From assembly GCF_000374425.1 (NCBI RefSeq), contig NZ_KB894363.1, positions 1 through 64,000 on the forward strand: a DNA stretch of 64,000 bases. The letters run 5' to 3'. The translations under genes were made by a program, and so were the position numbers. This DNA comes from Acinetobacter tjernbergiae DSM 14971 = CIP 107465 (lineage in GTDB: Bacteria; Pseudomonadota; Gammaproteobacteria; Pseudomonadales; Moraxellaceae). Within the stretch, counting starts at the first letter, position 1; each line of letters starts with the position of its first letter. The notes below the pieces were generated by a model, which made no database searches, was not told the DNA's origin, and saw nothing but the letters and a program-made list of their open reading frames with translations. Below are positions 1-64,000 of this stretch, piece after piece.

Positions 1-211
1 GTTGCATGCCTCTTAAACTACCTCGTTCAAGATAAGTATTCATAATGAGTTCTTTTTGCTCTTCTGTGTATTTGATTTTAGGTTTGAGCACACTTGATCG
101 ACCACAATCTTTACATCTGAACTGTGCATTCCCACTTTGGTTGTGCCCATTCTTATAGATATTTGCTGATTGGCAACGGGTACATACATAGCTTATCGTT
201 TCTATGATCAT
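1..211 (-). CDS. IS1-family transposase first frame (InsA-like), truncated by window edge
   Basis: The frame begins with ATG at 211 and runs off the left edge, giving about 70 residues that start MIIETISYVCTRCQSANIYK. A CxxC...CxxC zinc ribbon (residues 10-13 and about 33-36) is followed by a basic stretch and a helix-turn-helix-like segment (TEEQKELIMNTYLERGSLRG). This is the layout of InsA, the DNA-binding first frame of IS1-type elements, which normally fuses to the catalytic InsB frame by frameshifting. InsB would lie outside the window. The element's inner end appears to be the repeat around 262-281. Family assignment is confident; the exact IS name is not known. Confidence 0.8.
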   Translation of the reverse strand, partial: MIIETISYVCTRCQSANIYKNGHNQSGNAQFRCKDCGRSSVLKPKIKYTEEQKELIMNTYLERGSLRGMQ

Positions 212-261
212 ATTTAAGGTCTATTGCTCAGGCGTTTCCATTTTTATTCTAGATTAAAACA

Positions 262-281
262 CGTTGATTTTGGACACTACC
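262..281 (-). repeat. Probable terminal inverted repeat of the IS1-type element
   Basis: Read on the minus strand this is GGTAGTGTCCAAAATCAACG, 50 bases upstream of the transposase start and beginning with GG as IS1-family ends do. The partner end is outside the window, so neither the repeat nor the 8-9 bp target duplication can be confirmed. Confidence 0.5.
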
Positions 282-317
282 CAATTTCTAAAGGTAGATG
301 TCAGCAATAAAATTTAT

Positions 318-347
318 AAGCAAGATTCTTATCAATCTTGCTTTTCG
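318..347 (-). terminator. Hairpin terminator downstream of the small secreted protein gene
   Basis: A perfect 10-bp stem AAGCAAGATT / AATCTTGCTT with a 6-base loop lies just beyond the 3' end of the minus-strand gene at 358. The T-tract is clearer on the plus strand than on the minus strand, so it may act in both directions. Confidence 0.55.
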
Positions 348-357
348 TATAAATAAA

Positions 358-708
358 TTATTTTCGAATATACTCTGGAAAAGATTTCAACAAATCAGCA
401 CAGATAGCCTTACGACCTTGCTTAGATTCATTTCTATCAAATTCTCTCATACCAAACTTTAATACTTCAGTACCGCGTTTACTTCCCAATTCATGCTCAA
501 AGCATTTGCGAGAGTCATCAATGAGTTCTTGATTATATTGAGTATAACCACATTGAAGTTGAGCACGACTCAATAAACCATGTAATGAAACTAGTTGTTC
601 ACAATAAGTTGGCTGCTCGCCGTTTGCTGGCTTTAGGGCTTCTTTATTAGCAAAAGTGACGCCACAAGAAAAATATGCCAGACAGCTAAGTATAAAAAAT
701 TTCTTCAC
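358..708 (-). CDS. Small secreted hypothetical protein with four or more cysteines
   Basis: Start chosen at GTG 708, because GGGAGA lies about 9 bases upstream and the product then opens with a clean signal peptide (MKKFFILSCLAYFSCGVTFA). The frame is open further upstream to 765. The mature part of about 96 residues is soluble and charged, with cysteines spaced as if for disulfides (YCEQ, LQCG, RKCF, AICA). I do not recognise a family. It is the last gene of a minus-strand run with the membrane protein upstream, so it could be periplasmic cargo of the mobile element. Function unknown. Confidence 0.6.
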   Translation of the reverse strand: MKKFFILSCLAYFSCGVTFANKEALKPANGEQPTYCEQLVSLHGLLSRAQLQCGYTQYNQELIDDSRKCFEHELGSKRGTEVLKFGMREFDRNESKQGRKAICADLLKSFPEYIRK

Positions 709-748
709 CTTATTACATCTCCCATTTAATAAATATCTTTGTTTAAAA

Positions 749-1751
749 TTAGCTTTGTGAACCAAATTGATAATTCCCTAAACTTGTTTTTACTACTATT
801 TCACGAACCATTTGAGCATCGCAATTCCCAATAGATAACTCTGTATATTCTCCAAATTTCAAAGTAATTGGAAGTTTATTATTTTTAGCATATTCTGAAA
901 TTCTGCATCTATTACCTCTATTTAAAATAACATCATATATAGTCACTTCCTTATCAGACACTGCTTGTATAACAATATTGTATGTTTCTTTATCGTAGAG
1001 TGAAGTAGCATAAGTATTAATACTAAATTTAACTCCAATTGGCTGACCTTCTTCAATATTATTAGAAAAATTTCCTTGATCTGAGTTATTTTCATCATCT
1101 ATTCCTTCATCTCTAAAGTCAGGATTATCCTCCCATGTTGAACTTTGAGTCACATAACTGCTTTCTTCAGTCGAATTATCTTCACTATGGTTTTCTATAG
1201 GTCTATTAGCTGATAATTGTTTAATATTTTCTTGTTCCATATGATCCTGATTTTTTAAGTCATATTTATTTAAAATTTTTGCACCAACAATCATAATAAA
1301 AATTACACTTGATACTACTGAGAACCATGCTTTATAGCTCCCTTTAACTTCATTTTTAACATAGCCAGACTTGATAAAACCATTTACTTCATCACTAATT
1401 AATAAAATTAGCGTATAAATATCTACCAATATAGATAATAGGTATAGCGATCCTTGAAAAATTGAGTAATGATCAACTATTAGTGAAAATACATATGCCA
1501 ATATACCTAGTACTAACAATAGAATTAAAGAGAATCTTGCTATATTTTTTTCTTTTTGATAAAAAATAAATTAAAGTAAAAAATATTAAGCCTATAATGA
1601 TATTAGCTATTAATATCGCTAAAATTGATAATCCACTTGATTCATTTTTTAAGCCCGCCTGATCAAGAAATGATATGAGTAAAGAAAAAAATAAAGAGAA
1701 CAAAGTAAGTGTCGTTATCTTTTGAATAAACAATGGAGTGTTTTTAATCAT
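749..1751 (-). pseudogene. Frameshifted polytopic membrane protein with an extracytoplasmic C-terminal domain
   Basis: Two overlapping minus-strand frames make one coherent protein. The upstream frame starts at ATG 1751 (GGGGAAG before it) and encodes two membrane helices ending FLSKRKK. The downstream frame continues with NIARFSLILLLVLGILAYVF, two or more further helices, a charged D/E/S/Q-rich linker and a beta-rich C-terminal region with two cysteines. The frames join at a run of seven A (T7 on the plus strand, 1545-1551); six A would restore one frame of about 333 codons. This may be a real inactivating mutation, a homopolymer sequencing error, or transcriptional slippage. No family recognised. 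Confidence 0.6.
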
Positions 1752-1914
1752 GTCTTCCCCAAGCGAACAGGCTAAACCACAAACGTAATCAAAGTTTACA
1801 TATTTACGTAATTTCAATCAATAGTTACGTAAATATTAGTTAAGCTGCTTATTTTGAGGAGATGAAAAAGATGATGATGAAAAAACCTTATTTGCAAAGC
1901 GCTTAACTTTAGCA

Positions 1915-2256
1915 ATGCGATCAAAAGGCTATGAAGCAAAAGCTTCGGTTCTAGAAAGAGAGTTCAATTTGAACTACTCTGGTAAACCGATGACTCTGCA
2001 CGGCGTACGTAAATGGCTTATAGGTGAAGCGATACCATCTGGTGATAAATTATTAACATTGGCAAAATGGTTAGAAGTGCCTCCTGAAGAACTGGTCTTT
2101 GAAAAAAATATCCAAAAAGCAATAAAAGAACGTGATCAGTTGTGGCAAAAAGAATTAGGCTATAGAGATAAAGATGTATTTGAAGCTTATCTCAAACTTT
2201 CAGCATCGCATAAAAAAATTATTAGAGATATGATCATCGCTTTATCTGATAAGTAA
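1915..2256 (+). CDS. HTH transcriptional regulator (XRE-like), start region out of frame
   Basis: The 113-residue frame carries an HTH-like region (MTLHGVRKWLIGEAIPSGDKLLTLAKWL) and a helical tail. Homology-like sequence continues upstream of the first in-frame ATG, reading DDDEKTLFAKRLTLA, but no start codon exists in that frame. The well-placed ATGs at 1862 and 1871-1879, after TGAGGAG, are one frame off, and a single base change in one of two A-runs (1865-1869 or 1880-1885) would join them. Either translation starts at 1915 with a clipped N-terminus, or the gene uses slippage or has a sequencing error. It is divergent from the membrane protein gene and is a likely local regulator of the element. 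Confidence 0.65.
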   Translation: MRSKGYEAKASVLEREFNLNYSGKPMTLHGVRKWLIGEAIPSGDKLLTLAKWLEVPPEELVFEKNIQKAIKERDQLWQKELGYRDKDVFEAYLKLSASHKKIIRDMIIALSDK

Positions 2257-2285
2257 CCGATTATGATTAATATAATTTTTAGAAA

Positions 2286-2318
2286 GGAAGCAAGATATTC
2301 AAAATATCTTGCTTTCTT
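2286..2318. terminator. Bidirectional hairpin terminator between convergent genes
   Basis: A 12-bp stem (AAGCAAGATATT, then the complementary arm) with a 2-base loop sits between the HTH gene (plus) and the AlpA gene (minus). T-rich sequence follows it on both strands. Confidence 0.75.
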
Positions 2319-2325
2319 CATCTTA

Positions 2326-2532
2326 TTAAATTAATTGAACTGAATTAGTTAATTTATTACCCCACCACTCTTCAATCGCATTCATATCAAAATATACTGC
2401 TGCCTGTCTGGTATTACCCTCTTTAATTGGACGAGGAAAAGTATCATCTTCTATTATTAGTTTTCTTAACTTATCTGCTTTTATTGAAAGTATATAACAT
2501 ACTTCTTTTTTTGTTATTCTTATTTTTCTCAT
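2326..2532 (-). CDS. AlpA-family phage regulator / excisionase-like protein
   Basis: A 68-residue basic protein with a winged-helix/MerR-type HTH: KKEVCYILSIKADKLRKLI, then the typical FPRPIK segment and YFDMNAIEEWW at the C-terminus. AlpA-type proteins regulate integrase genes of P4-like elements or act as directionality factors. It lies 16 bases downstream of the Rep gene on the same strand, so the two probably form one transcript. Together with the P4-type integrase stub at 4245 it suggests an integrative element. Confidence 0.85.
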   Translation of the reverse strand: MRKIRITKKEVCYILSIKADKLRKLIIEDDTFPRPIKEGNTRQAAVYFDMNAIEEWWGNKLTNSVQLI

Positions 2533-2548
2533 TATTTAATACCTCTAT

Positions 2549-3475
2549 TTATAAGCTTTTAATATCTATGTTATATTCTTCTAAAAATCTTTTTCTTTTT
2601 CTGTTAATAGTTGATTTAGAAAAAAGATTTTCATAGTCACCATTGATAACACAATTGTAAAACTTTCTATCACTATTATCAGTGATACTATTATTTGAAT
2701 TTTTTAGTTCTATTGTTGGAATACGAGTTTTCTCAAACAAGTTACTAAAAAAAATATCAATACTTTTAAAATCTAACCATTGATGACCAAACCTCAGGTC
2801 CCATGTCGAAAGTTGTTTTGAATGAATTCTTATTTCTTGACGAATCATTAAATCTGCTAAAGCTTTTAACTCTCTGCTTGTCTTAGATTTCTTTGCATTT
2901 ACTTCAACTTCACGTCCCTTGTAATAATTACAAATATGCCAACGCTTAGAGCCAAGGCCAAAATAGATACCATTTTCAAATATTGCTTTTTCTTTATGCG
3001 TATAAGTAGCATTTTTCTTAAGATGAGATAAATATTGCAAAGCATTTTGCTTACTTTCGAAAACTATATCTCTCTTAATATCAATATTATGAATTCTAAA
3101 TTGACCGAGCCTAATAGCTTCTAACTGTTTATCTGTTGGTTGAACTAAATTCATATGTTTTAATTTATCTATTGTTTTTAAAATTAAATCAATTATATCA
3201 CTGTTGCCTGTCACATTATGGCCATACAAAAATTTGTATAGATTGCCAGAAAGCTTTAAACCAGTGCTAGTTTCATCTTTTGTGCAAAATGATTGAATCT
3301 TAATAACACTATCAAACTCAGAACTTACTTTCTTTGCTTTGTATGAAATAACTGCGTCATCAAAACTATATTTATCATTACTATAAATTTGATAACATGA
3401 TGATATTTTTTTTGGATCATGATTAATTTCAATTTTAATAGATATTTTATCAATGTGTATTCTTTCTTTTTTCAT
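2549..3475 (-). CDS. Phage/plasmid replication protein, gene II/X family (rolling-circle initiator)
   Basis: 308 residues. The central region (about residues 130-200) has features of the filamentous-phage gene II/X family, notably YFGLGSKRWHICNYYKGREVE (given here as key blocks FGLGSKRWHI and YKGRE) and a downstream conserved helix with RQEIRIHSKQL. Gene II proteins nick the plus-strand origin and start rolling-circle replication. Start ATG 3475 is preceded by an A-rich leader with only a weak SD. No Zot/pI morphogenesis ATPase or coat gene is present nearby, so this is not a complete inovirus: it is a satellite, a remnant, or a plasmid-like integrative element. Confidence 0.75.
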   Translation of the reverse strand: MKKERIHIDKISIKIEINHDPKKISSCYQIYSNDKYSFDDAVISYKAKKVSSEFDSVIKIQSFCTKDETSTGLKLSGNLYKFLYGHNVTGNSDIIDLILKTIDKLKHMNLVQPTDKQLEAIRLGQFRIHNIDIKRDIVFESKQNALQYLSHLKKNATYTHKEKAIFENGIYFGLGSKRWHICNYYKGREVEVNAKKSKTSRELKALADLMIRQEIRIHSKQLSTWDLRFGHQWLDFKSIDIFFSNLFEKTRIPTIELKNSNNSITDNSDRKFYNCVINGDYENLFSKSTINRKRKRFLEEYNIDIKSL

Positions 3476-3826
3476 AACAAGTTCTCTTTAGTTGGATGAT
3501 TAATAATTAGTGATATAGTTTTAAATTATTCTTTATGACACAAATGTACTCTTAATATAGATATAAATTGATATTTAACTAAATTTCTCAACTTCAAAAT
3601 TTATTATTTTTATTACTTAAACATAGTATTAGTAGAAATAAATTAATGACTCTATCACTCTGAGGTGGCGCATATTAATAGCACTTCTCATATTTGTCAA
3701 ATTTTTCAAAAACCACTTTATTTATAATTATTTTTTATTTAATATTTTCTTGTTATTTACTTACAAAATTCTCAAGCGTATTTGCTACTTATTCACATAA
3801 TTTAAAATTCACATTAAACTGTCTAC
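3476..3826. other. 351-bp AT-rich intergenic region upstream of rep
   Basis: No credible gene. It holds the promoter and leader of rep and possibly the cognate origin, since gene II-type initiators often act near their own gene. The GC-richer block at about 3655-3680 stands out from the AT-rich surroundings, but I see no diagnostic nick-site hairpin. Confidence 0.4.
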
Positions 3827-4207
3827 CTATTCATCTTCATCATAAATGTATGCCCCATAGAAAACTAGTTTAGCTACTTCCCTCTCGTACTCTGCACAAT
3901 CAAATACAACTTTGCCAATCTCGTTGAATACACTAATAGCAGAATCATGCCTATCTAATAGAAAAATCTTAGGTATATTCTTCATTAATGCCAACTTAGC
4001 TATCATACTCTGCGTTGGATAAAACAGCCCAAAGCCTGACCAGTTTCTTTCCGCCTGAATCAACACTATCTCATTTTCACCAGTTGATTCAGCCATTATT
4101 GATTCTGGATCAAGTACATTAATAATTTCTTCATGCTTATGAATATTCGATAATTCAACTTTTCGAATGCCATCACAAAGACTTAAATCATTAAAAAACA
4201 ATTTCAT
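3827..4207 (-). CDS. Hypothetical protein, 126 aa
   Basis: An acidic soluble protein (start ATG 4207, MKLFFNDLSLCDGIRKVEL). It has no signal peptide or membrane helix and ends in YIYDEDE. Mixed alpha/beta composition with hydrophobic strands (NEIVLIQAE, IPKIFLLDRH). It lies alone between the rep leader and the integrase stub. I do not recognise a family; cargo of the mobile element is a reasonable guess. Confidence 0.55.
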   Translation of the reverse strand: MKLFFNDLSLCDGIRKVELSNIHKHEEIINVLDPESIMAESTGENEIVLIQAERNWSGFGLFYPTQSMIAKLALMKNIPKIFLLDRHDSAISVFNEIGKVVFDCAEYEREVAKLVFYGAYIYDEDE

Positions 4208-4244
4208 ATAAAATACCTCAAAGCTAAAGTTATAAAAATCCAGC

Positions 4245-4602
4245 CTAATCTTCTAATAACTGATCAACATAATCTGCCCACCATTGCATCATTCCAACAC
4301 GTTCCTCAAGGTGTGATCCTTTATCATAAGCACCTTTTACACCCTTTTTCATATGGGCTAAACAAGCTTCAACAACTTGCTCTTTATCACTAAACTGATT
4401 GTTTAATGCAGTACTTGCAATATGCCTAAAGCCATGAGGATTTTGACGCCCTTTATACCCCATACGATTTAATGCCATATTAAAGGTGTTATCCGAAATA
4501 GGTTGGCTTAGGCTATTTCGACCTGCAAATAATAAATCAGATTCCGTTCGATATTGCTCTAACTCTTTTAACAATGTGATGGCTTGTCTAACCGTCTTCA
4601 CA
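4245..4602 (-). pseudogene. C-terminal fragment of a P4-type tyrosine integrase
   Basis: The frame is open to ATG 4628, but recognisable integrase begins at RQAITLLKELEQYR. It contains the C-terminal catalytic half: HGFRH (HxxR box), then VVEACLAHM, then KGAYDKGSHLEERVGMMQWW with the tyrosine nucleophile, ending WADYVDQLLED like P4-family integrases. The N-terminal SAM-like domain and the first catalytic arginine are missing, so it is inactive alone. The break point at about 4600 falls where the neighbouring phage gene (4588-4815) ends in another frame, showing that two elements were joined here. Confidence 0.8.
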
Positions 4603-4815
4603 TGAAGCAGATATACAAAACCAACCATTTAATTTAGCGCGCTTAACTTTCTGCTTAACAACTTCCAAACCACCATAAAATTCAATATTTTCAAAATCAG
4701 CAATGGCTTGTTGAAGCAAATTAAGGTCTTCATAATTTTCGATATAAGCAAGTACAAGCGTATGTTCTTTCGATTGCTCCAAACCCATTTCTTTCACATA
4801 TTTATATGCATTCAT
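4588..4815 (-). CDS. Small hypothetical phage protein, 75 aa
   Basis: Start ATG 4815 overlaps the stop of the upstream CII-like gene by 4 bases (ATGA), indicating translational coupling. The product (MNAYKYVKEMGLEQSKEHTL) is alpha/beta and soluble with no known motif. Its last codons run across the junction with the integrase stub, so the C-terminus may be abnormal. Confidence 0.55.
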   Translation of the reverse strand: MNAYKYVKEMGLEQSKEHTLVLAYIENYEDLNLLQQAIADFENIEFYGGLEVVKQKVKRAKLNGWFCISASCEDG

Positions 4816-5315
4816 AAGCCTTTCCCCTCATGATGCAATTCAGCCATTGCAAGTAAAGTCGCTGCTATACGAATCAAGTCATAAGCATCTTTGCGAATAA
4901 CTGCCAACTCATCATCTGTAATCACGTTATCTTTAATCGCAGCAACAATTGATTGCACCAGGTCTCCGTTCTCATGCGCCAATTTCCCGACTTTAAGAAT
5001 GAAATCAGCACTGGATAGCATTTGAATTTTTGGCAACTCAAACCAAGCAGCATTTCCATGAATAGAGCAAATACTGTCCATAATCCGAGCATCTTTTGTC
5101 TCAGAAAGAATGGCTTCAAAATGATGAATATTCGCTTTGTGCGTTGGAGTCGTTGGATTTATAGAACTCCGAAAAGTATTGATATTAAAACCGTTTTTAT
5201 CTGCAATCAGTGCCATCAAGCAATCATCTTTATCAGAATTACTGACAGCAGCTTTTATTGCTAATTCGAGTGGCATCACAGCACGTTCACGACGCTCATT
5301 TAAAGAAAGAACCAT
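4812..5315 (-). CDS. Phage regulatory protein CII/CP76 family
   Basis: Start chosen at ATG 5315 because GGGAG lies 9 bases upstream; the frame is open to 5336. The 167-residue product resembles the phage CII (CP76) regulators: an N-terminal helix with PLELAIKAAVSN, then NINTFRSSINPTTPTHKANIHH-like DNA-binding region (key blocks NGFNINTFRSSINP and HHFEAILSETKD), and a helical C-terminal oligomerisation half. These proteins activate or repress early lysogeny genes. It is coupled to the small gene downstream, and its position beside divergent early genes fits an immunity region. Confidence 0.7.
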   Translation of the reverse strand: MVLSLNERRERAVMPLELAIKAAVSNSDKDDCLMALIADKNGFNINTFRSSINPTTPTHKANIHHFEAILSETKDARIMDSICSIHGNAAWFELPKIQMLSSADFILKVGKLAHENGDLVQSIVAAIKDNVITDDELAVIRKDAYDLIRIAATLLAMAELHHEGKGL

Positions 5316-5361
5316 GTTTAAAATCTCCCAATTCATTCATTTTTTTATTTTTTATATGGAT

Positions 5362-5538
5362 TTAAGCTACTTCTAAGTTATAGAACCAGCGGACAATATC
5401 AGCGTATGAGAAACGATTTTCAGAATGATCAGCCAAAGCCTGCATTAGCTCTGGGCGCGGAATCTTGTAACGATGGCGTAAATGAGTACGCAAATATGAC
5501 GATGATGTACCGCATTTTTGAGCACCTCGTTTTATATC
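5362..5538 (-). pseudogene. Remnant of a phage regulatory or DNA-binding gene lacking its start
   Basis: An open minus-strand frame of 58 codons with no start at its beginning; it opens right after a TGA and stops at 5362. The product has the blocks GAQKCGTSSSYLRTHLRHRY and ADHSENRFSYADIVRWF, which look like a helix-turn-helix protein cut at its N-terminus. The cut coincides with the start-less end of the divergent small membrane gene (5518-5694), so a deletion probably joined the two. An in-frame ATG exists only deep inside (LMQAL). Confidence 0.55.
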
Positions 5539-5694
5539 TCAGTTTTTTTATTGCTTGGATTTGTAGTTTTTTCAAGTTTAAAAAGCTGCGCGCATTCAAT
5601 TGATCAAGATGCAGAACGTGCTATTGCATACCAAGCACAATTCCAAAATGCAAACGAACATGCGGTTTATGTTCGTCATTTGGGAGATAAGTGA
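5518..5694 (+). CDS. Small phage membrane protein, N-terminus probably damaged
   Basis: A plus-strand frame ending with TGA 5692-5694 that overlaps the methyltransferase ATG (TGATG), a typical phage operon arrangement. One hydrophobic helix (YISVFLLLGFVVFSSL) is followed by a soluble tail (IDQDAERAIAYQAQFQNANE). There is no ATG; only TTG 5518 is available after an in-frame stop, so the native start may have been lost at the junction near 5520-5540. Function unknown. Confidence 0.4.
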   Translation: MSTSFYISVFLLLGFVVFSSLKSCAHSIDQDAERAIAYQAQFQNANEHAVYVRHLGDK

Positions 5695-5944
5695 TGAATA
5701 AAAAAATTTTAGATCCCTGCTTTAAAGCTAGCCAACTTTTCTTTCCTGCTTTAAATAGATGTGGGGGGTCAAATACAACTAAATTGAACTGTCCATCATT
5801 GAAAGGCATATTTCTAAAATCCATTTCAATATCTGGATTAACTTCAAGTGAGCGGCCATCACAAAGTGTATGTTGCTCGGTTCGGATATCACAAAACGTT
5901 GCCAAAGGATTTTTATGATCAAACCACATCATTCTTGAGCCACA
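5694..5944 (+). pseudogene. Phage DNA methyltransferase-like gene with an inverted internal segment
   Basis: The plus strand opens ATG 5694 MNKKILDPC, the start of the motif DPCCGSR used by this phage SAM-dependent methyltransferase family. The expected continuation CGSRMMWFDHKNPLATF is found on the opposite strand, reading from 5944 down to about 5721. That minus-strand segment holds the catalytic motif VVFDPPHL and LEVNPDIEMDF, ending SWLALKQG. Thus the middle of the gene has been flipped in place and its 3' third deleted. An 11-bp inverted pair AGCCAACTTTT / AAAAGTTGGCT (about 5730-5740 and 5955-5965) lies near both break points. No functional enzyme can be made. Confidence 0.7.
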
Positions 5945-6141
5945 GTGCTGAGCTAAAAGTTGGCTCTAAAGTCAAAGTAGATTTTATTAGTGAATCGCAC
6001 ACAATTTTTTCGGGTAAACGTTTTACGGGTACTGGTGTTGTAGATCGTCTTGAAGATGGCCGAGTATTTGGACGTTTAGATGATGGCCGTACTTTTCTGT
6101 GCTTTCCAAGTGATGTTGTGGTTTTGGGAGAAGTGGCATGA
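5945..6141 (+). pseudogene. Phage hypothetical gene with lost native start
   Basis: The conserved-looking part reads AELKVGSKVKVDFISESH, then GRVFGRLDDGRTFLCFPSDVV, a small beta-barrel-like protein. The frame stays open upstream to 5848, but those codons lie in the flipped methyltransferase segment and are not native. The native start probably sat at about 5942, where the rearrangement ends. The stop overlaps the next ATG (ATGA), so the operon structure downstream is intact. Function unknown. Confidence 0.5.
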
Positions 6142-6275
6142 AAATCATAAGCATCGAATTTAGTTCAAACCTCATATGCCCTAAGTGTTACAGCTCTCAG
6201 ATCTCATTTGGTTGTAGTCATTCAAGTTCAGGTTCACAAGCTGAATGTCGTTCATGCGGCTATTGCTGGCGATGA
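6138..6275 (+). CDS. Small zinc-ribbon phage protein, 45 aa
   Basis: Begins at ATG 6138, overlapping the previous stop by 4 bases. The product MKIISIEFSSNLICPKCYSS continues to ECRSCGYCWR. Two CxxC pairs (CPKC and CRSC) form a classic zinc-ribbon knuckle. Small zinc-ribbon proteins of this size are common in phage early operons. The following GGAGG lies correctly for the next gene at 6288. Function unknown. Confidence 0.65.
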   Translation: MKIISIEFSSNLICPKCYSSQISFGCSHSSSGSQAECRSCGYCWR

Positions 6276-6287
6276 AGGAGGAATCAT

Positions 6288-6539
6288 ATGACTACATATA
6301 CAGAAATGCTTGAACAGCCTCAAATCATCACAAAAATTGAATCAGCGATTGGCGGGCAAATTGTTAGCGTTTATTTGGCTGCTCACTTAACACCACCAAT
6401 TCCATTTCAGGAAAATGGTCGCTTTAAATACGTTGATCCAGCACCACAGAAATACGCAAATCATTTACGTGAAGGCATGAAATTGTTTGCTGAGTTACTT
6501 GATGAAATTCACCAAAAAACTGGTGGTGAAGATGCCTGA
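6288..6539 (+). CDS. Hypothetical phage protein, 83 aa
   Basis: Start ATG 6288 follows an excellent GGAGG 8 bases upstream. A soluble acidic protein, mostly helical (TEMLEQPQIITKIESAIGG; NHLREGMKLFAELLDEIHQK). It overlaps the next gene by 8 bases. It is in the phage early operon; no domain recognised. Confidence 0.65.
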   Translation: MTTYTEMLEQPQIITKIESAIGGQIVSVYLAAHLTPPIPFQENGRFKYVDPAPQKYANHLREGMKLFAELLDEIHQKTGGEDA

Positions 6540-6813
6540 GATCATCATTACCATAGAAGTTGATTCAGCACCACAATTGGTACTTGGGCAATCAATCCTT
6601 GGCGGAATTATTACAGCCCTAAAGCTTGAAAAGAAAAAGTTAGTTTCAGTTGCTGATCTAGTTTCTAAATATAGCTTGTCAGATGAAACGATCCGCACAA
6701 AGTGCGCAGCAATCAACCAAGGCAGCAACGGCAAACATCTTTATGATCCAGATGCAGCCGATGCAATTTTGAAAAACACCAAAATTCGACGCGGTGCAAA
6801 ACGTATCAATTAA
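6532..6813 (+). CDS. Phage protein with predicted helix-turn-helix, 93 aa
   Basis: Start chosen at ATG 6532, overlapping the previous stop by 8 bases; the frame is open to 6487. The N-terminal strand region (PEIIITIEVDSAPQLVLG) precedes a winged-HTH-like half: VSVADLVSKYSLSDETIRTK, then HLYDPDAADAIL, resembling excisionase or MerR-type phage regulators. It is the last gene before the inserted 657-bp unit, whose target duplication begins 8 bases after its stop. Confidence 0.6.
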   Translation: MPEIIITIEVDSAPQLVLGQSILGGIITALKLEKKKLVSVADLVSKYSLSDETIRTKCAAINQGSNGKHLYDPDAADAILKNTKIRRGAKRIN

Positions 6814-6820
6814 TTCACTT

Positions 6821-6828
6821 ATTTTATT
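6821..6828. repeat. Target-site duplication, left copy
   Basis: ATTTTATT, identical to 7486-7493 and immediately outside the left inverted repeat of the 657-bp unit. Confidence 0.75.
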
Positions 6829-6852
6829 GGCTATGCGGAATAAGTAGTGGAA
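6829..6852 (+). repeat. Left terminal inverted repeat of the 657-bp unit
   Basis: Starts GGCTATGCGGAATAAG and ends GTGGAA; it pairs with 7462-7485 with four mismatches. Confidence 0.8.
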
Positions 6853-6879
6853 TTTAAGTTTTAAGAAAAATCCGTATTT

Positions 6880-6893
6880 CGGAATAACGTGTG
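6880..6893 (+). repeat. Subterminal copy of the terminal-repeat motif
   Basis: CGGAATAACGTGTG is an exact 14-base match to the inner part of the right terminal repeat. It lies 36 bases inside the left end and about 20 bases before the gene's start. It may be a second transposase site or an operator. Confidence 0.6.
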
Positions 6894-6914
6894 TAATTTA
6901 AAAAGGTAACTATC

Positions 6915-7430
6915 ATGAAACAAGCACTAAAAATCAAATTGGCAGACCATTCAGAATTTACACAAGCATGGTTTGCATTCATCAAATTAGGCTATCAATG
7001 GGGCGGTAATTGCACCGAACCTTGCACAGCACCATATCTATACACATACGAAGATGGGCGCATTCTCGCTGATTATTTTGATGTTGAAGGAGCTGATTTA
7101 CTTAGTCCTAACTCGGCTCTTGGGTACTTCAATGCTAATAAACATAAAGAAATCACACTAGCAGAGTTAAAAATCACTGCATTTGGGCGTGAAGAAGCTG
7201 TATTTATCGGGATTGATGCTGATTACAAATATTACAGTGTGGATGCTGATGGAGATGCTTGGTACACAAAAAATGAGCCACACCTTTCAGAACGTGGTGA
7301 TTTTTGGGGTAAAGATATTTCAATGAAAGAAGCCCCTAACTTCAATCTGCATAGTGATTGGAAGCAATCATTAATAAAGCGTAACAGCGTTGAAGAAGAA
7401 CTTGATGATCTTGAAGTTTCCACTCAATAA
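6915..7430 (+). CDS. Hypothetical cargo protein of the 657-bp unit, 171 aa
   Basis: Start ATG 6915 with AAAAGG about 7 bases upstream. A soluble acidic protein with two aromatic-rich beta regions (FTQAWFAFIKLGYQWGGN; EEAVFIGIDADYKYYSVDAD) and an acidic tail (SVEEELDDLEVSTQ). No signal peptide, membrane segment or catalytic motif is visible, and I do not recognise the family. It is the only gene in a TIR/TSD-bounded unit inside a prophage, which suggests it travels by itself and may benefit the phage or host (defence, anti-defence or regulation). That role is inference only. Confidence 0.65.
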   Translation: MKQALKIKLADHSEFTQAWFAFIKLGYQWGGNCTEPCTAPYLYTYEDGRILADYFDVEGADLLSPNSALGYFNANKHKEITLAELKITAFGREEAVFIGIDADYKYYSVDADGDAWYTKNEPHLSERGDFWGKDISMKEAPNFNLHSDWKQSLIKRNSVEEELDDLEVSTQ

Positions 7431-7461
7431 GTCGTTTCGTCTGGATTGGTTTTTATAACTT

Positions 7462-7485
7462 TTCCACACGTTATTCCGTATAGCC
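7462..7485 (-). repeat. Right terminal inverted repeat of the 657-bp unit
   Basis: Read on the minus strand it starts GGCTATACGGAATAACG and ends GTGGAA, matching the left end at 20 of 24 positions. Confidence 0.8.
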
Positions 7486-7493
7486 ATTTTATT
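7486..7493. repeat. Target-site duplication, right copy
   Basis: ATTTTATT, immediately outside the right inverted repeat. It lies just upstream of the AAAGAGG SD of the gene at 7509. Confidence 0.75.
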
Positions 7494-7508
7494 TAAAGAG
7501 GCAATATT

Positions 7509-7775
7509 ATGAAAAGATTAACAACTAACACTGCTGTTTCAATTACAGAAATTTGGAATATAGCTCCTCAAGAAGCATTCCACTGGGAACGATTTCCAAA
7601 TGGAAAATGTGTATGGCATTGCAGAATAAATAGAAAGACTATTAGTAAAAAAGCTCCAAACTTTGATACTAAGGTAAACTCATTATGGCGCGATGAAAAT
7701 ATGCAAAAAGTTGCAGATGAAACGAATGCTTATATTAATACACAGCTAAGTAAACTCAATATTGTATTAGCATAA
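7509..7775 (+). CDS. Hypothetical phage protein, 88 aa
   Basis: Start ATG 7509 with AAAGAGG 7-8 bases upstream. A basic N-terminal half with tryptophans (VSITEIWNIAPQEAFHWERF; CVWHCRINRKTISKKA) precedes a helical C-terminus. It is the last gene before the convergent integrase. The inserted 657-bp unit has separated it from the rest of the operon, so it may now depend on a promoter within or at the end of that unit. No family recognised. Confidence 0.6.
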   Translation: MKRLTTNTAVSITEIWNIAPQEAFHWERFPNGKCVWHCRINRKTISKKAPNFDTKVNSLWRDENMQKVADETNAYINTQLSKLNIVLA

Positions 7776-7811
7776 AAATATGGATATTTAGCTCTAATTT
7801 GATAAATCAGA

Positions 7812-7836
7812 ATGCCCGCTATATGCGGGCTTAGTT
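7812..7836. terminator. Hairpin between convergent phage gene and integrase
   Basis: A stem GCCCGC / GCGGGC (7814-7819 and 7825-7830) is followed on the plus strand by TTAGTTTTAA. It probably ends transcription of the plus-strand phage operon. Confidence 0.6.
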
Positions 7837-8856
7837 TTAACTATTAAACGCTTCAACCAAATCAGCGGCATTCGGATTGTAATAAGTATTCACCAACACA
7901 TCTATTTTCTTATGCCCTGTGATTTTCGCTAGAATCTCAACTGGAAGCTTTCTTACTCGAACCATACGTGTGATTGCTTCATGTCGTGTATCGTGAAAAT
8001 GCAGCTCATTAAGCCCCACAGTCACCTTTCTTTTTTCCCACATCAAACGAAATGCATTTTCAGATTGCGGAATGATTCTGCGGCCATCATGCTTGATCAA
8101 TGCAAGCAATGCTTTTGCTTCTTCAGAAAGAGGAACGTTTCTTGACTCGCCATTTTTCGTCTTTGGCAAATGCACATGCCCATCAAAGATATCTTTCTTT
8201 TCCATTGCCAAAATTTCACCACGACGCATAGCTGTCTCGAGCGCAAACAAAAAACCCCAAGCGACATAATGCTGTGATAAAACTGGTTGCCTGCCATGTT
8301 CATAATCAAGAACTTTTAAAATCAGTTCGATTTCAGATGGATGTATACGCCGATCACGCGCTTTTGGTTTTTTCGGCTTAGTGATTAACATCCAAGCATT
8401 TTCATCAAGCAAGAACAATTCTTTTTGAGCATAAGTAAACATTGCACTGTAATGTGAAATCTCTTTAAGAACTGTATTTTCCCCTACTTCAGTTAGACGC
8501 TTATTTCTCCAGTGCGTCAAATCTTTCGGAGTAATGTCATAAATAGACTTTTGTGCCAAAGCACCAAATTTCATTTCAAAGTTTTTATACTGACCAGCGA
8601 TCCAAGCTCGTGATGATTTAGACGAATTGAATTGACCTACATCTTGATAGTATTTTGTATTAAGATCACGAAACAAAAATTTTGGCTTTAACTCACCATT
8701 TTCAATTTTTGTTTGTGCTTTCAATTCTAATAGCTTTAATGCTGCCCACTGCTCACATTCTTTTGCAGTGTCACGAGTACAATAGTATCTCTTTTTTTCG
8801 TATGAAATAGAGATTGCATATGTATCTCCTCTTTTTCGTGCAACTGGCAGCTTCAT
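7837..8856 (-). CDS. Phage tyrosine integrase
   Basis: Start chosen at ATG 8856 (MKLPVARKRGDTY), the usual N-terminus for this family; the frame is open to 8940. It comprises an arm-binding-like N-terminus (about residues 1-60), a SAM-like core-binding domain (about 60-165) and a C-terminal catalytic domain with all expected residues: ETAMRRGE (Arg), KTKNGE (Lys), HDTRH (His-x-x-Arg), GHK (His) and NTYYNP (Tyr). The enzyme catalyses site-specific prophage integration and excision. The adjacent tRNA-Val gene is the likely attachment site. It appears intact although the rest of the prophage is decayed. Confidence 0.88.
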   Translation of the reverse strand: MKLPVARKRGDTYAISISYEKKRYYCTRDTAKECEQWAALKLLELKAQTKIENGELKPKFLFRDLNTKYYQDVGQFNSSKSSRAWIAGQYKNFEMKFGALAQKSIYDITPKDLTHWRNKRLTEVGENTVLKEISHYSAMFTYAQKELFLLDENAWMLITKPKKPKARDRRIHPSEIELILKVLDYEHGRQPVLSQHYVAWGFLFALETAMRRGEILAMEKKDIFDGHVHLPKTKNGESRNVPLSEEAKALLALIKHDGRRIIPQSENAFRLMWEKRKVTVGLNELHFHDTRHEAITRMVRVRKLPVEILAKITGHKKIDVLVNTYYNPNAADLVEAFNS

Positions 8857-8876
8857 TCTTGACACATTCTTGACAC
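8855..8876. repeat. Tandem 11-bp repeat across the integrase start
   Basis: ATTCTTGACAC is repeated twice without a gap, overlapping the integrase start codon. It may be a binding site for the integrase or for a regulator; each copy contains a -35-like TTGACA on the plus strand. Confidence 0.55.
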
Positions 8877-8949
8877 GTTTAACTTGTAAATATTGCCATT
8901 TTTTAACAAAAATTCCAACAATACCAAGATTAAAACGCAACGATAGGCA

Positions 8950-8991
8950 TAAAAAAAGACCTATAAGCTACTGATTCGCTTATAAGTCTTT
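8950..8991 (-). terminator. Rho-independent terminator of tRNA-Val
   Basis: On the minus strand AAGACTTATAAGC pairs with GCTTATAGGTCTT (one mismatch) and is followed by seven T. It sits between the tRNA and the integrase gene, so it separates host tRNA transcription from the phage gene. Confidence 0.8.
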
Positions 8992-9000
8992 GATATATCT

Positions 9001-9077
9001 TGGTAGGTATAAGCAGACTCGAACTGCTGACCTCTACGATGTCAACGTAGCGCTCTAACCAACTGAGCTATACACCT
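9001..9077 (-). tRNA. tRNA-Val (anticodon GAC)
   Basis: 77 nt with an encoded CCA. The acceptor stem AGGTGTA pairs with TATACCT, followed by the D-arm GCTCAGTTGGTTAGAGC. The anticodon arm is CTACG-TTGACAT-CGTAG, giving anticodon GAC, and the T-arm reads GCAGTTCGAGTCTGC. An integrase gene lies just downstream, so its 3' end is probably the prophage attB. I see no second copy of the tRNA 3' end elsewhere in the window. Confidence 0.95.
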
Positions 9078-9111
9078 AGGATGCAAGCATGATATTCATT
9101 TTTAAAAATTA

Positions 9112-11100
9112 TCACAAGTTATTTTGAGATTGTTTAATTTCAATCGCACAGACTTTAAGCAATTTTTTAAATTCTTGAATATTTTGCTGGCTATCCTGCT
9201 CTAAAAACACAATTTTTTGATATAAAACAATAACTTGCTGAAATAATTGCTGATCACCACTTAAATTCGATAAACGCAGCATCCAAACTTGAAATGTTTC
9301 TGCTGGTTTTTTATGCAAATGCTTAGGCAACTGCTTTTGAAATTGCATAACAATGCGTTGATATAACGCTTGCTGCCGTGTTTGCCTCCACCAATAGAAG
9401 CCAACATACACAGCTAAAATTCCTGCAATACCCATAATTAAGATCACCACATAACTATAACTTGAATTAAAGCCTAGTTTAGATAACCAATTTTTTTGTG
9501 TTTCCGCATCATAACCCACAACTTTGGACTGCCATTGATAACTTAAATAGTCGCTCCAAACACGCATATTTTTCAAAAATTTAAATTGCTGTAAACGCCA
9601 TGTTTGCGCCTGTGTATCTCCCCAAACTTGCTGATCTTCAGCTAGATAATTCTGCATTCCACCATCGATACGTTGTGGTGCAATCATTGCGGTAGGATCA
9701 ATCCTTTTCCATTGACCGTGCAGGTAAACCTCACTCCATGCATGTGCATCAAGTTGACGAACCTCCCAACTTTCTCGATCTAATGCAAACTGTCCACCTT
9801 GATAACCTGTCACAACTCTGGCAGGAATCCCTGCATAGCGCATCAACATCACAAAACTAGATGCATAATGTTCACAAAAACCTTTTCGACTAGAAAACAA
9901 AAATTGATCTATGCGATCCCCACTTAATGTTCCAGGGGTCAGCGTATAAACGAAGTTATTCGTTCTATACCAATTCAACACCGTTTGAATATATTTCTCA
10001 GGCTGTTTCTGACTTTGTTCAAACAGTTGATGGGCTAATTGTTGTGCTTTTTGATCACGATCCTCATCAAATCGAGTATTAAATTCAATTTTGCGTGGCG
10101 ATAGTAAAATAGATGGTGCTGATGTTCGCCCCAACCAAAACATTTGTATGGGTTGATTACGTTTAATCAGCTTTGATGGTCGTATACTATCATCTTGATA
10201 TAATTGTAAATAACGCTCTTGTGGAATGGAATATTCCAAGCCCATGATCCAATTTGCCTGCTCATCAGCAGCTAAATATTGATAAGCAACGCGATATGAA
10301 GTTGAGTCCACATTTTTAATTTGCTGATTATAAAAACTACTGGTCCATGTGGTTCCATCATATTCATCCAAAACCAAAGCACGCCAATACAACTCTTGTC
10401 TATTTGGTAGTTGTCTCATATCCGCAACAACACGAAAAGCCAAAGCCGATGATTGTGATAATTGCGCAATATCTCCTGGAGACATACGATCACTGATCCC
10501 TGTAATTGCTCGATCTTTATGAATTGGAATTGCCCAAAGAGGTGGCAAACGAGGAAAGAAAATGAATAATATAATAAAGAACGGCGTCGCAATCCCGACC
10601 AACTTTAGAATTTGTTTGACATCATTTTTTAACTGATTTGATGATAATTGATGCTGGTTAAATAGACCAGTTTGAATCCGATATAGTCCCATCAAACACA
10701 TCACAAATGCTGAAAAAACAATAACAGCCATCCAAAATGCCTGACTATGTAACAATAAACTGGCACTAACAAATAAGGCAAAATTGAATACAATTAGTAA
10801 ATCACGGGTATTTTTGGTTTCCAAACTTTTTGCAAATAAACAAGCACTTAAAAAAGCGACTCCGGCTTCCACCCCGAGTAAAGTCTGATAATTTAAATAA
10901 ATCAGACCTAAAGATAATAAAGAGAAAAAAACTAAAATAAGTCGCGGAAATGGTGCAAGTTTTTGTTTGCTATATCTCCAGACCAATATGAGCCAAATAG
11001 CACCCCACAACCCACTCAATGTCATAGGAATAAAAGCCACTTGCCCAATTAATACAAATGCCAATACAGCTAAAATACAAAAATAGATTTGTTTGGTCAT
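9112..11100 (-). CDS. TgpA-like membrane transglutaminase (DUF3488/transglutaminase-like)
   Basis: Start chosen at ATG 11100 (MTKQIYFC); the frame is open to 11160. Six or so N-terminal helices (about residues 1-190) are followed by a large periplasmic region with a transglutaminase-like core: Cys in RKGFCEHYASSF, His in LDAHAWSEVYL and Asp in KRIDPTA, a complete triad. One more helix (SYVVILIMGIAGILAVYVGF) precedes a cytoplasmic tail. This is the TgpA layout. The gene is the last of moxR-DUF58-tgpA, with a 4-base gap from DUF58, a conserved gammaproteobacterial trio. Its exact substrate is unknown. Confidence 0.88.
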   Translation of the reverse strand: MTKQIYFCILAVLAFVLIGQVAFIPMTLSGLWGAIWLILVWRYSKQKLAPFPRLILVFFSLLSLGLIYLNYQTLLGVEAGVAFLSACLFAKSLETKNTRDLLIVFNFALFVSASLLLHSQAFWMAVIVFSAFVMCLMGLYRIQTGLFNQHQLSSNQLKNDVKQILKLVGIATPFFIILFIFFPRLPPLWAIPIHKDRAITGISDRMSPGDIAQLSQSSALAFRVVADMRQLPNRQELYWRALVLDEYDGTTWTSSFYNQQIKNVDSTSYRVAYQYLAADEQANWIMGLEYSIPQERYLQLYQDDSIRPSKLIKRNQPIQMFWLGRTSAPSILLSPRKIEFNTRFDEDRDQKAQQLAHQLFEQSQKQPEKYIQTVLNWYRTNNFVYTLTPGTLSGDRIDQFLFSSRKGFCEHYASSFVMLMRYAGIPARVVTGYQGGQFALDRESWEVRQLDAHAWSEVYLHGQWKRIDPTAMIAPQRIDGGMQNYLAEDQQVWGDTQAQTWRLQQFKFLKNMRVWSDYLSYQWQSKVVGYDAETQKNWLSKLGFNSSYSYVVILIMGIAGILAVYVGFYWWRQTRQQALYQRIVMQFQKQLPKHLHKKPAETFQVWMLRLSNLSGDQQLFQQVIVLYQKIVFLEQDSQQNIQEFKKLLKVCAIEIKQSQNNL

Positions 11101-11104
11101 GATT

Positions 11105-12007
11105 TTAAGCCTGTGCAAGTAAAAGTTTTGCTTGAAGAAGCTGTATCCGCCCCTGACCACTTTCTAATCTTGCATGTGGCAGTATCAATGCATAATCATC
11201 ACCAAGTTGTTCACATTGCTCAATTAAGCCCATCATAAAGCTTAATTTTTCCTCATGACTTTGCGCAGGGATTTTTTGATAATCAATTTCTAAATGTTGA
11301 TGATTGGCTTGAGCCTCAAACATTTTGATAAAAAAACCCTGTCCTCGAGCAACTTGCTTCCATGCCACATTTTGATAAGAATCACCTTGTTGAAAGGCTC
11401 TAAGTTCCTTAAATTCATCTAAGCTATCATTGGCGTTGGTTGGTTGATTTTTATGTTCTTTTTGCCAGTCATAAGCTTTAGGTGCAATCCAAACTTTATG
11501 TTTCGGATATAAATAAGTCCACGCTCGTACCAAACCTAAAGGATAGGTCGAATAAATTTTCATCGCACCAAATTCATATAAACCACGCTGCTTTGGAAAA
11601 AAAGCAAGTTCTAGCGTATGTTGTTGCTGATCTAAGTAAATGAGTTGCTCTTGTTGCAGCCATTGGATACGTAAATATCGGGTCATTACCGATGGCTGAT
11701 TCAACCGAAGTTTTAAAATTAAAGGCTGATCGACTTGCCCAACCTCAGCTGCAATCAGATCAATTTTTAAAACATGCAATTGCTTGAAGGTGAGATAAAA
11801 ACTAATACATAAAATGGCGCTAATTAAAAAGCAAAAACCTAAAATCAAGTTATTTGCATAGTTAATACCTGCAATAAAAGTAATTAGAATCAGAACGAGA
11901 TATAAAAAACCTTGCTTATAAATAAAAACCAAAACATCTTTCTGTAACAGGGTTTTAGTCCCATCAACTTGAAAGCGTTTCGCAATCCACTGCTGAATCC
12001 TTTGCAT
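11105..12007 (-). CDS. DUF58 domain-containing protein
   Basis: 300 residues. Two N-terminal helices (FLYLVLILITFIAGINYA; LILGFCFLISAILCISFYL) are followed by a soluble domain. The DUF58 signature is ELRAFQQGDSYQNVAWKQVARG, given here as the blocks ELRAFQQGD and VAWKQVARG. DUF58 proteins pair with MoxR ATPases and are thought to act as membrane-linked VWA-like partners in protein maturation. It lies 13 bases after moxR and 4 bases before tgpA, so the three are one operon. Confidence 0.88.
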   Translation of the reverse strand: MQRIQQWIAKRFQVDGTKTLLQKDVLVFIYKQGFLYLVLILITFIAGINYANNLILGFCFLISAILCISFYLTFKQLHVLKIDLIAAEVGQVDQPLILKLRLNQPSVMTRYLRIQWLQQEQLIYLDQQQHTLELAFFPKQRGLYEFGAMKIYSTYPLGLVRAWTYLYPKHKVWIAPKAYDWQKEHKNQPTNANDSLDEFKELRAFQQGDSYQNVAWKQVARGQGFFIKMFEAQANHQHLEIDYQKIPAQSHEEKLSFMMGLIEQCEQLGDDYALILPHARLESGQGRIQLLQAKLLLAQA

Positions 12008-12020
12008 AAGCCAATCTCAA

Positions 12021-12980
12021 CTATAAGACATCAACTGATTGCAAAATTTGTTTTACCTCTATTTCACCTAAACTTAAACGATGGGCAACCACGGCAACAA
12101 AAACGGTTTGCACATCATCAGTGGTTACAAAGCTACGACCTTCAACCAGTGCATAAGCTTGTGCAGCAGCTTTTAATGCCAATACACCACGTGTTGATAA
12201 GCCATGACGTTGTTTACGTGTTTCAGCAGCCAAATCTAAAATATAATTGAGTACAGCATCACTTAAAAAAACCTGTTTCGCCAATTCACGTAATTGCAAA
12301 ATATCAACTTGCGTAAATACTGCTTCTAATTGATGAATTAAAACCTGACGTGAGCTTTGCTGTAACAGTAGTTTTTCTGCTTGGCGAGATGGATAACCAA
12401 GCGATAAACGCATCAAAAAACGGTCAAGTTGCGACTCAGGCAAAGCATAAGTTCCACTTTGAAATAGTGGATTTTGCGTTGCCAACACCCAAAATGGTTG
12501 TGGTAATTCATAATGAGTTCCATCAACAGTGACTGCTCCTTCTTCCATGGCTTCGAGCAATGCACTCTGTGTTTTTGGGCTACAACGGTTGATCTCATCT
12601 GCCAATAAAATCTGAGTAAAAATTGGACCTTTTTTAAACTCAAATAGATGTTCTTTTTGATTAAAAATATTAATGCCAATCACATCACTCGCCAACATGT
12701 CATTGGTAAATTGAATCCGCTGAAAATGCAGCCCTGCTAGACGAGCTAAGGCACTGGCTAGAGTCGTTTTACCTAATCCCGGTAAATCTTCAAACAACAC
12801 ATGCCCACCTGCCAATAAGCAAGTCAACGCCAATTTAGTTTGCTGGGGTTTATCTAAAATAAGCTGATTCACTTCAAGTAAAAAACGTTCAACTTTCTGA
12901 CTAAAATGCTTAATATGTTGTTCTACTTCTTGATTTTGTTGTTTTTTCTCTTGAACAGAAGCGTTTTCCATGCCCCACAT
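12021..12980 (-). CDS. MoxR-family AAA ATPase
   Basis: 319 residues with Walker A LPGLGKTTLA, Walker B LLADEINR, sensor-like LATQNP and the arginine region SQLDRFLMRL. MoxR ATPases are chaperone-like factors for partner proteins, here the DUF58 and transglutaminase proteins downstream. Start ATG 12980 has GGGGA 7 bases upstream; an alternative ATG lies three codons in. First gene of the operon. Confidence 0.9.
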   Translation of the reverse strand: MWGMENASVQEKKQQNQEVEQHIKHFSQKVERFLLEVNQLILDKPQQTKLALTCLLAGGHVLFEDLPGLGKTTLASALARLAGLHFQRIQFTNDMLASDVIGINIFNQKEHLFEFKKGPIFTQILLADEINRCSPKTQSALLEAMEEGAVTVDGTHYELPQPFWVLATQNPLFQSGTYALPESQLDRFLMRLSLGYPSRQAEKLLLQQSSRQVLIHQLEAVFTQVDILQLRELAKQVFLSDAVLNYILDLAAETRKQRHGLSTRGVLALKAAAQAYALVEGRSFVTTDDVQTVFVAVVAHRLSLGEIEVKQILQSVDVL

Positions 12981-13002
12981 AACTCTATCCCCAAACTAAA
13001 AC

Positions 13003-13040
13003 AGTGCATGATTCAACATACACTGTTTTAGTTTTTTTTC
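13003..13040 (+). terminator. Strong hairpin between yjiX and moxR
   Basis: AACTAAAACAGTG pairs with CACTGTTTTAGTT, followed by eight T on the plus strand. Both flanking genes are on the minus strand, where the T-tract is only three bases. It can still separate cstA-yjiX from moxR but is a better terminator for antisense transcription. Confidence 0.6.
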
Positions 13041-13058
13041 AAAGAAATCAAATAATTT

Positions 13059-13361
13059 CTAGCAAGGGCATTTTTTCAAATTCCCACCTGACGATGGGTA
13101 ACGTGCATCAACACAATAGCGATAGAAAGTCTTGGCATCCATTGGGGTTAAATCTGGATGATGCGCTTGCATGTGTTTTACATAATTTTCATAATCAGGT
13201 ACACCCACCATCAAACGAAAACTTTTTTGCAAGTTTTGCCATAACACTGCAATACGAGACCAATTTTTAGGTGAAAAGATCAAATGCTTTTGTGACATGA
13301 TGGTGAATTTAATAATCTTCACAATCACAGCACGTCCTTGCCGAGCAATTTTAAAATCCAT
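13059..13361 (-). CDS. YbdD/YjiX family protein, partner of CstA
   Basis: Start ATG 13361 overlaps the cstA stop (TGATG) with GGGGAGA upstream, so it is translationally coupled; an internal ATG at 13298 would give the family's usual shorter length. The core FRLMVGVPDYENYVKHM and C-terminal DARYPSSGG are typical of this family (DUF466). These small proteins accompany CstA/BtsT peptide or pyruvate transporters. Function is not established. Confidence 0.85.
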   Translation of the reverse strand: MDFKIARQGRAVIVKIIKFTIMSQKHLIFSPKNWSRIAVLWQNLQKSFRLMVGVPDYENYVKHMQAHHPDLTPMDAKTFYRYCVDARYPSSGGNLKKCPC

Positions 13362-15466
13362 CACGATTCTCCCCTCACTGTTTCTGCTGTCATCGCAGTT
13401 TCCGTGAATACTGCAGGCGCTTCATTTACAGTTGGCACAGGACTTTTTAAAGCACGGCGAATAATTCCAATCGATGCAATAATCATAACAATTGCAACAA
13501 TCATGAAAAATCCGCATAACACCGCATTAATCTGATTCGACATCACAATGGTCTGCATTTCAGCAACTGACTTCGCAGGTGCAAGAACATCTCCACGTGC
13601 AATGGCATCAGAGAAACGATTCGCTTGAGCAAGGAAGCCAATCTTCGGATTTTCGTGGAAAATCTTTTGCCAACCCGCTGTCATAGAAGTAATAAATAAG
13701 AAAATCGTTGGAATAATTGTTACCCAAACATACTTCTCTTTCTTCATCTTGAATAAAATAACCGTACCCAAAATCAATGCCATAGACGCGAGAATTTGAT
13801 TTCCAATTCCGAATAATGGCCACAAGGAGTTAATACCACCGAGAGGATCAACCACGCCTTGATAGACAAAGAAGCCCCAACCTGCAACTGCCACAGACGT
13901 CCCAACCAAATTTCCAAAGAATGAACCTGATTGCTTCACTGCTGGCACAACAATCCCAACTGTATCCTGTACCATGAAGCGGCAAGCACGTGTTCCCGCA
14001 TCCACTGCGGTCAAAATAAATAGTGCTTCAAATAGAATGGCAAAGTGATACCAAAATGCCATCATTGCACGGCTATTGAAAATTTCTGAAATGATATGTG
14101 CCATACCAATTGCAAAGGTTGGCGCACCACCCGTACGAGACAAAATCGTACTTTCACCGACTTCCTGTGCTAATACTGTCAACATTTCTGGATGAACTAC
14201 AAAGCCAAGATTACGAATGGCTTCAGCAGCAGTATCAACATTTGTACCTAAAACAGCAGCAGGCGCATTAATCGCAAAATAAATCCCCGGATCAAGTACA
14301 GTTGCACAAATCATTGCCATGATACCGACAAATGATTCCATCAACATACCGCCATAACCGATCATACGAATGTTGACTTCATTATCAACCAACTTTGGCG
14401 TTGTCCCTGAGGATACTAAGGCATGGAAACCAGAAATTGCCCCACAAGCAATGGTAATAAATAGAAATGGAAATAAGCTACCTGCAAATACAGGCCCTGT
14501 ACCATCGACAAAATGCGTCACTGCGGGCATTTTGAGTTCAGGCATCGCAAAGATAATTCCAATCGCCAGACCAGCTATCACACCAATTTTAAGGAAGGTT
14601 GATAGATAATCACGAGGCGCTAACAATAACCACACAGGCAATACTGATGCAATAAAACCATAAATGATCAATGCCCAAGTCAGTTGAGTTCCAGTTAAGG
14701 TGAACAATTGCCCCCAGTAAGGGTCTTTTGCCACATCACCGCCAAAGACAATCGCCGCCATCATTAGCACAAAACCAATGATCGAAACCTCAGCAATTTT
14801 CCCTGGGCGTAGATAACGCATGTATATGCCCATGAATAATGCAATTGGGATGGTTGCTGCAATACTAAACACACCCCACGGACTATGCGCCAAAGCTTTT
14901 ACGACAACCAATGCAAGTACCGCAAGGATAATGATCATGACCCCGAGCGTACCCAACATCACAATAACACCCGCGAAAGTACCTAGCTCCTGCTTTGCCA
15001 TTTCCCCTAAAGAACGACCATCTCGCCGTGTCGATATAAATAGAACGAGAAAATCTTGTACCGCACCTGCAATCACAACACCAACTAAAAGCCAAATGGT
15101 TCCCGGCAAGTAACCCATTTGCGCTGCGAGAATGGGTCCAACCAAAGGTCCTGCACCTGCAATTGCAGCAAAGTGATGCCCAAATAGAACATATTTATTG
15201 GTTGGCACATAATCCAGACCATCATTCAAACGATGTGCTGGTGTTAAACGTTTAGGGTTTAATTCAAAGACTTTGGTTGCAATAAATAAACTGTAGAACC
15301 GATACGCAATGCTATATACACAAACCGCAGCCAGAACGAGCCAAACTGCATTAACATGCTCACCACGACTTACTGCCAAAATTCCAAATGAAATTGCACC
15401 AATAATGGCGACTAAACTCCATAGAATTTTTGAGGATAGTGTGGTCTTTGCTTGTATTTTTTCCAT
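13361..15466 (-). CDS. cstA: Carbon starvation protein CstA family transporter
   Basis: 701 residues, with about 16-18 membrane helices throughout. Family blocks include FGHHFAAIAGAGPLVGPILAAQ (parts FGHHFAAIAGAGP), LVSSGTTPKLV and VDAGTRACRF. CstA/BtsT proteins take up peptides or pyruvate when carbon is limiting. It is followed by the coupled YjiX-type gene. Substrate here is not determinable: E. coli CstA and BtsT are both relatives. Confidence 0.9.
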   Translation of the reverse strand: MEKIQAKTTLSSKILWSLVAIIGAISFGILAVSRGEHVNAVWLVLAAVCVYSIAYRFYSLFIATKVFELNPKRLTPAHRLNDGLDYVPTNKYVLFGHHFAAIAGAGPLVGPILAAQMGYLPGTIWLLVGVVIAGAVQDFLVLFISTRRDGRSLGEMAKQELGTFAGVIVMLGTLGVMIIILAVLALVVVKALAHSPWGVFSIAATIPIALFMGIYMRYLRPGKIAEVSIIGFVLMMAAIVFGGDVAKDPYWGQLFTLTGTQLTWALIIYGFIASVLPVWLLLAPRDYLSTFLKIGVIAGLAIGIIFAMPELKMPAVTHFVDGTGPVFAGSLFPFLFITIACGAISGFHALVSSGTTPKLVDNEVNIRMIGYGGMLMESFVGIMAMICATVLDPGIYFAINAPAAVLGTNVDTAAEAIRNLGFVVHPEMLTVLAQEVGESTILSRTGGAPTFAIGMAHIISEIFNSRAMMAFWYHFAILFEALFILTAVDAGTRACRFMVQDTVGIVVPAVKQSGSFFGNLVGTSVAVAGWGFFVYQGVVDPLGGINSLWPLFGIGNQILASMALILGTVILFKMKKEKYVWVTIIPTIFLFITSMTAGWQKIFHENPKIGFLAQANRFSDAIARGDVLAPAKSVAEMQTIVMSNQINAVLCGFFMIVAIVMIIASIGIIRRALKSPVPTVNEAPAVFTETAMTAETVRGES

Positions 15467-15583
15467 TCAGAACCTCTCAAATACATAAGCTGTAGTTTTA
15501 GATTTCCCTTTCTATATTTTCTTTAGAAGAAATATCTTTGTGAGTCTATCTGTTATTAAAAATGATTTATCTAATACTTTGGC

Positions 15584-15617
15584 ATAAAAAAAGGGATGAT
15601 TGTTTAATCATCCCTTC
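15584..15617 (-). terminator. Rho-independent terminator of efp
   Basis: On the minus strand AAGGGATGATT pairs with AATCATCCCTT and is followed by seven T, about 40 bases after the efp stop. Confidence 0.85.
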
Positions 15618-15658
15618 GATAATCGTATCACTTACGTAGCAGTGCTACTCATTTACGA

Positions 15659-16228
15659 TTATGCACGCTCTAGGTAATCACCTGTACGCGTATCAACACG
15701 AACGCTTTCTTCTTGCTGTACGAATAATGGAACACGTACGACCGCACCTGTTTCAAGCTTCGCTGGCTTACCGCCACCGCCAGAAGTATCACCACGTACA
15801 CCTGGATCAGTTTCAACGATTTTCAACACCACAAAGTTTGGTGGGTTCACGTTTAAAGGTACGCCATTAAACAACATGATCGTACATTTTTCATTAGAAT
15901 CATCTTTTAACCATTTCGCAGCATCGCCCATTGCAGTTTTGTCCGCAGCGATTTGCTCGAAAGATACAGGATCCATGAAATTCCACATTTCACCATCGTT
16001 GTAAAGGTAATCCATTTCAACTTCAACAATATCAGCCGCTTCTAAAGAGTCACCTGATTTGAAAGTTTTTTCTAATACTTTACCTGAGCGAAGGTTACGT
16101 AATTTCACACGGTTAAATGCTTGACCTTTACCTGGTTTTACATATTCATTTTCCATGATTGAACATGGGTTGCCATCAAGCATAACCTTAAGGCCTGCTT
16201 TAAAATCATTTGTAGAATAATAGGCCAT
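15659..16228 (-). CDS. efp: Elongation factor P
   Basis: 189 residues, full family length. The modification loop reads [15 protein letters not shown], with Lys34 in the expected position for beta-lysylation. Three beta-barrel domains follow, including the C-terminal [20 protein letters not shown] relieves ribosome stalling at polyproline. It is divergent from epmB, whose product makes the (R)-beta-lysine used on Lys34; EpmA itself is not in the window. Confidence 0.97.
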
Positions 16229-16314
16229 GAAAGGCTCACTCCAAACTTAAAACTCAAATCTATTAGTGCTAGACTACACACACAGCTAAGGCTAACACTA
16301 TTTTAACGTATTGC

Positions 16315-17331
16315 ATGATAAACTATTTACATCAAGAGCAAAACTGGCAATCACAACTCAGTGATCTAATTACTGATCCTTTAGAGTTGTTAAATCTGCT
16401 GGAATTATCGACTGAGCAATTATTATCAGGGGCAATCCTGGCATCTGAACAGTTTAAATTACGTGTGCCACGTGCATTCGTCGGAAAAATGCGCATTGGT
16501 GATCCCTTTGATCCCCTTCTTTTACAAGTCTTACCGCATCATCTTGAACTTGAAGAACACCCAGAATTCGTCACAGATCCATTAGGTGAAGAAGCAGCCA
16601 ATCAGATGGCTGGGGTTTTACATAAATACCAATCACGGTTTCTACTCACGTTAACAGGCGCATGTGCAATTCATTGCCGTTATTGTTTCCGTCGTCATTT
16701 CCCTTATCAAGAAAATTTACCTAAAAATGATGATTGGCTAAAGATAAAACAATATATTGAGGATAATTCTACCATTAATGAAGTTATTCTCAGTGGCGGC
16801 GATCCTTTAACTTTATCTAATCGAAAAATAGCACTTTGGGTGGAGCGATTAGAGTCATTACCACAACTCAAAATATTGAGAATTCATTCACGTGTTCCGA
16901 TTGTTATTCCAAATCGTATCGATGATGAGCTTATTTCTATTTTAAAAAACAGTAGGCTACGCATTATAGTAGTGATACACTCAAATCATGCTTCAGAACT
17001 TGATGATTTTACGTGTTCAAAGTTATTACAGTTATCATTGCAACATATAACTGTGTTAAATCAGACGGTTTTACTTAAAGGTGTGAATGATTCATCAACA
17101 ACGTTAACAGAACTAAGTTATCGCTTGTTTGAAGCGCGGGTTATGCCCTATTACTTGCATGTATTGGATAAAGTAAAAGGTGCTCAACATTTTGATTTAA
17201 GATCTTCAGAGATAGATCATATATACAGTGATGTATTAGCGAGTTTAGCTGGATATTTAGTCCCGAAACTCGTCAGGGAAATTGCGGGCGAAAAAAATAA
17301 AACACCGCTTTTTGGGGTTCAAACATTCTGA
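16315..17331 (+). CDS. epmB: EF-P beta-lysylation protein EpmB (radical SAM lysine 2,3-aminomutase)
   Basis: 338 residues with the radical-SAM motif CAIHCRYC (CxxxCxxC, about residues 116-123), the downstream SGGDPLTL SAM-binding box, a PLP-lysine region near the C-terminus (YYLHVLDKVKGAQHF) and the end VREIAGEKNKTPL. It is a short KamA-type enzyme, as EpmB is. It converts (S)-alpha-lysine to (R)-beta-lysine for EF-P. Divergent with efp. Confidence 0.93.
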   Translation: MINYLHQEQNWQSQLSDLITDPLELLNLLELSTEQLLSGAILASEQFKLRVPRAFVGKMRIGDPFDPLLLQVLPHHLELEEHPEFVTDPLGEEAANQMAGVLHKYQSRFLLTLTGACAIHCRYCFRRHFPYQENLPKNDDWLKIKQYIEDNSTINEVILSGGDPLTLSNRKIALWVERLESLPQLKILRIHSRVPIVIPNRIDDELISILKNSRLRIIVVIHSNHASELDDFTCSKLLQLSLQHITVLNQTVLLKGVNDSSTTLTELSYRLFEARVMPYYLHVLDKVKGAQHFDLRSSEIDHIYSDVLASLAGYLVPKLVREIAGEKNKTPLFGVQTF

Positions 17332-17342
17332 GACTGATTACA

Positions 17343-19097
17343 ATGATGAATAATGCATTTTCGGATATTTTTCAAATTCCTACTGTATTAAACCGGAATA
17401 AACTCAGCTTTTGTGATGCAAACACAAAAAGTTTAACCGAATGGATTTCAACGCTTTCTATCATGCAGTTAGGTGATACTTCAAAAGCGTTGTTTGCAGC
17501 CTTATTAGAACTAAGTGAATTGGAATGCTCTGAAACATTACGTTTTGACTTAATCCAAACATTACACCCAACTGTTGAAAATATTTTAGGTAGCCTAGAA
17601 AAAAATTTTTTTAACCAAGGTGTAATTAGTTCTGATCGTAATGAACATATTATTGAACTTGCAATGCTACTACGCTGTTATTTTGCAGCCATTTATATCA
17701 ATATTGTTCGCCGTAGTAATGATCAATTAGACCATCAAAAATTTTCAATATTTGCCCTGAGTCAAAAAAAGAATTTACACACAGCAAGAACACTGGCAAC
17801 TTTCCAAGCACTACAGCAATTAACCCAACTCTTATATCAACAACACATGTTATATAGCGAGCCTGTTGCTGGACAGTGGTTGATTGCTCATCAACTCTAC
17901 GATGCAGCCGTTACACATAAATATCATCAAATCAACTTAGAACAAGCTCAAGGTAAATCCAATAGCCTCAATAATATTGCTCAAGCCTATGCTCAATTGA
18001 TTTTGATGGATATTTTTAATACGAATCAAATTCGCCAATCTGAGATACAAGCATTATTTCAATGTAGCTTCGATTGGGCAAAAATGCTGCAACTATTACC
18101 CAAAGAGACTGATTTAACCAAATATGTTGTAGATACGACTAAAGACCACCCACCTATTTATAATAAAAAACAAAGCTCTGGATTTAATCCTAATATTTTT
18201 ATTAGTACGTATAGTCTATTGGATCACATAACCGCAACATTACATAAAAATGCTGAATACATTTCCAAAAATGAAAAAATTTATTTAACCCCAGCACTCA
18301 AGTTCCATGTCCAAACTATTTTAGGCTCAACGGCTGAACGTCGCCATGAACGCTATGAATACTCGGCTCAACTACATATTTGTTTTGGTTTATTGACTGC
18401 CCATTTTTATCTATCAAAGGCAAAAAATTTCTCTGAAACCTTATTGCTAGAGCATGGTTATGGTTTACAAAGTGAATCAAAGTTTCTATCAACTTGGGAT
18501 AAAAAAGATGCATCTGGCAATCAAGAATCATCGATTCAACGATTAAGTCGTGAAAATAAAGCTATCTATCAAGTTGATATTCTTGATATCAGTGTCAATG
18601 GATACCGTATTAAATGGTCAGGGGAAGCACCAAAAAATCTTAGAACAGGCGAATATATTTTAGTCAAAGAAACCTCTCACGGTCATTGGCGTGGGGGTGT
18701 CATTCGTTGGTTAAAGCAATCAACTGAAAAAAGTTTAGAACTCGGCTTAGAGGTTTTAGCACAAGAGATTTTCCCTTGTGCTGTAAGAATTCAGGCTGAT
18801 CGGCATATAAGTAATTATCATCCAGCACTGATATTAAAAAATCAAAATTTGGATGAAACTAAAACAACATTAATTTTACCAGGATCACAAATTTTTCGTG
18901 AACAGCAAGCGGTGCATTTAAGATTGGGGAAAGAGGAAATAAAAGTGTATCTACTAACAGCACAGCTGATTACCCAAAGTTTTGTGCAATTTGACTTTGA
19001 GTTGTTAAATGAAGAAGAACAACCTGTTCTTCATAAATTTATTGCGCAAAAAAACATGGATACAAATGATCAAGATTTATGGGAAGCATTGAAGTGA
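17343..19097 (+). CDS. PilZ-domain protein of c-di-GMP signalling, 584 aa
   Basis: The long N-terminal region (about 1-400) is helical and not recognised. A PilZ-like domain follows at about residues 395-490: QRLSRENKAIYQVDILDISVNGYRI (blocks QRLSREN and DISVNGYRI, the D/NxSxxG motif), then GEYILVKE and WRGGVIRW. The C-terminal stretch is beta-rich. PilZ domains bind c-di-GMP and control motility or pili. The stop overlaps the next gene's GTG start, coupling it with a degenerate EAL protein, so both probably act in one pathway. Starts at ATG 17343 or 17346, 11 bases after epmB, perhaps in the same transcript. Confidence 0.78.
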   Translation: MMNNAFSDIFQIPTVLNRNKLSFCDANTKSLTEWISTLSIMQLGDTSKALFAALLELSELECSETLRFDLIQTLHPTVENILGSLEKNFFNQGVISSDRNEHIIELAMLLRCYFAAIYINIVRRSNDQLDHQKFSIFALSQKKNLHTARTLATFQALQQLTQLLYQQHMLYSEPVAGQWLIAHQLYDAAVTHKYHQINLEQAQGKSNSLNNIAQAYAQLILMDIFNTNQIRQSEIQALFQCSFDWAKMLQLLPKETDLTKYVVDTTKDHPPIYNKKQSSGFNPNIFISTYSLLDHITATLHKNAEYISKNEKIYLTPALKFHVQTILGSTAERRHERYEYSAQLHICFGLLTAHFYLSKAKNFSETLLLEHGYGLQSESKFLSTWDKKDASGNQESSIQRLSRENKAIYQVDILDISVNGYRIKWSGEAPKNLRTGEYILVKETSHGHWRGGVIRWLKQSTEKSLELGLEVLAQEIFPCAVRIQADRHISNYHPALILKNQNLDETKTTLILPGSQIFREQQAVHLRLGKEEIKVYLLTAQLITQSFVQFDFELLNEEEQPVLHKFIAQKNMDTNDQDLWEALK

Positions 19098-21178
19098 GAA
19101 ATTCCTTACTCTCTAAAAAGTTAAAACGGACAGAAACGCGCCTACTCATCATTGATGATAACCAGTTGCGTTATAATCAAATTTTAGAGATTTTTGCGCA
19201 AAAAGAACATCAAGTTCACGCAACCTTACTTGATGACCTTAAGGCCTTTGAAAAACAATTGAATCTCACTTGGGATATTGTCATTTTTGGTCGAGCTTAC
19301 GATTTAAAAATTGAACAGACATTATCCTTAATCCAAGCCTCTGCTCAGCCAAGTTTGCCGATTCTATTACTAGAACCTGACGACTATAATTTAGAACAAT
19401 ATCAAAATTATATTCATAAAGGTCTTTATGATGTCATCAATCTAAAAGCACCAGAAAATTTCTATATTAGTATTATTAGATCTTTGTCTTATAGTCGTTT
19501 AGTTCAAGCTGAGCATCGTTTACTGACTGAATTAGAAGCAGCGCAAACCCAAGCACAATCTTTGGTTGCAGAAAGTCATAAAGCGGTTGCTATTTTACAA
19601 GAAGGGATACATATCAATGCAAATGCTGAATATGCTCATCTATTCGGTTTCAGTAATGAAGAAGAGTTAATTGGTTTACCAATTTTGGATGTGTTACAGC
19701 CCGAAGATTTAAGTCAATTTAAATTACGTTTTAAAAAAATCTCTCAAGGTCAATTTGAACAAGCACATTTTGAAATTCGCACACAAAATTCAACTGTCAA
19801 AAACAACCTACTTCGAGTCGAATTTTTACCTTCAGGAAATGATGATGAAATTCAACTCAATATTGAATGTGAGCCATCAGATACGACCAACACAGCACTC
19901 CCCGCAACACCTATTTTGATTACACCCGAAAAAACTTCAGGTATAAATACCGCTTTACAACAAATTAATCGCCATTTAACAAACCATCCTGCCAATGCGA
20001 ATGCATTAGTTTTATTTAGCTTAAATAATTGCCCCAATGAAGTTTTTCAATCGGACTGGCGCGGTACTAAGGCCTACTTTGCCAATATCCAAAACTTTAT
20101 TAAAGAACAAATCAACATTCCAATTTATCAGATTGGTACGGCACTTTATGTAAGTTTATTCCAAGCTGAATCAAAAACAGTCTTAAACTCGTTACTAATG
20201 GGCTTAAATAGCCTACAAAAACCTCAGTTACTGGTCACCGAGAATTACACTTTCCCATTACATCTAAAATTAGGGTATCACGAACTTAATCAACAGATTG
20301 TCGATGAAGCAAATTTTGAACAAATTCTAAGCAAGGCATTTTCACTTGGATTACCCGTATTGAATAATCCAACTATTGATGCTGATATTGGTCTAACAAC
20401 GGATAATATTCCAACCACCATTCAACTCAGCCTTTTACAAGAGTTAAAACACAAATTAGATGCTGGTGCCATTCATTTAAAATATCAACAACTCTATGAT
20501 AAGCAAGACCAATTTACCCACACCTATGAAGTATCAGGTGGGTTTATTTATAACAACCAATGGTTAGATTTAATGGATCTAGACGATCTAAAAGATGACC
20601 CAGAGTTATCCGTACAATTAGATCGTTGGGTACTTGTAGAAGCCTGCAAGCAATTACATAATTTTATTACCCAATATCCAAAAGCAAAATTGATTGTAAA
20701 TCTTAATCATCACATTTTACTAAATGATAGAAAACTGGCGGAATTAGTTGCTAAATTATTGACGATAATTGGCAGTAAACAAGGTCACCCATTAATTTTA
20801 CAGTTTTCTGAGCAAGCTCTACAACAAAATTTATCACAAGCTCAACCTCTAATTGCATCACTTCGCCAACATGGTGCTGAGATCTCAATTCGTCACTTTG
20901 GTAACTCACTGTATAGCAATTCTATTCTTGAGCAAATTGATACTCAATATCTTAGCTTCCACAGCAAATTAGCCAAGATGTTAGGTACAGAGAAAGAAAT
21001 GGCGGCATTACAGGAAAAAATTCTACATGCTATTGCTCAAAAACCAGTTGAAATCTTATTAACAGAACTCAATGACATGACTTTATTTGCAAATGCGTGG
21101 AATGTAGAAGCTCGCTTCTTACAAGGTAATTATTTCCAAAAGAAACTTGACCGTTTAACTGACGTACAAGACCAATAA
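19094..21178 (+). CDS. FimX-like response protein: receiver-like, PAS and degenerate EAL domains
   Basis: Start chosen at GTG 19094 with GGAAG 7 bases upstream, overlapping the PilZ gene by GTGA; ATG 19079 is the alternative. Residues about 10-130 look like a receiver (LLIIDDNQLRYNQI), followed by a PAS-like segment (HINANAEYAHLFGFSNEEEL) and a GGDEF-like region without the motif. From about residue 455 comes an EAL domain in which EAL is replaced (IHLKYQQLYD), so it is likely a c-di-GMP binder and not a phosphodiesterase. This is the FimX architecture of type IV pilus control. Confidence 0.78.
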   Translation: MRNSLLSKKLKRTETRLLIIDDNQLRYNQILEIFAQKEHQVHATLLDDLKAFEKQLNLTWDIVIFGRAYDLKIEQTLSLIQASAQPSLPILLLEPDDYNLEQYQNYIHKGLYDVINLKAPENFYISIIRSLSYSRLVQAEHRLLTELEAAQTQAQSLVAESHKAVAILQEGIHINANAEYAHLFGFSNEEELIGLPILDVLQPEDLSQFKLRFKKISQGQFEQAHFEIRTQNSTVKNNLLRVEFLPSGNDDEIQLNIECEPSDTTNTALPATPILITPEKTSGINTALQQINRHLTNHPANANALVLFSLNNCPNEVFQSDWRGTKAYFANIQNFIKEQINIPIYQIGTALYVSLFQAESKTVLNSLLMGLNSLQKPQLLVTENYTFPLHLKLGYHELNQQIVDEANFEQILSKAFSLGLPVLNNPTIDADIGLTTDNIPTTIQLSLLQELKHKLDAGAIHLKYQQLYDKQDQFTHTYEVSGGFIYNNQWLDLMDLDDLKDDPELSVQLDRWVLVEACKQLHNFITQYPKAKLIVNLNHHILLNDRKLAELVAKLLTIIGSKQGHPLILQFSEQALQQNLSQAQPLIASLRQHGAEISIRHFGNSLYSNSILEQIDTQYLSFHSKLAKMLGTEKEMAALQEKILHAIAQKPVEILLTELNDMTLFANAWNVEARFLQGNYFQKKLDRLTDVQDQ

Positions 21179-21225
21179 GATATCCTCTCCAGCCCTCCGT
21201 AAAAAACGGGGGCAATTAATGGATA

Positions 21226-21254
21226 TAAAAAAACGGGCATATTGCCCGTTTTTA
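21226..21254. terminator. Bidirectional terminator between the FimX-like gene and rpmE
   Basis: AAACGGGCA / TGCCCGTTTTT with A-rich sequence before and T-rich sequence after, placed between convergent genes. Confidence 0.85.
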
Positions 21255-21266
21255 CATTTCTCGATA

Positions 21267-21491
21267 TTAACGTTTGATAGAACGTGACATACCAGAGAAA
21301 CGTTGTTTGAATTTGTCGATACGACCACCAGTATCTACATTCTTTTGTTTACCAGTATAGAATGGGTGGCAAGCTGAACATACGTCAAGATAAAGAGTGT
21401 CTTTACCTAAAGCAGATTTAGTTTCAATAACGTTACCGCATGAACAAGTTGCAACTAATGTGGTGTATTTTGGGTGAATATCGGCGCGCAT
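21267..21491 (-). CDS. rpmE: 50S ribosomal protein L31
   Basis: 74 residues, zinc-binding (C+) form: CSCG and CSAC pairs, then [20 protein letters not shown] (blocks HPFYTGK and TGGRIDKF) and a basic tail. It binds the 50S subunit and bridges to 30S. Single gene with its own terminator. Confidence 0.97.
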
Positions 21492-21690
21492 GGTCGATGC
21501 TCCTAATAGAGAAAGAAAGGCTTAAGCTGTTATCGCAAATTGATCACTCTCAAAGTGAGGAAAGCAGAGTTTTAAACTCGCAGATCAATACCATAACAGA
21601 CCATTTCTTTTGACTTACCGAGACTCATAAAGGTCAGAGCAAAGCCAACAAGTGCCGAACATTATACGCCAATAAAATCAAATTAGCGAA

Positions 21691-22659
21691 TTAATCTTGA
21701 TTGGTTTTCGCCCAATGATTTGCAATCACACCACAAACCATTAATTGGATTTGATGAAAAATCATAATTGGCAGCACAATCATTCCTAAAGGTTGCCCAA
21801 TAAAGAGAATCTGCGCCATTGGTACACCACTTGCCAACGTTTTCTTAGAACTACAAAAGAAAATTGTGACCTGATCTGCTGAATTAAAGCCTAACCATTT
21901 AGGTAAATATAAAGCGAGTAACATCACAAGCGTCAATAATACAGAACATGCCAAGGTTAAATAAAATAGCGTCAAACCACTCACTTGATGCCATAAGCCT
22001 GCAACTACAGCACTACTAAACGCACCATAAACCACCATTAAGATCGAGCCTTGATCGAAAGCCTTGACCAAACTTGGTAATTTGAGCATATAAGGAAATA
22101 CATAAGGACGTAATAACTGCCCTAAAATAAAGGGTACCAACAATAACAGCGTAATCTGAATAATAGATTTTGTTGGATCAAAACCATGTTGGCTTTGACC
22201 TAAAATAAAATAGCTTACCAAGACAGGTGTAATAAACATCCCAATAATATTGGAGAAAGAGGCACTACAAACAGCCCCTGCAACATTGCCCTTTGCCATA
22301 GAAGTAAATGCAATTGAAGATTGTACTGTAGATGGCAAGAAGCACATAAACAGAAAGCCCCAATACAATTGCTGCCCTAAAATTGGTTCTAATACGGGTT
22401 TAGCCAGTAATCCAATCGCAGGGAAAATCACAAAAGTAAAAGCAAAAACTAAAGCATGCATTTTCCAATGCAGCATACCTTCAAGCACAGCTTCACGTGA
22501 TAATTTTGCACCATGCAAAAAGAAAAGTATGGCGATAGCAACCGTCGTCAGCATATTAAAATAATGCGCTAGCTGTCCTGCAACAGGCAAGAACGTCGCC
22601 AGTATCACCATAGCAATTAATAATATTGTAAAGCGATCCAATGCCAATAATTTTAACAT
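21691..22659 (-). CDS. Bile acid:sodium symporter family (SBF-like) transporter
   Basis: 322 residues with about 9-10 membrane helices. Family blocks include FFLHGAKLSREAV, FLPSTVQSSIAF and FFCSSKKTLASGVPMA, as in the YfeH group of SBF proteins. The substrate is unknown; bile acids are unlikely in this organism. Monocistronic. Confidence 0.85.
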   Translation of the reverse strand: MLKLLALDRFTILLIAMVILATFLPVAGQLAHYFNMLTTVAIAILFFLHGAKLSREAVLEGMLHWKMHALVFAFTFVIFPAIGLLAKPVLEPILGQQLYWGFLFMCFLPSTVQSSIAFTSMAKGNVAGAVCSASFSNIIGMFITPVLVSYFILGQSQHGFDPTKSIIQITLLLLVPFILGQLLRPYVFPYMLKLPSLVKAFDQGSILMVVYGAFSSAVVAGLWHQVSGLTLFYLTLACSVLLTLVMLLALYLPKWLGFNSADQVTIFFCSSKKTLASGVPMAQILFIGQPLGMIVLPIMIFHQIQLMVCGVIANHWAKTNQD

Positions 22660-22795
22660 AATCTATCCCTATCCATTCACCAATAACAATAAAGCCCAAT
22701 ACGACATTGTTGACCATTTGATCAAAACATCATACTGAGCTGTATCAATAAAGCGAAGGCTTTAAATCAAAAATCTTAGACTACAAAGCCTAAAA

Positions 22796-23197
22796 TCAAT
22801 TATTACGTGCGTTTTGATCTTGCTGAATCAGCTCGATTTTATAACCATCAGGATCTTCAACAAAAGCAATCACCGTGATGCCACCTTTCATTGGCCCTGC
22901 TTCACGGACGACCTTACCGCCACGTGCTTTGATTTGTTCACATGCTTGATAAGCATCTTCTACACCAATCGCAATATGACCATAAGCATTCCCTAAGTCA
23001 TAGCTAGGCGTATCCCAATTATGTGTCAACTCAAGTACAGTGTTATTTCTTTCATCGCCATAACCGACAAAAGCCAGGGTAAAACGCCCTTCTTCATAGT
23101 CACGCTGGCGTAGCAAGGTCATACCAAGTACCTCAGTGTAGAACTTTAAAGATTGTTCTAAATTACCTACTCGTAGCATCGTATGTAACATGCGCAT
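22796..23197 (-). CDS. gloA: Lactoylglutathione lyase (glyoxalase I)
   Basis: 133 residues starting [17 protein letters not shown], with metal ligands His5, Glu ([10 protein letters not shown]), His (GHIAIGV) and Glu (YKIELIQ). It isomerises the methylglyoxal-glutathione adduct; gloB at 59553 completes the pathway. It lies 2 bases downstream of ampG and is probably cotranscribed with it. Confidence 0.95.
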
Positions 23198-23199
23198 CG

Positions 23200-25374
23200 T
23201 TATTCACCTTTCTGCTGTATGATGTGGTTCTCATGGTCACGTAATAGTTTCGCAACCCAAACCACGAGGATTAAAATTGGAATACCAATTAACGTCGTCA
23301 TTAAAAAGAAATTCGGATAACCGATATTGCTGACTATTGTTCCTGAATAACCACCCAATAATTTGGGGGTTAACGTCATTAATGAACTGAAAATCGCATA
23401 TTGAACCGCAGTAAATGACACACTGGTTAAGCTCGATAAAAAGGCAATAAAAGCCGCACCTGCTAAACCTGAAGCCAAATTATCGATAATAATGGCAAAG
23501 TACAGCCACAAAGAACTATAGCTTTTGATCACCTTACCAGAAAGTTCGATCATCCCTGACTGACTCGGATCAATCACAGCAATCGGCTGAATCTCTACAT
23601 TTAAAGCCATCTCAGCATGAGATGCTGTATCAATATGATACTGTCGTGTTGCAAATAATTCATTTCCAGTATTATTTTTTAAGTGAACTAAGGCTGTAAT
23701 GGCTTTAGTCGGAGAAGCTTGTAACAACTTTCCATCCACTGCACCTGTAAATACGCCATTTTCATCTACCTTAGTCACAAATTCTTGACCATCTAATTGA
23801 AGAACAACAGGCTTCTCCTCATTTAAGTCTTCAGCTTTAATCCCTGCCAGCTGCCCTTTAATCACCAAGCTTTGTTTTAACTCTTTTGGTGTTAAATGGT
23901 CATCACTACTGATGGGTAATAATTGAATCTGAGCTTGCTGAGAACTCACTAAATAAGGGACGGTTAATTGAATTTTAGAGTCCGCTTGATTTTGATATTG
24001 AGTGCTTAACTTCACTTCATTTGCTTTTGATAATGTGGCATTGGGTACTTGCAGCTTCCAATAACCAACTTCGTCCGTTGCGACTTGATAATGTTGATCA
24101 CCGATTTGAACGTCCACCTGATCTAGTGGTTTACCTGATTTGACCAAGCCAATAAAAATCAAATTGGTTGAGCTTGCCAACACTGCACCGACAAACATCA
24201 ATTTCATAATGTTCATGCGTTGTGCAAGTAAACCACCTAAAAAACCGCCGACCAAGCTAAACAACACACCATAAATTTTAACTGCTTCGGCAATCTGCTC
24301 TTTACTAAAATTTAAATCTTGATAGAACACATTGGAAATCACCCCTGCAATAATGTCAGAGATACGAAAAAACCCAATCAATAGCAAAAGCACTAAAGCA
24401 AGTTTGACACCATAACGTTTAAAGAAATCTAGAATAGGTGCAATCCAAGTTTCTTTAGCCATCTGCTGATTGACAACACCCATTTTAACCAGAGCAAAAC
24501 CGATCAATAATGCCATTGCTGTAGCTGTTAAAAAGCGTAGTGCCTCTAAACCAAATAAAGCTGCGGTGTCTTTAATTGTTGCTGCTTTAACGATAGCATC
24601 TGTTAGATTGCCTGAATAAATATAGCTCACGACAAAAGTGCCAACCGCAATAAAAAACACAAAGACCAAGCGATAATAGTCTGTAGTTTTATAATGTTTA
24701 TAAACGCGATTTACTTGTGGTTCACGAATACATAAAGTGGTGATGATACCCACCGCCATGACTGCTGCCATAGTCAAATAGGTATATTTCCAAGCTTCAT
24801 AGATATAATTACCTTTGGCAGTTCCCAAATAAGCAGCAAGAAATAAAGCCCCTGCACCCGCAACGATCATCCCAATACGATAACCTGCGTTGTAAGTTGA
24901 AGCTAAAACCGTTTGCATCTCACTTTCAGCAAGCTCGATACGATAAGCATCAATCACAATATCTTGGGTCGCTGCGGAGAATCCCAGTAAGACTGCACCA
25001 ACTGCCATTTGGATTAAATAGCTTTGTCCAAGTGCTGGGTCGGAAAATGCCATAATACAAATTGCACATATAATTAAAATTTGTGCAATCAACAACCAAG
25101 CACGGCGGCGACCTAAACTTTTCGTTAAAAATGGAACGGGCAATTCATCAATTAAAGGCGCCCAAACAAATTTAAAAGAGTAGCCCAATGCAGCCCAACT
25201 AAAAAATGTCACAGCACTTTTATCAATTCCTGCCTCACCTAGCCATAAAGACAAGCTAGAAAAAATCAATAGAATGGGTATCCCTGCGGAGAAACCAAGA
25301 AATAGCATGATCAGTGCGCGGCGATCCCAAAAAGCTTTAAATGCGGATGCCCAGCCAGTGGCTTGAGTTGTCAT
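23200..25374 (-). CDS. ampG: AmpG-family muropeptide MFS transporter with an inserted beta-rich domain
   Basis: 724 residues, against about 490 for E. coli AmpG. The N-terminal MFS half and AmpG blocks are clear ([57 protein letters not shown]). Between about residues 420 and 615 a hydrophilic beta-rich stretch interrupts the second MFS half ([39 protein letters not shown]), after which helices resume ([17 protein letters not shown]). AmpG imports anhydro-muropeptides for cell-wall recycling. The insert resembles Ig-like or carbohydrate-binding folds and probably faces the periplasm. Same insert may be normal for the genus. Confidence 0.85.
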
Positions 25375-25559
25375 TGGTTATTATTTTCCATGAACAGCGT
25401 GAATGTGCTTATTCAATCGTTTCTTGCACTCGCTTGCAAGTTGCTTTATGCAACTATTGTTTTGTTTTGCCGATAAAAAACACAAGTTCGCTTGATCTTT
25501 AGACCTAAAACTGTATACCTTTAATTACTTAACTTTCGTTTATTTGTTGGATAGCAACA

Positions 25560-28190
25560 GTGACCCAAAAACTTGATCAAATGACTGCAACAACTTTATC
25601 TTTAACACCAACAAACACGATTACAGCGAAGATCAATTTATTACCAAGTGCCTTTGAGCAAACGGATATTCAAGCAACACTCACGAAAACAGCACTTCGT
25701 CCAGAGCAACTCACCCACATTCTCAATTTAGCTGAGATTCCAAGTTCAACGAAACGCATCAAACCCCTTAATAACTTTCTTGGGCAAGATCGCGCACGTG
25801 CTTCAGTTGAAGCAGGTATTTCCTTACCATATTCAGGCTATAATATTTTTGCAGTCGGCACAGCAGGTCTAGGCAAACGAACCATGATTAAGCGTTTGCT
25901 TCAGCAGCACGCCAAAACCATGCCAACGCCAAATGACTGGGTCTATGTCAATAACTTCAAAAACCCAAGACAACCAATTGCGCTGCGTTTCCCCGCAGGA
26001 CAAGGCACAAAATTTCAAAATGCATTACAACAAGCATGGCAGATCATTCTAAAGCAGTTAGAACGCCGTTTTAGCGCAGAAAGTTATCACAATCGTATTG
26101 AGCGTATTCGTCAAGACACGGGTGATGTACAACAACAAGCGTTGATAGAACTCACAAAAGAGGGGCAAGAGCTCGATTTAAAATTGATTTCTCGTGATGA
26201 CAAACACGTCTTTATTCCAATGCAACTCAGAGAGAATGAATATCAAGAATTAACAAAAAATGATCTTGATGCTCTGAGCAGCAAAGACCGCGCTGAAATC
26301 ACATCCAACATGCGTTATATGGAGAAAAAGCTAGAACGTTTAGGCTTACACCTTGGCGATTTAGAAGATGATGCGCGCGATCAAGTATCGATTTTAAACC
26401 GTGACATTGCGACCCAAGTGGTTACGCCACGCATGGAATCAATTTTAAATAAAAATAAAGAAGTCAAAGGTCTCGATGTATATCTAAAACATTATGCTGA
26501 GGACATTATTGATAATGTCGAGCTAATTTTAGAGCAAGAAGAAGATGACTTTACACCTGCTTTATTCAACCGTGTTCCTTCACGCTATCAAGCCAATGTG
26601 ATCGTTGCCAATAAACCCAATAGCGGTGCACCTGTTATTTTCGAAGATTTTCCAACACACTACAATTTATTGGGTCATGTTGAGCAACTTACACACAATG
26701 GTACGATTACCACTGATTTCACCTTAATTCGCCCAGGTTCATTACATCAAGCCAACGGCGGCTTTTTAATCCTTGAAGCAGAACAATTGCTTGAACAACC
26801 TTATGCATGGCAAGGTTTAAAACGTGCATTAAAATCAGGACAGCTCAAACTTTCATCTTTGGAACACATGCTCACCTTAACAGGCAGTATTTCGATTGAA
26901 CCTGCTTCTGTTCCCCTTGATCTTAAAGTTGTTCTATTGGCAGAACCTGAAATTTATTATGAAATTTTAGAAGTCGAACCTGAGCTAGGTAGTGTCTTTA
27001 AAATTCGCGCTGACTTTACCGATACCTTGCAACGCAATAACAGCAATGAACAAGCCTATATGCAACTGATTGCAGACTATGTTCAAGCAGATAAATTACT
27101 TCCATTTGATCGTTCAGCACTTGCAGCTTTGCTCACTGATTCTAGCCGTCAGGCAGAAGATCAAAGTTCACTCTCTCTACATGCCTCTACACTCGGCGAT
27201 TTAATTCGTGAAGCACATCATCATGCCTTTAAAGCCGATGACAAAATCGTCACTGATCAGCACGTTAATCAAGCCTTGCACCATCGCCAATATCGCTTAG
27301 GCTATTTAAGAGAGCTTTACTGGCAAGATCTCTCGCGTGGTACGCAGCTCATTGAAACCACAGGACATCGCCTGGGTCAAATCAATGCCTTGTCTGTAAT
27401 TCACTATGCAGATGTTGAGTTCGGTTTACCCTCTCGTCTCACCGCATCCGTCTATCAAGGTGGCGGCGATATCCTCGATATTGAACGCAGCGTTGAATTG
27501 GGTGGTTCACTACATGCCAAAGGCGTGTTACTGATGTCGAGTTTCTTAAAAGCTCATTTTGGTCGTGCGCAGATTCTACACTTCTCTGCAGCTTTGGCTT
27601 TTGAACAAAGCTACGGGCAAGTGGATGGCGATAGTGCCACTGTTGCAGAACTGTCAGCTTTAATCTCTGCCATCTGTCAAATTCCAATTGATCAGTCATG
27701 GGCAATTACAGGCTCAATGAATCAACTCGGTCAAGTTCAACCGATTGGTGGGGTCAATTCCAAAATTGAAGGTTTCTATGATGCCTGTAAACTTCAAGGT
27801 CTAACAGGTAAACAAGGCGTGATTATTCCACGTCAAAACATGCAACATTTGATGCTACGCCAAGATGTGATTGACGCAGTACAAGCAGGTCAATTCCATG
27901 TACATGCCATTGATACAATTGATCAAGCTTTAGAAATTTTAATGGCTCGCCCTGTTGGAACACTCGACAAGAAAGGTCGATATAGTAAAAACTCAATTTA
28001 TGCGGCTGTCATGCAACAATTAGAGTATTGGCAAGCGATTGAAGATGGTGAAGCTGTTGAGGACGATGAGCCAAAGAAAAAGAGAAAGCGCAAGAAAACC
28101 AAGAAAGATGATGCTGATGCAAAAACTTTAGAAGATTCTACCGTTGAAGCGAAAAGCTTAAAAATGCTCAGTAAAAAAAATAGGTCATAA
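25560..28190 (+). CDS. Lon-like ATP-dependent protease (AAA plus Lon C-terminal domain)
   Basis: 876 residues from GTG 25560. Walker A is GTAGLGKRTM (about residue 100), and a long inserted helical region follows (about 180-320). The Walker B region is GGFLILEAEQL. The C-terminal Lon protease domain has catalytic Ser in VDGDSATVAEL (about 691) and Lys in GGVNSKIEGF (about 734). The tail is lysine-rich (KKKRKRKKTKK). This is the LonB-type family of gammaproteobacteria, not classic Lon. It has its own divergent promoter region with ampG. Confidence 0.88.
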   Translation: MTQKLDQMTATTLSLTPTNTITAKINLLPSAFEQTDIQATLTKTALRPEQLTHILNLAEIPSSTKRIKPLNNFLGQDRARASVEAGISLPYSGYNIFAVGTAGLGKRTMIKRLLQQHAKTMPTPNDWVYVNNFKNPRQPIALRFPAGQGTKFQNALQQAWQIILKQLERRFSAESYHNRIERIRQDTGDVQQQALIELTKEGQELDLKLISRDDKHVFIPMQLRENEYQELTKNDLDALSSKDRAEITSNMRYMEKKLERLGLHLGDLEDDARDQVSILNRDIATQVVTPRMESILNKNKEVKGLDVYLKHYAEDIIDNVELILEQEEDDFTPALFNRVPSRYQANVIVANKPNSGAPVIFEDFPTHYNLLGHVEQLTHNGTITTDFTLIRPGSLHQANGGFLILEAEQLLEQPYAWQGLKRALKSGQLKLSSLEHMLTLTGSISIEPASVPLDLKVVLLAEPEIYYEILEVEPELGSVFKIRADFTDTLQRNNSNEQAYMQLIADYVQADKLLPFDRSALAALLTDSSRQAEDQSSLSLHASTLGDLIREAHHHAFKADDKIVTDQHVNQALHHRQYRLGYLRELYWQDLSRGTQLIETTGHRLGQINALSVIHYADVEFGLPSRLTASVYQGGGDILDIERSVELGGSLHAKGVLLMSSFLKAHFGRAQILHFSAALAFEQSYGQVDGDSATVAELSALISAICQIPIDQSWAITGSMNQLGQVQPIGGVNSKIEGFYDACKLQGLTGKQGVIIPRQNMQHLMLRQDVIDAVQAGQFHVHAIDTIDQALEILMARPVGTLDKKGRYSKNSIYAAVMQQLEYWQAIEDGEAVEDDEPKKKRKRKKTKKDDADAKTLEDSTVEAKSLKMLSKKNRS

Positions 28191-28191
28191 A

Positions 28192-28229
28192 GAAAAAGCC
28201 ATGTTCTTTAGAGAACATGGCTTTTTTGC
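28192..28229. terminator. Bidirectional terminator between the Lon-like gene and the LysR gene
   Basis: A stem AAAAAGCCATGTTCT / AGAACATGGCTTTTTT with a TTAG loop, between convergent genes. Confidence 0.9.
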
Positions 28230-29159
28230 TTAAGCAACGCCTTGCAAAGAGCGCCCACCTGGCAATTGAGCAAAATATTGTTTCAGTGCATCAATACAAC
28301 GATGTACTTTCATTGGATATTGTTCACGCTTCGAGGTTAAAGCATGTAGCGTATAAGCAGGAAGTTGCCAATCAGGTAGAACTTCGACTAAAGACCCATT
28401 GATCAACTCTTTTTGAATATCCATATAGAGAATACGCGCAATACCATGCCCTTGTTGACACAATGATTTTGCGACAAAAACATTATTGGTACTTAGACGT
28501 GTTTTCATATCGACATTGACAACTTCATTACTCAAACCATGACGGAATGAGAAATGTTGATAATTTTGCATCAATGTGACAGGTAATAACTCATGATTAC
28601 GCAAATCTTCAGGACGTGTAATTGATGATGATTGATTCAAATAGCTTGGTGAAGCAACTAAGACCTGATCGACCCGCGCCAAAGGTACAGCACACAACTG
28701 TTGATCATCAACTTTTAAACTCATCCGAATAGCAATATCAATACGTTCTTCAATCAAATCAATATAGCGATGATCTGCTTCAAAATGAATGGCTAATCCT
28801 TTATGCGCTGACATCCAGTGAGAAAGTGCAGGTATGACATGCAACGCACCCAACTCAGGTGTGGTTGCAATACGCAAATCACCAACAAGATCATCACGTA
28901 ATTCATTAATACGAATTTTGCCACGTTCAGCTGCTGCCAACATTTCTTGGCAACTGAGAAAAAAAGCTTGCCCAGCTTCAGTGAGACTGAGTTTCCGAGT
29001 TGAACGGTGAAGTAAAGTGACATCCATTTCATGTTCTAAAGAACGGATCTGCTGACTGACTGCACTTGTTGTAATCCCTAGTTCTCGCGCTGCACCACTA
29101 AAAGAACTTTTTTCAACAACGCAAGCGAAGACCCCCATTGCACGCAATTGATCTAACAT
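28230..29159 (-). CDS. LysR-family transcriptional regulator
   Basis: 309 residues. The N-terminal HTH reads FSGAARELGITTSAVSQQIR, then LLHRSTRKLSLTEAG; the C-terminal effector domain runs from about residue 90. The 129-bp gap to nlpD is its upstream region. Target and effector are not visible from the sequence. It resembles the CrgA/AaeR subgroup of LysR regulators by its N-terminal STRKLSLTEAG. Confidence 0.9.
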   Translation of the reverse strand: MLDQLRAMGVFACVVEKSSFSGAARELGITTSAVSQQIRSLEHEMDVTLLHRSTRKLSLTEAGQAFFLSCQEMLAAAERGKIRINELRDDLVGDLRIATTPELGALHVIPALSHWMSAHKGLAIHFEADHRYIDLIEERIDIAIRMSLKVDDQQLCAVPLARVDQVLVASPSYLNQSSSITRPEDLRNHELLPVTLMQNYQHFSFRHGLSNEVVNVDMKTRLSTNNVFVAKSLCQQGHGIARILYMDIQKELINGSLVEVLPDWQLPAYTLHALTSKREQYPMKVHRCIDALKQYFAQLPGGRSLQGVA

Positions 29160-29287
29160 AGACTTCCCTCTTAATTTATTAATATGCTTATTGTTCTAAT
29201 TAAAGCAATTCACAAGAGTATACAGGGAAGTCTATTTTTTAACTAGATATTATCAACAATTTGTTAAAAGCCTATTAACAAGTTCAT

Positions 29288-30118
29288 CTAATTTGGTAAA
29301 ACCGTGGTTGGGTTTACAGGTTTTCCATCTAAACGGACCTGAAATTCAAGCATGATACGAGATGCACCAGAAGATCCCATCTCTGCAATTTTTTGCCCTG
29401 CTGTCACATTATCACCACTTTTTACTGACATTTTGCTGTTGTGCGCATATGCGGTGATATAACCATCAATATGTTTAATCAACACCAAATTTCCATATTC
29501 TTTTAAGCCATCAGCAGCATAAACCACTTGTCCATTTGCAGCAGCAAAAACAGGATCACCTTCATTGCCACCATAACGTGTTCCTTTGACATTATTTGCC
29601 AAATTAAAACTTTGAATAACTGCTCCATTTGATGGTTTTACCCAATGCAAACTCGAAGCCAGAGTCGTTGATGTAGGCGTTATAGGATTTGTTGGAGCAA
29701 CTTTAGGGACAACAGGTTGTGTTTTTGGAACAACGGGTTGCTGTTGAGGCGGTAAATTAATACTTTGACGTTGAATTGGCGTTGTCTGTGCGACTGCTTG
29801 TGTAGATGTCGTTCTTTGTGCAACAGAGCCTTTTAAACGTAATGATTGATTGACATAAATTCGATAAGGTGGCGCAATATCATTCAGCGCAGCCACATCT
29901 AAATAATTCAAACCATAACGATTTGCAATCGCGCTCAACGTATCGCCAGAACGTACGGTGTAATAATTTGGTGCTTGCTGTACATAACGATTACCACCTT
30001 TTGCTTGTGGTTTTGATGCACAACCTGTAACGACAACAATGCTTGTTACTGCCATAGACAACACAATGGTTTTAATCATTTTTCGTGATAGAAAAATCGA
30101 GACATGGTTTAAATGCAT
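29288..30118 (-). CDS. NlpD-like LysM/M23 murein-hydrolase activator lipoprotein
   Basis: Start chosen at ATG 30118 with GAGGG upstream; the frame is open to 30130. The signal sequence ends in the lipobox VVVTGCAS. A LysM domain (YYTVRSGDTLSAIANRYGL) is followed by a Pro/Gln/Thr-rich linker. The M23 domain is degenerate: the usual H-x-x-x-D and HxH zinc ligands are replaced (GTRYGGNEGDPVF; AYAHNSKMSVK), as in NlpD/EnvC activators. It lies downstream of surE, the conserved surE-nlpD order. It likely activates an amidase at the septum. Confidence 0.85.
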   Translation of the reverse strand: MHLNHVSIFLSRKMIKTIVLSMAVTSIVVVTGCASKPQAKGGNRYVQQAPNYYTVRSGDTLSAIANRYGLNYLDVAALNDIAPPYRIYVNQSLRLKGSVAQRTTSTQAVAQTTPIQRQSINLPPQQQPVVPKTQPVVPKVAPTNPITPTSTTLASSLHWVKPSNGAVIQSFNLANNVKGTRYGGNEGDPVFAAANGQVVYAADGLKEYGNLVLIKHIDGYITAYAHNSKMSVKSGDNVTAGQKIAEMGSSGASRIMLEFQVRLDGKPVNPTTVLPN

Positions 30119-30168
30119 CTTTGCCCTCATCGAAAAAACCTTGATCTATTTGCGCCTAAGAGTATCAA

Positions 30169-30205
30169 AAAAGTGAGAAAAAACGAGCTCTCACTTTCTA
30201 TATTC
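30169..30205 (-). terminator. Hairpin between surE and nlpD
   Basis: On the minus strand AAAGTGAG pairs with CTCACTTT and is followed by TTTT. It may reduce readthrough from surE into nlpD. Confidence 0.55.
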
Positions 30206-30228
30206 ACAAAGTTATAACATAGCAACCG

Positions 30229-30999
30229 TTAACCATTTACATGAAGATGTAAATTGTCGAGTACAGCATAATTGGTTGCATCCATTTGAATGGGTGTGAT
30301 ACTCACAAAACCATTCGCAACCGCGAAAAAATCTGATTGAATATTACTTGAAACAGATTGAGGTTCTGTGACAGCTTCCCCCGCTAAACCTATCCAATAG
30401 ACCTGACGACCACGTGGATCGACATGACTACTAATCGGTTTGGACTGCGCTCTACGTCCTTGATAAGTGATTTGTGTTCCTTGAATTTGCTCAACATCAG
30501 GAATATTAATATTAAAGATATGACGTGGCGGTAATATCGGTAGACCCTTTGTGATAAAATCGTGCACCCATTGTGCAGCTTTAGCATAATGTTGGGGATG
30601 CTCATATGAACGTACATTTGAGCCTGCTAATGAAACCGCAATCGCTGGCTGCTTCATTAAACGTCCTTCAAAAGCAGCACCGACAGTCCCCGAATACAGC
30701 ACATCATCACCCAAGTTTGCGCCACTATTAATACCACTGACAACAAGATCAAATTCAAAATCGAATAGACCATTCATTGATAAATAAACACAATCTGCGG
30801 GTGTTCCATTCACAGCCCAAACATCCTCTGCAATTGGGATCGGTCGTAAAGGACGATCTAAAGTTAAGGCACTTGAGTAACCGCTACGCTCACTTTCAGG
30901 TGCAACCACGACTACTCGACCTAAAGGCTTTAACGCTTGTGCTAGAGCCTGTAAGCCTGGTGCAAAAACACCATCATCATTTGCTATTAAAATATTCAC
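30229..30999 (-). CDS. surE: 5'/3'-nucleotidase SurE
   Basis: 256 residues starting [19 protein letters not shown] with the metal ligands Asp8 and Asp9, then the conserved SGYSSALT and [19 protein letters not shown] (blocks [10 protein letters not shown] and [11 protein letters not shown]). SurE dephosphorylates nucleoside monophosphates. First gene of surE-nlpD. Confidence 0.97.
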
Positions 31000-31102
31000 T
31001 TTGATCCTGTCTCTTCAAATGTTACTACGTAGTTTTTTCAATTGAATTATTCAGTGAATTATATATATTTGTAACTTCATAGTATTAGAAATTTATGCCG
31101 CC

Positions 31103-31477
31103 ATGAGACATTTATCTACTTTTATCCGTGTTTTAGGGGTAAGTTTTTCACTTCTAACAGCACCCGCAATTTTTGCAAACACAACGGTTTCAGCTAAAGA
31201 AGCAGACGCACTCATCAAAGATGATATTGCCAATGCGCAAGTCCTCATTGAAATGTGCCCAAGCTTAATTGGAAAAAATGCTAAATTTGACGAAAACATC
31301 AAAAAGATGGTGGGTTCTTATTTAAGCACCTATTCTGATAAATCAGCTTCCCTTGAGAGTCTACAAAAGGACGGAGAATTCCAATCTTTATTGAAAGATG
31401 CTCGTGACGCAGCGAAGGAAGTTGAAAAAGCTGAACAAAAATCAGTATGTGAAGATGTATTGAATTTTGAAGGCTAA
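31103..31477 (+). CDS. Small secreted cysteine-pair protein, first of a tandem pair
   Basis: 124 residues with a signal peptide (RHLSTFIRVLGVSFSLLTAPAIFA). The mature part is helical and carries two cysteines: EMCPSLIGKNAKF near the middle and SVCEDVLNF at the end, likely a disulfide. It is clearly paralogous to the next gene (shared blocks CPxLIGKxxKF, SYLS, FQxxLxxARxxAK and C-x-DV). I recall such proteins in Moraxellaceae genomes only as uncharacterised (MCR_0457-like). Function unknown; no catalytic motif. Confidence 0.75.
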   Translation: MRHLSTFIRVLGVSFSLLTAPAIFANTTVSAKEADALIKDDIANAQVLIEMCPSLIGKNAKFDENIKKMVGSYLSTYSDKSASLESLQKDGEFQSLLKDARDAAKEVEKAEQKSVCEDVLNFEG

Positions 31478-31623
31478 TGATTAAATTCAAAATTTGTGGT
31501 TTTAAATTTTAATATTTAAAGCCACACAACTCCACTTCCCTACAGCAAACATACAATTTATTCATATTTTTATGCTATAAGCTATTCAAATTCTTTAAGT
31601 CTTGTTTCTGAGTTTGAATTCTT

Positions 31624-32025
31624 ATGAAGAAAAATGTTTTCAAAACACTAGGTTTATCATTGTTGATTGCCTCTAGTATTCTCACAACAACAGCATTTGC
31701 CGCAGAAAAAAAATCTGAAACTGAGAAAATTGAAGTCACCCCAACCTCAGAGGGCGTTACCCCACAAGAACTCGCTGCGATTTATGTTTTATCTGAAATC
31801 TGCCCCGATCTGATTGGTAAAGATTTAAAATTTAATAAAGCATATGACAGCTTAGTCAAATCTTATTTATCCAATGAACCCAACGCTGTAGATATTCTAA
31901 ATAAGCGTGCCGCAACCAAAGAGTTTCAAGCACCTTTGGCAGAAGCACGTAAAGATGCTAAGGCTGCATCCGAAGATGATAATCGCCAAATTTGCGATGA
32001 TGTTCGAAATTATTATTCCAAGTAA
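31624..32025 (+). CDS. Small secreted cysteine-pair protein, second of a tandem pair
   Basis: 133 residues. A signal peptide (MKKNVFKTLGLSLLIASSIL, cleaved near TTAFA) is followed by an acidic linker and the same helical core as the upstream gene (EICPDLIGKDLKFNKAY; ARKDAKA; QICDDVRNYY). The two genes are 146 bases apart, each with its own upstream sequence. Duplicated and diverged periplasmic proteins; function unknown. Confidence 0.75.
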   Translation: MKKNVFKTLGLSLLIASSILTTTAFAAEKKSETEKIEVTPTSEGVTPQELAAIYVLSEICPDLIGKDLKFNKAYDSLVKSYLSNEPNAVDILNKRAATKEFQAPLAEARKDAKAASEDDNRQICDDVRNYYSK

Positions 32026-32139
32026 CTGATTAGTTACAATACTGCATGAAAAAGCCGCCATCTACCATAGAAGTCGGCTGTGCTTTATCCTAAAATGCTA
32101 GGCTCATCTGCTTCACACAAGATATTGGAACCACCTAGA

Positions 32140-33288
32140 ATGACTCAAAAAAGCGCTCTTGCTGCATTATTACTTTTGCCAAGCCTTTCATATGCAGCGA
32201 CTGTCCTACCGTCTCCACCAGAATTAAATAATAAATCCTATGTATTGATGGATTATGAGACTGGACAAATCCTTGCTGCAAAAAACGAAAATGAAAAACT
32301 TGCACCTGCGTCTATGACTAAAATGATGACAAGCTACATCATAGAACAAAAACTTTTAAAGGGTGAATTAACAGACAACGAACAAGTCCGTATGAATGAA
32401 TCAGCATGGTGTCGTGGTACCAGTGCTGAATCATGTATGTATGTACCATTAAATGGTACAGCAACTGTTCTAGAAATGTTACGTGGTATTATTATTCAAT
32501 CAGGCAATGATGCATCTAAAGCAATGGCTGAACACATTGCGGGCAACGAAGGTACATTTGCCCATATGATGAACCAAGAAGCCAAACGTATTGGTATGAT
32601 GAATACTCATTTCATCAATGCAACAGGTATGCCTGCTGAAGGTCATTACTCAACTGCTAAAGATATGGCTGTACTAGCGCAACATATTATTAAAGATAGC
32701 TCTAAATACTACCCGATCTATTCGGAAAAAGAATTTACGTTTAATGGTATTAAACAAGGCAACCGTAATGCCCTGCTTTATACAGATCCAAGTGTTGATG
32801 GTTTAAAAACGGGTCACACTGATGAAGCGGGTTATTGCCTAACCACTTCGAGTAAACGTGGACCAATGCGTTTGATCTCAGTAATCTTTGGCACACCAAG
32901 CATGAATGAACGTGCCAATCAAACTCGTACATTATTAGCATGGGGCTTTGCGAACTTTGAAACAGCAAATGTACAACCTGCTAAACAAGTACTTGCTAAA
33001 GCCAAAGTATGGTTTGGTAAAGAAGATAATGTTCAAATTGGTCTAGCTGAAAACTTCAATGTAACGATGCCTAAAGGTCAAGCGGATAAAATCAAAACTC
33101 AGCTTGTGGTTCAACCTAAACTCAATGCACCTTTAGCCCAAGGTCAAGTCGTCGGGAAATTGGTTGCTAGCCTTGATGGTAAAGTCATTGCAGAGAAACC
33201 ACTGGTTGCATTAAAAGCTGTTGAAGAAGCAAGCTTCTTTGCACGTATGATTGACCATATCAAAATGTTCTTTAGCAATTTATTCTAA
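32140..33288 (+). CDS. dacC: D-alanyl-D-alanine carboxypeptidase (PBP5/6 type)
   Basis: Start chosen at ATG 32140, giving a signal peptide (MTQKSALAALLLLPSLSYAA); the frame is open to 32080. Catalytic motifs are SMTK (SxxK, about residue 58), SGN (about 120) and KTG (LKTGHTDEAG, about 222). The PBP5-type C-terminal beta domain and an amphipathic membrane anchor (ARMIDHIKMFFSNLF) follow. It trims the terminal D-Ala from peptidoglycan pentapeptides. Confidence 0.93.
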   Translation: MTQKSALAALLLLPSLSYAATVLPSPPELNNKSYVLMDYETGQILAAKNENEKLAPASMTKMMTSYIIEQKLLKGELTDNEQVRMNESAWCRGTSAESCMYVPLNGTATVLEMLRGIIIQSGNDASKAMAEHIAGNEGTFAHMMNQEAKRIGMMNTHFINATGMPAEGHYSTAKDMAVLAQHIIKDSSKYYPIYSEKEFTFNGIKQGNRNALLYTDPSVDGLKTGHTDEAGYCLTTSSKRGPMRLISVIFGTPSMNERANQTRTLLAWGFANFETANVQPAKQVLAKAKVWFGKEDNVQIGLAENFNVTMPKGQADKIKTQLVVQPKLNAPLAQGQVVGKLVASLDGKVIAEKPLVALKAVEEASFFARMIDHIKMFFSNLF

Positions 33289-33306
33289 TTTTAGAATAGA
33301 CTAATT

Positions 33307-33343
33307 AAGCATTCATGCTCTTGGGCATGAATGCTTTTTTATT
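33307..33343 (+). terminator. Terminator of dacC
   Basis: A stem AAGCATTCATGC / GCATGAATGCTT followed by TTTTTT. Confidence 0.9.
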
Positions 33344-33379
33344 TTATAATTCCTCTAAATTTTCCAATTGAACACTGCT

Positions 33380-33925
33380 ATGTCAAACAACATTCGTCCT
33401 TATCTAGATCAAAAACCTGATGTTGATTCAAGCTGCTATGTTGATGATATGTCTGTGGTAATTGGTGATGTCAAATTAGCTGAAAATGTTTCTGTTTGGC
33501 CCTTTGCCGTAATCCGCGGTGATGTGAATTCAATTCAGATTGGCAAAAATAGTAATGTACAAGATCATTGTATGTTGCATGTCAGCCATAAAAATCAAGC
33601 TAAACCGAATGGTTCTCCGCTCGTCATTGGTGAAGATGTAACTATTGGTCATCATGTGACTTTACATGGTTGTACCATTGGCAATCGTGTCTTAATCGGG
33701 ATTAATACCGTCGTTTTGGATGACGTGATTATTGAAGACGATGTGATGATTGGTGCTGGTAGTCTTGTTCCGCCACGTAAAGTGTTAAAAAGCGGTTATC
33801 TCTATGTCGGTAGTCCAGTACAGCAAGTTCGTGCACTGACTGAAAAAGAGATGCAGTTCCTTCCTTATTCAGCACGTCATTATGTGAAAGTGAAGGATAA
33901 TTATTTAGATCAAATTGATCCGTAG
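33380..33925 (+). CDS. Gamma-carbonic anhydrase family protein
   Basis: Start chosen at ATG 33380 (MSNNIRPYLDQ). 181 residues of left-handed beta-helix hexapeptide repeats, with the zinc histidines of the gamma-CA family (QDHCMLHVSH and IGHHVTLHG). Blocks such as VWPFAVIRGDVNSIQIG are typical of the YrdA/PaaY group. Probable zinc-dependent acyl- or carbonic-anhydrase-like enzyme; the true substrate is not known for most members. Confidence 0.9.
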   Translation: MSNNIRPYLDQKPDVDSSCYVDDMSVVIGDVKLAENVSVWPFAVIRGDVNSIQIGKNSNVQDHCMLHVSHKNQAKPNGSPLVIGEDVTIGHHVTLHGCTIGNRVLIGINTVVLDDVIIEDDVMIGAGSLVPPRKVLKSGYLYVGSPVQQVRALTEKEMQFLPYSARHYVKVKDNYLDQIDP

Positions 33926-34013
33926 TTTTTTTAAAACTACAGATTTCATATATTGGAATAAAAGGCACATATTCTCTATTCTTCTTTTTGTATTAAGATT
34001 TTTTAGGAGAAAA

Positions 34014-34309
34014 ATAATCATAGGATTATTCACAGTTCTGTTAATTACATCTACTCATGCTACAGAATTAGAAAAATGTGCAGGTATAGAATATGCAGCT
34101 GATACATTAATGACATTCCATCAGATGGGATCTGATGTCGAAAAAGCAAAGGAATTTATGCTCAATTATTTAAATAAAAAGGTGAAATATTTAACAGAAT
34201 AGTTGATGAAGTGAAGAACTCTCCTATTTATACAGATGAAAAATAAGCTGAAAAGGCTATAGAAAATTTTAAAAATAAATGGAAAAAATACTGTTTAGAA
34301 AATGATTAA
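34014..34309 (+). pseudogene. Decayed small secreted-protein gene
   Basis: After an AGGAG at 34005-34009 the frame begins with ATA ATC ATA where a start codon should be. It encodes a signal-like helix (GLFTVLLITSTHA) and ELEKCAGIEYAADTLMTF, and stops at 34202. The other frame continues the protein (FNRIVDEVKNSPIYTDEK, stop, AEKAIENFKNKWKKYCLEND) to 34309. So there is a frameshift, an internal stop and a damaged start. The reading frame is open upstream to 33915 without a good start. Function unknown. Confidence 0.6.
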
Positions 34310-34424
34310 AATTAATTGTGTTTTGTTGATACTCACTATATCGATTTAACACATAAAATTAAATTCAACTACCACATTATATCTATTTAACTACTAGCCT
34401 CCTTTAAATTCTCATAAACACTCT

Positions 34425-34445
34425 AATCTAGATTATCATAATTTT
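34425..34445 (+). promoter_or_regulatory. Possible Fur-box-like site upstream of the TonB receptor
   Basis: AGATTATCATAATTTTT partly matches the GATAATGATTATC core of Fur boxes. The match is imperfect and rests on context (TonB receptor downstream). Confidence 0.25.
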
Positions 34446-34554
34446 TAAAAAAATTTGTAACCCCTTAAATTATTCAAGCTAAATTCCATTTTTCTACACA
34501 ATTTTACATTAGGCTACATGCAAAATAATTTGATTCTTTTTTGGGGCATTTAAA

Positions 34555-36618
34555 ATGAAACATCCTCTCTATTATGGAAAACTGAGCGCACTCAGTTCGG
34601 CATTACTCAGTATAAGTTCTTCAATTTTTGCTGCCGATACCAATACAACGCCTCCATCTGCCGAACCCACAGTTCAAACTTTACCGACACTCTCCGTTGA
34701 AGTATTTTCAGAACCACAAAAACAAAAAGATGATGACATCAGTGCAGTTCCTAAGACAGTGATTACCCGAGATGAAATGCTGCAATATGGCGATCAATCC
34801 ATCATGGATGCTTTACGCCGTGCGGCAGGTTTTCAACTTCCAACGCCTGGACAAGGTCCTCGTGGTGGTGGCGGTGCTTCTGGAATGCGTTTTCGTGGTG
34901 GCGCTGGCCCGACATTCTTAATCAACGGCGAACCAGTGCAAGGCGGCCCTCGTGGTGGGATGTCTATCATTGACACCATTACCCCTGAAATGATTGAACG
35001 TATTGAGATTGTTAAACAACCAAGTGTTGCTCAAGCTTCAGTTGCATCATCAGCAGTGATCAATATTATTTTAAAAGAACCACTGGATAATCGTATAAGT
35101 GGTTCGGTAAAAGTAGGTTATGGGCTACGCAGTAGCCAACAACAAGAGTCTGAAAATAAACAAATTAATATTCAAGCAGACGGTCGTGACAACGCATGGT
35201 CATATAGTGTTTCTGCAAATCAAATGTGGGTTGATAATACATCACTCACTAAAACTGAAACGGCAACAGGAACACGTGAACAAGCACGTACTGTCAATCG
35301 CACCATGCAAATGTTTGCACCTCGCTTGCAATATGATCTTGATGATCAACAAAAATTGATTGCTGAATTATTCTATCGCAACATCAAAATGAATGGTTAT
35401 TCAGCAAATCAAACACAAGATGATAAGAATGATAGTATTCGTTTAAACACGCGCTATGAACGCAAAGACAAAGATCTGAGTGATAAAATTCGTTTATCAG
35501 TAGAACGTCAGACCGAAACGCAGCTTACACGTTCTTTTCAAAATACTATTTATACCGATGAAACCATTAATGAATATGGTTTAGCTTATGATGGTATGCG
35601 TAAATTAGATCCAGATCGTCAAATTAAATTTGGTGTTGACGCACGTAGTAATAATCTAGATAGCAATGTAAGTGATAGCCTAGATGAACAACGCTATGCC
35701 CTATATGCTGAAGGAAGCTGGCGTTTCACTGATCGACAAACCATTACTTTAGGTGCGCGCCAAGAATGGTTAAATCGCTCAGGTTTAGTCGATTATCAAG
35801 ATCAGCATTTGAGCCCAGTATTGGCTTATCGTTTTGATCTGACCGAACAATGGTCGATCCAAACGAACCTAAGCCAAGCGTTTAACAGCCCAAAGACAGA
35901 CCGCCTCATTCCAAATGTGACAGTTTCTACAGATAGCGATGCCGGTTCATTAAACAATCCAGATCGTGGTGGAAATCCAAACTTAAAACCAGAAAAAACC
36001 CGTGCTGCTGAATCAACACTAGCATATGACTCTGCAAGTGGTGGTGTCAGCTTAACTGCATATCATCGTGAAATTAAAGACTACATCGAAAAGGTGATTG
36101 CGCTTGAAGGTTCACGTTATGTCGAGCGTCCACAAAACCAAAATGAAGCAACAACATATGGAGTTGAACTTTCTGGACGTTATGCGTTGAAACAAACAGA
36201 TGCGGGTCATTCATTTATGCTGAATGGGCAAGTATCAACCATCCGTGCCAAAGTTGAAGATGAACAACACAATCAACGTTTAGTGAGTGATGTTGCACCC
36301 TATAATGCAAGCGCAGGTTTATCTTATAACTTTAAGCCTTGGCAACTTTCTACCAGTATCAATGTGAGCTATACTCCTGAATTCACTCGCGGCTTAGATA
36401 ATCAACCTTATGATCGAACCACCAATGAACGCTTTGGTGTAGATCTGAGTGCAACTAAACGCTTTACTCATGGTTGGGCAGCAAGTTTGAATCTGAACAA
36501 TGTATTAAGCACGGATTATAAAGAACGATTGACCAACCAATCTGATGGTAGTTTATATCAAGCAAGAACAAACCAAGGCATGCCTAGTTTCCAATTCTCT
36601 CTAGAGAAAAAATTCTAA
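34555..36618 (+). CDS. TonB-dependent outer-membrane receptor
   Basis: 687 residues. A signal peptide (SALSSALLSISSSIFA) is followed by a TonB-box-like LPTLSVEV. The plug domain has the glycine-rich RGGGGASGMRFRGGAGPTFL (blocks GGGGASGMRF and TFLINGEPVQGG), and the 22-strand barrel ends in aromatic QFSLEKKF. The receptor takes up an unknown ferric siderophore or similar ligand. It sits next to the ApbE/PepSY/flavodoxin reductase genes, which supports iron uptake. Confidence 0.9.
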   Translation: MKHPLYYGKLSALSSALLSISSSIFAADTNTTPPSAEPTVQTLPTLSVEVFSEPQKQKDDDISAVPKTVITRDEMLQYGDQSIMDALRRAAGFQLPTPGQGPRGGGGASGMRFRGGAGPTFLINGEPVQGGPRGGMSIIDTITPEMIERIEIVKQPSVAQASVASSAVINIILKEPLDNRISGSVKVGYGLRSSQQQESENKQINIQADGRDNAWSYSVSANQMWVDNTSLTKTETATGTREQARTVNRTMQMFAPRLQYDLDDQQKLIAELFYRNIKMNGYSANQTQDDKNDSIRLNTRYERKDKDLSDKIRLSVERQTETQLTRSFQNTIYTDETINEYGLAYDGMRKLDPDRQIKFGVDARSNNLDSNVSDSLDEQRYALYAEGSWRFTDRQTITLGARQEWLNRSGLVDYQDQHLSPVLAYRFDLTEQWSIQTNLSQAFNSPKTDRLIPNVTVSTDSDAGSLNNPDRGGNPNLKPEKTRAAESTLAYDSASGGVSLTAYHREIKDYIEKVIALEGSRYVERPQNQNEATTYGVELSGRYALKQTDAGHSFMLNGQVSTIRAKVEDEQHNQRLVSDVAPYNASAGLSYNFKPWQLSTSINVSYTPEFTRGLDNQPYDRTTNERFGVDLSATKRFTHGWAASLNLNNVLSTDYKERLTNQSDGSLYQARTNQGMPSFQFSLEKKF

Positions 36619-36651
36619 CTTTTCTGCCAAGACTACGTTGATTCTTGATCA

Positions 36652-36688
36652 ACAAAAGCCAGCTATTTTTATAGCTGGCTTTTTAGAC
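36652..36688 (+). terminator. Terminator of the TonB receptor gene
   Basis: AAAGCCAGCTA / TAGCTGGCTTTTT hairpin with a T-run. Confidence 0.88.
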
Positions 36689-36782
36689 TTCAAGATAGAT
36701 ATTAAAAATTGAATTAAGAAAACTCCCAATATTGGGAATGCTATGATCTGTATTCTACTTTCATCAGCGCTTAGAGGATAAT

Positions 36783-37004
36783 ATGAGAGCCGAACTCAAA
36801 GCCAAAATCGTGCAGGTCTGCGATGCAAAAATTGCAAAAAAAGGCAGTAACGTCGGACTTTCGTTCTATGCTTTCTTTGCCAATAAAAATGATGATCCTA
36901 AATGCTTAATGGAAGCTGCCCATTGGTGGATCATAGAGCATCGACTTAATCATTTTGAAAAAGCTGACAAGATTAAAGCACTGGTCTTAGCCCAATCCGA
37001 TTAA
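36783..37004 (+). CDS. Small conserved hypothetical protein, 73 aa
   Basis: Start ATG 36783 with AGAGGATAAT upstream. A basic, helical, cytoplasmic-looking protein (MRAELKAKIVQVCDAKIAKK; MEAAHWWIIEHRLNHFEKA). It is convergent with the reductase gene, 8 bases apart. No known motif. Confidence 0.65.
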   Translation: MRAELKAKIVQVCDAKIAKKGSNVGLSFYAFFANKNDDPKCLMEAAHWWIIEHRLNHFEKADKIKALVLAQSD

Positions 37005-37012
37005 TTAAAGAC

Positions 37013-38485
37013 TTAATACACATCTCGTTGATAACGCTGTTCCTGCTTAAGCTGTTCTACGTGCTCATGCCCTAGAATCTCTTTTAGAACGTGATCCACA
37101 CCGCTCGCCATGCCTTGCAAACTACCACAGACATATATTGCTGCACCTTGTGCAATCCATGTCTGTAATTGAACCGATTGTGTTCTTAGGCAATCTTGCA
37201 CATAGACTTTTTCAGCTTGATCACGTGAAAAAGCATAATCCACCTGATCCAGAAAACCATGCTGCTGCCAATAGCGAATCTCTGTTTGGTATAAATGATC
37301 AAACTGCTGCTGTCTTTCACCAAAAATCAGCCAATTTTTTTTATATCCCCAATGCTCACGTTGACGTAAATGTGCGACCAGACCTGCGATTCCCGTACCA
37401 TTGCCGATTAAAATCAGTGGTCGCTCATCATGAGATAAATGGAAACTTGGATTATGGCGTATATTGGCTTGCAGCAATTGGTCTTGCTCCAACCCCACTG
37501 TCAACCAACCTGAACCTAGTCCTAAACCTGATTCACTCTGTTGTTGCCTCACCACCAATTCGATTAAACCATTTTCAGGTAGGCTTGCAATTGAATACTC
37601 ACGCTGGGCTAATGATTCAAACTGTGTAATCCATTCTGCAAATAAAAGCGAAGCTCTAGGCGGTAACTTTCTTAAATTTAAGCGGCGTAGTTGAGGGATG
37701 AAATCCACTGCATCTTCTTGCTGTTGCGCTACCAAAAAATTCTGAATATCAGCCGTATTATTTTCACATTGAATCTCTAAAATATCACCTGATGACCAAA
37801 CCAAATCTTGTTCAGGAATCAATTGGATTTTATAAATTGCATCCCCAGTACTGCCTGTATTCAGGCATTGGCGATGAGCAAATCTTAATTCCACGTGCTC
37901 TTTTTCAATAGATAGTGCTGAAAATTGAGTGGTGGTTAATTGCTCCAAGCCAAGCAACCATTGTTCTAAATCACGACTATTAAGCTGATCGACACAAACA
38001 GTCGAAAATAGAGCCTGAGCTTGCTGCTTCAATAACCATTGTTCTAGTGTTTTTCCAAACTGACAAAAATTCGCATAGCGTTGATCACCCAATGCAAGCA
38101 CTGCAAATGATAAGTGCGATAAATCTAAAGATTGGGACAATATTCTATGGACAAATGACTGGGCTGCATCAGGTGCATCCCCTTCTCCATAAGTACTCAC
38201 CACCCATAGAATACGTTGATGTTGGGTTAAATCAGTAATACTCAGTTCTTGAATATTTCGAATTGCAGTGTGATGATCAATTAAACGCAATTGTTCAGCC
38301 GTATGCTTTGCCCAAGATTCAGCATGACCTGATTGACTGGCATACACCACTAAATAAGCAGGATGATCTTGATTGGCTTTTTGCTTCGCATAACGTTGTT
38401 GCCATAACAACCAAACAATTATAAAAAGATGTAGACTCAATAATATTGCCAATATCACAATAATTGTCAGTACAGCTTGAGTCAT
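37013..38485 (-). CDS. Membrane-anchored flavodoxin/NADPH-flavin reductase (sulfite reductase alpha-like)
   Basis: 490 residues. One N-terminal helix (LTIIVILAILLSLHLFIIVW) is followed by a flavodoxin domain with the FMN loop YASQSGHAESWAKHTAEQL, an FAD-binding region (REYSIASLPENG, RxYS) and an NAD(P) domain (LILIGNGTGIAGLVAHLR). This is a CPR-type diflavin reductase tethered to the inner membrane. It lies 9 bases after the PepSY gene and probably supplies cytoplasmic electrons to the PepSY/flavin carriers for ferric-siderophore reduction. Confidence 0.85.
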   Translation of the reverse strand: MTQAVLTIIVILAILLSLHLFIIVWLLWQQRYAKQKANQDHPAYLVVYASQSGHAESWAKHTAEQLRLIDHHTAIRNIQELSITDLTQHQRILWVVSTYGEGDAPDAAQSFVHRILSQSLDLSHLSFAVLALGDQRYANFCQFGKTLEQWLLKQQAQALFSTVCVDQLNSRDLEQWLLGLEQLTTTQFSALSIEKEHVELRFAHRQCLNTGSTGDAIYKIQLIPEQDLVWSSGDILEIQCENNTADIQNFLVAQQQEDAVDFIPQLRRLNLRKLPPRASLLFAEWITQFESLAQREYSIASLPENGLIELVVRQQQSESGLGLGSGWLTVGLEQDQLLQANIRHNPSFHLSHDERPLILIGNGTGIAGLVAHLRQREHWGYKKNWLIFGERQQQFDHLYQTEIRYWQQHGFLDQVDYAFSRDQAEKVYVQDCLRTQSVQLQTWIAQGAAIYVCGSLQGMASGVDHVLKEILGHEHVEQLKQEQRYQRDVY

Positions 38486-38494
38486 CCTTTCACC

Positions 38495-39085
38495 TTAAAT
38501 AGCAGACCAAATGAGCAGAATAATTGCCGATAAACTACATGCTGTTAAAAGCAGATGTGTCACTAAACGGGCTTTAATGGTCAGGAACAGAATATAACCA
38601 GCCAACGATAATAAAATAATGATGATTGCACTGATATCAATTAACCAATGCCAAGCTGTTCCAACGTTTTTCCCACGATGTAAATCATTCAATAGTGAAA
38701 CAGGAGTAGCTGGTTTTTGTGTAATTTCAACATCACCATTATCGAGTAGCACCCACAAGTCGGTTGAACCTGCAGGGCTTTCGAGACGAATCATGACCTC
38801 ACCGTCTAGTACTTCACTACTTTGATAACGACCAATCAAAGGTTGTTTCGAACGAACGTATTCCACAATACTTTGGCTTGGATTCTCTTGTGTTTGAAGA
38901 GATGCAACCAAGGTTGGTGGTAAAGTGAGTGTGGTGGTCTGCTCTGCATTTTTTGATTTGAACCAATCAGGATTATTGAGGAATAAACCTGTGGCAGCAA
39001 AGAAGATCAAAACGATAAAGGCAAAGGCAGAAAGCCAACCATGCACATAACGTGCATGGCGGTAAAAATCACGGCGTTGATACAA
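38495..39085 (-). CDS. PepSY-associated membrane protein
   Basis: 196 residues. A membrane helix (WLSAFAFIVLIFFAATGLFL) precedes a periplasmic PepSY-like domain (about 40-130). Two further helices follow (LIDISAIIIILLSLAGYILF; LVTHLLLTACSLSAIILLIW). A conserved His in the first helix region (RHARYVHGWLSAF) and another (LLNDLHRGKNVGTAWHW) could be haem or iron ligands. Such proteins carry electrons across the inner membrane between the cytoplasmic diflavin reductase and periplasmic flavoproteins. Confidence 0.8.
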   Translation of the reverse strand: MYQRRDFYRHARYVHGWLSAFAFIVLIFFAATGLFLNNPDWFKSKNAEQTTTLTLPPTLVASLQTQENPSQSIVEYVRSKQPLIGRYQSSEVLDGEVMIRLESPAGSTDLWVLLDNGDVEITQKPATPVSLLNDLHRGKNVGTAWHWLIDISAIIIILLSLAGYILFLTIKARLVTHLLLTACSLSAIILLIWSAI

Positions 39086-39119
39086 GGGACTAGCCTCATA
39101 GATGGAGTGATGCTAAAGC

Positions 39120-40697
39120 TTAAGCACCACGTTGGAAATTCAATTTAACTGTACCAATTTCTGCTTGAGCAGGCAGCGTTTGTGTTGCAGCTTTTGGTGT
39201 GACATTCAACTCAATGGTTTGATAAGAATGATCACCATGCTCACGCGAGGTTTCAATATGGATAATATATTTACCTGCACTCACCATTTTACCTGCTTCG
39301 TCTTTACCATCCCAAGCCAACTTATATTGTCCTGGTTGACGTGAAGGTTTTGCAACAGCATCTAGGTTTGGCATTTGACGACCATATCGACGCCACCAAA
39401 CATAGTTAGAGTTAACCCACTTCTCATCTTTACCCCAAACAGCTAAGGTACGCACAATCTTTTTATCACCATCCGTTACCCAAACCGAGACATAAGGCGC
39501 ACGGTAGTTATCTACTGCGATCTTTGGAATATTCACTTCTAACTGAGCTTGATAGCCTTTTGGCCAAGCTGTTGCTGTACCAGTTGCAGCGACATGATGC
39601 ATTGTTTTAGGTTGATTGGCATCTAATAATGATGACCATCCTGAACTTTGATAACGTGTGCCATCAGTTGCAATCAGTTGAGCCTCATAACCAACGAGTT
39701 GTTCAATCAGTTGCATCCCCTCATGCGCAGGCATTGCAGTTAATGCGGTTGCTAATGCATCTGAATCAGCAGCACACTGCCCAACCACAACACATTGTTC
39801 AACGTTCTGAATCGGTTGTCCTGTATGTGGATTTAACAAATGTGATTGATCTGCGAATCCACGATAGCCTTGACCACTAAAAGCTACAGCTTGATCTTTA
39901 AGGTTAAGTACTTGAGTTGGTGCAACATTATCAAAACGTTCATTCGGGTCTTGTACACCAACTTTCCAACCTGCTTGTTGAGGTGATTGCCCCCAAACAC
40001 GCATATCACCGCCAATATCAATCAGAATCCCTTGTAAATGTGGCACAGCTTGTTTTGCTGCCAACAAAGCACGGTCAATCACATAACCTTTGGCGTAAGC
40101 ATCAGGCGCAATTTTAACTGCTGAAGGTGTTTTAATTTGTTTGATTTCAGGATTCAGTTCAATACTTTGCGTTTGTAACTGACTCAGCAATGATTCTTGG
40201 GTATTGTCATCCAAGCGTTGGACTTGATTGCTTTGTTCCCACAACTGAATCAACTGCCCCAAACGCGCATCAAAACCACCACACGTTGCGCTACGCCATT
40301 GCTCACAAGCAGCAACAACCTCATAAAGCTCAGATGAAGCAGAAATTTGGTGTTCACGATTTAATTGGCTGATTTCACTATCATCACGCCAAACTGAAAG
40401 AATCTGATCAAGTCGAGCAATTTCTTTCTGAATTGCTTGTAATGCTTTTTCTGCATCTTGTTGCTGAGATGTGGTTACGACAACATCTAAAGATGTACCT
40501 AGCACATGATCTTGATGAAAACGATAACTTGGTGATTGAGCCGACTCGGATAACTGTTGTATTGCATTTTCACTGAGACTTTGCTCATTGGCTTGAGTCG
40601 CCGTGATTGGTGACATGAATACAGCCAACGCTGCCATCAACGAGGATAAACGAAAGATTATCTGTACTGGACGCGAAAGTTGTTGAGTTGATGACAT
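39120..40697 (-). CDS. ApbE-like FAD:protein FMN transferase fused to DUF2271
   Basis: 525 residues. A signal peptide (LSSLMAALAVFMSPITATQA) is followed by an ApbE domain (about 50-350) with DAYAKGYVID, GILIDIGGDMRVWG, LNPHTGQPI and DSDALATALTAMP. A DUF2271 domain (about 375-525) follows: VSVWVTDGDKKIVRTLAVWG and GKYIIHIETSREHGDHSY. ApbE covalently attaches FMN to target proteins. The fusion to DUF2271 and the operon with PepSY and a diflavin reductase fit extracytosolic flavin-based iron reduction. First gene of the minus operon. Confidence 0.85.
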   Translation of the reverse strand: MSSTQQLSRPVQIIFRLSSLMAALAVFMSPITATQANEQSLSENAIQQLSESAQSPSYRFHQDHVLGTSLDVVVTTSQQQDAEKALQAIQKEIARLDQILSVWRDDSEISQLNREHQISASSELYEVVAACEQWRSATCGGFDARLGQLIQLWEQSNQVQRLDDNTQESLLSQLQTQSIELNPEIKQIKTPSAVKIAPDAYAKGYVIDRALLAAKQAVPHLQGILIDIGGDMRVWGQSPQQAGWKVGVQDPNERFDNVAPTQVLNLKDQAVAFSGQGYRGFADQSHLLNPHTGQPIQNVEQCVVVGQCAADSDALATALTAMPAHEGMQLIEQLVGYEAQLIATDGTRYQSSGWSSLLDANQPKTMHHVAATGTATAWPKGYQAQLEVNIPKIAVDNYRAPYVSVWVTDGDKKIVRTLAVWGKDEKWVNSNYVWWRRYGRQMPNLDAVAKPSRQPGQYKLAWDGKDEAGKMVSAGKYIIHIETSREHGDHSYQTIELNVTPKAATQTLPAQAEIGTVKLNFQRGA

Positions 40698-41017
40698 ACT
40701 AGGGTTCCATTCTCCAAGATTTACCTAAAACTTAATGACCAATAAATTTCAAGCAATACTCTTCACTTTATCTTAATGCTCATCTTCTTCAGCTCAATTT
40801 CGGCATAACAATAGATTATATTTTTAAATAAAATCAACAGTATTAATCCAAATTAGGCTTCACATAAACGAGGTAAATAATTTTTTAATGACTGACTAAG
40901 TTTCTAAACACAGAGACTAAAAAATTATCGAAATAATATTGCAATTGATACTCGTTATCAAGTAGATTGTCACAAATCTTTTGCGTTTTTACTTATTTAT
41001 CTTTTAAGGAATTTTTC
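40698..41017. promoter_or_regulatory. 320-bp divergent control region with a Fur-box-like palindrome
   Basis: The region lies between ApbE-DUF2271 (minus) and the DUF4198 gene (plus) and holds no gene. At about 40947-40963 TTGATACTCGTTATCAA is an inverted repeat resembling Fur sites (GATA...TTATC). Regulation by iron would make sense for this locus but needs testing. Confidence 0.4.
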
Positions 41018-41899
41018 ATGCGTCATTTGGTTACGATTGCATTACTTTCAGCATTACCGACATTCAGTTTTGCCCATACGGCTAGCCCTTTTTTATTGCC
41101 AGAAGTATTTGATAGTAAGTCAGACAATGTTAGTTTCCAAAGTAGTATCACTGTAGAAAAATTCTTTGTTCCAAGCAGAAACTTTAAAACCAGTTATCAA
41201 GTCACAAGCCCAGAAGGTAAAAATGAATTCCTGAATGCAGCGGCAGAACTGAAAAAATTTAATATTGCTGAATTCAATTTGACCAATGAAGGAACGTATC
41301 GTATCCGAACCAAAGATGCTGTAGGTAATCCAACCAAATATGCTTTAGTGGATGGTCATTGGTTACGTGTGCGTCCAACACGCCCTGCAAATGCCGCACC
41401 TATGCAACCTCAAGCAAATGCTGAACAAAAAGCACCTCAGCAAGCAAACCAACCACCTCGTTTTGTTGCTGAAGACCAAGTTCCAGCCAATGCAAAAACA
41501 ATACAAACCACCAATTATTATATTGCCGAAAGTTTTGTGACCAAAGGCAAACCAAGCCCAATTCCACAAGTTGAAAATAAAGGTTTTGAATTTAAATTTT
41601 TAACACACCCAAATGAATTATATGTTGGTGAATCACTTAAAGCACAAGTTTTAATGGATGGCAAAGCTGTTCCTAACTTAGAAGTTGATGTCTTTAAAGG
41701 TGCAAGTAGCTATCAGCCAAATGCAAAACGTGAACAACCACATGTGAAGACCAATGCTAAAGGCGAGATTGAAATTAAGTTTAATGAAGCTGGTATTTAT
41801 TTAATTACAGCAGCTTATCCAGAAGCAAATAATGACAATAGCAAACAACCTGCGACTCAAACCTATACTTATAGCGTTACTGTAGAAGTGACTGAATAA
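41018..41899 (+). CDS. DUF4198-type secreted protein of the iron-reductase locus
   Basis: Start chosen at ATG 41018 (AAGGA upstream, signal peptide MRHLVTIALLSALPTFSFA); the frame is open to 40967. 293 residues. The beta-rich N-terminal domain begins HTASPFLLPEVF and the C-terminal part has an Ig-like fold (LYVGESLKAQVLMDGKAVPN; YLITAAYPEA). DUF4198 proteins often accompany TonB receptors, PepSY and ApbE genes. The divergent operon supports a shared role; its ligand is unknown. Confidence 0.8.
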   Translation: MRHLVTIALLSALPTFSFAHTASPFLLPEVFDSKSDNVSFQSSITVEKFFVPSRNFKTSYQVTSPEGKNEFLNAAAELKKFNIAEFNLTNEGTYRIRTKDAVGNPTKYALVDGHWLRVRPTRPANAAPMQPQANAEQKAPQQANQPPRFVAEDQVPANAKTIQTTNYYIAESFVTKGKPSPIPQVENKGFEFKFLTHPNELYVGESLKAQVLMDGKAVPNLEVDVFKGASSYQPNAKREQPHVKTNAKGEIEIKFNEAGIYLITAAYPEANNDNSKQPATQTYTYSVTVEVTE

Positions 41900-41905
41900 A
41901 TTCAT

Positions 41906-41939
41906 CAGGCACTTACTTGCTGTAAGTGCCTTTCTTTCA
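41906..41939 (+). terminator. Terminator of the DUF4198 gene
   Basis: GGCACTTAC / GTAAGTGCC stem followed by TTTCTTT. Confidence 0.85.
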
Positions 41940-42013
41940 CCTTGTTATAAAATACAATTCATTTTGATCATAAAAATAGTATATTGTTTTAAAACTCGTT
42001 CTTAGCTTGTTTT

Positions 42014-43015
42014 ATGACTTCAAAAAAAACCAGTGATGCAGGTATCTTTCTATGGATGGTTTATCAAACCATGCAAAAGATGAATCTAGATGCAGCAGCC
42101 ATTTTTGCCAGTGTACATTTACCCGACCAAGCTCCTGATAAATTTGTCCGTCGTGATAATTCGACTCAACAACGTTTTTGGCGCGCAGCGGAGCAAATTA
42201 GTCAAGATCATGATATTGGTTTACATGTAGGTGCCAATATTCCGGCCTTTCGTGGACAGGTGATCGAATATCTTTTTCTCAGTAGCCCAACCTTCGGGGA
42301 AGGTCTAAAACGAACCATTCGCTATCAAGTCTTACTCACCAATGCCATATCATTTAAACTAGAAATAAATGATAAAAATATTGCCATCATTTCAGGATTA
42401 AACCATTCTGTTCGACATTATTTAGAATGTGCGATTGGAATTTTACTCAACTTTTTCAAATATATGAGTGAAAACACATTCACCCCAATTGAAATCGGTT
42501 TGCCTTATCAAGAAGGTGCAACACAAGAAGAATATTTTAAAACATGGGGTTGTCCTGTCAAACTCGGACAAACAGATGGTTATATTTGCTTTGATCAACA
42601 ACTATTAAATATTCCCTCACCTGCATATGAACCTGAATTATTAAAAATCCACGAGCATCACGCAGAATCTCAACTTGAACTCCTTAATAAACATCAACTC
42701 ATCGAGCAAATAGAAAGAATTCTAGCCAGCGGTTTACTAGAATCAGGTGAATTTGATCAAAACATAGTCGCACAACATTTGAATCGTAGTTCCCGCAGTC
42801 TAAGAGCTGATTTACAACTATTAAACACCACTTATGAAAAAGTCATCGCACAATATCGTGAACGTTTAGCACGTCGTTTATTGTCCCACACCCAAGAAAA
42901 CATTGATCAAATTGTTTATCTTACAGGCTTCTCTGAACCATCTGCATTTTCTAGAGCATTTAAACGTTGGACTGGAGAAACACCGACTGCTTATCGACAA
43001 AGAAAACAAAAATAA
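42014..43015 (+). CDS. AraC-family transcriptional regulator
   Basis: 333 residues. The N-terminal half is the arabinose-binding-type domain seen in OruR/ArgR-like regulators (WMVYQTMQKMNLDAAAIFAS; GLHVGANIPAFRG). The C-terminal AraC HTH reads RLLSHTQENIDQIVYLTGFS (block VYLTGFSEPSAFSRAFKRW). It is followed 96 bases later by the hydroxylase gene, its probable target or partner. Confidence 0.9.
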   Translation: MTSKKTSDAGIFLWMVYQTMQKMNLDAAAIFASVHLPDQAPDKFVRRDNSTQQRFWRAAEQISQDHDIGLHVGANIPAFRGQVIEYLFLSSPTFGEGLKRTIRYQVLLTNAISFKLEINDKNIAIISGLNHSVRHYLECAIGILLNFFKYMSENTFTPIEIGLPYQEGATQEEYFKTWGCPVKLGQTDGYICFDQQLLNIPSPAYEPELLKIHEHHAESQLELLNKHQLIEQIERILASGLLESGEFDQNIVAQHLNRSSRSLRADLQLLNTTYEKVIAQYRERLARRLLSHTQENIDQIVYLTGFSEPSAFSRAFKRWTGETPTAYRQRKQK

Positions 43016-43111
43016 TTTGATTTGATAGGCAGATTAAAACTGTCAGCTCGGTCAAAACTTTTCATCGTGATTTTCTTAAAATCGGATGCATGTTTTACGA
43101 GGTCATCTCAC

Positions 43112-43735
43112 ATGATTGGTTTTCCAGCAGGTATCTTTGTTGCAAATGGTATGGAATGGTATTTTCATAAAGTCTGGTTACATGAATTTCCAAGCAAAAA
43201 TAGAAACAGTCCATTTTTCACGCACATTGCTCACCACAAACGCGCACGCCTAAATAGCTTTCATGACGAAGGCTATGCAGAGTCAATGTTTAAAAATTCT
43301 GAAATGTATAATGAGAAATCAGCCCTCATTGGTCTAGCAGCAGCATCAACAATTTTCCTGCCCGTTGCGCCTTTTTTTACTGTTGGTTTGTATTATGGTA
43401 TTTGGAATTATTGGAAAGTCCATGCCAAATCACATTTAGATCCTGAATATGCCAAGAAACGGATTCCGTGGCATTATGACCACCACATGACCAGCAACCA
43501 AAATGCCAACTGGTGTGTAACTAAACCTTGGTTTGACTATATTATGGGAACACGTGTTTTAACTGATCTATCACATACCGAAACAAATCCTTTAGCTATG
43601 AAAATGCCATTGTGGTTAGAAAAAAGAGTTAATCGTGCTGCTCGTCGCCTATTACCTAAAGCTTATGCAAAGATTGATGCGAATACGCAGTTGGATCAGC
43701 ACAATTTGCATCAAGGGGTTGAGGTTGCTCTGTAA
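43112..43735 (+). CDS. Fatty acid hydroxylase / sterol desaturase superfamily protein
   Basis: Start chosen at ATG 43112, with GAGG upstream; the frame is open to 43022. About 207 residues carry the histidine-rich di-iron motifs of the superfamily (HIAHHKRAR; HAKSH; WHYDHHMTS) and two helix pairs (AAASTIFLPVAPFFTVGLYY). It is an integral-membrane oxygenase acting on a lipid of unknown identity. It is shorter at the N-terminus than many family members, and the first helix pair may be missing. Confidence 0.78.
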   Translation: MIGFPAGIFVANGMEWYFHKVWLHEFPSKNRNSPFFTHIAHHKRARLNSFHDEGYAESMFKNSEMYNEKSALIGLAAASTIFLPVAPFFTVGLYYGIWNYWKVHAKSHLDPEYAKKRIPWHYDHHMTSNQNANWCVTKPWFDYIMGTRVLTDLSHTETNPLAMKMPLWLEKRVNRAARRLLPKAYAKIDANTQLDQHNLHQGVEVAL

Positions 43736-43738
43736 AAT

Positions 43739-43772
43739 CAAAAAAAAGCCTAATCATATTTGATTAGGCTGT
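43739..43772. terminator. Hairpin downstream of the hydroxylase gene
   Basis: AGCCTAATCA / TGATTAGGCT stem. The A-run precedes it on the plus strand, so the T-run favours the minus strand. Confidence 0.5.
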
Positions 43773-43856
43773 AAAAATTATTAATTCGGAAGCTTTTAAA
43801 CACAATAATTAATCGATATTATTCTGCTACAAAATAACCCTAGTAGAAAACCAACA

Positions 43857-45305
43857 ATGTTAAATATTAATTCGAGTGTTGCTGTCTTAACTGCATCATT
43901 AATACTATCTGCTTGTGGTAGTGATAATCATCAATCTAAAGAAAATAATTCGACTAGCTCTACACCATTCACTACTGAGTTTAAAAGTAATTTAACTTTA
44001 CAAAAAGATTCAGACCCTATCATTCAGATTTCAGGAAGACGTAGCAATCAAAATGATGATGTAAATGCTTATTCGGTTACACATCGCTTTTATCGTGGCA
44101 GCTCATCCATCATTTTAATTTATAATTTTGATAAAAGTGATATAAATAAAACTTTACACATTAATTATGATCCTATTTTAAAGAAAGTATTGAGTGTTTC
44201 TATTGGAAAAACTTACCTAACCAAACTTAATATTAATTCATCAAACAACAACTCCCTCGCTTGTTCAGATTCTATTCTTTTTGAAGCGTGCAAGAATATC
44301 AATGTGAAATTTGATGAAAAAACTGGTAATAGCGAAATTAATTTTGAAAATCTAAAACTATCAAATACACCAACTATAACCATAACTCCAGTGAATACTT
44401 TGGATAGCGTTCAATTGCCACCAATAAATAAAAGTTATACTTATTTAACAGGTAAAATATCAGGTTCATTATCTATTCCAGCTCAAACATTTGAAAATAT
44501 TAGAAAAACAAGCCAAATTAATATGTCTGTAAACCAAAAATCAATTTCTCCTATAGATGCTATTTATGATCCAGAAACAAAAGAGATTTTATTCAGTTCC
44601 TATGCAGATAATTGGATTGATTCAGGTTTAAAACCAACCAACTTTACGACTTCAATTGAAAATACGATTACGAAATATGCTTTAGTTGAAGCTGAGACCT
44701 TACATGGCTTTTCAGGTGCTTGTATGTCTTTTGTCGTGAGCACCCGGATTAAAGATGTTGCATCAATTCAAGCCAGTGACAATACCAATGATATTAGCCT
44801 AAAATTCAATCAATCTATTTATCAAGATAATACCATTCCTCCTCTATTTCCAAATATTCCAATTCAGCAAACGTGTGCAACCACATTTATACAATTGGAT
44901 GGCGTAGTTAAAGTCAACAAGCCACTGACCCAACTCCAAATTACACCAACATTTAAAAATGGGGAAAATAGAACCGTTGTCCAACCTGCATTATATTTTG
45001 ATGTCATCAACCATAACCAACAAAGGTTTGGAAATAATACGATTCAGATAGAACTTAAAAACAACAAGATCGAGAAGATAAATTTTAAAGACTTCTTAAT
45101 AGGCGTTGATTCAAGTACGGGTTTATTAAAACGTTTTGAATATAACTTTACTTGTGATGCCGCTCAATCTTGTCAAGGTATAAGCTACAGCCCAAAAGAC
45201 AATCAACTTAAATTTAGCAATACGGCTTTATTCTATAAGGGTGAACATCCTGAATTAAATAAAAATATTCACATCAATGGCATATTTGATTTTGCTGGAC
45301 GTTAA
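43857..45305 (+). CDS. Putative lipoprotein, 482 aa
   Basis: The signal peptide (SSVAVLTASLILSACGS) has a clear lipobox LSAC with Ser/Asp-rich sequence after it. The mature protein is beta-rich with repeats of Ser/Asn/Thr and several cysteines (NSLACSDS; EACKNINV; CDAAQSCQG). Three related segments with a YxxLxGKxxGSL-like flavour suggest internal repeats of a beta domain. The +2 Gly next to Cys argues against inner-membrane retention. Function unknown; likely outer-membrane or surface. Confidence 0.7.
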   Translation: MLNINSSVAVLTASLILSACGSDNHQSKENNSTSSTPFTTEFKSNLTLQKDSDPIIQISGRRSNQNDDVNAYSVTHRFYRGSSSIILIYNFDKSDINKTLHINYDPILKKVLSVSIGKTYLTKLNINSSNNNSLACSDSILFEACKNINVKFDEKTGNSEINFENLKLSNTPTITITPVNTLDSVQLPPINKSYTYLTGKISGSLSIPAQTFENIRKTSQINMSVNQKSISPIDAIYDPETKEILFSSYADNWIDSGLKPTNFTTSIENTITKYALVEAETLHGFSGACMSFVVSTRIKDVASIQASDNTNDISLKFNQSIYQDNTIPPLFPNIPIQQTCATTFIQLDGVVKVNKPLTQLQITPTFKNGENRTVVQPALYFDVINHNQQRFGNNTIQIELKNNKIEKINFKDFLIGVDSSTGLLKRFEYNFTCDAAQSCQGISYSPKDNQLKFSNTALFYKGEHPELNKNIHINGIFDFAGR

Positions 45306-45325
45306 TTTAGATTTATAAAATCTAA

Positions 45326-45362
45326 GCTAAAAACCGAGCAAATATCCGCTCGGTTTTTTATT
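45326..45362. terminator. Bidirectional terminator between the lipoprotein and SMR genes
   Basis: AACCGAGC / GCTCGGTTTTTT stem with A-rich flank on the left. Confidence 0.85.
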
Positions 45363-45365
45363 TGA

Positions 45366-45698
45366 TTAATGTGAACCCGTTTTAGACAATAAGTTCAAGA
45401 TCAGTACACCACTCATAATCAAGGCAATACCAACAATCCCCCAAACATCCAACTTTTGATCAAATACAAACCATGCCACGGTGGTAATTAGGACAATCCC
45501 GACACCTGACCAAACCGCATAAGCAATACCAACTGGAATTGTTTTCAATGTGAGAGATAAACAATAAAATGCAATCATATAACCGAGTACAACAACAATA
45601 GATGCTATCGGCTTAGTAAATCCCTCACTACTTTTTAAGGCTGAAGTAGCAATCACTTCCGCAATGATTGCGATAAATAAAAAGAGCCAATTCTTCAT
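45366..45698 (-). CDS. SMR-family multidrug efflux transporter (AbeS/EmrE-like)
   Basis: 110 residues with four helices and the active Glu14 ([18 protein letters not shown]). The SMR block [19 protein letters not shown] is close to Acinetobacter AbeS as I recall it. It exports cationic drugs and dyes using the proton gradient as a dual-topology dimer. Single gene. Confidence 0.9.
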
Positions 45699-45747
45699 GT
45701 TACCTCCTATAAAAACATACTCTAATCGCTAAAATTAGACGGGGCAA

Positions 45748-45783
45748 AAAAATACCCTCTTATCATAAGAGGGTATTTTTTAA
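45748..45783. terminator. Terminator of mnmG
   Basis: AAATACCCTCTTA / TAAGAGGGTATTTTTT, bidirectional, just beyond the mnmG stop. Confidence 0.85.
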
Positions 45784-45806
45784 TGCAGAACATTAATCAC
45801 AAAAAA

Positions 45807-47687
45807 TTACGCTGATTTCTTCGCCATATTATTTTTACGGATGGTAATCATCAGTAATTGTACCGCCGCAGGAGTGACACCCGGAATACGGTTTGCTTGC
45901 GCCAAAGTTTCAGGACGAACTGTTTTTAACTTCAAGGTGATTTCACGTGACAAACCTGAGATACCATCATATTCAAAATCAGCGGGAATTCTGGTCTCTT
46001 CAAGACGCTTTAACTGTGCAACATCTTCATGCTGACGATGAATATAACCTTCGTATTTCACCGCAATTTCAATTTGCTCGCCCACTTGCTCTGAAACTTC
46101 CGAACCTGTTAATTCAGCAATTTGACTAAAGTTGATATTTGGACGTTTCAACAAATCAATGGCACTACATTCTTTGCTTAAATCAGCACCCGTCATTTCA
46201 ACGAATTTTTTACCCATTGGGTTATTTGGTGCTGCCCATAAATGTTGTAAACGAGATGTTTCACGCTCAACCGCTTCCATTTTTTCGCTATAGGCAGCCC
46301 AACGCTCATCATCAACCAAACCGAGTTCACGACCAATAGATGTTAAACGTTGATCAGCATTATCTTCACGCAACATCAAACGATATTCCGCACGTGAAGT
46401 AAACATACGGTAAGGTTCTTTAGTACCCAGCGTGATCAGATCATCAACCAATACGCCCATGTAAGCTTGATCACGTTTTGGTGTCCACTCTTCTTGTTCC
46501 CAAGCACGGCGTGCAGCATTTAAGCCTGCAAGTAAACCTTGCGCACCCGCTTCTTCATAACCTGTCGTACCGTTGATTTGACCCGCAAAGTACAAGTTCT
46601 GAATGGCTTTGGTTTCAAGTGAGAATTTTAATGCTTGTGGATTGAAATAATCATATTCAATCGCATAACCAGGACGCAAAATATGCGCATTTTCCATGCC
46701 ACGAATCGAGCGAACCAAATTGAACTGCACGTCAAACGGTAATGATGTTGAAATCCCGTTTGGATAAAGTTCATGCGTATCCAAGCCTTCAGGCTCTAAG
46801 AAAACCTGATGCGAATCTTTATCAGCAAAACGGTGAATCTTATCTTCGATTGATGGGCAATAACGTGGCCCCACACCTTCGATCACCCCTGTATACATGG
46901 GTGAACGATCTAAACCACCACGAATAATCTCATGAGTTTTTTCACTCGTATGTGTGATATAGCAATTCACTTGTTCAGGATGCATCGATGCATCCCCCAT
47001 AAATGACATTACTGGAGATGGAAAATCTCCAGGTTGTGGTGTCATCACAGAGAAATCAACCGTACGCGCATCAATACGTGGCGGCGTCCCTGTTTTCAAA
47101 CGTCCAACCGGAAGATTTAACTCACGTAAACGATGTGCCAAGGCGATTGATGGCGGATCACCTGCACGACCACCACTAGAATTCTGTAAACCAATATGAA
47201 TCACACCACCCAAGAATGTACCTGTGGTTAGCACAACTGTTTTCGTGTCAAAACGAATACCCATTTGGGTCACAACGCCTTTAACAGTATCGCCTTCTAC
47301 AATGAGATCATCTGCCGCTTGTTGGAAAATATCCAAGTTGGCTTGGTTTTCTAAGGTATGACGAATTGCAGCTTTAAAACGTACACGGTCAGCTTGCGCA
47401 CGCGTTGCACGAACCGCAGCACCTTTACGAGAGTTTAAAATACGGAATTGAATACCACCTTTATCCGCAGCAAGTGCCATTGCACCACCCAGCGCATCAA
47501 TCTCACGAACAAGATGTGATTTACCAATACCACCGATTGCAGGGTTACAGCTCATCTGGCCCAAAGTTTCAATATTATGCGTCAACAATAATGTTTGTCT
47601 TCCCATACGTGCCGCAGCAAGTGCCGCTTCCGTACCAGCGTGACCGCCACCAATTACGATAACGTCGTAAACTTTAGGATAGTGCAT
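45807..47687 (-). CDS. mnmG: tRNA uridine-5-carboxymethylaminomethyl(34) synthesis enzyme MnmG
   Basis: 626 residues. The FAD-binding motif [17 protein letters not shown] is at the N-terminus, followed by the conserved [20 protein letters not shown] (block [12 protein letters not shown]) and [17 protein letters not shown]. It works with MnmE to modify the wobble U of several tRNAs. Full length; own terminator. Confidence 0.98.
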
Positions 47688-47936
47688 AGTGGTAATGTAT
47701 ATTTAAAAAATGACAGAGTATTATACAGGAGTTTTGCATTAAATTGACAAAAATGGGCTATATTCTTGCAAATTCCAAGACACTGATTTGCCTACAAAAC
47801 ATACAAAAAGAAACCTTCTGTTGCATTTGTCTTCTACGATTAACACAGTGCCACACAATTATTAACTTGATCACCACTGCTTTATTTAAGCAATTTTTTA
47901 TTCTAAATAGTGCACAACATACTTTAGGAAAATGAC

Positions 47937-48251
47937 ATGAACAAAAAGCTTTTAATTTCATCATTTCTTTGTAGTCTATGTTTCACCCTCGCAGCACAAA
48001 CCCATGCTAAGTCCAACCTTGATGCGCAGACTCAAAAATTTCAACAAATTTGTAAAAGTAAAAAACAAGGTGACATGGTTTCCTTTGCCTATAAAGGTGT
48101 GGTTTTTAATGGCACATGCGAACCCAATCAAACAGGGAAATTAACATTCCAACCACCAATGCCAGCAACTAATGCAACACCTGAAACTCAAAGCAAAATT
48201 TCAGAAACTCAATCCGCACCACGACCAATAAGTTCGCCAGACACACCGTAA
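47937..48251 (+). CDS. Small secreted hypothetical protein, 104 aa
   Basis: Start ATG 47937 (AGGAAAATGAC context, AGGA 7 bases upstream). A signal peptide (MNKKLLISSFLCSLCFTLAA, cleaved near THA) is followed by a short domain with two cysteines (QICKSKKQGDMVSFAYKG; GTCEPNQTGKLTF) and a disordered Pro/Thr/Ser tail. The core looks conserved-hypothetical; I do not know a function. Confidence 0.7.
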   Translation: MNKKLLISSFLCSLCFTLAAQTHAKSNLDAQTQKFQQICKSKKQGDMVSFAYKGVVFNGTCEPNQTGKLTFQPPMPATNATPETQSKISETQSAPRPISSPDTP

Positions 48252-48285
48252 ATTTGAAGCCAATAACATCCTCATCAATATTTAA

Positions 48286-48324
48286 ATGATAAAAGAATGT
48301 GACACAAACGCATTCTTTTATCCT
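48286..48324 (+). terminator. Terminator of the small secreted-protein gene
   Basis: GATAAAAGAATG / CATTCTTTTATC stem, 35 bases beyond the stop. Confidence 0.75.
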
Positions 48325-48451
48325 AATTTGATACAGCAAACACACTAAATTCAAAAAAATATCTTAAAATTGTAATCTCCTTATTTTATAATCCCTTTAG
48401 ACAAGCTGAATCTATTACAATAACCTCAAATACATTTACTTAGGTTTTCCT

Positions 48452-49354
48452 GTGAACTGGCTACAAATCCATATTACCGTTGATCAAGATCAAGTTGAGC
48501 TTACTGAAACACTCCTTCTCTCTCTAGGCGCGGTGAGTGTTACTTTGGATGATGCAGAAGATCAAGCTTTACTTGAACCATTACCAGGTGAAACGCCACT
48601 TTGGAATAAAGTTATTGTTACAGGAATCTATCAACAAGAAGAAGATGATCCAATTGATGTTGATACGTTAGAAGCTTTTCTAAAAGTACAACTTCCTGAT
48701 GTTCCTATACGCCATGAGTATTTAGAGAATCAAGTATGGGAACGCGCGTGGATGGATTATTATGAACCCATCCAAATTGGTGAGAAATACTGGATTGTAC
48801 CTGAATGGTTAGAACCACCTGAAGCAGATGCAACTAATATTAAACTTGATCCAGGTCTTGCTTTTGGTACGGGAAATCACGCAAGTACGTTCCTATGCTT
48901 ACAATGGTTAGGCAAAACTGACGTTAAAGATAAAATCGTCATTGACTACGGCTGTGGTTCGGGCATTTTAGGCGTTGCGGCTTTACTACTTGGTGCTAAA
49001 AAAGTCTATGCAACTGATATCGACCCACAAGCTGTATTGGCAACCAAACAAAATGCAGAATTAAATGGTGTACTTGATCGTCTTTATGTAGGATTACCAG
49101 AAGAGTTCAATCAAGCATTTAATCAACAAGCAGACGTACTTGTTGCAAATATTTTAGCAGCCCCATTAATGGCGCTTGCGCCTGAATTCTCAACTTTATT
49201 GAAAAATGAGGGTGAGTTTGCACTTGCTGGTGTAATTGAAGAGCAAGTTGCTGATGTTTCTGGTGTTTATTCTGAGTTTTTTGATATATTAGAAATCGAA
49301 AAACGTGAAGAAAACTGGTGTCGCATCTCAGGAAAACGTAAAACAACAATTTGA
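48452..49354 (+). CDS. prmA: Ribosomal protein L11 methyltransferase
   Basis: 300 residues from GTG 48452 ([14 protein letters not shown] read as Met). Substrate-recognition N-domain with [11 protein letters not shown], then the SAM-binding core: [20 protein letters not shown] (block [12 protein letters not shown]), [12 protein letters not shown] and the NILAAPL motif. It trimethylates ribosomal protein L11. The stop overlaps the upstream-open frame of the next gene; likely same transcript. Confidence 0.96.
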
Positions 49355-49368
49355 GAATATTGTTCCTT

Positions 49369-50232
49369 ATGAGTGAAAAACAAACCCGCTGCCCTAAATG
49401 TTCCACTGTGTACAAAGTAACCCTTTCACAACTTAGTGTTGCACAGGGTATGGTTTGTTGCCCTAAATGCGTGATTAATTTTAATGCATTAACCAATCTC
49501 TTAGAGTCTGAAACGGATGATACGATACTAACACCAACCAATCGGTCATTATTTTCGTCAATCCAACCCGATAGTTCGTTTGCTGAGAAGCAAATGCAAA
49601 TTTTAAGTATTTTTGACCAAAAAATTGAAAACTCAAATATTGATTTACTGACATATTTAAATAATTTGAATTATTTCAATACCGAACCCGTTACGGCATT
49701 GCCTAATTTGAATCTATCAGAAGACAATGTGTTGATTGACCATGAACAAAACCACAAACAACACGGTTGGCTTTACTATACGCTTTGGGGGGTAGGCAAT
49801 ATTGCATTAATCCTCGTATTTGCTTTTCAGATCTTATGGTTCAATCCAAAATTGATGCACGCAAGCCCAGCATTAAATCGCATTTTCAATTTTACCTGTG
49901 AAATAGTTACATGCAAAATGGAAAACGAACAATATAAGTCTTTAAGTTTTGAAAAAATAAAAGTGAAACGTGTTGGTAAAGATGAAACAAGTTTCTCAGG
50001 GGTACTAATCAATCACCACAAAGACAGTCTCATTATTCCTTCTATTAAAGTTGTTTTAAAAGAGCATGGTAAGATCACGACCGATATTACACTTAAGCCA
50101 CAAGACTATTTAGTCGACAGTCTAAAAACCATTCAACGTATTCCAAGCAATAGCCCTTTTCGATTTCAATTTACGATCCCAAAAAGCAAAAATAGCTTTG
50201 ATGACTATAGTTTAGAAATTGTACAGCCCTAA
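49369..50232 (+). CDS. DUF3426 zinc-ribbon membrane protein
   Basis: Start chosen at ATG 49369 (MSEKQTRCPKCSTVYKV); the frame is open to 49351. A CPKC...CPKC zinc ribbon (MJ0042 type) opens the protein, a variable linker follows, then one helix (WGVGNIALILVFAFQILWF) and a C-terminal DUF3426 beta domain (about 190-285). Such proteins sit next to prmA and fis in many gammaproteobacteria; the role is unknown. Confidence 0.85.
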   Translation: MSEKQTRCPKCSTVYKVTLSQLSVAQGMVCCPKCVINFNALTNLLESETDDTILTPTNRSLFSSIQPDSSFAEKQMQILSIFDQKIENSNIDLLTYLNNLNYFNTEPVTALPNLNLSEDNVLIDHEQNHKQHGWLYYTLWGVGNIALILVFAFQILWFNPKLMHASPALNRIFNFTCEIVTCKMENEQYKSLSFEKIKVKRVGKDETSFSGVLINHHKDSLIIPSIKVVLKEHGKITTDITLKPQDYLVDSLKTIQRIPSNSPFRFQFTIPKSKNSFDDYSLEIVQP

Positions 50233-50239
50233 AAGCATA

Positions 50240-50320
50240 AAAAAGTGACAAAAAAATTAAAAAAAGTGCAGTTAATTTGCTCATTTTTTCACAGACAGTG
50301 GTATGATACGCGCCACGAAT
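50240..50320 (+). promoter_or_regulatory. Probable fis promoter with GC-rich discriminator
   Basis: TATGAT (about 50303-50308) is followed by ACGCGCCACG, a GC-rich discriminator typical of stringently controlled growth-rate promoters. A TT-rich -35 region lies upstream. It starts a leader of about 290 bases before fis. Confidence 0.5.
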
Positions 50321-50508
50321 GCTTAACCCACATACTCCTCGTTATTTATAAACAATAAAATCGTTAAACGAACTGTGCTTCTATCATATAAGCGCATTGT
50401 TGGTTTTTTTGTTTTTAAAACTAGGCTGTAACAAATCTTTAACGATTGTTGCGCTTATTTTTTACACAATTCGAGGATTTGTGGCAAGCTAATAGTTCCT
50501 TTGTTTTA

Positions 50509-50540
50509 GAGTCACTGTTTTAGGATCTAAAACAGGACTC
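50509..50540 (+). promoter_or_regulatory. Stable hairpin in the fis leader
   Basis: GAGTC-A-CTGTTTTA pairs with TAAAACAG-GACTC around a GGATC loop, a 13-bp stem with one bulged base, about 70 bases before the fis start. It is not followed by a T-run, so it is not a simple terminator. It may affect leader stability or processing. Confidence 0.5.
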
Positions 50541-50608
50541 GTTAATTTAGACCACATTTATATATCACTTTACCCAAGTGGTATTTTTGATTTTTCGGAT
50601 TAATACGC

Positions 50609-50878
50609 ATGAATAGCAAATCTCCTATTTTTACGGCTCAATCTGATGTCGCTCTTCGCATCCATGTAGATCGCGCAGTTCGTCATTATTTTGCACAATT
50701 GCAAGGTGAGCAACCATCTCAAGTTTATGACATGGTTTTAGCAGAAATGGAGAAACCTCTTTTATCTGTGGTCTTAGAATATACTCGTGGCAATCAAACA
50801 CGCGCTGCTGAGATTTTAGGCCTTAACCGTGGAACTTTACGTAAAAAGTTAAAAGCTCACGGTTTAATGAGTGAATAA
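50609..50878 (+). CDS. fis: DNA-binding protein Fis
   Basis: 89 residues. The C-terminal HTH is the hallmark: [20 protein letters not shown] then [10 protein letters not shown]. The N-terminal part is divergent but of normal length. Fis is a growth-phase nucleoid protein. It follows prmA-DUF3426 and has its own promoter-like leader. Confidence 0.92.
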
Positions 50879-50883
50879 TTGAT

Positions 50884-50918
50884 AAAATGCTCACGTTCTC
50901 GTGGGCATTTTTTTTGCC
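50884..50918 (+). terminator. Terminator of fis
   Basis: AAAATGC(T)CACG / CGTG(G)GCATTTTTTTT hairpin. Confidence 0.88.
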
Positions 50919-50958
50919 TTAGTTTTAATCTGTAAACTTCAAACTGTTGACCAAAATC

Positions 50959-52533
50959 ATGACTATCAAACGTGCTTTAATCTCTGTTTCCGACAAGACT
51001 GGAATCGTTGAATTTGCTCAAAACCTTGCAGCGCTAGGTGTAGAAATTTTATCTACGGGCGGTACATATAAGTTGCTTAAAGACAACAATATCGCTGTAG
51101 TAGAAGTTTCTGAACATACAGGTTTTCCTGAAATGATGGATGGTCGTGTTAAGACACTACATCCAAAAATTCATGGCGGTATCTTGGCACGTCGTGGTCT
51201 AGACGAAGCTGTAATGCAAGAACACAACATCGATGCAATTGATTTAGTTGTGGTCAATCTTTATCCATTTGCTGCAACAGTCGCTAAACCGAACTGCTCA
51301 CTTGCTGATGCAATCGAGAACATTGACATCGGCGGACCAACCATGGTTCGTGCGGCAGCGAAAAACCATGCTTCAGTGGGTATTATTGTGAATGCTTCTG
51401 ACTATGATGTAGTCGTTGCTGAATTAAAAGAGAATGGTGCGCTTTGTTACGAAACTCGTTTCGATTTAGCGGTGAAAGCATTTGAACACACAGCACAATA
51501 CGATGGCATGATTGCATCTTATTTAGGTGCGCGTGTTGGAAAAGCTGAAGGTGAAGCAGACTTATTCGCTCGCACTTTCAACACCCAACTCAATAAAGCT
51601 CAAGATTTACGTTATGGTGAAAACCCTCACCAAAATGCTGCTTTCTATGTTGAAGAAAATGCAAAAGAAGCTTCTGTTTCAACTGCAAAACAGTTACAAG
51701 GTAAAGAATTATCTTATAACAATATTGCCGACACAGATGCAGCACTTGAATGTGTTAAATCATTTGCAAAACCTGCTTGTGTCATCGTTAAACATGCAAA
51801 TCCATGTGGCGTTGCGGTTTCATTAGATGGTATTCAAGCAGCTTATGATCTTGCTTATGCAACTGATCCTGAATCTGCATTTGGTGGCATCATTGCATTT
51901 AACCGTGAGTTAGATGTTGCAACTGCACAAGCAATTGTAGATCGCCAATTTGTTGAAGTTATTATTGCACCAAGTATTGCTGATGGCGTACTTGAAGTCA
52001 CAGGCGCGAAGAAGAATGTACGCGTGTTAGTATGTGGCGAACTTCCTGCGATTGATGCTCGTGCTGCACAACTTGACTATAAACGTGTGAATGGCGGTTT
52101 ATTGGTTCAAGACCAAGACTTGGGTATGATCACTAAAGATGACCTTAAAGTTGTAACTAAACGTGCGCCAACTGAACAAGAAATTGATGATCTTATCTTT
52201 GCTTGGAAAGTTGCAAAATACGTGAAATCAAATGCGATTGTTTATGCTAAAAATCGTCAAACCATTGGTGTTGGCGCAGGTCAAATGAGCCGTGTCAACT
52301 CTGCTCGTATTGCTGCGATCAAAGCTGAGCATGCTGGTTTAGTGGTTGAAGGTGCAGTAATGGCATCTGATGCATTCTTCCCATTCCGTGATGGTATTGA
52401 TAATGCGGCTAAAGCTGGCATTAAATGTATTATCCAACCAGGTGGTTCTATGCGTGATGAAGAAACAATTGCAGCTGCTGATGAAGCTGGTATTGCAATG
52501 GTGTTCACGGGTATGCGTCACTTCCGTCACTAA
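50959..52533 (+). CDS. purH: Bifunctional AICAR formyltransferase/IMP cyclohydrolase
   Basis: Start chosen at ATG 50959 ([19 protein letters not shown]); the frame is open to TTG 50947. The IMP cyclohydrolase half (about 1-195) has STGGTYKLL and [16 protein letters not shown]; the AICAR transformylase half follows with [14 protein letters not shown] and [11 protein letters not shown] and the C-terminal [12 protein letters not shown]. It performs the last two steps of de novo IMP synthesis. purD follows after a repeat element. Confidence 0.97.
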
Positions 52534-52561
52534 ATAATTAGAGTCTCTAGCACAAATTTTC

Positions 52562-52672
52562 CTAAATCCCCCTTTATAAAAGGGGGACTTACTTTTTATC
52601 TAAACTAAAAAAGCATGTTCCCCTCTTTCTCAAAGAGGGGTTTGGGAGAGATTCAGAGGGGACTTTTTTATT
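52562..52672. repeat. REP-like palindromic repeats between purH and purD
   Basis: Two C/G-rich palindromes occur in tandem: ATCCCCCTTTATAAAAGGGGGA, then CCCCTCTTTCTCAAAGAGGGG followed by TTTGGGAGAGATTCAGAGGGG (shown here only by shape). They resemble the intergenic repeats scattered through Acinetobacter genomes. They may terminate or protect the purH transcript. Confidence 0.6.
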
Positions 52673-52718
52673 CTGAACAGGTATATTCTTAAATACGGAA
52701 AAAGGAAATAACTTAATA

Positions 52719-54005
52719 ATGAATATTTTAGTTTTGGGTAGCGGTGGCCGTGAACATGCACTTGCATGGAAAATCGCACAAGATACAAAAGTAACGCAAG
52801 TTTTTGTTGCACCAGGTAATGCGGGCACAGCAACTGAAGACAAATGTCAAAACATTGACCTCGATATTTTAGACAATCCAGCCATTATTGAATTTGCAAA
52901 AGCAAATGATGTGGCATTGGTGATCGTTGGCCCTGAAGCACCATTAGTCAATGGTGTGGTTAATGCCGCACGTGAAGCAGGTTTAAAAATCTGGGGACCG
53001 ACTCAGTACGCTGCGCAGCTTGAAGGCTCGAAAGCATTTGCTAAACATTTTTTAAAACGTCATAACATTCCAACAGCATTTTATGATGTATTTACTGAAG
53101 TTGACGCTGCGAAAGCTTATATTCAACAGCATGGTGCACCAATCGTGATTAAAGCGGATGGTTTAGCTGCAGGTAAAGGTGTGATCGTTGCAATGACCAA
53201 CGAAGAAGCTTTTGCTGCAATTGACGATATGCTTGCAGGCAACAAGTTTGGTGATGCAGGTTCACGTGTTGTGGTTGAACAGTTCCTTGCTGGTGAAGAA
53301 GCAAGCTTCATTTGCATGATCGACGGCAACAACATCTTACCAATGGCGACCTCACAAGATCATAAACGTATTTTTGAAGGTGACCAAGGTCCAAATACTG
53401 GTGGTATGGGTGCGTACTCTCCTGCTCCAGTTGTTACAGCAGAAGTATTTGAACGTGTCATGAATGAAGTCATGCGCCCAACTGTTGATGGTATGGCAGC
53501 AGATGGTCATGTCTACACAGGTTTCTTATATGCTGGTTTGATGATTGATGAACAAGGTCAACCACGCGTTATTGAGTTCAACTGTCGTTTTGGTGATCCA
53601 GAAACACAACCGATTATGATGCGCTTAAAATCATCTTTGGTTGATTTGGTTGAAGCTGGTATTGCTGGTAATTTACCAAGCGAAGCTGAATGGGATGAGC
53701 GTAAATCAATCGGTATCGTTCTCGCTGCTGAAGGCTATCCAGATACAGTACGCAAAGGCGATGTGATTTCTGGCATCGGACAATCTCCTGAAGATACTAA
53801 GATCTTCCATGCGGGTACAGCAACCACTGAAGATGGTCATATCATCACAGCTGGCGGTCGTGTTCTTTGTGTAACAGCACTCGGTGATACTGTACTTGAA
53901 GCACAAATCAATGCTTTAGAAGTATGTGGTCAAGTGACATTTACAGGTATGCAATATCGTAGCGATATTGGTTACCGTGCGATTGCACGTGAACAAGCTG
54001 AATAA
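52719..54005 (+). CDS. purD: Phosphoribosylamine-glycine ligase (GARS)
   Basis: 428 residues starting MNILVLGSGGREHALAWKI. ATP-grasp blocks include VIKADGLAAGKGVIVA and PNTGGMGAYSPAPVV, then IEFNCRFGDPETQ. It catalyses the second step of purine synthesis. Own terminator. Confidence 0.98.
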   Translation: MNILVLGSGGREHALAWKIAQDTKVTQVFVAPGNAGTATEDKCQNIDLDILDNPAIIEFAKANDVALVIVGPEAPLVNGVVNAAREAGLKIWGPTQYAAQLEGSKAFAKHFLKRHNIPTAFYDVFTEVDAAKAYIQQHGAPIVIKADGLAAGKGVIVAMTNEEAFAAIDDMLAGNKFGDAGSRVVVEQFLAGEEASFICMIDGNNILPMATSQDHKRIFEGDQGPNTGGMGAYSPAPVVTAEVFERVMNEVMRPTVDGMAADGHVYTGFLYAGLMIDEQGQPRVIEFNCRFGDPETQPIMMRLKSSLVDLVEAGIAGNLPSEAEWDERKSIGIVLAAEGYPDTVRKGDVISGIGQSPEDTKIFHAGTATTEDGHIITAGGRVLCVTALGDTVLEAQINALEVCGQVTFTGMQYRSDIGYRAIAREQAE

Positions 54006-54618
54006 GCCTTTTTATGATGAAAGGAAGCCTTCTTTGGAAGGCTTCTTTATTCACTAAAAGTGCATAAAACAGGTATCTATATTCATTATTAAAATAACAA
54101 ATTCAGAAAAATATATATTGATTATGAAATAAACCATTCAAATTCATATTCAGAAAAATCCATAAAACTATCATCCATTTATATTTACTTAGCACATAAT
54201 TTTTCTTAAACAATCATGCTGTTATGCCTTAGAGCGTCTAGTATACCCTCTATAAAAAAGTCTAAATTATTGTTATGATTGGTAAATTAATAGATGATTT
54301 CTTATGTTTAATTAATATTCTTTTTGATCATTTTCAAATATTTAGAATATTAATAGAAAACTTAAAAATTTCATCTAATTCCACATTTAGTATGAAGACA
54401 ATTTGAACTATTCTTTTTCTAGGTCTGCACACATCAGACTAGAACATGAACATTCATCTATTTTCCATATGTTGTAACAACTTCTTAGATTCAAATTTCG
54501 GAATAGTCCTCTATTTATTTTGAATGATGATGCCAATTTACAACATACAAAACCATTGCGATTCCTGATGCTAGAAAAGTGAAGATTTTCTCGGCATTGT
54601 TCCGACTAGGATTTATAC
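54006..54618. other. 613-bp AT-rich intergenic region before metQ
   Basis: The first part holds the purD terminator (GAAGCCTTC / GAAGGCTTC, about 54021-54048). The rest is very AT-rich with no credible gene or recognisable riboswitch. It must carry the metQ promoter. Nothing else identified. Confidence 0.6.
54021..54050 (+). terminator. Terminator of purD
   Basis: GAAGCCTTC-TTTG-GAAGGCTTC followed by TTTATT. Confidence 0.85.
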
Positions 54619-55494
54619 ATGAAAAAGCTGATTAGCCTTTTTTTAAGTGTATCTGTGTTATTACTTGCAGCGTGCAGTAAACAACCTGATACCGCATCTA
54701 CTGAGCAAAAAGCGAATGCTGGTGGATTACAAACTGTTGTTATGGCATCTACTGGCTCAGACGCTGATATTTGGCGTTATATTGCGACATTACCTGAAAC
54801 TAAAGCCGCGGGTATTAAACTTGAAGTAAAAAACTTTACTGACTATGTTGCAATGAATACTGCCGTTGCCAATAAAGAAGTTGATATTAACGCCTTCCAA
54901 TCTTACGCTTATCTTGTTGCTTTTAATGCCGCAAATAAAGACAAGATTGCACCTGTTTCAACGACTTATTTGGAACCAATGGGCATTTACTCAAGCAAAG
55001 TCAAAAAGGTTGAAGAATTTGCTCAAGGTGCAACAATTGCAATCCCAAATGACGGCGCAAATGAATCACGTGCTTTACTACTTTTACAAAGTGCTGGTTT
55101 AATCAAATTAAAAGCAGGCTTTGACCCAGTAAAAGGCACACCTGCTGACATTACTGAAAATGCAAAAGCAATTGTCATTAAACCAATTCAGATGGCAACA
55201 GCAGTTCGTGTAAAAGACGAAGTTGATGCGATCTTATTAGGTAATACATTGGCGTTGGAAGGTGGTCTAAACGTTCTTAAAGATGCAATCTATTACGAAC
55301 CAATTGATCAAAGCACCAAGTTAAATGTAAATGTTTTAGCTGTGGCTGAATCACGTAAAAACGATGCTGTACTACAAAAAGTCGGTGCGCTTTACCATAC
55401 AGAAGCAGTGAAAAAATATGTGCAAGAACACTTTGCAGGCACCAAAGTTGATGTAAACAAACCGACAAGCTATCTCACAGAAGCAAAATCGTAA
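54619..55494 (+). CDS. metQ: Methionine-binding lipoprotein MetQ
   Basis: 291 residues. The lipoprotein signal has lipobox LLLAACSK. The NlpA/MetQ fold shows EVKNFTDYVAMNTAVANKEV (block NFTDYVAMNTAV), DINAFQSYAYL and IAIPNDGANESRALLLLQSAG. It binds D/L-methionine in the periplasm. First of metQ-metN-metI, an order unlike E. coli metNIQ. Confidence 0.93.
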   Translation: MKKLISLFLSVSVLLLAACSKQPDTASTEQKANAGGLQTVVMASTGSDADIWRYIATLPETKAAGIKLEVKNFTDYVAMNTAVANKEVDINAFQSYAYLVAFNAANKDKIAPVSTTYLEPMGIYSSKVKKVEEFAQGATIAIPNDGANESRALLLLQSAGLIKLKAGFDPVKGTPADITENAKAIVIKPIQMATAVRVKDEVDAILLGNTLALEGGLNVLKDAIYYEPIDQSTKLNVNVLAVAESRKNDAVLQKVGALYHTEAVKKYVQEHFAGTKVDVNKPTSYLTEAKS

Positions 55495-55507
55495 TATAAT
55501 ATTTTCA

Positions 55508-55546
55508 ATGAAACAGGCAAAGTGACTTTGCCTGTTTTTTCTTTTT
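55508..55546 (+). terminator. Intercistronic hairpin between metQ and metN
   Basis: AAACAGGCAAAG-TGA-CTTTGCCTGTTT followed by TTTCTTTTTT. Placed inside the operon, it probably attenuates transcription so that metQ is made in excess of metNI. Confidence 0.85.
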
Positions 55547-55564
55547 TGCTTAGTATTGACGAAC

Positions 55565-56590
55565 ATGATCCAATTTAAAAACATTTCGAAACACTACCAA
55601 CTAAAAGGTCAAACGATCAACGCACTGGATCAAATTAATTTAGAGATTCCAGAAGGCAGTATCTTTGGCATTATTGGTTATAGTGGTGCAGGTAAAAGTA
55701 CGTTGATCCGTTTGATTAATTTGCTTGAACGCCCGACTCAGGGACAAGTGATTATCAATCAGAAAGACTTTACTGCAATGGATGCACGTACGCTTCGTCA
55801 AGAACGTGCAAATATAGGCATGATCTTTCAGCACTTCAATTTACTGCAAACTAAAACAGTATCTGAAAATATTGAAATGCCGCTCAAATTATTGGGACAT
55901 AGCAAAGCTGAGCGCGAAAAGCGTCTAGCGGAGCTATTAGAGTTCATTGATCTCAAACAAAAGAAAGATGCCTACCCCGATGAACTTTCAGGCGGACAAA
56001 AGCAACGCGTGGGTATCGCACGTGCGCTTGCCAATCATCCTAAAATTTTACTTTGTGATGAAGCCACCTCTGCACTTGATCCACAAACAACTCAATCCGT
56101 TTTAGCACTGTTAAAAAAGATTAATAAAGAACAAAATATCACCATTGTGATGGTCACGCATGAAATGGACGTGATTGAATCTGTTTGTGATTATGTTGCA
56201 GTGATGGAGGCAGGTCATGTCATTGAGACAGGACCTACCCTCAGTATTTTCAGCCAACCGCAACATTCAACGACCAAGACCTTCATTCAAACTGTTTTAC
56301 AACAACAGTTACCAATTAATATCCTCAATAATCTTGAGTATAAACATCATAATAGTATTTATAATTTGCAGTTCTTGGGTACATCCGCGCAAGAAACCGT
56401 GATTCAAGCTGTAATTAAACAGTTTGATTTGAGCTTAAATATCCTATTTGCCAACATGACTGAAATCAATGGCACCGTGATTGGACAGATGTTTATTCAA
56501 CTCTTAGGTGATCCCCTCATTATCCAAGAAGCAATCCAATTCTTAGAGCTTCAGGGTGTTAAAGTTGAGCAGTCTGGAGTCAGCCAATGA
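55565..56590 (+). CDS. metN: Methionine ABC transporter ATP-binding protein
   Basis: Start chosen at ATG 55565 (MIQFKNISKHYQ); the frame is open to 55556. Walker A GYSGAGKST, Q-loop MIFQHFNLL, signature LSGGQKQR, Walker B ILLCDEATSALD, and a C-terminal NIL (ACT-like) methionine-sensing domain. It powers methionine uptake; overlaps metI by 4 bases. Confidence 0.97.
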   Translation: MIQFKNISKHYQLKGQTINALDQINLEIPEGSIFGIIGYSGAGKSTLIRLINLLERPTQGQVIINQKDFTAMDARTLRQERANIGMIFQHFNLLQTKTVSENIEMPLKLLGHSKAEREKRLAELLEFIDLKQKKDAYPDELSGGQKQRVGIARALANHPKILLCDEATSALDPQTTQSVLALLKKINKEQNITIVMVTHEMDVIESVCDYVAVMEAGHVIETGPTLSIFSQPQHSTTKTFIQTVLQQQLPINILNNLEYKHHNSIYNLQFLGTSAQETVIQAVIKQFDLSLNILFANMTEINGTVIGQMFIQLLGDPLIIQEAIQFLELQGVKVEQSGVSQ

Positions 56591-57282
56591 GAGATTTAAT
56601 TGTACAATGGTTGACGGAAGCTTCTGCACCATTCTGGCAAAGTTCCCTTTCAATTGATCAGTTCGTCACAGCCCTACAAGAAACCTTCCAAATGGTTTTC
56701 TTCTCATTACTTTTTGGCTGTATTTGGGGATTGATTCAAGGGGTAACTCTAGTTGTCACTCGCACTGGCGGTATTTTACAGAACAGAGTGATTTATTACT
56801 TCCTCAACCCGATTGTCAATGCCCTGCGCTCTTTACCCTTTATCATTTTATTGATTGCCGTTATTCCACTGACTAAAATGCTCGTTGGTACATCTATTGG
56901 GACGTGGGCTGCGATTGTCCCCCTCACCATTTATGTTGGCCCATATTTAGGGCGATTGATTGAAACTTCATTACTTGAAGTGAATGAGGGTATTATTGAA
57001 TCCGCTCAAGCAATGGGAGCTTCGCCTTGGCAAATTATCTTCAAGTTTATTATTCCTGAAGCACGTAGCTCATTGATTCTCAACCTCACCACAGGAACGA
57101 TTTCTTTAATAGGTGCAACAGCAATGGCAGGTGCGGTCGGTGCAGGTGGTATCGGTGATTTAGCCATCTCTTATGGCTATCAACGCTTTGATACCAGTGT
57201 CGTTATTTTAACCGTGATTGTATTACTGGTTTTGGTTCAACTGGTTCAATCATTTGGTGATTGGTTAGCGAAATTACGCTAA
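56587..57282 (+). CDS. metI: Methionine ABC transporter permease
   Basis: 231 residues with about five helices and the EAA-loop (AQAMGASPWQIIFKFIIPEA). The start overlaps the metN stop (ATGA). It completes the MetQNI transporter, and a terminator follows. Confidence 0.95.
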   Translation: MRDLIVQWLTEASAPFWQSSLSIDQFVTALQETFQMVFFSLLFGCIWGLIQGVTLVVTRTGGILQNRVIYYFLNPIVNALRSLPFIILLIAVIPLTKMLVGTSIGTWAAIVPLTIYVGPYLGRLIETSLLEVNEGIIESAQAMGASPWQIIFKFIIPEARSSLILNLTTGTISLIGATAMAGAVGAGGIGDLAISYGYQRFDTSVVILTVIVLLVLVQLVQSFGDWLAKLR

Positions 57283-57295
57283 TCACAGCATAACA

Positions 57296-57328
57296 AGAAG
57301 CTCTCATTTTTGAGGGCTTTTTTGTTTC
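57296..57328 (+). terminator. Terminator of metI
   Basis: AAGCTCTCA / TGAGGGCTT stem (one G-T pair) followed by TTTTTTG. Confidence 0.8.
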
Positions 57329-57336
57329 TTTCTATT

Positions 57337-58203
57337 TTAAGGAAAGTAAATCTGATTTGCCGCTTTGAATGTATTGACATGCAAAGGCACTAAATCATCG
57401 AGTTCTTGATAACCACCTGCCAACACAAACAGTAATGGAATTTTCATTTTCTTAGCCATCTCAAAAACTAAACGATCACGCTCGAACAATAATTCTGTGG
57501 TAAACCATTTTGAGCCATATTTATCATGTTGATGACAATCCATCCCCGCCTGATAAATAATTAAATCAGCATCCCAACGGGAAGCATATTGAAAACTTTC
57601 TAAAATTGCTTCTCGATATTGTTCAAAATCCCCCTGTTTCGGGTGAATATAACGAGTCAGACTCCGTTCACCAGACTTGCAACCAAAACGGATTCCAAAA
57701 ATACTAAAATTAATTAGATTGGTCATACGATTGCTAAAGATCGCTGTGCCATCGCCACCGTGTTGATCACAATCTAAAATAAAAATACGCTTTTCAGGAT
57801 ATTGTTTAGCAACCAAAGCTAGGCCATTAAAAGTACAATATGCTGCGCCAGATTCATAACTGGCATGATGAAAACCTTGTGCAATATTTGCGGCAATCCC
57901 CTCTTTCAATGCAATTTCAGCACCCAATAATTGCCCTGCTTGCACTGATAAGATTGCATCACGTAATTGTTCATTCCAAGGTTTAAAACCCTGAATCGTT
58001 GCATATGCCGTTTCTCCAGATAAGAAAGCCTCCACATATTGCGGATTATGTAGTTTTTTTAAAATTTCAATATCAATTAAACCAGGATCAATCAATTCAA
58101 CCATTTGATCCGTGCGTAGCACATCCGCAACGGCGGTCAGTTTTTCCATACTATTGGTATGCGTTCGTGCAAAATAGCGTGGAGCGTAACAAGCTTTTAG
58201 CAT
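57337..58203 (-). CDS. Histone deacetylase-family (acetoin utilisation-like) protein
   Basis: 288 residues. HDAC-fold blocks: GFHHASYESGAAYCTFNGLA, then LDCDQHGGDGTAIF with the metal Asp and His, and YQAGMDCHQHDKYG with the second metal Asp. The family's short form removes acetyl groups from polyamines, acetoin-related or protein substrates; the substrate is unknown. It overlaps the upstream gene by 7 bases, so the two are one operon. Confidence 0.85.
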   Translation of the reverse strand: MLKACYAPRYFARTHTNSMEKLTAVADVLRTDQMVELIDPGLIDIEILKKLHNPQYVEAFLSGETAYATIQGFKPWNEQLRDAILSVQAGQLLGAEIALKEGIAANIAQGFHHASYESGAAYCTFNGLALVAKQYPEKRIFILDCDQHGGDGTAIFSNRMTNLINFSIFGIRFGCKSGERSLTRYIHPKQGDFEQYREAILESFQYASRWDADLIIYQAGMDCHQHDKYGSKWFTTELLFERDRLVFEMAKKMKIPLLFVLAGGYQELDDLVPLHVNTFKAANQIYFP

Positions 58204-59183
58204 GGATGTCCTACATATAATTGATCTCGTGCAATCTCGATCAGTTGGCTCAACTCAGTCGTATCGGGTCGAAATAAACCATTATCAACCTGCTGTTTAA
58301 AATGATAACCAAACGCACGTGCGCGATTTTTTGGAGAAACAGCCAATGTCGTAAGCCGTAAAAACCAAAAACCATTCATTTGAGCAATTGGGATCACATA
58401 TCCTTTATATTGTTTATTAGGCTGCTTTTCTAGCACATCAATGTCATAACTTGCAGAAAAAAGGCTACCTGCGGGTAAGCGCACCCCATTCATCATCAAC
58501 GGAACTAAACTAATACAGGAATGATTATCTCCCATATTCAGTTTCTCCATCATGATGGGTAAACCTTTATCATCGACAAAAATGTTAATTTCACCCTGTC
58601 TCAATAAACGGTGATGGGCTATCCGCAAGAAAAACTTTTCTGCCATCGGACATGAGCCAACTTTGGGTTTTTCCTCTAAAGAATCACATTCGATCATTTC
58701 TATTGTATGTACTGTTTGTGGAAGAAGAATATCTGCAAGTAATTGACAGATTAATACGCTTTCTTCAAGTTCTGCATACTGGTGAATGGTACGAAGCTTC
58801 GCTTGGAAATCAACTTCTTGCTGCAAATTTTGGGTAAATGAATCTTGTGAATTGGCAACTTTTAGATACTGTTGCACATGCGGATCAATATCCAAATTGC
58901 GCCAAGTGTCCAATAGCAAACCATATGAAGAGCTTTGATTCAGAATATTTTTTAAACCTTTAATTTCATAATCTTCAAAAATACGAAAATCTTGAAAGCC
59001 CATCATATCTCGAGGTTGCGAAACGAATTCGGCAATCACACGTGTCGCTTGAGTATACCCACAACCACGACGTTCCGTTTGATGACTAAAATGTTCATTC
59101 AACATTTCTGTGAGTTTGGCAGACAAAGGATGTAAATATTTTTTGAAGATAATGACAATTTCATGATCGACCAAATCAGTCAT
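58197..59183 (-). CDS. Conserved hypothetical protein upstream of the HDAC-like gene
   Basis: 328 residues, cytoplasmic, no signal peptide or membrane helix. The N-terminal half is helical (EIVIIFKKYLHPLSAKLTEM) and the C-terminal half is beta-rich (EINIFVDDKGLPIMMEKLN; GYVIPIAQMNGFWFL). No motif recognised. Its stop overlaps the start of the deacetylase gene, which suggests a shared role. Function unknown. Confidence 0.7.
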   Translation of the reverse strand: MTDLVDHEIVIIFKKYLHPLSAKLTEMLNEHFSHQTERRGCGYTQATRVIAEFVSQPRDMMGFQDFRIFEDYEIKGLKNILNQSSSYGLLLDTWRNLDIDPHVQQYLKVANSQDSFTQNLQQEVDFQAKLRTIHQYAELEESVLICQLLADILLPQTVHTIEMIECDSLEEKPKVGSCPMAEKFFLRIAHHRLLRQGEINIFVDDKGLPIMMEKLNMGDNHSCISLVPLMMNGVRLPAGSLFSASYDIDVLEKQPNKQYKGYVIPIAQMNGFWFLRLTTLAVSPKNRARAFGYHFKQQVDNGLFRPDTTELSQLIEIARDQLYVGHPC

Positions 59184-59552
59184 AATGCTCTCTCTTTATT
59201 CTTATGATTTATTTTAGTTTCATCTCTAAATTTGTACTTCGTTAAATATTGTTAAATCTAATTCTTAAATTATTTAGCTTTAATTAAATATCTTACATAT
59301 CAATAAAGATGAATATAAACCATTAATTTATCAAACTTTTATACCATCTTTATTTAAAACACACGGCTTGTCAACCTAAAAAATAAAGGTGTTCCAAGCA
59401 GTCATAATTTACCCTAAAAAGTCAGTCTTCAATACGGCTTCCTATCGGAACTTTTGCACTCTTATAGATTTACACTTAAACTGATTATATTCGGATGATT
59501 CAAATATTCCACCCAGCAATAACCTCATAAAACAGAGATTTAGGATTCGGCT
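59184..59552. other. 369-bp divergent intergenic region
   Basis: AT-rich, no gene or clear repeat. Carries the promoters of the minus-strand hypothetical gene and of gloB. No operator recognised. Confidence 0.5.
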
Positions 59553-60284
59553 ATGCATTATAAAATTCATGCAATTGACGTAAAAAACACCTTAAAAAAC
59601 TATATTTGGTTATTAGAAGATACGCATACCCATGAAGTTGTTGTGATTGATCCAACAGAAGCTGAGCTTGTGACTGATTTTTGCAAACAGCATCAACTTA
59701 AACTTAAACAAATTTGGCTGACCCATTGGCATCGTGATCATACCAATGGTGTACAAGATTTATTGGCAGATCAAAATCTGCAAGTATTTGGACCTCGTGA
59801 AGAACTCAGTAAAATTGCGCTTATTTCCCATCCCTTGCAACATGATAATCATTTTCATTTCAATCATTTGAAAATCGAAATTATTGCTACGCCTGGACAC
59901 ACCTTAGGTCATATTGTTTATTTTATTGAAGAAATAGATACGCTGTTCTGCGGAGATACTTTATTTGCAATGGGCTGCGGACGTTTATTTGAAGGTACAG
60001 CTGAACAAATGTACCATTCATTAAATCGACTCGCTGCATTACCAATCCAAACAAAAGTGTACTGCACACATGAATACACCCTCGCAAATGCAGAGTTTGC
60101 TTTAACGATTGAACCCCATAATGTGGCGTTGCAAGAGCGCATGAAACATATCAAAACATTAAGAGATGCAGAGCAAATGACGTTACCAAGCACAATTGAA
60201 TTGGAGCTAGAAACAAACCCCTTTTTACGTACAGACAGTGCCGAAGACTTCGCACGTATACGTGCCCTAAAAGATCAATTTTAA
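59553..60284 (+). CDS. gloB: Hydroxyacylglutathione hydrolase (glyoxalase II)
   Basis: 243 residues of metallo-beta-lactamase fold with THWHRDHTNGV (THxHxDH), then TPGHTLGH, CGDTLFAMGCGRLFEGT and CTHEYTLANAEFA. It hydrolyses S-lactoylglutathione made by GloA (22796). Typical C-terminal end with NPFLR. Confidence 0.95.
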   Translation: MHYKIHAIDVKNTLKNYIWLLEDTHTHEVVVIDPTEAELVTDFCKQHQLKLKQIWLTHWHRDHTNGVQDLLADQNLQVFGPREELSKIALISHPLQHDNHFHFNHLKIEIIATPGHTLGHIVYFIEEIDTLFCGDTLFAMGCGRLFEGTAEQMYHSLNRLAALPIQTKVYCTHEYTLANAEFALTIEPHNVALQERMKHIKTLRDAEQMTLPSTIELELETNPFLRTDSAEDFARIRALKDQF

Positions 60285-60582
60285 GTTCAAGACACAATGT
60301 TGATGATTTCATTCTATGCTTTTAAATAAAGTGGAAAGTGAAATCATTTTTTACATTTAATTAAGCACAAAAATCAGAAAAACAACACATATCGCAACAC
60401 CATCTAAAACGAATAAAATCATATGATTATAAAAAAACAAGATCTCAAATTTAAGATTAAATTCAGTTTTGATTAAACTAATTTTACATTAGTTACACGA
60501 AGAAAAATAAATATATGCAATGCCCCTTTAAAAAATTTTGGGTCACCCTTATTAATAGATATAAGTTAAAAGGAGTTCAAAC
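60285..60582. other. 298-bp AT-rich intergenic region after gloB
   Basis: No gene found. The start of the next gene is preceded by AAAGGAG at about 60570. Nothing else recognised. Confidence 0.5.
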
Positions 60583-60789
60583 ATGAAAACTAGAGTTGTG
60601 AAAGCAAAAAATTTATTGGCTTTTCGTATTTGGTTAGAAAAATTAGGATATTCAGTGAAAAGTCTTGCTGATAACAGAGGCTTTACGTTCAGCTTTAAAA
60701 AAGAATATGGTCTTGTCACATGTGATTTATCTGGAAATGCTTTAGCTATGCAACTTGGCGAAGAATTTGAAGACCATTTAAAAGCATAA
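60583..60789 (+). CDS. Small hypothetical protein, 68 aa
   Basis: Start ATG 60583 with AAAGGAG 8 bases upstream. A basic alpha/beta protein (MKTRVVKAKNLLAFRIWLEK; GFTFSFKKEYGLVTCDLSG) without signal peptide. Function unknown. Confidence 0.6.
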   Translation: MKTRVVKAKNLLAFRIWLEKLGYSVKSLADNRGFTFSFKKEYGLVTCDLSGNALAMQLGEEFEDHLKA

Positions 60790-60803
60790 TAATTATTTAT
60801 ATT

Positions 60804-60836
60804 TTAGGGTTCCAAATGGATTTGGAATCCTTAAGC
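60804..60836 (+). terminator. Hairpin after the 68-aa gene
   Basis: GGGTTCCAAAT-GG-ATTTGGAATCC stem followed by TT; probable terminator. Confidence 0.6.
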
Positions 60837-60944
60837 TATGTTGAAAAATATTAACGACTTTAATCTCAGCATTAATCCATCATTTTCTAACCATCTCACA
60901 TAAAATATCATTGGAACCAAATCGATTTCCAAGTATCATAATGC

Positions 60945-61045
60945 CCTAATCGAGGGATGCTGCGACAATTGATTGGTACTAAAGATCGATTTGCCAGGCT
61001 CGATGTAAGAAGCAACGCTTCGCAAGACAACGGCATCCGCGAACA
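60945..61045 (+). promoter_or_regulatory. SAH riboswitch upstream of ahcY
   Basis: Matches the S-adenosylhomocysteine riboswitch core: GAGGGATGCTGCGAC, then GCCAGGCTCG, then AACGGCATCC. P1 pairs ATCGAG (60949-60954) with CTCGAT (60999-61004). The pseudoknot pairs GGATGC (60955-60960) with GCATCC (61033-61038). SAH binding turns on ahcY, so the cell recycles SAH when it accumulates. Confidence 0.92.
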
Positions 61046-61079
61046 GAATGATCCATACTATTTTTTCTAGGAGATCCTG

Positions 61080-62462
61080 ATGAACGCGGTTACTGCTTCA
61101 TTTACAGATTATAAAGTTGCTGATATTTCACTTGCTGATTATGGCCGTAAAGAAATCAAACTTGCTGAAGCAGAAATGCCGGCTTTGATTGGTTTACGTA
61201 AGCGTTATTCGGCTGAGAAACCACTTGCTGGTGCAAAAATCTTGGGTTGTATTCATATGACAATCCAAACGGCTGTACTGATTGAAACATTAGTTGAACT
61301 CGGTGCAGAAGTGCGTTGGACATCTTGTAACATCTTCTCTACTCAAGATCACGCTGCTGCTGCTATCGCTGCTGCGGGTATTCCTGTGTTTGCTTGGAAA
61401 GGCGAAACTGAAGAAGAATACATGTGGTGTCTTGAACAACAAATCAATGTAAATGGCACACCTTGGGACGCCAACATGATTCTTGATGATGGTGGTGATT
61501 TAACACTACTTGTTCACGAAAAATACCCTGAAGTGATTGCAAAAATCCACGGTGTAACTGAAGAAACCACAACAGGTGTTCAACGTCTGTATGAAATGTT
61601 ACGTGATAGTACTTTAAAAGTTCCTGCAATCAACGTAAATGATTCCGTAACGAAATCTAAAAACGACAACAAATATGGTTGCCGCCATTCTCTAAATGAT
61701 GCGATCAAACGTGGTACAGATATGTTGTTATCTGGTCGTCGTGCACTTGTGATCGGTTACGGTGACGTAGGTAAAGGTTCTGCACAATCACTTCGTCAAG
61801 AAGGCATGATTGTACGTGTAACTGAAGTAGATCCAATCTGTGCAATGCAAGCATGCATGGACGGTTACGAAGTTGTATCTCCATACAAAAATGGCGTTCA
61901 AACAGGCAAGAAAGAAGACATCAATCTTGAGCTTCTTCAAAACACTGACCTTATTGTAACCACAACGGGTAACTACCACGTTTGTGATTCAGCAATGCTT
62001 GATTCATTAAAAGCGGGCTCGGTAGTTTGTAATATCGGTCACTTTGATACTGAAATCGACACGAACTACCTACGTGGCTACAAATGGGTTGAAGTTAAGC
62101 CTCAAGTTCACCAAGTGTATCGTTCAGAAAATGAAAATGATTACTTAATCCTTCTTTCAGAAGGTCGTTTGGTTAACCTAGGTAATGCGACTGGTCACCC
62201 ATCACGTATTATGGATGGTTCTTTTGCTAACCAAGTGTTAGGTCAAATACACTTGTTCGCTGAGAAATTTGCCGATCTTCCTGAAGATCAAAAAGCTGCG
62301 AAAATCCGTGTAGAACTGATTCCTAAGAAATTAGATGAAGAAGTAGCTGCTGCAATGGTACTTGGTTTTGGTGGTGTATTAACCCAACTCACTCAAGTAC
62401 AAGCAGACTACTTAGGTGTTCCTGTTGAAGGGCCGTTCAAATCTGACGCTTATAAATACTAA
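61080..62462 (+). CDS. ahcY: Adenosylhomocysteinase
   Basis: 460 residues. Start ATG 61080 with AGGAGAT upstream. Substrate region [19 protein letters not shown] and [16 protein letters not shown]-binding Rossmann motif [16 protein letters not shown]-terminal ending DAYKY, which closes the neighbouring active site. It hydrolyses SAH to homocysteine and adenosine. Controlled by the SAH riboswitch; metF follows. Confidence 0.98.
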
Positions 62463-62467
62463 GAAAA

Positions 62468-62504
62468 TCAGGGCAGACGTTTTACGGACTGCCCTTTTTT
62501 CTAA
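62468..62504 (+). terminator. Terminator between ahcY and metF
   Basis: AGGGCAG...CTGCCC stem followed by TTTTTT. Confidence 0.85.
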
Positions 62505-62535
62505 AATTTTTGTATGTATTTAAAAAGGATTTGAA

Positions 62536-63372
62536 ATGACTAAACGTGTTCCTATTTCTTTTGAATTTTTCCCACCAAAAACAGATGCAGGTGCGGAAAA
62601 ACTACGTGGCGTTCATCAAGAATTACAGCTATTAAATCCAGAGTTTTTCTCAATTACTTATGGTGCGGGTGGTTCTACACGTGAACGTACTTTAGCTGCA
62701 ATTAATGATTTTAATGGTAAAGGTACACCAGTTGCACCTCACCTTTCTTGTATCGGTGATGACAAGGCACGTATTGCTGAACTTTTAGATTTGTATAAAT
62801 CTCAAGGTATTGATCGTATCGTCGCTTTACGTGGTGACTTACCCTCAGGTCAAGTTGGTCTGGGTGAACTCCCTTATGCACAAGACTTAGTTCGTTTTAT
62901 CCGTGAACATTCAGGCGATTACTTTCATATTGAAGTTGCAGCTTATCCTGAAATGCACCCACAAGCAGAAAGCTTTGACACAGACATCAAACGTTTTGTC
63001 GAAAAAGTAAATGCAGGTGCAAATGCAGGTATTACCCAATTCTTCTTCAATCCAGATGCATATTTTTACTTCATCGAACGTATTGCGAAAGCAGGTGTGA
63101 ATATTCCAGTTGCGCCAGGGATTATGCCAATCACCAATGCAAGTAATTTAATTCGCTTTGCAGATGGGACTGGGGCTGAAATCCCACGTTGGATCCGTAA
63201 ACAACTTGCTGCCTATGGTGATGACAGCGAAAGTATTAAAGCATTTGGTCATGAAGTGATTGTCAAACTTTGCGAACGTTTGATCGCTGGTGGTGCGCCA
63301 ACACTCCATTTTTATTCAATGAACCAAACTGAGCCAACTCGACAACTTGTTGTTGATCTTGGTTTAAATTAA
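62536..63372 (+). CDS. metF: 5,10-methylenetetrahydrofolate reductase
   Basis: 278 residues, typical of bacterial MetF. FEFFPPKTDAG at the start, ITYGAGGSTRERTL, DRIVALRGDLPSG, AAYPEMHPQAES and FFNPDAYFYFIE follow. It makes methyl-THF for methionine synthesis, working with AhcY in the methyl cycle. Start ATG 62536 with AAAGGA upstream. Confidence 0.97.
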   Translation: MTKRVPISFEFFPPKTDAGAEKLRGVHQELQLLNPEFFSITYGAGGSTRERTLAAINDFNGKGTPVAPHLSCIGDDKARIAELLDLYKSQGIDRIVALRGDLPSGQVGLGELPYAQDLVRFIREHSGDYFHIEVAAYPEMHPQAESFDTDIKRFVEKVNAGANAGITQFFFNPDAYFYFIERIAKAGVNIPVAPGIMPITNASNLIRFADGTGAEIPRWIRKQLAAYGDDSESIKAFGHEVIVKLCERLIAGGAPTLHFYSMNQTEPTRQLVVDLGLN

Positions 63373-63394
63373 TTTGTAAGAGTCTCGCCCAAAC

Positions 63395-64000
63395 ATGAAT
63401 CGTTTTTATATCGAAGCCGAATTAAATATTGGTAACACTATCGAATTAACGGAATCGGTGTTTCATCATTGGGTACGTGTACTTCGTGCAAAAGAGCAAG
63501 AACAGGCCATCTTTTTCAATGGAAAAGGTGGTGAGTTTCTCGTGACATTGAATGAAATTAATAAAAAAAATGCGTTCGTATCGGTTGATCATTTTAATGC
63601 CTCAGATAGAACTCCACCTTTTCAAGTGATTTTAGGTCAGGTCATGAGTAAAGGTGATCGTATGGATTATGCGATTCAAAAAGCAACTGAACTTGGCGTT
63701 ACAACAATTCAACTATTAACTAGTGAACGATGCGAAATGCGGTTAAGATATGATCGTGATCAAAAGAAATTAGATCATTGGCAATCAATTGTTATCGCGG
63801 CGTGCGAACAATGTGGAATGAATAGAGTGCCAAAGGTTTTAGCTCCTATTGCATTAAGTGATTGGATCAAATCAGAACAGTTACCACAGTCACGTTTTGT
63901 ACTCGCACCAAATAAAGATCAAGCAAACGTATTGCTAAATAGCACACCTGATTTAGCACTACTAATTGGTCCTGAAGGTGGTTTAAGTGAAGCAGAAATT
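63395..64000 (+). CDS. rsmE: 16S rRNA (uracil(1498)-N(3))-methyltransferase, partial
   Basis: Starts at ATG 63395 (MNRFYIEAELNIGNTIELTE) and runs off the right edge, 202 codons shown. The PUA-like N-domain with HHWVRVLRAKEQE precedes the SPOUT domain: MSKGDRMDYAIQKATELGV, LTSERCEMR, ACEQCGMNRVP and LLIGPEGGLSEAEI. It methylates U1498 of 16S rRNA. The last codons fit the SAM-binding knot. Confidence 0.93.
   Translation, partial: MNRFYIEAELNIGNTIELTESVFHHWVRVLRAKEQEQAIFFNGKGGEFLVTLNEINKKNAFVSVDHFNASDRTPPFQVILGQVMSKGDRMDYAIQKATELGVTTIQLLTSERCEMRLRYDRDQKKLDHWQSIVIAACEQCGMNRVPKVLAPIALSDWIKSEQLPQSRFVLAPNKDQANVLLNSTPDLALLIGPEGGLSEAEI

Follow-up and report, generated by a model that had tools for sequence, protein, structure and literature searches.

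A variable double Ig-like insert in the muropeptide transporter AmpG of Acinetobacter, and an ampG locus that appears to exchange its alleles

The window, that is, the whole stretch of 64,000 nucleotides from Acinetobacter tjernbergiae that was analyzed, carries on its reverse strand a gene (23200-25374) that a sequence-only reading had assigned as ampG. This assignment holds. The open reading frame (ORF) has an ATG start, codes for 724 aa and scores 497 bits, in two stretches, against the AmpG family model TIGR00901 (cut-off 350 bits). In a tree, the protein groups with Escherichia coli AmpG (a long branch with an unsure exact placement) and apart from the short Acinetobacter paralogues. A Pfam search with the whole protein (E up to 1) returned MFS_1, Acatn and a weak match to CarbopepD_reg_2; a PTR2 match was absent, which speaks against membership in the POT/PTR2 family. 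The gene is annotated as an AmpG-family MFS muropeptide transporter, muropeptide import by the window protein being a family assignment. Its downstream neighbor is gloA (22796-23197, reverse strand), which is also the downstream boundary of a whole-gene exchange in A. baumannii (see below). The divergent neighbor codes for a lon-like protease (25560-28190, forward strand) and serves here as a marker of host lineage.

Residues ~14-222, 307-404 and 624-711 align to solved AmpG chains (8zgz, 9j9z); residues 405-623 are unmatched and fall between TM9 and TM10. All ampG features below are on the reverse strand. The TM1-TM9 core together with two extra helices (residues 18-412; 24139-25323) was delineated from AlphaFold helices (of low confidence there), hydropathy and alignment to PDB AmpG chains, as was TM10-TM12 (residues 621-712; 23239-23514). 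The insert in the TM9-TM10 loop (residues 413-620; 23515-24138), defined by alignment, models and profile, holds two Ig-like domains and is predicted to be periplasmic. The sequence-only reading had described a beta-rich insert of 195 residues; its nature is confirmed and its position is the TM9-TM10 loop, but the net size is nearer to 205 residues. This insert had been taken to explain the extra length, which is correct but incomplete, since a pair of additional helices that separates TM6 from TM7 (residues 222-306; 24457-24711) adds to it: the window AmpG has 85 aa there, versus 8 residues in E. coli AmpG. The helix pair, delineated by alignment, conservation, pN/pS and hydropathy, is moderately variable and is the second most variable part of the window AmpG. 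Bacterial POT transporters are described with two additional helices (HA-HB), the function of which is given as unknown (PMC8565842).

The insert was traced by aligning 89 Acinetobacter AmpGs with 43 others, of which 12 come from the remaining Moraxellaceae, 30 from further Pseudomonadales and one from E. coli. The loop between query residues 405 and 626 has 209-242 aa in 88 of the 89 Acinetobacter AmpGs and 159 aa in the remaining one (L162), whereas outside Acinetobacter it has 17-19 aa in 38 of 43 (E. coli included) and 22-40 aa in the other five. Thus, the insert is found in 89/89 Acinetobacter AmpGs (shortened in L162) versus 0/43 from outside the genus, and the length comparison that had been proposed does not find it absent in close homologs. 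In the nearest insert-less genus (L145, L146), the alignment breaks at query residues 417/623. One Moraxellaceae AmpG without the Ig insert (L154) has a TM9-TM10 loop of 40 residues rather than 17-19. An AmpG gene above the TIGR00901 cut-off is present in all 89 Acinetobacter genomes, with open frames of 653-768 codons among the matches listed, and a divergent Acinetobacter AmpG used as query matches 175/175 genomes of the genus at E up to 1e-150.

A profile of the insert was used beyond this alignment. Among 61 Moraxellaceae genomes, it matches within the AmpG of all seven Acinetobacter, and nine of the other 54 have matches as well. AmpG lies at a different site from the insert-profile match in seven of them, and no AmpG core was found in the ORFs fetched from the remaining two (G158, G201) and from two of those seven. 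Among 368 other gammaproteobacterial genomes, only four have matches (ORFs of 6328, 3388, 658 and 1808 codons), and the 658- and 1808-codon ORFs, when fetched, lack an AmpG core. The weakly matching ORFs of G603, G492, G176, G167, G201 and G158, which either had a length compatible with AmpG or were of no evident kind, were each considered as insert-bearing AmpGs and discarded on this ground. An AmpG with the Ig insert was thus found in 0/54 other Moraxellaceae and 0/368 other gammaproteobacterial genomes. A TIGR00901 length survey of the class is not counted as a negative result, as it lists the best-scoring matches and insert-bearing genes score lower. In a quick tree, ten long AmpGs form a single clade (SH-aLRT 99) that is nested within the insert-less Moraxellaceae AmpGs and groups with two rows of the nearest genus (SH-aLRT 98). 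The simplest account is a single gain of the insert on the Acinetobacter stem. Most simply, the gain would be older than the split into the two ampG classes described below, because class I and class II both carry the insert.

As to the source of the insert, adhesin-like ORFs that match its profile occur in further Moraxellaceae as well as in one congener, which does not single out a donor. An adhesin paralog of the own genome was discarded as donor, the insert having matched only itself in that genome (single-sequence query, E up to 10). A phage or plasmid origin was likewise considered and rejected. A scan of viral contigs gave 63 pattern matches, none of which was confirmed as a relative; five Acinetobacter matches in phage and plasmid collections (H1-H5), when opened, had chromosomal surroundings. 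Four further weak matches (H6-H9) come from Conchiformibius, two E. coli and Rahnella, and two of them bear the annotation of an Ig-like domain protein.

The insert is beta-rich and, with a mean hydropathy of -0.31, hydrophilic on average, just as had been described. When modeled alone with AlphaFold (58 rows), it is ordered (mean pLDDT 92.8, pTM 0.87), so that disorder is not the case. The full-length model is poor (mean pLDDT 65.6, pTM 0.48; ten-residue blocks of the insert at 60-91, membrane part down to 34), too poor to place the insert on the transporter. The top four Foldseek matches to the insert model are Ig domains of ice-binding adhesins. By VIA, model residues 68-173 (domain 2) align to 5irb_B with a Z of 12.4 (rmsd 2.4, 99 residues aligned) and to 4kdv with a Z of 12.1 (rmsd 2.5, 98 aligned), so that domain 2 has the same fold as these; the VIA alignments span mainly this domain. 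PepT structures are absent from the best 50 matches of Foldseek and the best 50 of VIA, which says nothing against the likeness to PepT treated below. At the sequence level, the insert profile matches 4p99 (E 6.6e-32), with residues 8-150 of the insert collinear with 273-416. Because its NCBIfam scores (Ca_tandemer 41.0 bits, Ig_like_ice 47.1 bits) are below the cut-offs of 50 bits, we consider the insert a relative of the MpAFP-RII / Ca_tandemer repeats but do not file it as a member. Pfam, applied to the insert alone, returned only weak CarbopepD_reg_2 and UPF0257 matches and no peptidoglycan-binding family.

The insert appears to be cut out of phase with the adhesin repeats. We read it as spanning three repeats, with only the second half of the first, all of the next and just the initial strands of the last, because it is collinear both with 4p99 and with the repeats of adhesin ORFs. 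In an adhesin-like ORF of 6328 codons from another genus of the order (G120:C1:2196754-2206617), the profile matches in eight listed places, which extend from insert position 7 to 169-206 and are mostly ~624 nt (~208 codons), or a multiple thereof, apart. In an adhesin-like ORF of another Moraxellaceae genus, the matching insert stretches are, e.g., 21-170 and 27-203. The first part of Ig-like domain 1 (residues 418-477; 23944-24123) corresponds to the second half of a repeat, Ig-like domain 2 (residues 479-580; 23635-23940) is complete, and residues 588-616 (23527-23613), which correspond to the first strands of a repeat, are predicted to complete domain 1. That these two distant parts close into one domain is suggested by the model and by modest profile gains: permuting the halves of domain 1 raises the score from 19.0 to 22.2 bits for Ca_tandemer and from 18.0 to 23.4 bits for CarbopepD_reg_2. 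With hhalign against domain 2, permuted domain 1 scores 32.3, the natural order 32.7 and the first part alone 33.1; the permuted alignment is longer and takes in strand B, without a gain in score. If the ends of the insert close into one domain, TM9 and TM10 would emerge from the interior of an Ig fold. The insert retains part of an acidic motif (the commonest residue at position 491 occurs in 84%, position 492 is N or D in 85/88, and E498 is present in 81/88). In Ca_tandemer-type repeats, such acidic motifs bind calcium at domain junctions.

The periplasmic location that had been proposed for the insert is supported by the distribution of positive charges, since predicted inner loops are richer in K+R (22 in 149 residues) than outer loops (6 in 85, insert excluded); these counts refer to a model with 14 helices and the N-terminus inside and include four residues of each helix end. 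Sequence constraint differs strongly between the parts of the protein. Among the 89 Acinetobacter AmpGs, the mean pairwise identity is 84% for the core and 38% for the insert. In 88 sequences, mean conservation is 0.92-0.94 in the core, 0.68 in the TM6-TM7 region, 0.51-0.55 in the Ig domains and 0.36 in the link (581-591). The joints are conserved, with a mean of 0.90 for the N-terminal joint (residues 406-417; 24124-24159) and 0.81 for the C-terminal joint (GKVIK.YSS, residues 612-622; 23509-23541), in which G613, K614, Y619 and S620 are invariant in 88 rows. Among 52 close pairs (50 of them usable; pairs overlap and include swapped ones), the core has a median dN/dS of 0.028 and the insert one of 0.141. 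In 17 hand-picked pairs, pooled pN/pS values are 0.019-0.026 in the core, rise to 0.10 in the TM6-TM7 region and reach 0.14-0.34 in parts of the insert. Positive selection by point change was not seen, as no 20-codon window in these pairs has a pN/pS above 0.33. The insert is under purifying but loose selection, with its fold kept while its sequence drifts.

Closely related hosts may carry very different inserts. Two close relatives (L048 and L058) have 95.6% identical core DNA, but their insert proteins are only 39% identical. L058 shares 83% insert identity with L049, the core DNA of which is only 76.8% identical. Likewise, L013 and L018 have 90.3% identical core DNA versus 35% identical inserts, and L013 and L015 share 73% identity in the insert. 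In 200-bp windows, identity is 0.49-0.54 in the insert versus 0.79-1.0 elsewhere for L013/L018, and 0.58-0.59 versus 0.88-0.99 for L048/L058 (a window of 0.67 at 8001 is an alignment artefact past the 7.1 kb of L058). As a control, 160 kb around ampG were compared between the L013 and L018 genomes, a single pair that was picked because the swap had already been seen there. This gave 74 reciprocal protein pairs, 62 of them with at least 150 and 45 with at least 250 aligned residues. Among the 45 pairs, AmpG has the deepest internal dip (lowest 100-residue window 33%, rest 90%), the next having 67% and 92%; among all 62, one protein of 216 aa dips lower (21%, rest 74%). In AU tests, the insert tree and both TM trees are mutually rejected, as are the trees of the two TM halves; with fast trees and 5000 replicates, which is below the recommendation of the program, we do not use this as main proof, and such incongruence shows general recombination. 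The pattern looks like an exchange of inserts between close relatives by homologous recombination.

Whole genes appear to be exchanged, too. The ampG locus is present on five Acinetobacter records (L222-L226) that are labeled as plasmid or phage. In two of them, lon-like, ampG and gloA are annotated in that order, and in the other three the lon-like gene was located by tblastn. Over 12.6 kb, the five records represent three haplotypes (L222 = L223; L225 = L226; L224). Three (L222, L223 and L224; NZ_CP077849.1, NZ_CP064203.1 and NZ_CP104448.1) are A. baumannii "plasmids" of 3.7-4.1 Mb with chromosomal genes, apparently chromosomes that were mislabeled. The others (L225 and L226; CAKLQF020000018.1 and CAKLQH020000016.1) are 90-kb contigs of "Acinetobacter phage MD-2021a" with lon-like, ampG, gloA, yfeH and rpmE in chromosomal order; they were considered as phage-borne copies, but the stretch read is host chromosome. 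A. baumannii has two classes of ampG between near-identical flanks: between L222 and L224, 250-bp windows are 94-100% identical in the flanks versus 52-69% in ampG. In 25-bp windows, divergence starts at 4751-4775, directly past the first ATG of ampG at 4750, and has ended by 6950, 11 bp past the stop codon. Between class I and class II proteins, identity is 64-71% in the core segments, 28% in the TM6-TM7 region and 16-27% in parts of the insert. The window ampG belongs to class I.

Class II occurs in at least 16 of the 175 genomes of the genus, having been assigned in eight plus eight genomes, with the rest judged in part by listed identity. When mapped onto a lon-like gene tree of 108 rows (18 of them class II; L265, L223 and L226 left out), the class label changes 14 times, and 11 of these changes are forced by starred branches; label shuffles average ~16.8 changes, and a count as low as 14 was reached in 11 or 12 of 500. 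Before eight of the class II genomes were added, the tree had 10 changes, 7 of them forced. From this comparison, class II is scattered across the genus with slight clustering by host lineage; the tree is a quick one with some long branches, and the marker gene may itself recombine. The AmpG proteins of L263 (genome G265) and L225 are 100% identical, yet the lon-like gene of G265 lies outside the A. baumannii rows (SH-aLRT 92), which suggests a recent transfer of ampG. A candidate mosaic of both classes (L275 from G720) was discarded, as class II rows are nearest in all eight segments. In sum, alleles of ampG, with the insert alone or the whole gene as unit, appear to be exchanged between strains and species. 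In the open-licence literature, judged by title and start of abstract, allele exchange of ampG in A. baumannii was not found described.

It has to be considered which A. baumannii gene is the recycling AmpG. The window genome codes for two short members of the TIGR00901 family, with 415 and 439 aa (L082, L083) and scores of 195 and 177 bits; these are below the cut-off of 350, lack the insert and belong to a separate clade of 14 rows. An A. baumannii "AmpG" of 415 aa has been used to complement a P. aeruginosa ampG mutant (PMC5154545). Because the published forward primer matches the short paralog of A. nosocomialis (L187) without mismatch and the reverse primer matches it with 4 mismatches, at the distance of a 415-codon gene, that protein appears to be the short paralog and not the recycling AmpG. 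In strain AB5075, ampG is given with "(2,190)", and a mutation is noted as possibly polar on gloA (PMC8764523). We read the number as a length in bp; the class I ORF of L222 has 2,190 bp when counted from the first ATG. Given this length and the gloA neighbor, the long gene would be the one with the phenotype in that paper, where ampG mutants are meropenem-sensitive. Such mutants are also sensitive to fosfomycin, and import of anhydro-muropeptides has been published for A. baumannii ampG (both PMC8649774). When two homologs were deleted, only one showed a recycling phenotype (PMC8630537). Because ampG mutants are sensitive to meropenem and fosfomycin, studies of the envelope and of antibiotics should take account of the domain and of both allele classes: strains of one species may carry AmpGs with cores that are only about two thirds identical. 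The link to beta-lactamase induction that had been drawn for this gene is weak here, since BfmRS-driven production of beta-lactamase in A. baumannii is reported to be independent of AmpG (PMC5967708); for this reason and because of the variability of the insert, we do not favor a sensor for beta-lactamase induction.

Taken together, Acinetobacter AmpG is a variant of a known transporter, with a pattern of allele exchange alongside; what had been observed in the sequence is confirmed, and its interpretation is partly supported. The explanation that we prefer as a whole, with a probability of about 0.5, is a recycling AmpG with a PepT-like accessory platform, encoded at a locus that exchanges alleles. 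Alignment, tree and profile indicate that, on the Acinetobacter stem, a recycling AmpG gained two Ig repeats of the ice-binding-adhesin type in its predicted periplasmic TM9-TM10 loop. The insert is cut out of phase, so that TM9 and TM10 most likely emerge from the membrane-proximal domain 1 between its strands B and C, a geometry that we infer, with the conserved, nearly invariant joint connecting both helices to this domain. Most likely, the insert has an accessory role in the periplasm, as a platform or spacer that lies at the mouth of the C-terminal lobe and outside the substrate site. This reading is based on PepT1 and PepT2, because place, double Ig design and the combination of a fast domain with a slow core are the same. 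The PepT transporters carry two trypsin-binding Ig-like lobes between TM9 and TM10, the removal of which does not appreciably impair transport (PMC4597091); the crystallized domains of PepT1 and PepT2 are 22% identical (PMC4597091), and their cores are ~65% identical (PMC8565842). Alleles of ampG would be exchanged, with the insert alone or as a whole gene, by homologous recombination.

A tentative alternative, possible at clearly less than even odds, is diversity driven by antagonists: contact-dependent toxins, bacteriocins or DNA injection by phages would target AmpG, and a variable Ig pair together with gene swaps would alter recognition. It draws on the two ampG classes between near-identical flanks in A. 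baumannii, on the at least 11 forced class changes on starred branches of the neighbor-gene tree, on the insert being the deepest internal dip among the 45 ortholog pairs with at least 250 aligned residues, and on the variability of the TM6-TM7 region (28% between classes). It is weakened by the pN/pS windows, none of which exceeds 0.33, so that positive selection by point change is not seen; moreover, the best literature matches were not found to describe AmpG in this role, and no phage-borne insert was confirmed by the scan of viral contigs, with the two "phage" matches being mislabeled host chromosome. The antagonist reading can be combined with that of a platform. It is tempting to go further and to regard ampG as a cassette locus of Acinetobacter, in which a trans-species polymorphism (two whole-gene classes and swapped inserts) is kept because agents that enter through AmpG or dock on it select changed periplasmic surfaces; this, however, we hold to be doubtful.

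It is rather unlikely that the insert holds one specific partner, a periplasmic peptidoglycan hydrolase such as a lytic transglycosylase, in the way proposed for the PepT domain and trypsin. Its position and two-Ig design are those of PepT1/PepT2, the domains of which bind trypsin (PMC4597091), and A. baumannii has a predicted lytic transglycosylase, LtgF, that is genetically linked to recycling together with AmpG (PMC8649774). A specific partner should, however, resist the interchange of alleles, and insert alleles interchange that are 35-39% identical in closely related hosts and 16-27% identical within A. baumannii. Few positions inside the Ig domains are conserved, although a small conserved surface patch is possible. 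Such interchange of 16-39% identical inserts in close hosts argues against a strict host partner as well as against a muropeptide sensor, and would leave room for selection by outside agents. That the insert is a neutral leftover, a tolerated insertion without a role, fits its loose constraint and its absence from 43/43 AmpGs outside the genus but is improbable, considering that it is kept in 89/89 Acinetobacter AmpGs, with purifying selection (dN/dS ~0.14) and invariant joint residues. The role in peptidoglycan-fragment binding or sensing that had been suggested, and that would suit a domain predicted to lie where muropeptides enter their importer from the periplasm, is very improbable, because the site for a constant ligand should be conserved, whereas the insert is hypervariable (38% versus 84% identity), is exchanged between lineages, has an adhesin-type Ig-like fold and matches no peptidoglycan-binding family in Pfam.

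The preferred reading, with its accessory platform, is best placed by comparison with known systems. The AmpGs of E. coli (b0433) and P. aeruginosa (PA4393) share the core and a TIGR00901 score above the cut-off with Acinetobacter AmpG, which differs from AmpGs of other genera by its double Ig-like insert of ~205 aa at TM9-TM10 (0/43 elsewhere). The short AmpG-like paralogs of Acinetobacter share the TIGR00901 match but differ by a score below the cut-off, by the lack of an insert and by forming their own clade. The Ig-like repeats of MpAFP region II (4p99, 4kdv, 5irb) resemble the insert in profile (E 6.6e-32) and in the fold of domain 2 (Z 12); in MpAFP, however, they form a long adhesin array, whereas in Acinetobacter two units are set out of phase into a membrane transporter. 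In the open-licence literature, judged by title, an Ig-like insert in Acinetobacter AmpG was not found described, and PepT papers rank top for Ig-like domains between TM9 and TM10 of MFS transporters. A paper from 2021 calls PepT1 and PepT2 the only known MFS transporters with a domain at this position (PMC8565842). Like these mammalian proteins (SLC15), Acinetobacter AmpG is an MFS transporter that takes up peptide-containing substrates and bears a pair of Ig-like lobes in the TM9-TM10 loop (domain 1 by prediction), and in both a fast-diverging Ig domain accompanies a slow core. It differs in belonging to another transporter family, in having Ig units of the adhesin type in half-full-half order, and in exposing them to the periplasm (predicted), whereas the PepT domain is in the gut lumen. 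The likeness is one of architecture rather than of demonstrated homology, and with the AmpG of Acinetobacter, a genus that counts the naturally competent laboratory species A. baylyi among its members, a bacterial transporter has apparently reached the PepT layout independently.
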